Source: a virus. From it: 30,438 bases of DNA. Location of the stretch: positions 1 through 30,438 of the IMG/VR virus record IMGVR_UViG_3300043256_000088; one strand, 5' to 3'. Shown here in pieces: positions 1 to 30,438 of the stretch. Positions within the stretch are counted from its first letter, which is position 1. Each line of letters opens with the position of its first letter. Position numbers and translations under genes: made by a program. Below the pieces are notes generated by a model. The model was not told where the DNA came from. It made no database searches and saw nothing but the letters and a program-made list of their open reading frames with translations.

Positions 1-101
1 TTCCTGAATGCCACGACGTTCGGGTGCATCGAAAACGTGCCGTGGTAAGACACCGAGGCCAGGGCTAGGATGGTGGTGATTAGTACGAGTGTTCGGCTCA
101 T
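1..101 (-). CDS. Partial exported or membrane-anchored small protein (N-terminus only)
   Basis: The reading frame starts at ATG 101-99 and runs off the left edge. It begins MSRTLVLITTILALASVSYH, a short basic start followed by a hydrophobic stretch of about 14 residues, which looks like a signal peptide or an N-terminal membrane anchor. The start overlaps the stop of the primase-helicase gene as ATGA, the arrangement used throughout this operon, so it is very probably translated. The function cannot be judged from 33 residues. Confidence 0.6.
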   Translation of the reverse strand, partial: MSRTLVLITTILALASVSYHGTFSMHPNVVAFR

Positions 102-2530
102 CAGAATGCGTCCCCTCCGTCTTCGGGCGGTTCGGTTGAACCGCCATCCTGGTTATCGTTGCCGACCGCCGGCCACGTCCTCGACCCGGACTTCGTTACC
201 GCCTCCCATAGCTTACGGCATTCGTCCAGCGCAGGGAAGACCCAGATTTTTGGTCGATTGGATGTCGCCCTCTTCTGTCCGCGTGCGTCGGTCCAGGTTT
301 CGGGATTATTCCCGGTGGTGCTCAGTACGTCGAACCGCGACAGGAAGATGCCCAGGGACCTGTTCGGATTTCTTCGGAAGGAAGGATTCTCAACCTTGAA
401 CCGCTCCACCAGTTCTTCCTTCAGGACGCGGGTACGCCAGCCAGAATGCGTGGGGGACAGCCGACCCTCTTCGAGGGCGTGCAACAGGAAGGACGACATT
501 TCATCCATGCTCTGGTCCTGCTGCTTCCGCAGCTCCGTCGTCTTCGGGCAGGCGCTGTATGCGTCGAACCCGGCTAGGTCGTAGGTCAACAGGAAGTGCA
601 TCAGGGCCTCGTACCCACCGTTCTCCATCTGGGCATACAGCGGCGCGAAGTACTCGCGGCTCGTCTGGTACTTGTCGTCGATCTCGACCACGAAGAAGCG
701 GCGGTCGTCTTGGTCGGCTGCGACGGCCCACTCCTTGTTCGTCGCCATGATCAGGTGTACGCAGTTGCGCGACTCCATGTTGTCGATGTTCTTCTGCTCG
801 GTGCGGATGTTCTCCTCGGTGATCAGCGACTTCAGCGCGGACTCGGACGCGGGGTCGTTCGCGACGAAGCACTCGTCGGCGAACACCAGGACGGCGTCCT
901 TCAGCATCGAGTTGAATTGGCCAGTGACGTGCTTCGAGTTGTTCACGTACTTGTAATGCCCACCGAACAACTTGCCAAGCATCTTGGCGAACGTGCCCTT
1001 GCCGGTGCCCTGCCCACCGCGCAGCACGATGGCCACCTGCCCAGGCTTGTCGGGGTTCTGCACGGCGTTGGCCATCCACTTCACCATCCACGCATAGTGC
1101 TCTTCGTTGCCGCGGCACAGCACGTTCTTCACGTGGTCCAGGAACAGCGAGCAGTCGCCGGGCAGCGCGTTCACCGCGAAGCCGCGCCACAGGTTCATGC
1201 TGTCGGGGAAGTCGCGGTTCGGGTAGAACACTACGTCGCGGTACGTGCGGCGGTTCGCGTGCTGCAACCACCACTTGCCGACGGGGACGGCCTTGGGTAG
1301 CGGGTTGCCCTTCTGGTCCTTCCCCATCATCAGGACGGTCTGATTGCTCCACATCGTGGTGAAGCCGTCCTTCTGGTGGAACTCGATCTTGTACCGACCC
1401 TCCGCCTCGCTGAAGCGCTCGCACGCGATGCGCATCTTTCCGCCCAACGATTCGATCAGGGCGTACTCTTGGTTCAGCTGCTCCAGCCACGGCTCGACCG
1501 CGAACTCGCGAGCCCGCTGGATCGTGCGCAGTGCGCAGCGGTGTTGGTTCGCGGCGTTGCCTTGGGTGAGCACGTGTTCGCTGATGCCCAGGTCGGGATC
1601 CGTAATAATCGAGTAGATCGTGTCGTCGTCGAAGTCGTGGCGGACCAGCTCGCAGGCCACGTGCCAGAGCCAATCGCTGCGGCTGTTGCCGTTGGTCAGC
1701 GGCTGGTCGGGATCCTTGCCTTGGATGATCGCGACGCGGGCCCGGCTGGACACGTCCTTGAACATGCCCTGCTCGTCGCCGAAGACTTCCGCCGCGATGC
1801 GCTGGCAGTTGCCCGAGACGTTCACCTGTATCTGGTTCTTGCTGCCGACCCGCGTGCTGGTCGCTAGGTCGGGCGCCTTCATGAAGTGTTCGGGGTTGGC
1901 CGGGTCGTACGCCAGGGTCCAGTCCTGCCGTATGACCAGGGCCATCACCGGGGTCTGTCCGTTGTCGCGCTTCGCCTTGTTGGGCCAGTTGATCGTGCCC
2001 GGTAGGCGCATGATGCGGTCGGCGTTGTGGCAGTTGTCCGCGGCCAGCAGCTTGGCGATCTGGACGTTGTACCGCTCGGCCTCTTCGATCTTCGCAACCT
2101 CACCACTCAGCTCGATCGACTCGGCCAGCTTCCAGAACGCTTGATACCCGCCGCCGCTGAAGGTGATCACCGTCGGCTTCGGCAGCAGGGCGGTCGTCTG
2201 AAGGTCGGCCAGGATGCGCTTCTGCTCTTCCCGTAGGTCGCGCCCCTTGACGGGGTCCATGTCCACGTGGAAGTAGTCCATCCGCAGCACGTCGGTCTTG
2301 GCCGCCTTGCCGTGCTCGGGCTGGCGCACGCTATTCACGTGGAAGTAGATGTTGCGCTCGTCGTCCTGCTGCGCGACCAGCCACGCGGCCATCTCGTCCA
2401 GCATGTCCGACGTGAACGTGCCGAAGACGCCCTTCTTGTTTTCGTGGAACGCGCACAGCGGCCACGGGCCCCCGGCCTTCCACGTCTCCAGGAACTCGGC
2501 GGCCAGCTCGGTGTCGGGTGCGGTCATCAT
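101..2530 (-). CDS. Primase-helicase: PrimPol (AEP/RepB-type) domain fused to SF3-type helicase
   Basis: The protein has 809 residues and two enzymatic halves. The N-terminal half looks like an archaeo-eukaryotic primase. It has an acidic DxD pair in FHVDMDP (D90, D92), a glycine-rich SGGGYQAFW motif near 125-133, where many AEP primases have His and this has Gln, and DRIMRLPGTINWP near 171-183. The C-terminal half is an AAA+/SF3-like helicase of the DUF5906/VirE type. It has Walker A GGQGTGKGT (505-513), Walker B VLVFADE (547-553), a sensor Asn in IMATNKEW (about 594-601) and an arginine-finger-like DDRRFF (608-613). It would make primers and unwind DNA at the phage origin, working with the family A polymerase in the same operon. 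Two adjacent ATGs (2530 and 2527) can start it, and I see no clear ribosome binding site. The domain assignment is confident; the number of biochemical activities is inferred. Confidence 0.9.
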   Translation of the reverse strand: MMTAPDTELAAEFLETWKAGGPWPLCAFHENKKGVFGTFTSDMLDEMAAWLVAQQDDERNIYFHVNSVRQPEHGKAAKTDVLRMDYFHVDMDPVKGRDLREEQKRILADLQTTALLPKPTVITFSGGGYQAFWKLAESIELSGEVAKIEEAERYNVQIAKLLAADNCHNADRIMRLPGTINWPNKAKRDNGQTPVMALVIRQDWTLAYDPANPEHFMKAPDLATSTRVGSKNQIQVNVSGNCQRIAAEVFGDEQGMFKDVSSRARVAIIQGKDPDQPLTNGNSRSDWLWHVACELVRHDFDDDTIYSIITDPDLGISEHVLTQGNAANQHRCALRTIQRAREFAVEPWLEQLNQEYALIESLGGKMRIACERFSEAEGRYKIEFHQKDGFTTMWSNQTVLMMGKDQKGNPLPKAVPVGKWWLQHANRRTYRDVVFYPNRDFPDSMNLWRGFAVNALPGDCSLFLDHVKNVLCRGNEEHYAWMVKWMANAVQNPDKPGQVAIVLRGGQGTGKGTFAKMLGKLFGGHYKYVNNSKHVTGQFNSMLKDAVLVFADECFVANDPASESALKSLITEENIRTEQKNIDNMESRNCVHLIMATNKEWAVAADQDDRRFFVVEIDDKYQTSREYFAPLYAQMENGGYEALMHFLLTYDLAGFDAYSACPKTTELRKQQDQSMDEMSSFLLHALEEGRLSPTHSGWRTRVLKEELVERFKVENPSFRRNPNRSLGIFLSRFDVLSTTGNNPETWTDARGQKRATSNRPKIWVFPALDECRKLWEAVTKSGSRTWPAVGNDNQDGGSTEPPEDGGDAF

Positions 2531-2539
2531 GATAGGGTA

Positions 2540-2977
2540 TTACGCCGGGTCGTCGCTTTCCAGCAGTGGCAATAGTTCTTCGGTTTTTGGGGTTCGGTCC
2601 CAGACTTTCAGGGCGGCCTCATGTAGCTCTTGTCGAGTACCGCCTTCCTTGCCTCCCAGGTATGACGCGGCAACGATGCCGTCGAACAGCAACCACTCGC
2701 CGGCGATGTTCAGCATGACGAACGCGCGGCCATTTACACGGTACCACTTCACCAGCCAGATCCGCTGCTGCCGCGATAGGCCATGGTCGAGCCGCACCGG
2801 GGTGTCGGCCCGCGCTGGCCATTGCTCGGTTGCCTTGCACTCGATCCAGCCACCAACGAAGGCGATGTCCGGCGTGCCCGGATGGCACCCGCCGTTCTCC
2901 ACGGCGAACGCGCCCAGGGGTTGCAGCAACTTCACCAGTTGCTTTCGCATGTCGCGTTCTAGCATTCTCGCCACCAT
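2540..2977 (-). CDS. VRR-NUC-like PD-(D/E)XK nuclease
   Basis: A protein of 145 residues with the VRR-NUC layout: PGTPDIAF, then WIECKA, which supply the D...E-x-K metal-binding residues of the PD-(D/E)XK fold. These are followed by LSRQQRIWLVKWYRVNGRA, matching the family's conserved Q-x(n)-G helix. Phage VRR-NUC proteins are stand-alone nucleases encoded with replication helicases and are thought to process branched or flapped DNA. The first ATG (2977) gives a 19-base overlap with the upstream gene. An ATG at 2965 would overlap by only 7 bases and is also plausible. The gene lies 9 bases upstream of the primase-helicase. Confidence 0.8.
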   Translation of the reverse strand: MVARMLERDMRKQLVKLLQPLGAFAVENGGCHPGTPDIAFVGGWIECKATEQWPARADTPVRLDHGLSRQQRIWLVKWYRVNGRAFVMLNIAGEWLLFDGIVAASYLGGKEGGTRQELHEAALKVWDRTPKTEELLPLLESDDPA

Positions 2978-3258
2978 CGGATTCGAGAATACACATCACA
3001 CTCGTCAAACGTCGGAAAGGGAAACGAGTGAACTACGTCGATGGAAAATCCTGATTCACCATTGGCTATCAACACTTCATGGATCTTTTCAACGTTTGTC
3101 TCTCGTACGCTCACCCATGGCCTAGCATCGTGTCCCTCACACGACGCAAGTGGTCCAAGTCCAGCGTCGTATAGCATGCAAACTCGTTCAATAATGCCGG
3201 GCTCCAAATCCTTCCACGGAACGTCAAGCGGGTATAGTGGGGTGGCTTTGATCAGCAT
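2959..3258 (-). CDS. Small conserved-looking phage protein, unknown function
   Basis: The product has 99 residues and I do not recognise a family with certainty. It has a compact alpha/beta-looking sequence with ERVCMLYDAGLGPLASCEGH near 24-43, which resembles small phage proteins built around a conserved C-x-G-H element, then RPWVSV. A good ribosome binding site, AGGGAT, lies about 6 bases before ATG 3258. It overlaps both neighbours by a few bases, so it is part of the operon. Confidence 0.65.
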   Translation of the reverse strand: MLIKATPLYPLDVPWKDLEPGIIERVCMLYDAGLGPLASCEGHDARPWVSVRETNVEKIHEVLIANGESGFSIDVVHSFPFPTFDECDVYSRIRWWREC

Positions 3259-3557
3259 AGCAGATCCCTAAAGCCTTTGAAGTCCAGGTTCACGATCGTG
3301 TAATCAGGCGGCCAATCGTCCAGCGTTTTCCACGCACGGTATCGTTGGCGCATGCAGTTTCCGCACGGGCGGAAACCTAGGTGTATTGCTTCATCTTCCG
3401 TCGTAAAGAACACGCGGTTCTCTCGCTTCATGCGCTTGCCACCCTTGCAGCCCAGGCGGCCGTAAATCTTGCCCGGCAGGTAGCCAGCAAACTGAATGAT
3501 GCCGGCCTTGATCATGGAACGCAGGGCAGCGGGTTCGATGTCAGAATGGCGGATCAT
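3252..3557 (-). CDS. Ada-type metal-binding domain protein
   Basis: The product has 101 residues if started at ATG 3557, which overlaps the upstream stop as ATGA; a longer frame begins at 3623 but breaks the operon pattern. The core KIYGRLGCKGGKRMK...ENRVFF...GFRPCGNCM matches the small single-domain proteins related to the N-terminal zinc domain of the Ada methylphosphotriester repair protein. The last two cysteines (CGNC) align with Ada Cys69 and Cys72, and the first (GC-KGG) with the methyl-accepting Cys38. The fourth ligand, Ada Cys42, is replaced in this C-K-G-G-K segment. DNA binding or DNA-damage sensing is inferred from the fold; no methyltransferase (AdaB) domain is present. Confidence 0.75.
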   Translation of the reverse strand: MIRHSDIEPAALRSMIKAGIIQFAGYLPGKIYGRLGCKGGKRMKRENRVFFTTEDEAIHLGFRPCGNCMRQRYRAWKTLDDWPPDYTIVNLDFKGFRDLLC

Positions 3558-3727
3558 TTCACTGCCTCGTGTCCATGGGAACAGGGCACGACGAACCCAC
3601 CACGCACCCCGGTGCCGAAGCATTCAGGACAGTCGAGAGACTCCATTACCCTGCGGATCGCCAAGCGTATCAGTTTCCGAACGATCACGCGGGCTATCAC
3701 GTTGGTGAGGTCAGAAGAGGGGGTCAT
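3554..3727 (-). CDS. Small cysteine-containing protein (57 residues), possible zinc ribbon
   Basis: ATG 3727 is preferred over the upstream ATG 3802 because it has an AGAGGA ribosome binding site about 10 bases upstream and overlaps the previous gene by only 17 bases. The N-terminal half is basic and helical (IARVIVRKLIRLAIRR). The C-terminal half has DCPECFGTGVRGGFVVPCSH, a C-x2-C pair and a later C-x-H that could bind a metal. Function unknown. Confidence 0.6.
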   Translation of the reverse strand: MTPSSDLTNVIARVIVRKLIRLAIRRVMESLDCPECFGTGVRGGFVVPCSHGHEAVK

Positions 3728-3992
3728 GGTCCAAGTCCTCTGGGGGTATGCAATTCTGGCACCCGTCCTTGTAGTTGGCGCAGCGGCGCTCGACTTCTTC
3801 ACCGCACCCCTTACACCGCACCATCACCTGCTTTGCGTAACCGCAGAAGCAGTCGTAGGTGTTGTCCATGATCAGTAGGTAGTCCATGTCTTCGCACCAG
3901 TGCGAGCTGCGCCAGATCCAGTGCACCCACCGCGGGATGCGGCCGCTCTCGTCGATGCGATGGTACAGCCAGTTGAGTAGTCGGCGCTTCAT
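3711..3992 (-). CDS. Cysteine-rich small protein (93 residues), probable zinc binding
   Basis: Starts at ATG 3992 (MKRRLLNWLYHRI), which overlaps the upstream stop as ATGA. A longer frame from 4091 would sit inside the upstream gene. The middle and C-terminal parts carry C-F-C, C-K-G-C, a single C and C-Q-N-C spaced along about 45 residues, enough for one or two zinc sites. The N-terminus is rich in Trp (WVHWIWRSSHW). I recognise no family; DNA, RNA or protein binding are all possible. Confidence 0.65.
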   Translation of the reverse strand: MKRRLLNWLYHRIDESGRIPRWVHWIWRSSHWCEDMDYLLIMDNTYDCFCGYAKQVMVRCKGCGEEVERRCANYKDGCQNCIPPEDLDHDPLF

Positions 3993-4303
3993 GCCTTGCT
4001 GATCCTCTTGGCGATCATGTAGCCGCGCTGCTCCAGCAGGAAGTGGACGGCCACCAGGATGCACAGGCCGCCGGTCAGCAGCCGCATCCACAGCGGCCAG
4101 TCGGCCACGCCGAACTGCCCAGGGAAGATCGTGTTGATGCCGCCGATCACCAGGGCGCCCACCTGCACGCCGCGGATGAACGTGGTCATGGGCGACAGCT
4201 GTAAGGCAATCCGCTCGCGCTCGGCGGCCCGGACTTGCTCTAGCACTCGGTGTTTTTCGGCGTGGTGTTGATACGCTTCCATGTCTTGGTCGGTGGGATT
4301 CAT
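3989..4303 (-). CDS. Small membrane protein with two predicted transmembrane segments
   Basis: The product has 104 residues. The first 35 are charged and helical (AEKHRVLEQVRAAERERIAL). Two hydrophobic segments follow, about 44-62 (GVQVGALVIGGINTIFP) and 71-90 (WMRLLTGGLCILVAVHFLLE), and the C-terminus is basic. The start at 4303 overlaps the upstream dCTP-deaminase-fold gene as ATGA. A holin is not excluded, but the early-operon position argues against it. Confidence 0.65.
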   Translation of the reverse strand: MNPTDQDMEAYQHHAEKHRVLEQVRAAERERIALQLSPMTTFIRGVQVGALVIGGINTIFPGQFGVADWPLWMRLLTGGLCILVAVHFLLEQRGYMIAKRISKA

Positions 4304-4803
4304 CTTGGCCCCTGTGGCCCGCGGCCCTGGCCCTGATACTTGCCGGAGTAGGCCCGGTCTGGTATGCTTTCGAGCCGGTGGAAGACTACCTGGGCGATCG
4401 GCTCGCGGTCCACAATGGTCAGGGCCTCGCTGCCCAAGTTCACGATCCGCAGGGCCATGTAGCCCTTCCAGCCGGGCTCCAGCACGGCCTGGGCCGTGAA
4501 GAGGCCCTGACGGCTCCAGGTGCTCTTGTCTCGAACGTAGCCCACCACGCCGAGCGGCATGTTGAAGTGCTCCTGGAGGCCAACCAGGACGCTCTGGCCT
4601 GCCTCCAGCCAGATGCCGTCCCCGTCGGGGGTCATCACCGAGCGCGGATAGGGCTCTTGCTCGAAGGCCCCATTGGCAAACAGGTCCACCCGGACGTCGT
4701 AGCCGGCGGACGAGAGGCCGTAGGACTTGCCGCGGAAGGTACCGGGCTCTTCGCAGGGGGTCACGATGTTGTTCGCTCTGATGGTTCTGTCTGGCAAGAT
4801 CAT
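4300..4803 (-). CDS. dCTP deaminase/dUTPase-fold protein (catalytic Glu not conserved)
   Basis: The product has 167 residues when started at ATG 4803, which overlaps the upstream stop as ATGA. A frame extending to 5079 is an artefact of the upstream gene. The fold is clear from SSAGYDVRVD (31-40), VRDKSTWSRQGL (90-101) and VLEPGWKGYMAL (107-118). These align with E. coli Dcd GRSSLARLGL (Ser111, Arg115) and RIDPGWSG. Family members deaminate dCTP to dUTP and/or split dUTP to dUMP and pyrophosphate, feeding dTTP or modified-pyrimidine synthesis. The residue aligning with the catalytic Glu138 of E. coli Dcd is Arg119 here (MALRIVN against VLEFYN), so the classical deamination mechanism may be absent. 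A dCMP deaminase gene lies one gene upstream. Confidence 0.8.
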   Translation of the reverse strand: MILPDRTIRANNIVTPCEEPGTFRGKSYGLSSAGYDVRVDLFANGAFEQEPYPRSVMTPDGDGIWLEAGQSVLVGLQEHFNMPLGVVGYVRDKSTWSRQGLFTAQAVLEPGWKGYMALRIVNLGSEALTIVDREPIAQVVFHRLESIPDRAYSGKYQGQGRGPQGPR

Positions 4804-5102
4804 TTCAGCGGCCGCCTTTGGGGATCGGCGTCCCACAAGTAGAGGGCGTGTGCCTGATGGACGTAACACAGCATCTCGTCGCTCAACTTCGGACCAGCGA
4901 CTTCCGTCAGTCCGCCGGGCTGCATCGTCAGTCGCGTGAACTTTTGCGTGAGATTGTTCATCACGTGCACGCTGTAGGAGCGCACCGAAATGCTGAAACT
5001 TCCACGGCCGCACACGTCTTCGGTAGTCGGCCCGTGGAGCATCACTTCCCACACCCGTAGCCGTAGGTCTTCGGTACATTCGTATACGATCGAATTTTTC
5101 AT
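4800..5102 (-). CDS. Hypothetical protein (100 residues) between two nucleotide-metabolism genes
   Basis: Starts at ATG 5102 (MKNSIVYECTED), overlapping the upstream dCMP deaminase stop by one base (TAATG). The following stop overlaps the next start as ATGA. The sequence is mostly beta-type with FSISVRSYSVHVMNN and a polar C-terminus ending DADPQRRPLK. I recognise no family. Tight coupling on both sides to pyrimidine enzymes hints at an accessory role, which is inference only. Confidence 0.6.
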   Translation of the reverse strand: MKNSIVYECTEDLRLRVWEVMLHGPTTEDVCGRGSFSISVRSYSVHVMNNLTQKFTRLTMQPGGLTEVAGPKLSDEMLCYVHQAHALYLWDADPQRRPLK

Positions 5103-5554
5103 TAGTCTAGGTCCTCCAGGTAGGCCAGCCCGATGTCCGCTTCGGCTAGCGTGGACTCGGCCGCTTCCAGGTTGGCCTGCCATCGCTCGGGCGTCGGGAT
5201 ACCACAGCCTACCACACGAATGACGCCGGCGGCGATCAAATGCTTGGTGCAGTTGCGACACGGGGCCGACCTGAACCCGTACATGTACAGCGTGCCGCCC
5301 TTCGCGTCGCGGCCAGCTTGTAGGATCGCGTTCATCTCAGCGTGCACGACCAGCTCGTACTTCTCGTCGCGATCGTGTAAACGCTTGTCGTCGGCGATGC
5401 CCGGCGGGAATCCGTTGAAGCCGGTGCCGACCACGCGCCGATCCTTGGCCAGCACCGCGCCGATCCTCGTACTGGGGTCCTTGCTCATGTGCGACGCCTC
5501 GCGGGCGAGGCGCATGAAGTGGACGTCCCACTTGTCAGTTCTGTTTGTTCTCAT
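5102..5554 (-). CDS. Deoxycytidylate (dCMP) deaminase
   Basis: A protein of 150 residues, the usual size for phage and bacterial dCMP deaminases. It has the zinc site HAEMNAI (His71, catalytic Glu73) and APCRNCTKHL (Cys99, Cys102). The N-terminal DPSTRIGAVL and GFNGFPPGI are also family hallmarks. It converts dCMP to dUMP, the substrate for thymidylate synthase or for dUMP hydroxymethylase-type modifying enzymes; neither is in this window. Residues D-x2-R-L-H-D near 57-61 resemble the substrate loop. It overlaps the upstream small gene by 20 bases. Confidence 0.93.
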   Translation of the reverse strand: MRTNRTDKWDVHFMRLAREASHMSKDPSTRIGAVLAKDRRVVGTGFNGFPPGIADDKRLHDRDEKYELVVHAEMNAILQAGRDAKGGTLYMYGFRSAPCRNCTKHLIAAGVIRVVGCGIPTPERWQANLEAAESTLAEADIGLAYLEDLD

Positions 5555-5759
5555 GTTCGTGGCACAGCCGTGTAGTTAGTTTTTGGATGAGGGCCGAGAG
5601 TCGCGTGCATGCGTCAAAGCCGCGTCGATTCGTGAAGAATGCGTGCGCTTGCAGCGCCGCCGATAGTTCCGTCGCGTGCCGGATCTGCTGCAACACTGGC
5701 AGGAGCGCTTCCGGCTGCTTGTCGTTGAACTGGCTCAATAGTTCGTCTAGCTTCGTCAT
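5535..5759 (-). CDS. Small helical protein (74 residues), unknown function
   Basis: Starts at ATG 5759 (MTKLDELLSQFNDKQ), overlapping the polymerase stop as ATGA. A longer frame to 5807 is inside the polymerase gene. The sequence is almost entirely helix-forming, with leucine-rich segments (ALLPVLQQIRHATELSAALQ) and no cysteine motif. I do not recognise it. Confidence 0.6.
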   Translation of the reverse strand: MTKLDELLSQFNDKQPEALLPVLQQIRHATELSAALQAHAFFTNRRGFDACTRLSALIQKLTTRLCHEHENKQN

Positions 5760-7807
5760 GCTACTGCCTTCAGCTCGCCCCAGTTGGGGCCCACTTCGAT
5801 GTCGCACATCGTCGGCACGTTCAGCTCGATCGCGTGCACCATGATTTCGTTCAGCTCTTGCGCTTCCTTCAGGTCCCAGATCGTCAGGTCCAGCTCGTCG
5901 TGGACTTGCAGCTGCATCCGAGTGCCGGCGTCGTCGGCGGTTACCATCGCCAGCTTCGTCTGGTCGGCGCTGCTGCCCTGGATCAGGCGGTTCAGTCCAG
6001 TGTGTGCGTATTCCAGCTTGCCGGTCTCGGGGTGGATCGGGAAGCGGCAGCGGCGACCCAGCAGCGTCACGATGTACCCAACCTTCTGCGCCTTCTTCTG
6101 CACCATCTTGGCCAGCTGCTTCACGTAGGGCACGCCCTCGTCGAACTTGGTCAGGATCACTTCACCCTCGGGCCCGGCCATCTCGAACGGCCGCGCGCCT
6201 TGCTTCCGCAGCGCCTTGCCCTCCGGGCTGTCCACCGGGTACACCGTCCACCTGCGGGCTTCTGGATCGCGCACTACCCAGATCGTGGGCAGGCCCAGCC
6301 GCGTGCACAGTTTGCCACCGCCCATGCCGTAGCAGCGGCCCAGGAAGATTTCCTTTGAGTTGTCGCGCAACTTCTTTGCTGCCTTGTCGCCGGCGCGGTA
6401 CGCCTTTGCGCTGTACTCGTCGCCGTAGCAGAAGCCGGCCATCATGCTGTGGTTGTCCCAGGTGGGGTCCGTGCGGCACATCTCGGCTGCCTCGGCACCG
6501 CCCTTGCAGCCGGTCCGCTCGGCGTAGTTCGTGATCATGCGCGGCTCTTGGCCGGCGAAGTCCAGGCACGCCCACTGCCCGCCCTCGTCGGGCTGGAAGA
6601 TCGTGCGCCACTCGGGCACGTAGCGGACGGGCTGCTGTTGCAGGTTCGGCTTGGTGCACGACAGCCGGCCGAACCGCGCCCCCTTGATCTCATCGTCGTC
6701 CTGCTCCTGCCGCAGTTGGTTGAACGTGCAGTGGATTCGGCCCTTCACCTCGTGCTCTTGGATCGACTCGCAGAACGTCGTGCGGATCTTGTTCCAACGC
6801 CTCGCGATGATGATCGCCTCGCCCAGCGGGGTACCTAGGGATTTCAGCCAGTCGTTCTTGACCGACGGATTGCCGCCGCACATCTTGCCGGTCTTCTGGC
6901 TGACCTTCCTTTCCGTCAGTGGCGCCGTAACGCCGCCGGCTTCCAGGAGCTTCGCCAGCGCGGCGCTCTTGGTCGTGTCGTCTGGCGTCATCGTGCGGCC
7001 GACCAGCCGACTGACTTCGCGGCACGCCTTGTTCTCCAGGGCCCAGGCTCGGGCGGAGAACTGCTCCACCCTCTTCATGTCGACGGCCACGCCGCGCCGG
7101 CGCATCTTCAGCAGCACGGGCAGCAGGTGGGACTCAAGATCGTGGACCCGTTCCAAGCCCTGGCGCCGTATCTCAACCATGTGCGCGGAGCTGATCTGCA
7201 TCGGCACCCGCACGTCCTGGATCGCGTACGGCGACACGACCTTCGCTGGCGCCTTCCACATGTCTTGCTTCGGGTTCAGGCCGTGCTCGGCCGCCCAGGC
7301 GTTCAGGCCCTCTTCGTCTTTGCCAGGGATGCCCAGGCGCTCGGCCTGCGCGTTCAGGCTCATGTGGTGGAACTCTTCGCCCCAGAACCACTTCCCGGTT
7401 TCCTTGTCCTGCATCCGGGCCATCGTCGGCTCGTCGAGGAGCGGGCCCGATACTTGGATGTCGCGGAAGAAGGAAGGCGTGAAGATCACATTTTCCTCCG
7501 CCAGGAAGTCCAGGTCGTACTGTAGGTTCGTGCCCTCGATGTCGCCGCGGAAGTGTCGCGCCATGTCGCGCAGGTACTCCATCACGCGCGCTGGATCATC
7601 GTAGTTGCCGCCGCCCTCGTGGCGCATCGGCAGGTAGAACGCCGGCCCGTTCTCGTCGCCACAGCAGAACGATACGCCCGTGATGTATGCACCGCGCCGC
7701 ACGCCCGGCCCGAGCGTCTTCAAGTCGTCGTCGCGCGTCTCGATGTCCAGCGCGACGCGGTCGAAGTCGGACCACACGGGGAGGTCGGATAGCGGCGGGA
7801 GGTTCAT
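5756..7807 (-). CDS. polA: Family A DNA polymerase with 3'-5' exonuclease domain
   Basis: The product has 683 residues and is the replicative polymerase candidate. The N-terminal proofreading domain is intact: Exo I ALDIETRD (D21, E23), Exo II NLQYDLDF (D98/D100) and Exo III YAIQD (Y194, D198). There is no 5' nuclease domain, as is usual for phage PolA. Polymerase motif A is LDFAGQEPRM (D416, E421), the O helix is RDNSKEIFLGRCYG (R481, K485, Y493) and motif C is VHDELD (H636, D637, E638). The position equivalent to E. coli Phe762 is Leu489. The start at 7807 overlaps the upstream stop as ATGA. It is encoded with primase-helicase, SSB-like and two further helicase genes. Confidence 0.95.
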   Translation of the reverse strand: MNLPPLSDLPVWSDFDRVALDIETRDDDLKTLGPGVRRGAYITGVSFCCGDENGPAFYLPMRHEGGGNYDDPARVMEYLRDMARHFRGDIEGTNLQYDLDFLAEENVIFTPSFFRDIQVSGPLLDEPTMARMQDKETGKWFWGEEFHHMSLNAQAERLGIPGKDEEGLNAWAAEHGLNPKQDMWKAPAKVVSPYAIQDVRVPMQISSAHMVEIRRQGLERVHDLESHLLPVLLKMRRRGVAVDMKRVEQFSARAWALENKACREVSRLVGRTMTPDDTTKSAALAKLLEAGGVTAPLTERKVSQKTGKMCGGNPSVKNDWLKSLGTPLGEAIIIARRWNKIRTTFCESIQEHEVKGRIHCTFNQLRQEQDDDEIKGARFGRLSCTKPNLQQQPVRYVPEWRTIFQPDEGGQWACLDFAGQEPRMITNYAERTGCKGGAEAAEMCRTDPTWDNHSMMAGFCYGDEYSAKAYRAGDKAAKKLRDNSKEIFLGRCYGMGGGKLCTRLGLPTIWVVRDPEARRWTVYPVDSPEGKALRKQGARPFEMAGPEGEVILTKFDEGVPYVKQLAKMVQKKAQKVGYIVTLLGRRCRFPIHPETGKLEYAHTGLNRLIQGSSADQTKLAMVTADDAGTRMQLQVHDELDLTIWDLKEAQELNEIMVHAIELNVPTMCDIEVGPNWGELKAVA

Positions 7808-8022
7808 GATCTGTGGATGGCGTCTCGGATCAGCATTAGCTCATTGATCAATGCTTGTAGGTTCGCGGCCGTCGCAACCGCAATTTCCGACAAGCCAGCG
7901 TAGACGATCAGGGCCTGTACGATCATGGTCGTCTTGGTCTTGTCGTTCTTGAAGGGTTCCGGGTGCCCACCAGCTGCGGTGGTCGCAGCCAGCGAATCGG
8001 CGAGCACTTGGTTCAGAGTCAT
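7804..8022 (-). CDS. Small protein (72 residues), unknown function
   Basis: A mostly helical, Ala- and Leu-rich protein (LADSLAATTAAGG; IAVATAANLQALINELML). ATGA overlaps join it to its neighbours on both sides. The central hydrophobic stretch MIVQALIVYAGLSEIAVATA could be a weak membrane or packing helix. No family recognised. Confidence 0.6.
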   Translation of the reverse strand: MTLNQVLADSLAATTAAGGHPEPFKNDKTKTTMIVQALIVYAGLSEIAVATAANLQALINELMLIRDAIHRS

Positions 8023-8555
8023 CCATTCTCCCGCTCTTCGGGCGTCAGGAAGTTGGGAAGGTTGTCCAGCTCGGCCGGCAGGAAGCCGCGCTCAATCTGG
8101 TGCTCATAGTGCATGATGGCGAACACGTTCCAGGCCCCGGCGGCTAAGTGGTCTTCGCCGCGGTAGCCCATCAGGTGCTTCTGAAGGTGGCGCATCGCGC
8201 AGTCCAGGGTCTCCGACAGGGGCTGCCCCTTCTCCCAGTTGCGCACGTCGTACTTGATGCCGCCGCGCTCGTACAGCTTGGCCAACCGCATGAGCGCGAT
8301 CGGCGTGATGAGGTCGAAGCGACCCTTGCCGGTCGCGGCGTCGCGCACGGATCCAGTGTCGAAGGTTCGGCGGGTGCCAGAATCCTTGGTGATGTGGTCG
8401 GTCATGATCTTAGCAGCCTTTTGTTTCGCGTCATCGTGCGCTATGGCTTCAATGTGCAGCTTGCGTTGGAACCACGCCGGTTCGTACACGCACATCTTTG
8501 CCCAGTCGTCGTCAGTGTAGCCGGGCGGGGTTGGGTAGATCGGATGGTCGGTCAT
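8019..8555 (-). CDS. dATP/dGTP diphosphohydrolase-like protein (DUF5664/PF18909 type)
   Basis: The product has 178 residues. The core GTRRTFDTGSVRDAATGKGR (81-100) with FDLITPIALMRLAKLYERGG, YDVRNWEKGQPLS, CAMRHLQKH and DHLAAGAWNVFAIMHYE follows the all-alpha, MazG-like pattern of phage proteins annotated dATP/dGTP diphosphohydrolase. Members split dNTPs to dNMP and pyrophosphate; some are linked to phages that use 2-aminoadenine. The acidic and histidine residues in the helices (ERGG, RHLQKH, EDHLAAGAWN) are candidate metal ligands. It sits just upstream of the polymerase gene, so a role in shaping the dNTP pool is likely. No PurZ homologue is visible here, so a modified-adenine genome cannot be claimed. 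Confidence 0.75.
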   Translation of the reverse strand: MTDHPIYPTPPGYTDDDWAKMCVYEPAWFQRKLHIEAIAHDDAKQKAAKIMTDHITKDSGTRRTFDTGSVRDAATGKGRFDLITPIALMRLAKLYERGGIKYDVRNWEKGQPLSETLDCAMRHLQKHLMGYRGEDHLAAGAWNVFAIMHYEHQIERGFLPAELDNLPNFLTPEERENG

Positions 8556-8761
8556 AGCTTCTTCACCATCACTTCAGCGGGGCCGTCACGGTCAGTCAAA
8601 TCCCACGTCACGTCGACAACCTTCCACCGTGATCCCACGAAGCGGCTTTCGATTGGAAGTCGAACGGTTTCTCCAATCCGTGGGGTTCCGGGCTTTCGGC
8701 AATGGAAGATGCTTCCAGCTTCTTCCGGTTTGTCCGCATCGTAAAAGAACAATTCGATCAT
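8552..8761 (-). CDS. Small beta-rich protein (69 residues), unknown function
   Basis: ATGA overlaps join it to both neighbours. The sequence has the pattern of a small beta barrel (GETVRLPIESRFVGSRWKVV, then DVTWDLTDRD), similar in style to small phage proteins of the SH3-like type. I recognise no specific family. Confidence 0.6.
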   Translation of the reverse strand: MIELFFYDADKPEEAGSIFHCRKPGTPRIGETVRLPIESRFVGSRWKVVDVTWDLTDRDGPAEVMVKKL

Positions 8762-9003
8762 ACCTTCAGCCCTCTGTTGTAGCCGTGTTGGAGTGCGATC
8801 TCGCGCTGCTCGGGGCGCATCGTGCGGAACACTTCGCGCACCTGCATCTCCCGAGCGTGGGTCAGCTTCTTCGTGAAGACGCCGCGGGGGAACATTTGCT
8901 TGACGTACCAGCGCTTCGCTGGGCCAATGTCCAGGTCGCGGCCGAGCACGGCGTCTCCCAGGATCTTCGCCTTCATCTCGTCGTAGAGTTTTCTGATCGT
9001 CAT
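8758..9003 (-). CDS. Small basic helical protein (81 residues)
   Basis: Starts at ATG 9003 (MTIRKLYDEMKAKIL), overlapping the previous stop as ATGA. The longer frame to 9243 lies inside the upstream gene. It is rich in Lys and Arg with amphipathic helices (THAREMQVREVFRTMRPEQ). It may bind nucleic acid, but I recognise no domain. Confidence 0.6.
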   Translation of the reverse strand: MTIRKLYDEMKAKILGDAVLGRDLDIGPAKRWYVKQMFPRGVFTKKLTHAREMQVREVFRTMRPEQREIALQHGYNRGLKV

Positions 9004-9281
9004 GACTCGTCGTCTCCCGTGATGTCTTCCACGGCCTTGGTCACTGCTGCGGCTTGGTTCGCCGCGCTGTTGATGGTCGTGGCCACGGCGGCCAATGCAG
9101 CTCCGGCCCTTTGCAACGCCTTCCTTCGCTTCCACCAGCCGCCCGCCTCTATCAAGGAGGCGCCGGCCTGGAACAGGCCGCAGGGAATGCAGGGGGCGAA
9201 CAGCTTGCGGCCGTCGGGGTATTCGGTAAGGACGCAGCCGCACGGCTTGCGGTCATGCTTCAACTTGGGCAGCAGTTCCAT
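9000..9281 (-). CDS. Small protein (93 residues) with cysteine pairs and an Ala-rich C-terminal half
   Basis: The N-terminal part has CGC and CIPC (HDRKPCGCVLTEYPDG; FAPCIPCGLF), a spacing compatible with one metal site. The C-terminal half is a long Ala-rich helix (LQRAGAALAAVATTINSAANQ) with an acidic end. ATG 9281; three bases separate it from the upstream stop. No family recognised. Confidence 0.6.
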   Translation of the reverse strand: MELLPKLKHDRKPCGCVLTEYPDGRKLFAPCIPCGLFQAGASLIEAGGWWKRRKALQRAGAALAAVATTINSAANQAAAVTKAVEDITGDDES

Positions 9282-9284
9282 GCT

Positions 9285-9482
9285 CTATTGTACTCCAAAT
9301 AGCTCTTTGATGCGGGCGAGAAATGCGTCGATCCTATCGTCGTGGTAGAAAGGGTCCAGGGCAGTACCAGTAAGGTGCCGCACCTGGGGGCAGCGGCCAT
9401 GCGCGATGTTGAAGACGGCCTGCCCCAGGCGCAGCTGTGGCCATTCCTTCATGTCACGTCGGGCTTCTTCAAGGATGGTCAT
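9285..9482 (-). CDS. Small phage protein of the 'GQAxFN...DPFYxDxRI' type (65 residues)
   Basis: The sequence RLGQAVFNIAHG followed by LTGTALDPFYHDDRIDAFL matches a pattern that recurs in many small phage proteins of 60-90 residues with no known function. It starts at ATG 9482, overlapping the previous stop as ATGA. The family resemblance is from memory. Confidence 0.7.
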   Translation of the reverse strand: MTILEEARRDMKEWPQLRLGQAVFNIAHGRCPQVRHLTGTALDPFYHDDRIDAFLARIKELFGVQ

Positions 9483-9715
9483 CGTCGATTTTCCATATCA
9501 GAAACGAAGCGGGCAAGAATGTCCAGTAGCTCAGTGTGTTCTTCCGGGGTTTGGGCAAACAATGCAGCTACTTCGTTTGGCCGATTTTTGCACAAGGTGA
9601 ACGATACGCGAACATGCTCGCGACCGCCGTCGATCATCAGTTGATCTTGGTACCCGTAGGTATCCGTGGTCCAGTAGGTATAAAACCGGCTGTTGGTCCA
9701 GCGGGAATAGCTCAT
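9479..9715 (-). CDS. Small phage protein (78 residues) beginning MSYSRWTNSRFYTYW
   Basis: The aromatic N-terminus (SYSRWTNSRFYTYW) resembles a recurrent small phage protein with the pattern S-x-W-x2-S-x-[WF]-Y-T-[FY]-W. A helical acidic C-terminus follows (TPEEHTELLDILARFVSDME). The start overlaps the upstream stop as ATGA. Function unknown. Confidence 0.65.
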   Translation of the reverse strand: MSYSRWTNSRFYTYWTTDTYGYQDQLMIDGGREHVRVSFTLCKNRPNEVAALFAQTPEEHTELLDILARFVSDMENRR

Positions 9716-9831
9716 TTGATCATCGTCTCCAACATCTTGGCGAGAAGAATCGCGATCAAGAACAGCATCCCGGCGATGAAGATGCTCGACATTGCGATCC
9801 AGTTCAGGCTCTGCTCTTGTAGCTTGCTCAT
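9712..9831 (-). CDS. Mini membrane protein, single transmembrane segment (39 residues)
   Basis: The start MSKLQEQSLNWIAM at 9831 overlaps the helicase stop as ATGA, and the stop overlaps the next start as ATGA. Residues 12-34 (SSIFIAGMLFLIAILLAK in the core) form one clear transmembrane helix. It is too short for default gene finders. The coupled overlaps on both sides are the main evidence that it is real. Confidence 0.6.
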   Translation of the reverse strand: MSKLQEQSLNWIAMSSIFIAGMLFLIAILLAKMLETMIK

Positions 9832-11015
9832 TTGATCACCGTCAGGGTGTCGGCCGCGCGGGTGATGGCGGTGTAGAGCCACTTCTGCCAGTCGGCGCGG
9901 AAGCAGCTCGACTCGTCGAACACGAGCACGCTGGGCCACTGCGAGCCCTGGGCCTTGTGCACGGTCAGCACGTAGCCGAATGCGAACTCCTGTACGTCGC
10001 CGCCGCGTTCGTAGCGATCGGGCTTCTCGCCCAGGAAGTGGCACTGCCACGCCTCGATAGTCTGTTGGCGTTCGCCATCCTCAGCCTCGATGTCCATCAG
10101 GATCGTTCCGTCGTCGAACACCGTGGCGTCGTTGGTGGCCTCGTATATCTCGCCGTTCAGCAGGCCCAGGTCGTGGTTGTTTCGCAGGCACACCAGCCGA
10201 TCACTACTTTCGGGGAACCTGTGCATGCGCCCGATCAGGTCACGCACGCGTTTGTTCGTGGCGTGCCGCGTCTTGTTCCGCCCGACCAGTATCTGGTCGT
10301 AGTTGACTGCATCGGCCGGATGCAGGTCGCCCTTGCGCATCACCACAGCGTCGCCCTCGTCGCAGTAGTCCAGGCCCTTGCCCATGCGCACGGCGGTGGC
10401 GAGCCGGAGGATCCCTGACTCCCTGGCTTGCCGGTGCACCTCGGTCAGCATCACGTCGGGCTCGCCGTTCGTGAAGAACCCGCCGCCGAAGACCGGCGGC
10501 AGCTGGGCCGGGTCGCCCAGGACCAGCACGGGCACGCCGAACGAAAGCAGGTCGCGGCCCATCTCTTCGTTGACCATGCTGCACTCGTCGATGATGACCA
10601 GCGCGGCGTCGCGCAGGTTCGAGCAGGGGTCCAACTGGAAGTGAGGCTGCTTCAGCTTGTCGACTTCCTGTTGGATCTGGATGCGCAGGGACATCGCCCG
10701 CTGCGGGCTGGGATCGTCGAGCGCCAGCTTGCGCTGGAGTTCTCGAAGGTACGCGCCGGACTTCGATCGGCTTTCGTAGATCAACCGGTGGATCGTCGTG
10801 GCGCCGACGCAGCCCTTGTCGCGCATGACCGACGCGGCCTTGCCCGTGAACGAGCCGAACGCCACGTGGCCATCTACGCCCTCGGCGAAGTGCTTGGCCA
10901 GCGTCGTCTTGCCGGTGCCGGCGTAGCCCGCGAGGTAGAGGTACGGGTCGTTGGTTTCCTTCAGCCACGTGGCGACGGTGTCGAGCGCGGCGGCTTGTTG
11001 TGGGGACCACTTCAT
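9828..11015 (-). CDS. SF1B DNA helicase, RecD/Dda-like
   Basis: The product has 395 residues from ATG 11015 (MKWSPQQAAALDTVATWL), which is the Q-motif region. Walker A is GYAGTGKTTL, Walker B VIIDECSM, motif III GDPAQLPP, motif V LTVHKAQGSQWPSV and motif VI LYTAITRAADTLTVI. This is the complete set for a 5'-3' SF1B helicase like T4 Dda or RecD2, with the UvrD_C_2-type C-terminal fold. It would unwind DNA or remodel proteins at the replication fork or in recombination. The start overlaps the upstream stop by one base (TGATG); the frame extending to 11096 would bury the upstream gene. Confidence 0.92.
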   Translation of the reverse strand: MKWSPQQAAALDTVATWLKETNDPYLYLAGYAGTGKTTLAKHFAEGVDGHVAFGSFTGKAASVMRDKGCVGATTIHRLIYESRSKSGAYLRELQRKLALDDPSPQRAMSLRIQIQQEVDKLKQPHFQLDPCSNLRDAALVIIDECSMVNEEMGRDLLSFGVPVLVLGDPAQLPPVFGGGFFTNGEPDVMLTEVHRQARESGILRLATAVRMGKGLDYCDEGDAVVMRKGDLHPADAVNYDQILVGRNKTRHATNKRVRDLIGRMHRFPESSDRLVCLRNNHDLGLLNGEIYEATNDATVFDDGTILMDIEAEDGERQQTIEAWQCHFLGEKPDRYERGGDVQEFAFGYVLTVHKAQGSQWPSVLVFDESSCFRADWQKWLYTAITRAADTLTVIK

Positions 11016-11302
11016 CAGAACACGTCTCCGTTCTCTTGCTCTTTGCGGATCTCGTACGGCACGACCAAGCGGCGGTAGAACTCCGCCTTGACGCACCCAA
11101 TGACGCCCATGATTTCGTTGAGGAGTTGGTAGTTGACGGGGCTTGCCTTCGCTTCGAGGTACCCACTGATGATCGTGGTCAGGGCGAAGTTGAGTTCACC
11201 GGGGGTCTTCAGCTCGTAGTACCCAATGTCGAAGAGGTCTCCGGCATTGTTCCCCACGAAGTTGTTGATCTCCGTGCGCCGTTCTGGTTTGATGTATGGC
11301 AT
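11015..11302 (-). CDS. DUF6899-like phage protein
   Basis: The product has 95 residues. It begins MPYIKPERR, continues with GELNFALTTIISGYLE and ends with EFYRRLVVPYE...ENGDVF, the hallmarks of a widespread phage family of unknown function (DUF6899). ATG 11302 is chosen because the family always starts MPYI; the longer frame to 11350 would cross the structured RNA. No ribosome binding site is visible. A strongly folded RNA ends 8 bases before the start codon, so translation may be controlled by that structure. Confidence 0.85.
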   Translation of the reverse strand: MPYIKPERRTEINNFVGNNAGDLFDIGYYELKTPGELNFALTTIISGYLEAKASPVNYQLLNEIMGVIGCVKAEFYRRLVVPYEIRKEQENGDVF

Positions 11303-11310
11303 GGTTCTGT

Positions 11311-11390
11311 GCGGGTAAGGTGGGTGGCTGAGATGTGCAGTCCCAGCCACCCCGGTAGCGCCTCGGGAGTTAGCGGCCTGGATTACCCGC
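11311..11390 (-). ncRNA. Structured leader RNA: closing helix plus 12-bp hairpin, cis-regulatory candidate
   Basis: On the minus-strand transcript GCGGGUAA (11390-11383) pairs perfectly with UUACCCGC (11318-11311). Inside it GGGUGGCUGGGA (11352-11341) pairs with UCUCAGCCACCC (11333-11322) over 12 base pairs with a 7-base loop. One pair is G-U on this strand but would be an A-C mismatch on the opposite strand, which favours a minus-strand RNA. A weaker hairpin may form between 11382 and 11353. It is the only long gap in the early operon and ends 8 bases before the DUF6899-like start. Riboswitch, autoregulatory element or RNA processing site are all possible. Confidence 0.6.
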
Positions 11391-11439
11391 GGCCGTCCGG
11401 GTAGTGTATGGTGCAGGGCCTTTCACCTGCCTGACGCAT
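11383..11439 (-). CDS. Possible 18-codon leader peptide upstream of the structured RNA
   Basis: ATG 11439 opens a frame encoding MRQAGERPCTIHYPDGRG and stopping at TAA 11385-11383. That stop is part of the 5' strand of the closing helix of the structured RNA, so a terminating ribosome would prevent that helix. The ribosome binding site is weak (GGTAAAAAG before ATG). The ORF is short enough to be chance; its placement is the only support. Confidence 0.25.
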   Translation of the reverse strand: MRQAGERPCTIHYPDGRG

Positions 11440-11468
11440 CTTTTTACCGTGTGCGCATCGTTGTTCGA

Positions 11469-12296
11469 TCAGAACGCCGAGTCGTCGGTCTCTTCGCCGC
11501 CGTCGGTGGTCGCGGCCTTCGACAGGTCGGCCTTCACCTCGCCGCCGTCGACCAGGGCCTTCAGTTCCTTGCCGGAAATGTAGCCGGCGTGGTCGGGCGC
11601 CATCAGCGACTGCTGGACGTTGTTGTCGACCGCGAACGTGATCACGTAGTTCGACCACGTGCCGTCGTCGTTCGACTCCTGCGCCGTCGTGAGGGTCACG
11701 CGGTGCGCGAACATCGGAGGGTTGCGCTTCGCGCCCTGGCCGTCGTCCACCAAGCAGTACCGGATGCGGTTGATGAACTTCTTCTTGTAGTGCTTGATCC
11801 CCGAGCTGGAGAAGGGCACCACGACGAAGCCACTCGGGACGTCGTTGCTCAGGACCACGGCATAGACGTAGAACGTCTCGACCAGATCGTTGCCGGACTC
11901 GGTCTTGTACTTGCCGAACTTCGTGCTGGCCTCGATGGCCGCCATCACGATGTCGGAGCCGGGCTGGTGCACGCGCACGATGCCGCCGCCCTGCTTACGC
12001 GGGCGCCATTCCACGAAGACGTGCTGCCGCATCGCGGGCACGATCGTGACGGACTCCAGCAGCTCCGCGGTACCGGTGTTCAAGAAGATGCCGGCAGCGG
12101 CACCCGCGATCTTGCCATCTGGCCCGATCACTTCGGGGCTCTGCGCTTGCAGGATCTTCAGGAAGGGGATGCCAGCTTCGTCCCGGCCCACGTCATCGAG
12201 GCCGGCGCCGATGTCGGTGCCGTAGTCGATGACCGGCGCGAGCGCGGTCGACTTGGCTTTTGCCACTGCTGTGGTCTTCTTCTTCTTGGTCGTCAT
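11469..12296 (-). CDS. ssb: Phage single-stranded DNA-binding protein (SSB-like)
   Basis: A protein of 275 residues that starts with a lysine-rich tail (MTTKKKKTTAVAKAKST). It has a beta-rich core (LESVTIVPAMRQHVFVEWRP; GFVVVPFSSSGIKHYKK) and ends with an acidic tail finishing EETDDSAF. Such a terminal acid-plus-Phe tail is the protein-interaction tip of SSB proteins (DDDIPF in E. coli). The arrangement matches large phage SSB-like proteins next to replication genes. It would coat single-stranded DNA and recruit polymerase and helicase. The start at 12296 overlaps the sigma-factor stop as ATGA. Confidence 0.75.
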   Translation of the reverse strand: MTTKKKKTTAVAKAKSTALAPVIDYGTDIGAGLDDVGRDEAGIPFLKILQAQSPEVIGPDGKIAGAAAGIFLNTGTAELLESVTIVPAMRQHVFVEWRPRKQGGGIVRVHQPGSDIVMAAIEASTKFGKYKTESGNDLVETFYVYAVVLSNDVPSGFVVVPFSSSGIKHYKKKFINRIRYCLVDDGQGAKRNPPMFAHRVTLTTAQESNDDGTWSNYVITFAVDNNVQQSLMAPDHAGYISGKELKALVDGGEVKADLSKAATTDGGEETDDSAF

Positions 12297-12952
12297 AGCG
12301 GGTCTGTCTCACTGTCAGGGGTTTGGGCCGGCTCTTTATGGTGCCCGGCCGTTTCAGCACCGTACTCTTGAAGTATACTCTGCTCTGCGAGAAGTGCACG
12401 GAGTTTCTCTTCTCCAGATTTTTGTATCTGTCGAACGCGCTCGGCGGTCACGCCCAAGATGTCGCCGACCTTGGCCAGCGTCATCGCCGCGGTGTTTATG
12501 CCGTGCCGCAGGCGTACCACGATCCCTTCGCGGGCGGGTAGGTCTTTGATGCACGCGCGCACGGCGTCGACCATCTCTGCCTCGTCCATCTGCTCCGAAG
12601 CGTCCGGCATCTCGTCCGGCATCTCCACCACGCGAGCCTCGTCCAGCGTGCCACAGATGTGGGACGGGCGGCGCCGCGGGGTGCGGACTATCTCGTTTCG
12701 ATTGTGGATCGCGTCCATGACCCGCTTCATGATGTGCCAGCGGGCGTAGGTCGAGAACTTGGTGCCGCGTTTCGGGTCGAACTTCTCGGCCGCGTCTATC
12801 AACCCCATGTGGGCTTCCTGCACGAGGTCGGGGTACTCCATCCGCGACGCCTGGAACTGGCTAGCGAAGTGCGTCGACAGCCCGATGTTGGCCTCGACGA
12901 GGCGGTTGCGCTTCTCTTGGGCGGGGGTGAGGGGCTTGGGCTTCTTCATCAT
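12293..12952 (-). CDS. Sigma-70 family RNA polymerase sigma factor
   Basis: The product has 219 residues from ATG 12952 (ATGA overlap; ATG 12949 is one codon shorter). Region 2 is clear: DLVQEAHMGLIDAAEKFDP, RGTKFSTYARWHIMKRVMDAI and the region 2.4 segment ending IVRTPRR. Region 4 is AMTLAKVGDILGVTAERVRQIQ followed by KLRALL, close to the -35-recognising helix-turn-helix of RpoD. The stretch between is short and acidic, without an obvious region 3, and region 1.1 is absent. It should direct host RNA polymerase to phage promoters, most likely middle or late ones. The promoter-melting Trp pair of RpoD (YATWWI) is YARWHI here. Confidence 0.88.
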   Translation of the reverse strand: MMKKPKPLTPAQEKRNRLVEANIGLSTHFASQFQASRMEYPDLVQEAHMGLIDAAEKFDPKRGTKFSTYARWHIMKRVMDAIHNRNEIVRTPRRRPSHICGTLDEARVVEMPDEMPDASEQMDEAEMVDAVRACIKDLPAREGIVVRLRHGINTAAMTLAKVGDILGVTAERVRQIQKSGEEKLRALLAEQSILQEYGAETAGHHKEPAQTPDSETDPL

Positions 12953-13620
12953 ACGGCCTCGAACATCGACACCATGCGGACCCTGTGATTGGTGCTTCGC
13001 ACCAACCCCACGGTGCCCCACGTCTTCCAGTCGACCTTGCGGTGCATGGGCCACACCTGATCGAGCCAGACGAGGTTGCCGCCGCGTTTACACACACGGC
13101 GCAGCGCGCGCATGACCTGTCCGCGTTGCGGCGGCGGGCAGTCGTACTTCGCGGCATCTTCCTTGGAGTAGGGTGGGTCGGCCAGGATCAGGTCGAAGCG
13201 TCCTTGCCATGCTTCAGGCATGGCAAGGACATCCCCCTGCCACGTCGGGTAGCGGCCTTGCTCGGGGCCGTGCATGTCGACGAGCGTTATCCGATAGCCA
13301 GTAGGACCCATCTCTTCCGAAGGTGGTCCTTGCCAGAAGCGGGCGGCCACAGCAGCATCGAATGTTAGTCCGCCTGAAAACACATGCAAGATGCTCTTCG
13401 CGTCGGGGAACATGGCGTGGACCCGCTCCAGGTAGCCGTGCGGGTAAGCGCCGTAGAAGGGCGTACCATCTGGGTTGCGACTAGGGTTCTTGTAGCAGGC
13501 GCCGATCATCCACGTGCCGGCCACCATGCCGTTGCCATACGCCAAGGGCGGGCGCTTGGGGAAGGCGTTGTTGTACAGGAGGTGCCGAGCGAACGCACGT
13601 AGCTTGGGATCACCAGTCAT
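12949..13620 (-). CDS. DNA methyltransferase (DPPY motif)
   Basis: The product has 223 residues from ATG 13620 (MTGDPKLRAFARHLL), which overlaps the upstream stop as ATGA. Motif I is ILHVFSGGLTFDAA (FxGG), an acidic strand end is RITLVDMHG, a motif III-like Asp is WQGDVLAMP, and motif IV is FDLILADPPYSKED. Motif I before DPPY indicates an alpha/gamma-like amino-methyltransferase (N6-adenine or N4-cytosine). No separate target-recognition domain is visible. No partner restriction enzyme is nearby, so protection from host restriction or self-marking is likely. The gene contains a perfect 13-bp inverted repeat at 13200-13230. Confidence 0.82.
   Translation of the reverse strand: MTGDPKLRAFARHLLYNNAFPKRPPLAYGNGMVAGTWMIGACYKNPSRNPDGTPFYGAYPHGYLERVHAMFPDAKSILHVFSGGLTFDAAVAARFWQGPPSEEMGPTGYRITLVDMHGPEQGRYPTWQGDVLAMPEAWQGRFDLILADPPYSKEDAAKYDCPPPQRGQVMRALRRVCKRGGNLVWLDQVWPMHRKVDWKTWGTVGLVRSTNHRVRMVSMFEAV
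13200..13230 (-). repeat. Perfect 13-bp inverted repeat (hairpin) inside the methyltransferase gene
   Basis: GTCCTTGCCATGC (13230-13218 on the minus strand) is followed by CTGAA and the exact reverse complement GCATGGCAAGGAC (13212-13200). In the mRNA this makes a 13-bp stem with a 5-base loop and no following U-tract. It encodes the segment VLAMPEAWQGR and lies about 250 bases before the sigma-factor start. Confidence 0.85.
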
Positions 13621-13829
13621 CGGTCTTCCCTCCACTCGATCCTGACGCCCAGCAGCTTGAGGTTCCGCGGTGGCTCACCAACTTCTTCCTCAAGTGACTT
13701 CTTCACGGAGGTCGGGAACGTCACGGAGTCGGGGCCGGAGCCGCCGAAGCGCTCCATCGAAGTGCGGATGTGGGATCGCACTACGTCGAGCATCATGCGC
13801 CGGATCGGGCCGTCGTTCCACTCCTTCAT
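13617..13829 (-). CDS. Small protein (70 residues), unknown function
   Basis: It begins MKEWNDGPIRRMMLDVVRSH and ends GVRIEWREDR, with ATGA overlaps on both sides. It is a charged, mostly helical protein with a Gly/Ser/Pro-rich middle (RFGGSGPDSVTFPTS). No family recognised. Confidence 0.6.
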   Translation of the reverse strand: MKEWNDGPIRRMMLDVVRSHIRTSMERFGGSGPDSVTFPTSVKKSLEEEVGEPPRNLKLLGVRIEWREDR

Positions 13830-14089
13830 TCCGTCACCTGATTGAACACTTTCAGGTTCTCTTGGCTCTGCTCGGCACGGTTGCGCTGGAGTCGAAGGAA
13901 GTGGGTCCGAAGCTCTTCGGCAAATCTAGCAAGGGCGTACTCGCATACCCGCAGCTTGATCACGTGCTGCTGCCCCTTGCCGTCCTTGGTGGCGCCTTGA
14001 ACCTCGATGGTTATCTTGCCTCCGAGGTCGAAGTTGTTGTCGAACACCACGTCCCAGGCTTCGATGCAGATCGTCTTGCCGTTGCTCAT
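13826..14089 (-). CDS. Small protein (87 residues), beta N-terminus and helical C-terminus
   Basis: Starts at ATG 14089 (MSNGKTICIEAWDVVF), overlapping the lipoprotein stop as ATGA; ATG 14098 would add three residues. The first half alternates strands (GKITIEVQGATKDGKGQQHV) and the second is one charged helix (ALARFAEELRTHFLRLQRNR). No family recognised. Confidence 0.6.
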   Translation of the reverse strand: MSNGKTICIEAWDVVFDNNFDLGGKITIEVQGATKDGKGQQHVIKLRVCEYALARFAEELRTHFLRLQRNRAEQSQENLKVFNQVTE

Positions 14090-14445
14090 TTTCGCCACCC
14101 CACCATCTCGCCCTTCGAGAACACGGTCGGCGGGTTGAACCTTCTGACGGAGATGACTTCGCCGCGGAAGTGTAGCTCCACGCGGAAGACGGCGCTCAGG
14201 AGTCGGTAGTTCGGGAACTCGACGTCGAACTCAGACTCCGGCTCGCTGAACTTGCCCGGCAGGTCGACGACTTCGTATCGCCGCGGACCAACGACGTTGA
14301 ACACGCGCAGCATGCACGGCGTGCCGGCGGGCGGGCGCTCGAACTTCGACCAGTCGCGATTGGCGGTTGGCGTCGGCTTCGGGATGCCGGTGCTGATGCA
14401 GCCGACGAGGAACAGGGAGAGGGTCAGGGCGAGGAGTGCCTTCAT
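14086..14445 (-). CDS. Phage-encoded lipoprotein (signal peptidase II type)
   Basis: The product has 119 residues. The N-terminus MKALLALTLSLFLVGC has a basic start, a hydrophobic core and a lipobox LVGC, so Cys16 should be lipidated. The mature part begins ISTGIPKPTPTANRDW and is beta-rich. It would sit in the outer or inner membrane facing the periplasm of a Gram-negative host. Its early-operon position, far from any lysis or tail gene, fits a superinfection-exclusion or receptor-blocking role as for T5 Llp; this is inference. A Rz1-type spanin is unlikely because it is long, lacks Pro-richness and has no overlapping Rz frame. Confidence 0.75.
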   Translation of the reverse strand: MKALLALTLSLFLVGCISTGIPKPTPTANRDWSKFERPPAGTPCMLRVFNVVGPRRYEVVDLPGKFSEPESEFDVEFPNYRLLSAVFRVELHFRGEVISVRRFNPPTVFSKGEMVGWRK

Positions 14446-14954
14446 GTCTTCAGCTCACGGAAAAACTTGCGGGCGCGGCGACGGTTGTTCGCGTCGTTCC
14501 ACCAGCGGTTGACACCGCTCGGGTGCGGCACGACGGCGGCCCAAAGGAGAAACCCATACTGATCCATGATCCGGTACCACTTCAGGTACTTCAGCTCACG
14601 GTGCCGAATCGGACCAACTATCTTGTTCCAGCGGTACCAATTGAAGGCAATCGCCACGCGGCGACCCAACATTACGATGCGCTGGTTCGAGTCCGGTCGT
14701 TCCCAGAAGACGCGCCCCACTTGTCGCTTGGCGCGCGAAAGGGGGAAACTTCTACCCTTACCGGACCGCTTTGGCAAGTGGTGCAGTAGGTTGTCCCGGT
14801 CAAACGTGCGCAGATAGGTTTCCGCGTCGTAGCCGGTGAACTTCAGCAGCCGATCGGCGCTGGCCGAGCTGCCGGGCGCCAGCCACGACTCGGGATCGTG
14901 CTGAGTGCCGGCGGCGGGCGACTCGCCCAAGAGGAGTACTTTGCTGTGGATCAT
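14442..14954 (-). CDS. Uracil-DNA glycosylase superfamily-like protein
   Basis: The product has 170 residues from ATG 14954 (MIHSKVLLLGESPAAG), an ATGA overlap; the frame to 15074 is a shadow. The N-terminal KVLLLGESPA corresponds to the first UDG-superfamily motif (GQDPY/GEAPG type). The C-terminal VVPHPSGVNRWWND corresponds to the HPS motif that inserts into DNA. Between them are LLKFTGYD, NLLHHLP and IVMLGRRVAIAF, typical of the alpha/beta fold. It may excise a base, or act in DNA modification as some phage UDG-like proteins appear to. The neighbouring radical SAM gene makes a base-modification role worth testing. Confidence 0.7.
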   Translation of the reverse strand: MIHSKVLLLGESPAAGTQHDPESWLAPGSSASADRLLKFTGYDAETYLRTFDRDNLLHHLPKRSGKGRSFPLSRAKRQVGRVFWERPDSNQRIVMLGRRVAIAFNWYRWNKIVGPIRHRELKYLKWYRIMDQYGFLLWAAVVPHPSGVNRWWNDANNRRRARKFFRELKT

Positions 14955-15121
14955 AGCTTCTTTCCCCAGCTGATGCGAATGCTGCCGAACAGCAGGTCGA
15001 AGATGATCGTGCGGCCCCCGCACTTGAAGCCCAGGCTGTACTTCCAGCCACCGCCGAAGCGGCCCAGGTACCATTTGGTGCAGCTGTATTGCCAGGGCCA
15101 GCGATCGAACTTGACCTTCAT
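14951..15121 (-). CDS. Small aromatic, basic protein (56 residues) next to the radical SAM gene
   Basis: Starts at ATG 15121 (MKVKFDRWPWQYSCTKWYLG), with ATGA overlaps on both sides. It is rich in Trp, Tyr, Phe, Gly and Lys, with WPWQY, KWYLGRF and GWKYSLGF, then FDLLFGSIRISWGKKL. The last part resembles small phage proteins I have seen without a radical SAM neighbour. A substrate-peptide role is a weaker alternative. Function unknown. Confidence 0.6.
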   Translation of the reverse strand: MKVKFDRWPWQYSCTKWYLGRFGGGWKYSLGFKCGGRTIIFDLLFGSIRISWGKKL

Positions 15122-16095
15122 GAGTTCAGCTCTCGGTGCTTGTTGTTGTAGTCGATGCACACGTCCAGGCAGTTCTGGCGGCAGATCGGGTCGGCGTGGC
15201 AGTCGTGCGACTCGAACCACTTCTCGCGGTCCGCCCGCATGCCCTCGCCCACGGTGCCGATCGGGTCGCCCTGCTCGCGCATGTAGATGACGCAGGGGAA
15301 GTGGAAGCTGCCGGCGATCACGCTGTCGTCCAGGACCAGCGCACAGCGATGGTTGTCATCGTCGCGGATGCCGCGCACGTTGCGCCCCTCGGCGAAGTGG
15401 CGGATGCGGTAGTCCAGGATCGGGCAGGCGGCACGGATTTCCGGGGCCACCTCGTTCAGGCGCGGGATCGCACCATTGTACTGCGCGGCGCTGATCACGC
15501 GGATGTCGCTCACTCCCAGGTCGTACGCCAGCTGGATCGTGTCCAGCGTGCGGTCGATGTTGTCCGGGGTCAGGACGATTCCCACCGTGACGTACGTCAT
15601 GGCGGCCAGCTCACGGATGTTGCTGACCACGACCTGCCAGGAGTCCTTCACTCCGCCGGCCATCTTGTCGCCGTCTTCGGCGCAGCATGCGTCCAGGCTG
15701 ACGCTGAAGTCGTTCACGCCCAGGGCTACCAGCTCGCGGTACAGCTCGACCTTGTTCGAGCCGTTCGTGGAGATGGCGATGTTCGTGATGCCCTTCGCCT
15801 TCGCGTAGGCCACGATTTCGCGGATGTCCTTGTGCAGCGTCGGCTCGCCGCCAGAGAAGCGGATGCTTTCGAGCGGGCACCACAGGTCGATGTAGTGCTT
15901 GACTTCGTCCAGGCCCAGCTGCTTCAGCCGACGGTCGCCGTAGATTTCGTCGTCCAGCCCGCGGCAGTACGGGCAGCGGAAGTTGCAGTACACGGTGATG
16001 ATCATCTCGCACCGCTGCATCTTCGACGTGGCGCTGGCCTCCTGGGCGCGCCGGTCGGACAGCGTGTAGAATCCGATCTTCTCCAAGGCGGTCAT
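15118..16095 (-). CDS. Radical SAM enzyme with SPASM/twitch-like C-terminal cysteines
   Basis: The product has 325 residues. The SAM [4Fe-4S] motif is YCNFRCPYC (Cys37, Cys41, Cys44), followed by IRFSGGEPTLH (SAM-binding GGEP, 81-85), AISTNGS and DFSVSLDA, the order seen in MoaA/PqqE/NirJ-type enzymes. Near the C-terminus six more cysteines (251, 268, 299, 305, 309, 313), including C-x5-C-x3-C-x3-C, suggest an auxiliary iron-sulfur cluster. Family members modify nucleotides, cofactors or peptides by radical chemistry. No peptide or cofactor pathway is visible; a UDG-like protein and a tiny aromatic protein are encoded directly downstream. The substrate is unknown. Confidence 0.88.
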   Translation of the reverse strand: MTALEKIGFYTLSDRRAQEASATSKMQRCEMIITVYCNFRCPYCRGLDDEIYGDRRLKQLGLDEVKHYIDLWCPLESIRFSGGEPTLHKDIREIVAYAKAKGITNIAISTNGSNKVELYRELVALGVNDFSVSLDACCAEDGDKMAGGVKDSWQVVVSNIRELAAMTYVTVGIVLTPDNIDRTLDTIQLAYDLGVSDIRVISAAQYNGAIPRLNEVAPEIRAACPILDYRIRHFAEGRNVRGIRDDDNHRCALVLDDSVIAGSFHFPCVIYMREQGDPIGTVGEGMRADREKWFESHDCHADPICRQNCLDVCIDYNNKHRELNS

Positions 16096-16096
16096 G

Positions 16097-16627
16097 TCAC
16101 TTTTTCTTCTTGGCGTCGATGCTGGCGACGCGCGTCTGGTAACCGCGTAACAGCTTCATGGGGACGTCGATGCCTTCCTTCAGCATCTGTTTGATGGCGG
16201 CAGTGAGGCTGCTGTGGTGCACCTCGACGCTCTTGATCGCGGCGAGCCCTTCGCCGGACAGCTGTTCGACCAGCTCGTCGGCGTCGCCCTCGCTACCTGC
16301 GGAGAACGGCACGCCTACGATGGTCTTGATCAGGCCAGCTTGGTTGTTCGCGCGCAACCAATCCAGCGCGGCGGGATGTGCGTGCGTCAGCTTCTTCGCC
16401 GACAGCTTGTCTACCACCTCGACCTTCAGGCCGGACTTCGTCACGATGACGTCCATCCCCAGCGTTTCCATGGCGTCGGGGATGACGAACTCGGACAGGT
16501 TCTTCACCTTGTCCTGCGCCACCTTCTTCTCGGCCTCTAGGCGGTTCACTTCGGCCTCGGCGTCGAACAAGTCTTCGGCGAGTTGGGAGAGGAGGGCTAG
16601 GCCGTCCATGTTTGGCTTGTCAGTCAT
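16097..16627 (-). CDS. Coiled-coil phage protein of the replication module (DUF7173-like), unknown function
   Basis: The product has 176 residues. An N-terminal coiled coil (LAEDLFDAEAEVNRLEAEKK, then VAQDKVKNLSEFVIPDAMET) is followed by TKSGLKVEVVDKL and AALDWLRANNQAGLIK, and it ends with a lysine run. The layout is that of a widespread phage protein often found near SSB and helicase genes, with the signature of a coiled coil, 'IP-AM-LG' and 'WLR-G-LIK'. I recall no proven function. It starts at ATG 16627, overlapping the upstream small gene by 8 bases. Confidence 0.7.
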   Translation of the reverse strand: MTDKPNMDGLALLSQLAEDLFDAEAEVNRLEAEKKVAQDKVKNLSEFVIPDAMETLGMDVIVTKSGLKVEVVDKLSAKKLTHAHPAALDWLRANNQAGLIKTIVGVPFSAGSEGDADELVEQLSGEGLAAIKSVEVHHSSLTAAIKQMLKEGIDVPMKLLRGYQTRVASIDAKKKK

Positions 16628-16805
16628 TTGTCGTTTCTTTGGTGGCTATCTCCACCGTGTAGGTCGCGTCGCAGCCGTCACACTCCACGCCGGTGAGGGT
16701 CACCGCCAGCACTGGCATGGGTACCTCACCATGGGCTTCCACCGTCCCGCCACATTCGCAGGAGAAGGAGCAATCGTACAACGTACTTACCTCACCAATC
16801 GTCAT
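16620..16805 (-). CDS. Small zinc-ribbon-like protein (61 residues)
   Basis: It has two cysteine pairs, SCECGG near 14-19 and ECDGCDATYTV near 41-51, about 25 residues apart, typical of a zinc ribbon. It is otherwise beta-rich and acidic. It starts at ATG 16805; 19 non-coding bases separate it from the helicase stop. The function is probably as an adaptor or nucleic-acid-binding protein. Confidence 0.65.
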   Translation of the reverse strand: MTIGEVSTLYDCSFSCECGGTVEAHGEVPMPVLAVTLTGVECDGCDATYTVEIATKETTND

Positions 16806-16824
16806 GCCTCAGTATACCCCATGA

Positions 16825-18306
16825 TCAAATCCATTGCCGAATTCTATCTCCGGTTACCTGCGCGGCGAGGTCCACCTTGGTCCGCAGCGCCCGTAGGATG
16901 GCGGCGTCGATGGTGCCCCGGGCGATGATGTCGATGTACTGCACGGGCCGATCGTCCATGCCGGCGCGGTGCGCGCGGTCTTCAGATTGGAGCCGGTCCC
17001 CCAGCTTGTACGTGCTGTTGTAGTAGACCACCGTCTTCGCCATGTGCAGCGTCAAGCCCTCGCCGGCGGCGGCCGGATTGGCCACGAAATACTGGACTTC
17101 GCCGGCCATGAACGCGGCGCGGCGCACCTCGCGGTCGACCTGCGATACGCGGCCGTCGTAGACGACGCAGTTGTCGTGCCCGATCGCTTCGCTGATCTGG
17201 TCAATGTCGTCCTGGAACTTAGCCCACACGATCGCTTGGTGTGGCACGTCTTCCAGCAAGTCCATCAGGCACGTCAGCCGCGCGTTCGGCGTGATGCGCA
17301 GTACGCCGCCGTCGTCCGTCGGGCAGTAGCCGCTGGTCACCTGTTGCAGGCGCAGCATGCGCGTGATCGCCAGCGGCGCCGTGATCATGTCGCCGTTGTC
17401 CAGCCAGATGATGAACTCGCGCTTCAGCTCGCCGTAGATCCGCTTCTGCTCCGGCGTCATGTCGAACGTGCGCTTGTCGTAGAGCTTCGGTGGCAGGTCC
17501 AGCACGTCGTCCTTCAGCAGGCGTTCCCCCATGCGGTCCACGACCTTGTTCAGGATCGCGAGGTTTTGATAGTCCACCAGCTGCTGGAACCGCTGGCTGC
17601 TGTCCTTTCGCTCGTGCTCGATCCACACGCCGAACATTGCCTTGAACGCGGCGAATGTTCCACAGCCCATCCGCTTCCACACGTCTGGATCCAGGAACTT
17701 CAGCTGCGTGTACACGTCGAAGGGGGAATTCGGTACGGGCGTGCCGGTCATGATGCGGCGGAAGGGGGCATACTTACCGGCGGACATCACGCGCTTTGTG
17801 CGCTTCGTATTCGGGCCCTTGATGCGCGCCGACTCATCCAGCACGAACATGCACCGCCGACCGACCAGCAGCTTCTTCGCCGCTTCCTTGCCCTTCAGCA
17901 GGCCGCGCGCCGTATTCTTTTTCCGCTCCGTCATGATCGCGTCGTAGCTCATGACGAGGATGGCCAGCTTGTCGGGCGGCGTCGCCAGGAACTCGGCCAA
18001 CTTCTCCTGGTAGCCCTTGCCGTTTGCCTTGTCCGTGTTCCACAGGAACACGCGGTACCGGTCGGGCTCGACGCCGAAGTGGTCGGGGATCTCGTCGTTC
18101 GTCCAATTGGGCGCGACGGCCTTGGGCGCCACGACCAGCGCACCGTTGATCTCGCCCGACTCGAACAGGTGGCCGATGGTGTCGATGACGGGCTTGGTCT
18201 TCGCTACGCCCATCTCCCAGAACAGCGCGTACGATGCCAAGTCCATCGTGTTGTGCAGCAGCGCCTTCTGGTGCTCGTAGGACTTCGTCTTCTGGACGTA
18301 CGTCAC
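16825..18306 (-). CDS. SNF2/SWI-type SF2 helicase-ATPase
   Basis: The product has 493 residues from GTG 18306, which overlaps the upstream stop as GTGA; GTG 18312 would add two residues. It carries the SF2 series: Q-like region YEHQKALL, motif I WEMGVAKTKP, motif II FVLDESARIKG, motif III MTGTPVPNSPFDVY, motif V AGEGLTLHMA and motif VI QSEDRAHRAGM. This is the stand-alone phage SNF2 architecture, with a C-terminal RecA fold and no DNA-targeting domain. It would translocate on double-stranded DNA and remodel replication or recombination intermediates. Motif I has AKT instead of GKT. Confidence 0.9.
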   Translation of the reverse strand: MTYVQKTKSYEHQKALLHNTMDLASYALFWEMGVAKTKPVIDTIGHLFESGEINGALVVAPKAVAPNWTNDEIPDHFGVEPDRYRVFLWNTDKANGKGYQEKLAEFLATPPDKLAILVMSYDAIMTERKKNTARGLLKGKEAAKKLLVGRRCMFVLDESARIKGPNTKRTKRVMSAGKYAPFRRIMTGTPVPNSPFDVYTQLKFLDPDVWKRMGCGTFAAFKAMFGVWIEHERKDSSQRFQQLVDYQNLAILNKVVDRMGERLLKDDVLDLPPKLYDKRTFDMTPEQKRIYGELKREFIIWLDNGDMITAPLAITRMLRLQQVTSGYCPTDDGGVLRITPNARLTCLMDLLEDVPHQAIVWAKFQDDIDQISEAIGHDNCVVYDGRVSQVDREVRRAAFMAGEVQYFVANPAAAGEGLTLHMAKTVVYYNSTYKLGDRLQSEDRAHRAGMDDRPVQYIDIIARGTIDAAILRALRTKVDLAAQVTGDRIRQWI

Positions 18307-18536
18307 CAGCACTTCCGTCCCATCACGTAGCCGCGAACCAGCGCCAGCAGCTCTTCAAAGTTGTCGTCGCCTTCGCCGCGAAACGGCGTTGCGTTCTCCA
18401 GGTCCACGTCTACATGGATGGAGAGAGCACCGCTCTCGCTACCTCCCACCTGCCAGCCAAAGCCGTCAAGTAAGAGGCCGACCAACTCTGGCTTGCCGTC
18501 GGGAAGGGGGAAATCGAAATCGAGTCGCATCTTCAT
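18303..18536 (-). CDS. First gene of the early operon: small acidic protein (77 residues)
   Basis: It begins MKMRLDFDFPLPDGKPELVG and contains GALSIHVDVDLENATPFRGE. A lysine-poor, acidic, beta-then-helix layout ends with a short basic C-terminus. Its stop overlaps the helicase start as GTGA. No ribosome binding site is clear; ATG 18530 is an alternative start. Being the first gene after the repeat-bearing region, it is expected to be among the earliest expressed. Function unknown. Confidence 0.6.
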   Translation of the reverse strand: MKMRLDFDFPLPDGKPELVGLLLDGFGWQVGGSESGALSIHVDVDLENATPFRGEGDDNFEELLALVRGYVMGRKCW

Positions 18537-18561
18537 GGGGGTCTACATGAGGAGAAAAGGT

Positions 18562-18594
18562 GCCGGCGGGGCCCCATCACGAACCCCAGCCGGC
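18562..18594 (-). promoter_or_regulatory. GC-rich hairpin in the leader of the early operon
   Basis: GCCGGCGGGG (18562-18571) pairs with CCCC-A-GCCGGC (18584-18594), a 10-bp stem with one bulged A and a 12-base loop. On the minus strand it is followed by ACCTTTTC, a weak U-tract. It lies 26 bases before the first early gene. It could end read-through transcription from the tail genes, attenuate the early transcript, or stabilise the mRNA 5' end. Confidence 0.45.
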
Positions 18595-18642
18595 GCCGTC
18601 AACTACAAGCCAACGGCAGGAGAGCAATCAAACCAACGCGGA

Positions 18643-18651
18643 AGTATACCA
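18643..18651 (-). promoter_or_regulatory. Candidate early promoter, extended -10 box TGGTATACT
   Basis: On the minus strand TGGTATACT matches the extended -10 consensus TGnTATAAT at 8 of 9 positions. No TTGACA-like -35 is found 16-18 bases upstream, consistent with an extended -10 promoter or an activator-dependent one. The predicted transcript would have a leader of about 100 bases containing the GC-rich hairpin. The repeat array begins about 50 bases upstream. Confidence 0.4.
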
Positions 18652-18702
18652 CGCGCGGCGGTCGCGTGCTGGATCCCTTCCTAAATTCCGTCAACGTCTC
18701 GT

Positions 18703-18990
18703 GCAAGACGGTGTTACGGTGATGAAACAGTGTACGTCCAGGCGGTGAATGAGGCTCACCAACACGGTCTATCACCATGTACACTATCTAACACCATCTT
18801 GTTGTAGAAGTACAGAGAAGAACAGAAACGGTGTACGTCGCGCCTGTTTTGGGGCAATCGCTCGGAAGATGGTGCAAACGGTGTTATGGTGTTAGGATCA
18901 CGGACCGCTCGATGGCATGGGCTTTGTAGGCGGGCAAATCCTGTCCGGTTTCAAAATGAAACCGTGTACTGGGCGGCAAGATGGTGTTAG
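18703..18990. repeat. Array of about ten 13-bp repeats (TAACACCRTCTTG family) in both orientations
   Basis: Copies reading on the minus strand lie at about 18717-18703, 18739-18722, 18840-18823, 18878-18865, 18887-18875, 18895-18886, 18972-18956 and 18990-18976. Copies reading on the plus strand lie at 18760-18772, 18779-18790 and 18788-18803. The 13-mer AAGATGGTGTTAG at 18978-18990 occurs exactly, inverted, at 18788-18800. A variant GTACACNGTTTC occurs three times. The stretch is AT-richer than the genes (25 of 60 bases G or C in 18781-18840). Likely binding sites for a phage replication initiator or repressor. The last copy overlaps the end of the neighbouring gene. Confidence 0.75.
18946..18964. 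repeat. Perfect 19-bp palindrome within the repeat array
   Basis: CGGTTTCA and TGAAACCG flank AAA. The right arm merges with one copy of the array repeat (GAAACCGTGTAC). There is no U-tract on either side, so a protein-binding operator is more likely than a terminator. Confidence 0.6.
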
Positions 18991-19325
18991 CCACCCACGC
19001 CCGGCAGGAAGTCCGAGAGGGCCTTCAGTGCCAACAGGATCACCGGGACCATCAGGCCCCAGAAGAACCGTTTCTGGCGATCGTGGGCCTGCTCAAGACG
19101 ATCCAGGCGGACGTTGTGTCCCTTGTACCCGTTGCCGTCGCCGTACAGGATCCGCTCGACCTTGTGGCGCCAGTCGTCGCCTTCCTTGATCTGCTCATCC
19201 ATTTTGATGGAGAGCGCTCGCAGCAGCGTCAGGACTTCCGCCTGAGCAACTTCGATCTTCCGCATCCACTGGTCGTTCATTCGTTCATTGGGCATGACGT
19301 TTACAGCATACGCCCAAGGGATCAC
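18987..19325 (-). CDS. Coiled-coil protein with C-terminal membrane helix (XhlA/holin-associated-like)
   Basis: The product is 112 residues from GTG 19325 (GTGA overlap with the tail-tip stop), or 102 from the in-frame ATG 19295 (MPNERMNDQWM). A charged coiled coil (KIEVAQAEVLTLLRALSIKM, then DEQIKEGDDWRHKVERI) is followed by a basic patch and one hydrophobic segment, FWGLMVPVILLALKALSDFL. This is the layout of XhlA-type proteins and other small proteins encoded after tail genes near lysis cassettes. A role in lysis or in anchoring tail components is possible. No endolysin is adjacent. Confidence 0.65.
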   Translation of the reverse strand: MIPWAYAVNVMPNERMNDQWMRKIEVAQAEVLTLLRALSIKMDEQIKEGDDWRHKVERILYGDGNGYKGHNVRLDRLEQAHDRQKRFFWGLMVPVILLALKALSDFLPGVGG

Positions 19326-22300
19326 GCACTCAAGGTCCCGTAGGCGACGCGGGTGGCGCTGGGGTTCTCAACCTCGATGAACTGCGGGTCCGGGCCCTCG
19401 CTGACGGTGTGGCGCAGCTCGATGGTGTCGCTGCTGGACAGGGAGCCGGTGACGCCACTGGTGCCGCCGGCGGTGATGATCGTGGACCACCCGCCGCCGT
19501 TGATCTGGACTTCTACGTCGCTCGTGGAGTAGGCAGCGCCGATTCGCACGGTGAACACTCCGCCAACGACCGTGGCATAGCTGTTCGTTGCGGTAGATGG
19601 CCCCAGGTTCCCGCCCAGGTAGAACAGCCCGGAGTTGACCGTGTCGGGCACCACGTCGTGGATCAGGGCGTACCGGCTGGTCAGGTCCACTTCGCTGCCA
19701 ATGTCGTGCCGGGCTTGAATCTGCACGCGAACCTCGGTGCCGGCCGTGGCTACCTCCAGTATCTCCAGGCGGGGGATCACGGCCAAGCTCGCGGCCGTCT
19801 GCCATGCGAACGGGCTGCTGGCGATCTCGGTGTTGCCGCCGTCCGGGTCCACGAACACCCGCACCTGATACTCGGTGCTGGCGTCCACGCCGGAGTCGTC
19901 GGACTGCATGGCGGCCACCTCGTCGGTAGTGTCGTAGCGGCGCCGGAACCAATCCACGTCGAACCCGAAGGTGTTCTCGCCCGCCCCGCCGTCGCCTTCC
20001 AGGTCGGGCGTGCCGAAGTCAGTGGCCGTGCCGTTGAACTGCATCGCCGCCGGCGGGTAGGGCCGGATCACGCGCTTGTCCATCGTCAGCCCAATCGTCG
20101 TCACCGCGCCGGCGTAGGTGGCCGCCGAGGAGCGCATGCGCAGCTCGACGTCCACGTTGTCGGTGTTCACGAAGTTAGTGTCGGTGATGCCCGCGCCCAC
20201 GTGGACCAGGAACACGTCGGTGTCGGCCGCGTGGTTGAACTGGACCGAGCACAGCACGCCGCGGAAAACACCGTCCAGGCTCACGTCGGCGCCGCTGATG
20301 GACGCGGCCCGCACCAGCATGAATTCGTTGCCGACCACGATCAGCTGCACCAGCTGCTGGCCCAGGTCCGTGTCGCTCGCCGCGTCGTCGAAGGCGGCCT
20401 CCAGCGCCGTCTGACCATCGGGCGTCGCGTTGATCAGGATGCTGCTGACCGGGTTCGCTTGGCTGGCGTCCAGGGCGCTGTCCAGCTGGCCGATCTTCAC
20501 GAACTGGTACACCTCGCCGGCCTCGGCATAGGTGCCAGCCGGGGCGCCAGCGGCGTGCCGCTCCATGATCTTGAACGTGACTTCGCCGCCTTGGATCCGC
20601 GCCGCGGCCAGTACCTTCGTGGCCGCGTCGTCGCCGGCGAACTCAGGGTCGCGCACCAGGATCGCCCGGGGACACTCCATCGCCAGCTGCTCCGTCGAGG
20701 GGAACGCGACGAGGCTGGTGGTCGGCGGAACCCAGCCGGTGGGCGGCGGGGTGCCCATCGACGCGGCGGCGAACTCGAACACGTCCTGCACGACGGTCAA
20801 GGTCATGCGGTTGGATTGCAGGCGGCCATAGTCGATCCTCGTCACGCGCATGGGCAGCTTTACGAAGCCCAACCGCGTGTTCGTCCACGCGACTACGTCT
20901 CCGATCGACACGTCCCACATCTGTCGGTTGACGACCAGCACGCACCGCGCCAGCGGGTAGCTCTGCCCACGCAACTCGCGCCACGCGATGTTCGCCGCGA
21001 GCGCGCTGTTCTTCACGCCCGGGAATGACAAATCGCCGGTGAGCGACGTGGCGCCCTGGATCGTGCCGTCGCCCTGGATCATGGCGTTTGCCATGTCCTG
21101 CGCCATCGCGAACGAGAGCTTGTAATCGTCGTCGCGCTTGTCGTACTTCACGAAGATGGTGTTGGTGGTGTCTTCCCACGAGCCGCGCGCATAGTCGCGG
21201 ACTTCCGCCACGTTGGCGTCGGTCAGCTGCGGGACTAGGTCGATGTCGTAGTCGGCGCGCGCCAGCTTGATCGTCCACTTACCAGTCGTTTGCGACAGGA
21301 AGACCACGCCGTCTATCTGCCGCTGTAGCTCGGACAACAATTTCTTCGCCGGCATCTCTCGGTCCAGTAGCATGCTAAAGCCGTTCGACTCGGCAATCAT
21401 GGTGTCGGCGGCGGCTAGGAAGTTGGGCAGGTCGATGTCGGAGTCTTCGAAGCCAAAGCCCCATTCGTCGTTCGTCAGGATCTCGTACACGACGTTCACG
21501 GGGTTGGCATCCACGCCACCGATCTTATCCTCGCCAGCGCCCTGGCCCGAGAAGATGCCGGTGTAGCGCTCCAGCTCAAACGACCACACCTTGATCTGCG
21601 TGCTGGTGCCGATCGACGCTCCGTTGTCCGCAACCTGCGGGGCAGCACTGGTGAACTGTCGGGCCACGACGTGGCAGGTGCCGGAGTATCGCGGGGCGGT
21701 TGGGGTGATCGCCGAACTAACCCGCTGCCGGTTGGCCGCATTCAGGTAGTCGTTCACGTCCTGCGTCGTGCTGCCCGTGTAGAAGTCGACCGTGGTCTGC
21801 ACGCCACCAGAGCCAAGGTCCTCGCCGCCGAACAGCTCAGGCTTGTCGATGTCGAAGAACGTGTTGGTCGAAACCGTGCCGCTGAATACCTCGTCGTCGC
21901 CGATGAACACCTTCTTCAGCACCGTATTCGGTCCGCGGCACAATGCCATCTGGAGCCCCAGGTGGTAGCGGAATCCCTTCGTGATCTTCGCCGAACTCCA
22001 TAGGCCAGTCTTTACCTTCTCGGTAATGGCTTCCTGCACGAGGTCACCATACCAGATGACGTTCGGGCCCTTTTGTAGGACGCGGCCCCAGATCAGCGGG
22101 ACCTTTCGACCCTCGGTGGTCGTCGGCACCTGGAAGTCGCCGAGCCCAGACGGGCGCGCGTGTTCAACCTCGGGCTTCGGGCGGGTCAGCTCCATCAGTA
22201 CGACGGTGACGACGAACAGCAGCAGGGTCACGAAGAATGCCTGCTGAGGCGCGGCGGGATCCACCGGCGCCATCAGTTGAGCGGCGATTGTCCAGGCGCT

Positions 22301-22390
22301 GGCGGCGCCGACGATCCACTGCAACGGGCGCGGCAGCTTGCGGATCCATGGGGCGAAGTCGGGAAAGTCGATTGGTGGGCGGCGGTTCAT
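19322..22390 (-). CDS. Tail tip/host-specificity protein (J/TipJ and GTA Gp15-like)
   Basis: The product has 1022 residues. It lies directly downstream of the DUF2163-type hub gene, the position of the central tip protein in lambda J and GTA-like tails. An early segment matches the start of such proteins (GRKVPLIWGRVLQKGPNVIW, about 93-112). The middle contains baseplate-hub-like repeats, including LLSELQRQIDGVVFLSQTTG and DYGRLQSNRMTLTV. The C-terminal third is fibronectin-like beta structure (TEYQVRVFVDPDGG; TVSEGPDPQFIEVENPSATR) and probably contacts the host. Unusually, residues 24-40 and 51-67 are two strong hydrophobic segments. The gene ends the tail operon but for one small gene. Confidence 0.8.
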   Translation of the reverse strand: MNRRPPIDFPDFAPWIRKLPRPLQWIVGAASAWTIAAQLMAPVDPAAPQQAFFVTLLLFVVTVVLMELTRPKPEVEHARPSGLGDFQVPTTTEGRKVPLIWGRVLQKGPNVIWYGDLVQEAITEKVKTGLWSSAKITKGFRYHLGLQMALCRGPNTVLKKVFIGDDEVFSGTVSTNTFFDIDKPELFGGEDLGSGGVQTTVDFYTGSTTQDVNDYLNAANRQRVSSAITPTAPRYSGTCHVVARQFTSAAPQVADNGASIGTSTQIKVWSFELERYTGIFSGQGAGEDKIGGVDANPVNVVYEILTNDEWGFGFEDSDIDLPNFLAAADTMIAESNGFSMLLDREMPAKKLLSELQRQIDGVVFLSQTTGKWTIKLARADYDIDLVPQLTDANVAEVRDYARGSWEDTTNTIFVKYDKRDDDYKLSFAMAQDMANAMIQGDGTIQGATSLTGDLSFPGVKNSALAANIAWRELRGQSYPLARCVLVVNRQMWDVSIGDVVAWTNTRLGFVKLPMRVTRIDYGRLQSNRMTLTVVQDVFEFAAASMGTPPPTGWVPPTTSLVAFPSTEQLAMECPRAILVRDPEFAGDDAATKVLAAARIQGGEVTFKIMERHAAGAPAGTYAEAGEVYQFVKIGQLDSALDASQANPVSSILINATPDGQTALEAAFDDAASDTDLGQQLVQLIVVGNEFMLVRAASISGADVSLDGVFRGVLCSVQFNHAADTDVFLVHVGAGITDTNFVNTDNVDVELRMRSSAATYAGAVTTIGLTMDKRVIRPYPPAAMQFNGTATDFGTPDLEGDGGAGENTFGFDVDWFRRRYDTTDEVAAMQSDDSGVDASTEYQVRVFVDPDGGNTEIASSPFAWQTAASLAVIPRLEILEVATAGTEVRVQIQARHDIGSEVDLTSRYALIHDVVPDTVNSGLFYLGGNLGPSTATNSYATVVGGVFTVRIGAAYSTSDVEVQINGGGWSTIITAGGTSGVTGSLSSSDTIELRHTVSEGPDPQFIEVENPSATRVAYGTLSA

Positions 22391-22391
22391 G

Positions 22392-23210
22392 TCAGACTCC
22401 CTGGGCGAAGAGGTCCTTGCTGGGCACGAAGGCGAACCCGCCGAAGTCAGCGACGCGGTCGAAGACCAGTGCGCAGTCGCCCTCGACCAAGTGGTCGCAT
22501 CCTGCGAATACCTGCACGTTCCCGCCAGTCGGATCTACCTGGAACGGGAGCAGCAGCGTCAGCACGTCGCCGGACTGTGCGAGGATCATGCGGAAGTCGT
22601 TCGTGCCGGTTGGGCGAAGGTACCCGCCAACGAAGTCGAGGCCGCTGGCGCCGGCACCGGAGACCGTGATGGTGTTGCCGGAGATGCTGCTGGCGGTGCC
22701 CAGGTGGTCAAAGTCGGTGGCGGCTGCCCCGCAGGCGTCGTCGTACAGGATGTGCTGGCACATGTTGGCGAAGCTGAACCGCGGCAGGTTGCGGTTCAAT
22801 GCAGACTCGATCGACCGAATGGCGAACTCGGCGCTGTGCCCATCGTTTGGATAGGCGACGGCCTGCACGCGGCCCTTGAATAGCAGCACCTGCGTATCGA
22901 AGGCTGGCACTTCGTCACGCTGGTAGCGGAAGATGTTCAGCCCAACTTTCTGGCCCGGCGGTATGTCGATGTACTCCTGCGCCAAGGCCGTTGAGGTCGG
23001 CATCGTCACCTTGAGGTTGCGGGTGCCTTGGTCGCTGCCCTGCACGATCTTGCCGCGCGCGATGGCCAGGGGCGTGTAAACATCAGCGCCGATAGTGATC
23101 TCGTCCTCAGCCGACGTGTAGCGGGTAAACGTGGAGCCCAGCGAGAACTCGTACAGCTCAATGGGGCGCGAGCCCTCTACGCTGCTTTCCAGTTGATCGT
23201 AAGTTGCCAT
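22392..23210 (-). CDS. Tail hub protein, DUF2163/BR0599 (GTA hub) type, four-cysteine
   Basis: The product has 272 residues. It has a beta-rich N-terminal half and the signature CQHILYDDACG, then FAGCDHLVEGDCALVF and FGGFAFVPSKD. These give Cys151, Cys160, Cys238 and Cys246, the positions expected for the iron-sulfur cluster of lambda gpL and of the RcGTA hub. It would form the ring between the distal tail protein and the tip protein. ATG 23210; the stop is separated from the next start by one base. Confidence 0.82.
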   Translation of the reverse strand: MATYDQLESSVEGSRPIELYEFSLGSTFTRYTSAEDEITIGADVYTPLAIARGKIVQGSDQGTRNLKVTMPTSTALAQEYIDIPPGQKVGLNIFRYQRDEVPAFDTQVLLFKGRVQAVAYPNDGHSAEFAIRSIESALNRNLPRFSFANMCQHILYDDACGAAATDFDHLGTASSISGNTITVSGAGASGLDFVGGYLRPTGTNDFRMILAQSGDVLTLLLPFQVDPTGGNVQVFAGCDHLVEGDCALVFDRVADFGGFAFVPSKDLFAQGV

Positions 23211-23214
23211 GGGA

Positions 23215-26200
23215 TTAGTTGTCGTCGAAGACTTGGAACACCGGCATTTGGCACGTGGCCAAACCGATGCGCGGGTATTGGATCCGGACGTTGTCCCCGT
23301 CGAATCGCGTCAGCTCGTAGAACTGCACGCGCACGACTTCGTCCGCGGTCCGCGTCGAGGGCCACGTCGTGTCCAACGTTAGCCGCTCCGTCGTGGAGTC
23401 TACACCCGCGGCCGACTGTACCTCGCGGACTAGGCTGGTGCCGTCCGTGAACGTGATCTTGAACGTGATCTTGGGTTCGCGCGATTGGATGAACCGCTCG
23501 TACTCGATCCGTTCGACGTCCATCGTGTCGGAGCCGACGCCCAGGGTTGCCTTCACCTCTAGGTCATCGTTGAAGGTCGGGAGGTAGAATGCAATCCATC
23601 GGCCACCGATCGAGATCATGGCCCTGCGGAAGTTCAGGATCTCACTGCGGTTCCGCAGTACGAAGCCCTTCTGAGAACTGCGCTTGCCGCGGTCCCAGCT
23701 GCTGCTGATGCTTACCACGCCGGTTTTGTTGTCGATGCGGTAGATGCGCCGCTTGTACTGCTCGGCCATCTCGCCGGTCATCACGTTGCAGTCGTCGAAC
23801 AGCACGCGGCCGTTGAAGGTCGAATACGCAGCAGTGCTGCCGGACAGCGCGCCGGTGTCGTTGTCGGTCACCTCAAAGGTGATCTTGAACGTCTCCAGGT
23901 TCTTCTGCGCCATGGCTCCAGCCACCATTCGCAGGATGACGGCCGTGCGCAGCGGCATGAGCTTGGTACCCACCGGGTAGGCGTTCAGGCTGGGGTTGCC
24001 AGAAGTGATCGAAGTATCAGTCTTCGAGTCGATAGAGATCACGTCGAACGTGTTCGCGTCGGAGAGGATGACGGCCAGCCCGCCCACGCGTAGGTCCACG
24101 TCGTCGGCGCCAGTCACCTGATACACCGTGGTACCGATGGACGCGGCGGCGGTCGTCAGCAGCACCTCGTTCTGGACGGGGAACCCGAAGAGGTTGGCGG
24201 TCCAGTCCATCAGGAGCGCCTGCATGCGCTGGCGGTCGTTGCCATCCAGCTTGTACATCACCTCGTACAGCTGTCGTGGCTGCTTCCGCAGGGCAATGCG
24301 CTGCTCGACGCCGGACAAGCCGGGGATGATCTCCGTCAGGAACGCTAGCGTCTCCTGCATCGGCGACTCATAATCCATGGGGATCAGGACGATGCGCTGG
24401 CCGGAGATGAACAGCTGCGGCTCTTCACCCGTATCGAAGATGAAGTCGATCGTAGTGTCGAACGCCGGCAAGCCCGCTTGAAGAGCAAGTATGTCGCGCA
24501 GCACTAGCGTGCCGAGTGTGAAGGCGTCGCCTGTGTTGTCCGTGCTAGTTGAATCCAGCATGGAGGACTGACGAGGCACTACCTCTGGTGGTGCCTCATC
24601 AGGCAAGTCGATCCCCGGCAGCGCATTGTTGACGATGCTGGACAGGGTCACGCTCGCATCGCGGTACGCGCTGTACAGCTCGTACGTGTCCTGCTTCTGC
24701 GTGATGATGTTGCCGAACGCAATCTTGGTGCGCGGCAGTATATGAACCTTCTCCCACCAGTCGAACATGCCACCAACGTGGTCAGAGAAGTCGCCGCTGT
24801 CGCCGGCCTCGGTCCCCGCAGGCCGAGCACCTAAGTCTGGACGTGGCGCACCCACGCGCGGGCCTGACACGTCGGGCAGGTTGATCAACTCGGCCTGGAA
24901 CAGACCGCCGTCGCTGGGCGTCGTAACCGGGCGGCCATGGCCGCCTTCGTAGCCTAGGCCGGTCAGGTAAGTGCGGACGAAGTTAGTAGCCTGTCCATCG
25001 GCGAAGATGAACGCCGGGCCCTGGTCTGGGTCCACTACAATGACGTCTTCTTCGATTACCAGCCAGGTGTGCGCTCCATCTTCGTTGGCAGCGCTGAAAT
25101 CCAGCGTAAAGCCATTAGTATCGAACGATGTGACAGTTGCCACGTCGCCAGTGGTGCCATCTTTCAGCGGTGTGTCGATAAGCGAAGCAACTGCTAGGCT
25201 TTGAGCATTGATTGTTGCTGCACCATTCTCGTCTGTGATGGTGTGCGAATATTCATTAGTTGCATCAGCAACGCCAACACCCATACTGCTAGCAGAATCG
25301 CCGGACTGTCGGCCACCGCCTGTTCCAACACTCATGCACGCTAGAAACTGCGGCTTGAATCCTGGAGCAGTGACAACCTCACTGCCTGTGCCGGGAGCGA
25401 CGATTTCACCCATCTCGGCGCTGTAGTTGCCGTTGAAACTCAACGCCAAGTAGTAACAAGTTGCGTCCCCCGAATTGGTGCTAGTTAGACGAAAACCGTT
25501 GGTAATCTGCTGACAGCTACGACGTGCAAAGGTACTGCTCTGGAACATATTGAGCAGCACGTTACTGGTGTTTAGTTCTCGATAAGGATCACCAGATGAA
25601 GATCCATCAGTACAAACCTGAGTCATGCACCGGCTATGGTTGCTGCCACCGTCGTATGCGAACATCCCAAAGTTGAACGTTGATTGCGCGCTCGGCGTGT
25701 CAGTTATGACCCTGTCACCGGCGTGCGACGAGATGAAGAAGGCAACCTCTGTATCTGCACCTGGAGCAGTAACATCGAGCGGTGTACTACCCGAAACAGA
25801 GGCAGTCCCTACATGGGCTGATAGATCAGTGCCGCCAAAGAGGACACAGGTTACAAGCCAGTCGTCCGAAAAAGCGTCGAGCCAGTCAACTCGCACTCCA
25901 TTGGTGATCCACGAATCGAAAACGGCATAGCCATCATCGGACGAAAGGTTGGGAAACAGCAGCGCAATACAGGCATTGTTTACCATCAAGCGCTCTGTAT
26001 CCTCAGTAGTGAGGCCGTTCCTAACACGGTTCATGGTGCAGCGATCACGAGTGCCGTCGGTGAACCCAGTCGCCATGCACCCGTGGTCTTCCGCCGTTCC
26101 ACTGACGTCCGCTCGGGTAACGATGAACATCGCAGCCTTGGGCGTGCCGAACCCTGGGACCGTGAAGTCCTGCGTACCCGTGGTCGTCCGAGCATTCAGT

Positions 26201-26226
26201 CTAACCGTGCGGATGATGAGGGTCAC
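23215..26226 (-). CDS. Large distal tail protein with triplicated N-terminal domain
   Basis: The product has 1003 residues from GTG 26226 (V/MTLIIRTVRLN). Residues about 19-135, 148-268 and 282-393 are three related beta-sandwich units. Each opens with a V-T-A/V-P-G pattern (FTVPGFGTPKA, VTAPGADTE, VTAPGFKPQF) and closes with a TNG-V/F-hydrophobic strand (ITNGVRVDW, ITNGFRLTS, DTNGFTLDF). The rest (about 400-1003) reads as a distal-tail/baseplate-like protein with ERIEYERFIQSREPKITF and a beta-rich C-terminus. The triplicated part has a lower GC content than the flanks. Its position between the tape measure and hub genes supports a tail role; carbohydrate binding by the repeats is a guess. 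Confidence 0.72.
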   Translation of the reverse strand: MTLIIRTVRLNARTTTGTQDFTVPGFGTPKAAMFIVTRADVSGTAEDHGCMATGFTDGTRDRCTMNRVRNGLTTEDTERLMVNNACIALLFPNLSSDDGYAVFDSWITNGVRVDWLDAFSDDWLVTCVLFGGTDLSAHVGTASVSGSTPLDVTAPGADTEVAFFISSHAGDRVITDTPSAQSTFNFGMFAYDGGSNHSRCMTQVCTDGSSSGDPYRELNTSNVLLNMFQSSTFARRSCQQITNGFRLTSTNSGDATCYYLALSFNGNYSAEMGEIVAPGTGSEVVTAPGFKPQFLACMSVGTGGGRQSGDSASSMGVGVADATNEYSHTITDENGAATINAQSLAVASLIDTPLKDGTTGDVATVTSFDTNGFTLDFSAANEDGAHTWLVIEEDVIVVDPDQGPAFIFADGQATNFVRTYLTGLGYEGGHGRPVTTPSDGGLFQAELINLPDVSGPRVGAPRPDLGARPAGTEAGDSGDFSDHVGGMFDWWEKVHILPRTKIAFGNIITQKQDTYELYSAYRDASVTLSSIVNNALPGIDLPDEAPPEVVPRQSSMLDSTSTDNTGDAFTLGTLVLRDILALQAGLPAFDTTIDFIFDTGEEPQLFISGQRIVLIPMDYESPMQETLAFLTEIIPGLSGVEQRIALRKQPRQLYEVMYKLDGNDRQRMQALLMDWTANLFGFPVQNEVLLTTAAASIGTTVYQVTGADDVDLRVGGLAVILSDANTFDVISIDSKTDTSITSGNPSLNAYPVGTKLMPLRTAVILRMVAGAMAQKNLETFKITFEVTDNDTGALSGSTAAYSTFNGRVLFDDCNVMTGEMAEQYKRRIYRIDNKTGVVSISSSWDRGKRSSQKGFVLRNRSEILNFRRAMISIGGRWIAFYLPTFNDDLEVKATLGVGSDTMDVERIEYERFIQSREPKITFKITFTDGTSLVREVQSAAGVDSTTERLTLDTTWPSTRTADEVVRVQFYELTRFDGDNVRIQYPRIGLATCQMPVFQVFDDN

Positions 26227-26227
26227 G

Positions 26228-26497
26228 CTACAGTCCCAAGAGGGCCTTGGCTTCCGCCCTGGTGATCCAGCGGCGCTCCATCAGCATGAAGGCCCGCTCT
26301 AGGTCGTGGGGGTTGAGTGCCTTCATCACGTTGATCTCCGCAACCTCTCCAGCAGTTAGAGCGCGTTTTAGGCAACCCTCCAAGATCGACTTGGCCTTGG
26401 ACGCCGGCATGTTCACGGGATCCTTGCTGTGCCAGTATAGGAGTGCCATGAACTGATGGGTGGGAATGGATTTACCGATATTGTCTACGAGTGCCAT
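26228..26497 (-). CDS. Small tail-module protein (89 residues), unknown function
   Basis: It begins MALVDNIGKSIPTHQFMALL and is helical (SKAKSILEGCLKRALTAGEV; RRWITRAEAKALLGL). One base separates its stop from the GTG start of the large tail protein, and two bases separate its start from the upstream stop. No family recognised; perhaps a minor virion or assembly protein. Confidence 0.6.
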   Translation of the reverse strand: MALVDNIGKSIPTHQFMALLYWHSKDPVNMPASKAKSILEGCLKRALTAGEVAEINVMKALNPHDLERAFMLMERRWITRAEAKALLGL

Positions 26498-26499
26498 GG

Positions 26500-27585
26500 C
26501 TAGTTCTTCTTGTACATGATTCCTTGGTTCACGGTCGCGGCGGCCTGCGTCGTAGTCGTGCTCTTCTCATGTGATGGGAAGACCACCCACGTGTCGGAGC
26601 CGATCACGATCTCCTGCTCAACTGCGAAGTCGCCGATGTTGATGCCGCGCACGTCGACCATCATGCCCATGGGCCCATAGACCGCACCCGTGCTCTGTGC
26701 CCAGTAGAACGTGGCGATCGGGTAGCCAGGAACGAAACCAGCGTCTGGGCTGGCCAAGGCTTGGCCGAAGGCGATGGCGAACTCATTGGCGCGGTAGCCG
26801 CCGGCGAAGTTGGCGCGGACGGTGTCGGAGCCGCCGCCGTTGCTCTGCCGATCGAGGCCCGTGTCAGTTTGGTTGCTGCCAACGATGGCCCACAGCCCGG
26901 CACCATCCTGCGACGGTAGGCCGTCGCACTGGATCGTCGCCATGAACAACTCCATGGCGTTCGTCGGATTTGGGGCGCTGCCATCCTTGCAGAGGCCGTC
27001 CAACAGGTGCGTACTACCGGGCTGCACCGCGGTGCTGTCGGTGGTCGTGCCCTGCATGCGCATGCCATAGGCGTAGGCACCTCCATTCCAATCGTTGAAC
27101 TTCTGAAGCTCGCCAAAGCCGAAGTGCACGTACTTCGCACTGGTGGTCTGCACGACGACGTGCACCGCCTCGACGCCACTTACCGTGACGAACGCCCAGT
27201 ATTGGAGCGGCGCGTCGCTGGCAAGGTCCACCATGCGCGCGTCGTCGATCGCCGCGTCGCTCGTGCTGGCGGCGCCGTTGCCGCTGTCGTTGTCCTGGTC
27301 CCACGGGCCCGCGCGGCCGGTGTCGTAGTTGCCGGCGCCGCTGGCGTGGTCGTACTGGTAGATGGCCAAGTGACGCGGGGCTGCCGTGTCCCACTGGAAC
27401 GCCACCTGTACGTCGGCGGTGTTCGTGCCCAGCGCTGCCTTGCTGATCGCCCATTCGCCCGATCCGGGGACGTGGCGGTCCGCGGTCCATGCTGGGTTGC
27501 CGCCGCCGGCCGTGGTCAGGAACGTGTTCAGCTTGCTGATCAGGTCAGCGACGCTGCTCGTGGTTTCATTGATGAAGAGTGCCAT
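26500..27585 (-). CDS. Virion (tail) structural protein, 361 residues
   Basis: The sequence begins MALFINETTSSVADLISKLN and is beta-rich, with many Gly, Ala, Thr and Asn, typical of phage tail or decoration proteins (GSGEWAISKAALGT; WAIVGSNQTDTGLDRQSNGG). I recall proteins of this sort in YuA-like siphoviruses between tape measure and hub genes but cannot assign a specific role. It is adjacent to a second protein of similar style. No signal peptide and no cysteine-rich motif. Confidence 0.65.
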   Translation of the reverse strand: MALFINETTSSVADLISKLNTFLTTAGGGNPAWTADRHVPGSGEWAISKAALGTNTADVQVAFQWDTAAPRHLAIYQYDHASGAGNYDTGRAGPWDQDNDSGNGAASTSDAAIDDARMVDLASDAPLQYWAFVTVSGVEAVHVVVQTTSAKYVHFGFGELQKFNDWNGGAYAYGMRMQGTTTDSTAVQPGSTHLLDGLCKDGSAPNPTNAMELFMATIQCDGLPSQDGAGLWAIVGSNQTDTGLDRQSNGGGSDTVRANFAGGYRANEFAIAFGQALASPDAGFVPGYPIATFYWAQSTGAVYGPMGMMVDVRGINIGDFAVEQEIVIGSDTWVVFPSHEKSTTTTQAAATVNQGIMYKKN

Positions 27586-27588
27586 GGC

Positions 27589-29268
27589 TTATACGTCCCA
27601 CTTCCAGGCGATGTACTGGTACGGTTCGGTGTGCACGTGGTTGTGGAAGACTAGGTAGCGGTCCCCGTTCACCGTGACGAAGGCTTCACTGAAGTTGGCG
27701 ACGCGTGAGCCCGTGCCGTCGTCCGAGCTGATCCAGAAGATGCCGCGCAACTGTCCAAAAAGGCGATCGTCGGTCGCGTCGGGGATCGCGCTCGGTTGGC
27801 GTCGGACCGTCATCGGGAACAGGAAGAACTCGTCGACCGTGCCGGGAACCTTGCGCAAGACGCCGCCGGCCGAGCTACGGTCAAGCTCGAACCACGTAAG
27901 GCTGATGAAGACGAAGCCCTTGTCTACCACGCGGTTGAGGTTCGTGGCTGCGAGGATGTGCGGCGTGCCGGCGGGGATCATGACGTCGTCTTCCGGGCCG
28001 GGCGAACCTGACGTGTCGTCGTTGATCAACTGGCGCCACGTCGAAGTGACGTTATCGTAGAAGTAGCCGGGTCCACTGCTATCGTGGCGTTGCTCGGCTA
28101 GGCTGGTGATGTTGATGCTGCCCACCTTTGGGTCGACGTTGATCGAACGCGAACTGGCGAATACCAAGAACGGATACGGTGCTTCGGTCTCGGTGCCGAT
28201 GCGATTCACGTAGCCAACGTAGTGCTGGATGTAGACGCCGTTGTCCGAGACCGCAGCCGACTCTTCGATCTGCGTGAGCATCGAGAAGTGCACGTCGTCG
28301 GCCTTCATCCAGAAGTCCATCTCGTCGGTGCCGGCCCCGCTGTCCTGCGAACAGATGATGTACGAGCCGCCGTCCGACAGCGCAGTCTCCGAGGTCAGGT
28401 TCGGCGACCGGAACGATTGCTGCGTCATCAGCAGCGACGGGTTGTGCGCGATCAGGCCGATGCAGGCGATGGCGAACCGCTCATTCAGGCCAGACGTCGC
28501 GCTGCCAGTGAGGTAAGCCACGAAGGGCTTGTTCGTCAGGCCCGCCGCGTCGCCCACCAGGACCACGGTCTTCTCGTTCAGGATGCTGTTGATGCTGCGG
28601 TCGTTGTCGTTGCGTTCGTCTACGGCCCAGCCGGTCTCGGCCAAGGTGATGTCGACCGTGGCGCCGGTGCCCCCGCCGCCGGTCACGGCCAGCCCGGTCG
28701 TGCCGATGATGCCGGTCGATCCGCCCATGGTGATCGTGCAGCCCGAGCCGGACGCGGTGCCGTTCGGGCCCTTGACGGCGGTCGCCGCCGGGTAGCTCGG
28801 CAGGGAGCTGTAAACGCCCAGGCCCGCGGTGCCTAGGTCCTCGAACACCACGGCGCTGGTCACGATGCCGCCGCCGTCGGTGGTGGCCTGCACCTTCGCC
28901 GGGCAGCGGGACGAACCACCCTGAAGCTCCAGGATGATGTCGCTCTGGCTGGCCGTGTACCCCGTGCCGCCGGCGCTGATCGTGATCGACCCATTCGGAC
29001 GGTCGCCGAACGCGCCATTGCTGTGGATGCGCATGGTCAGGATCTGGCCCGAGGATACGGTCAGCACCTCGAACTTCGCGTCCAGGTGCGCACCCGCGTG
29101 CGTCAGCGTGACGATGTCGCCGACCACGTACGTGCCGCCGGTGCCGCCGTTGTTGATCACGACCGTGGCCACGTGCCGGCTAGTCTTGAAGCTGACCATC
29201 TTGTTCAAGAGGTCGTGGTAAGACGTCGCGCGAGCACTACCCACGCCGGTTTCAATTTGACATGCCAT
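27589..29268 (-). CDS. Virion (tail) structural protein, 559 residues, Gly/Thr-rich beta repeats
   Basis: It begins MACQIETGVGSARATSYHDL. The first 220 residues contain repeated 'GGTG-Y/T-GD' beta elements (INNGGTGGTYVVGDIVTLTH; ITISAGGTGYTASQSDIILE; LAVTGGGGTGATVDITLAE), as found in many phage tail and fibre proteins. The rest is mixed, ending FHNHVHTEPYQYIAWKWDV. A clear GAGG ribosome binding site precedes ATG 29268. It lies directly downstream of the tape measure, so it is probably a distal tail component. Confidence 0.7.
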   Translation of the reverse strand: MACQIETGVGSARATSYHDLLNKMVSFKTSRHVATVVINNGGTGGTYVVGDIVTLTHAGAHLDAKFEVLTVSSGQILTMRIHSNGAFGDRPNGSITISAGGTGYTASQSDIILELQGGSSRCPAKVQATTDGGGIVTSAVVFEDLGTAGLGVYSSLPSYPAATAVKGPNGTASGSGCTITMGGSTGIIGTTGLAVTGGGGTGATVDITLAETGWAVDERNDNDRSINSILNEKTVVLVGDAAGLTNKPFVAYLTGSATSGLNERFAIACIGLIAHNPSLLMTQQSFRSPNLTSETALSDGGSYIICSQDSGAGTDEMDFWMKADDVHFSMLTQIEESAAVSDNGVYIQHYVGYVNRIGTETEAPYPFLVFASSRSINVDPKVGSINITSLAEQRHDSSGPGYFYDNVTSTWRQLINDDTSGSPGPEDDVMIPAGTPHILAATNLNRVVDKGFVFISLTWFELDRSSAGGVLRKVPGTVDEFFLFPMTVRRQPSAIPDATDDRLFGQLRGIFWISSDDGTGSRVANFSEAFVTVNGDRYLVFHNHVHTEPYQYIAWKWDV

Positions 29269-29284
29269 TAGTTGTCCTCGCTGC

Positions 29285-30438
29285 TCATGAGAGAACCTGA
29301 TTCACGCGGTCCTTCTCTCGGGCCAGCACGTTGATGATTGCCTCGTCGGATCCACCAGCATTGATCGCGTTCGGGATGTCTTCTTCGCTCTGCACGTTGA
29401 CCACTTGCACGTTGACCGGCGGCGCCTCTTGTGTTTGCTGCTGGTTCGGGACGATGGTACCCGTGCGGTCCGGCACGAACAACTCGGGGCCGTTCTCGCC
29501 GACTACAAAGCTGCGGTTCGGCTGCACCGTTCCACCTTCCGCTTTGCCGCCTGCGATGGCGCCAGCTGCACCTGCAACGGTGCCGGCCCCGCCGCCGGTC
29601 AGTGCATTGATGGCCTGAATGACTAGCAGCCGAAGGAGGATCCGCTGAAGGTCCGCCAGAATGCTGTTGGCAAAGCTCTTGAAACTGAGTTTGGTATCGT
29701 CCAGGTCGTCCTGAAGACGGCCCAGTTCGCGCCTCTGGTCCTCGATGGCGCGAATCTGCTTGGCCGTTGCTTCCTCGCCCGATTTGGCCAAGGCCTCTTC
29801 TTGTGCAACGATCGAGCGCTGAAATGAGCCGATTTCGTTCTCCAACCTGCTGACCGCCTCGCGGCTCTCCAGGAAACCAGACAGCGCGTCGATAGTATTG
29901 CTGGCAACTATGTTCACAGCCTCTTCCGCCACCGAAGCGAAGTCCATGGCCTCTCGGCTGATCTTGGCGAACGCCCGAGTGAATCCATCTTCCAGCGTGT
30001 TGCTGGCTTCCAGCCCGCGCAGCTGTAAGTCGGCCAGCGCCTGCGCTTGCTGCTCGATGGAAATCCGGCCCTGCTGCCGCGCGTGTTCCAGTGCGATCTC
30101 CAATTCCAGTAGTCGCTCTTGAATGTTGATGCGCCGCGCAACGCGCTCAACAAGTCGGGCTTCTCGCTGCTGAACTCGCTGAAGCTCACGCGCTTCGTCG
30201 GTCTGCTCTTTCAGTGCACCCTTCAGCCTCTTACGCCACGCAACTTCGAGGATGATCTGATCCAGGATCGTACTCGTGACCCCTATGCCGGCCAGTTCCA
30301 TGCTCGCTACAATCTGATCTACAGCGGCCTGCTCCTTGCCAAGTTCTATGCGACGTGCCAGCAAGTCGTTCTCTTTCTGCAACTGCTCCAGCCCAGAAAT
30401 CTGAACGACGGCGTCTGGTATATCCATCGCGTCTTTCA
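29285..30438 (-). CDS. Tape measure protein, C-terminal part (runs off the right edge)
   Basis: The frame is open from the right edge; an in-frame ATG at 30427 is preceded by further open codons, so at least 384 residues belong to a longer protein. It is almost entirely long amphipathic coiled coil (ELEIALEHARQQGRISIEQQ; SRLENEIGSFQRSIVAQEEA), followed by an Ala/Gly-rich hydrophobic segment (AINALTGGGAGTVAGAAGAI) and a C-terminal tail with GENGPELFVPDRTG. That GxNGPELFxP motif is a hallmark of lambda-H-like tape measure proteins. It sets tail length and passes DNA at injection. Confidence 0.85.
   Translation of the reverse strand, partial: KDAMDIPDAVVQISGLEQLQKENDLLARRIELGKEQAAVDQIVASMELAGIGVTSTILDQIILEVAWRKRLKGALKEQTDEARELQRVQQREARLVERVARRINIQERLLELEIALEHARQQGRISIEQQAQALADLQLRGLEASNTLEDGFTRAFAKISREAMDFASVAEEAVNIVASNTIDALSGFLESREAVSRLENEIGSFQRSIVAQEEALAKSGEEATAKQIRAIEDQRRELGRLQDDLDDTKLSFKSFANSILADLQRILLRLLVIQAINALTGGGAGTVAGAAGAIAGGKAEGGTVQPNRSFVVGENGPELFVPDRTGTIVPNQQQTQEAPPVNVQVVNVQSEEDIPNAINAGGSDEAIINVLAREKDRVNQVLS

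Follow-up and report, generated by a model that had tools for sequence, protein, structure and literature searches.

A strong hairpin behind the ssb-like gene in the replication operon of a virus related to Mesyanzhinovviridae

The one sizeable gap in the replication operon of this virus contig contains a very stable 12-bp hairpin, and most relatives that we surveyed have a strong hairpin in the same place, immediately after the ssb-like gene. We consider it somewhat better than an even bet that this is the family's post-ssb hairpin, acting as a partial terminator (attenuator) and as a protector of the message's 3' end. The place of the hairpin is conserved among relatives and its sequence is not. 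Conservation of structure in place rather than of sequence fits a generic hairpin function of this kind, partial termination combined with 3'-end protection.

The gap and its 12-bp hairpin

The window, meaning the whole stretch of DNA that we analyzed, is a virus contig of 30,438 bases whose nearest isolates, by protein and by gene order, are Mesyanzhinovviridae. All genes around the hairpin site lie on the minus strand, so the RNA considered here is the reverse complement of 11311-11390. A table of gaps bore out the first-pass annotation, which had described 166 bases (11303-11468, minus strand) as the sole sizeable gap in the early/replication operon. It stands alone between about 18.3 kb and 0.1 kb, and an apparent 190-nt gap near 15 kb is occupied by an ORF starting at 15121. 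The gene identities proposed for its two sides, ssb-like and DUF6899-like, also held. Upstream is the ssb-like gene (Pam3_Gp34/phrog_2402; 11469-12296, minus strand; PF23977, E = 1.1e-49; phrog_2402, E = 3e-59), and its product shows in an alignment an SSB-like acidic C-terminus that ends DDSAF, with a final phenylalanine. Downstream is the DUF6899 gene (11015-11302, minus strand; Pfam PF21840, E = 8e-21), followed by a Dda-like helicase gene (9828-11015, minus strand; phrog_325, E = 1e-90) that is also supported by synteny in loci L007-L010 and L013. A tRNA search returned none, and no sigma-70 promoter was found in the 166-nt gap. The lack of a visible ribosome binding site before the DUF6899 gene had been pointed out as a feature of the site; it is not distinctive, since genes without a Shine-Dalgarno sequence are common in this phage.

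A second stretch of the window caught our attention. At 18537-18986, on the boundary between the tail-gene block and the replication block, there is a 450-nt gap in which GAAACnGTGTAC occurs three times and the words ACGGTGTTA and TAACACC are repeated in both orientations. These repeated words are possibly operator or promoter sites.

The 12-bp hairpin (11322-11352, minus strand; GGGUGGCUGGGA-CUGCACA-UCUCAGCCACCC, with a 7-nt loop) is present on the minus strand exactly as had been claimed, with one G-U pair. Its folding energy of -21.9 kcal/mol ranks second among the minus-strand perfect-stem hairpins of the 30.4-kb window, and most of its base pairs kept a probability near 1 in almost every context that we folded. 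The top-ranked hairpin of the window is a 14-bp inverted repeat (GTCCTTGCCATGC..GCATGGCAAGGAC, 13199-13231) located within a coding gene (12949-13635). Only 19 nt separate the 12-bp hairpin from the ATG of the DUF6899 gene. Its stem is G+C-rich and stable, as in a canonical intrinsic terminator; its 3' tail, ACCUUACCC, has 2 U in 8 nt. Lacking a U-tract (tail ACCUUACC), the hairpin is not classed as a canonical intrinsic terminator, and a terminator scan did not call it.

Folding of the gap beyond the hairpin

The 8-bp closing helix that had been proposed around this hairpin has its 5' arm, GCGGGUAA, at 11383-11390 and its 3' arm, UUACCCGC, at 11311-11318 (both minus strand). The two arms are perfect complements, as had been described, but the helix itself proved not to be robust. 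In contexts of 80 to 118 nt it paired with a probability of about 1.0. Folding all 166 nt of the gap lowered this to 0.03; with part of the following gene included the value was 0.8, and with a longer context it was 0.14. It competes with other pairings, an upstream UACCCG/CGGGUA pairing among them, and the gap holds mutually exclusive pairings. Perfect 8-bp repeats of the same span occur 52 times in the window, which corresponds to 0.28 expected per 166 nt. The outer helix is probably incidental.

The claim of strong structure likewise stood in part. The 80-nt piece 11311-11390 folds at -38.4 kcal/mol (z = -3.1, with 2 of 200 shuffles as good), but this is the value of a hand-picked piece; the whole 166-nt gap reaches z = -1.16, with 26 of 200 shuffles as good. 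The assertion that the pairing works only on the transcribed strand was wrong. The plus strand folds at -41.9, slightly better than the minus strand, and strand specificity is therefore unsupported.

These values bear on whether the structure is incidental altogether, either a remnant of the acquisition of the DUF6899 gene or a chance fold of a G+C-rich spacer. Many shuffles of the whole gap fold as well as the gap itself, and about 0.3 helices like the outer one would arise per gap by chance. The only close relative that we found (locus L001, with an ssb-like protein 68% identical) also speaks for it, as it has no DUF6899 gene and its gap does not match that of the window in sequence. We nevertheless think this explanation unlikely, because the hairpin is the second strongest on the minus strand in 30 kb and sits inside the one gap, and because a strong hairpin is kept at the same junction in relatives.

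In L001 the order of genes is ssb-like, a 129-nt gap, and helicase, the same as in the window minus DUF6899. The L001 gap folds strongly (z = -3.6) and contains GCAGCGG..CCGCTGC with ACTTTTTT behind it, a site of the canonical terminator-like type. When the two gaps were aligned with stringent scoring, 425 of 1000 shuffles did as well, a match no better than chance; loose scoring gave a weak signal (98 of 1000 shuffles as good). A likeness between the nested helices of the two gaps, noticed by eye, was dropped on account of these alignment results. Searches turned up no close homologue of the gap sequence.

The DUF6899 gene (11015-11302) looks like an accessory gene in this phage, given that it is missing from the syntenic place in L001 (by L001 ORFs and tblastn of the loci) and that it has other neighbors elsewhere. 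In Roseobacter phage CRP-7 its homologue lies in a different context, between DNA polymerase and glutaredoxin. For the same two reasons we rejected DUF6899 as the conserved downstream partner of the RNA.

Hairpins behind the ssb-like gene in relatives

We collected 131 distinct loci with an ssb-like (Pam3_Gp34) gene from viral, genome and phage collections and reduced them to a non-redundant set of 80 at 70% protein identity. A locus was scored as positive if a perfect stem of -15 kcal/mol or better was found within 130 nt past the ssb stop. Strong hairpins were found there in 62% of the 80 loci, compared with 1.9% when places were drawn at random from those loci (Mann-Whitney p about 1e-24). 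Downstream of the helicase gene, a strong hairpin was found in 6% of 80 stretches. Among the 78 strong hairpins from all relatives, 55% had four or more T among the nine bases that follow. A predicted Rho-independent terminator is annotated at the ssb junction in the YuA record, and canonical terminator-like sites were called at this junction in L001 and M6.

At +117 to +147 relative to the ssb stop, the window hairpin is farther out than in most relatives and thus outside the 130-nt test stretch. The window and L001 both miss the -15 threshold in this test, and the window was not counted as a success. Its hairpin is strong, lies on the coding strand and falls after the ssb-like stop but before the next gene, and we placed it in the post-ssb pattern by its junction, its strand and its distance to the next ATG (19 nt, as against 24-30 nt in CN1, Bhz59 and M6). 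The suggestion that selection keeps the gap for an RNA structure is supported at the level of the family (62% of 80 loci); the window's own hairpin falls beyond the stretch that was tested.

The window hairpin shares with the intrinsic-terminator-like hairpins of YuA, M6, CN1 and PaMx11 (all Mesyanzhinovviridae) a strong G+C-rich stem of about 7-12 bp at the junction of the ssb-like gene and a replication gene, on the same strand and 20-30 nt before the next ATG. It differs from them in lacking a U-tract, in lying farther from the ssb stop, and in having DUF6899 as the next gene instead of the helicase. In the annotated Mesyanzhinovviridae relatives a Dda-like helicase gene directly follows ssb, and where the helicase comes next the gap has a median length of 85 nt.

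Most relatives carry a terminator-like hairpin at the spot that this one occupies, so its likeliest role is to curb read-through or to shield the ssb message. A fraction of the RNA polymerase would halt at the hairpin, or the message would be trimmed back to it. The ssb-like message, presumably abundant, would thereby gain a stable 3' end, and the replication genes that follow (DUF6899, helicase and later ones) would be produced in smaller amounts. Activity without a U-tract would have a parallel in the early region of phage phiC31, for which U-less Rho-independent terminators are on record (Ingham 1995, as listed in PMC8355165). The likeness, as far as that listing goes, is of a hairpin without a U-tract in a phage early region; phiC31 is an unrelated phage, and the activity of the window hairpin is a proposal. 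Terminator hairpins have also been reported to increase the stability of the upstream mRNA (PMC11696848). We searched the literature for maps of transcripts from YuA-like phages and found none.

Which of the two effects would dominate is a matter of inference. It is possible, if rather doubtful, that the hairpin does not stop transcription at all and serves instead as a block to 3' exonucleases or as a processing site, giving the ssb mRNA a longer life than the remainder of the polycistronic transcript. A very stable stem with no U-tract would suit such a role, as would the reported effect of terminator-type hairpins on upstream mRNA. The T-run added in many relatives argues against it, being needless for a pure barrier. 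Under our preferred reading, in which partial termination and protection act together, the post-ssb hairpin probably sets how much ssb is made relative to the other replication proteins. The occurrence of a hairpin at the ssb junction across the family would also be the reason that the gap persists in tightly packed phage operons.

Regulatory RNA in the window and in a sister lineage

The first-pass annotation had raised the idea of a new riboswitch or SSB-binding regulatory RNA. Such a cis-regulatory RNA would bind SSB or a small molecule and control expression of ssb or of DUF6899 and helicase, perhaps with the outer helix and the competing UACCCG/CGGGUA pairing upstream as its two alternative states. 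The mutually exclusive pairings of the gap are in keeping with this, as is the conserved, covarying RNA that a sister lineage has between its ssb-like and primase genes. We nonetheless regard it as highly improbable for the window, whose element has no demonstrable sequence conservation or covariation, is unconserved even in L001, and matches neither Rfam nor the model of the sister-lineage RNA. An Rfam covariance search of the window element returned nothing at the gathering score and only weak matches (E = 0.34 and 1.4) at relaxed settings. The relatives also count against the idea, since their hairpins are plain G+C ones that resemble intrinsic terminators and often have a U-tract. Slimmer still, in our estimate, is the chance that the post-ssb gap hosts different regulatory RNAs by lineage, the window's being an attenuator with two states. 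In it, GCGGGUAA would have UACCCG on its upstream side and UUACCCGC downstream as alternative partners, and SSB or translation would set the choice.

The idea of a regulatory RNA fits the other lineage better. There, a 95-nt RNA lies between the ssb-like gene and a gene of primase type (the sister phage DSL-LC04 has it annotated as primase) in 39 IMG/VR contigs with 22 distinct sequences (L189:3934-4028; also in L180-L189, L191, L192, L194, L196-L201 and L203-L222). It lies directly behind an ORF, mostly ending GPAPF, in 38 of the 39 contigs, and the next ATG is 21-24 nt downstream in all. Its outer helix, GGGGCC/GGCCCC, is invariant, a second helix and a hairpin covary, and the loops GAUAGUUGA, GGUAGCUCC, CGGGUACCC and GAGUAGG are nearly invariant. 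Across 13 sequences, 95.7% of cells pair and 10 pairs are changed on both sides. The covariation score was reached by none of 500 shuffles; slid controls collapse, a comparison biased in favor of the structure, which came out of the very alignment being tested. The RNA matched no Rfam family, and blastn found it in no phage record. We propose it as a candidate new phage cis-regulatory RNA, and one more likely than the window element to be a true regulatory RNA. As a homologue of the window element it was rejected. The best hit of its covariance model (R1) in the window scored 8 bits (E = 4.5) and lay elsewhere.

A distinct two-hairpin arrangement, with CAACTATGGG..CCCATAGTTG followed by GGGAGGGTAG..CTACTCTCCC, recurs just past the ssb-like stop in another group of contigs (L143, L154, L158 and L160).
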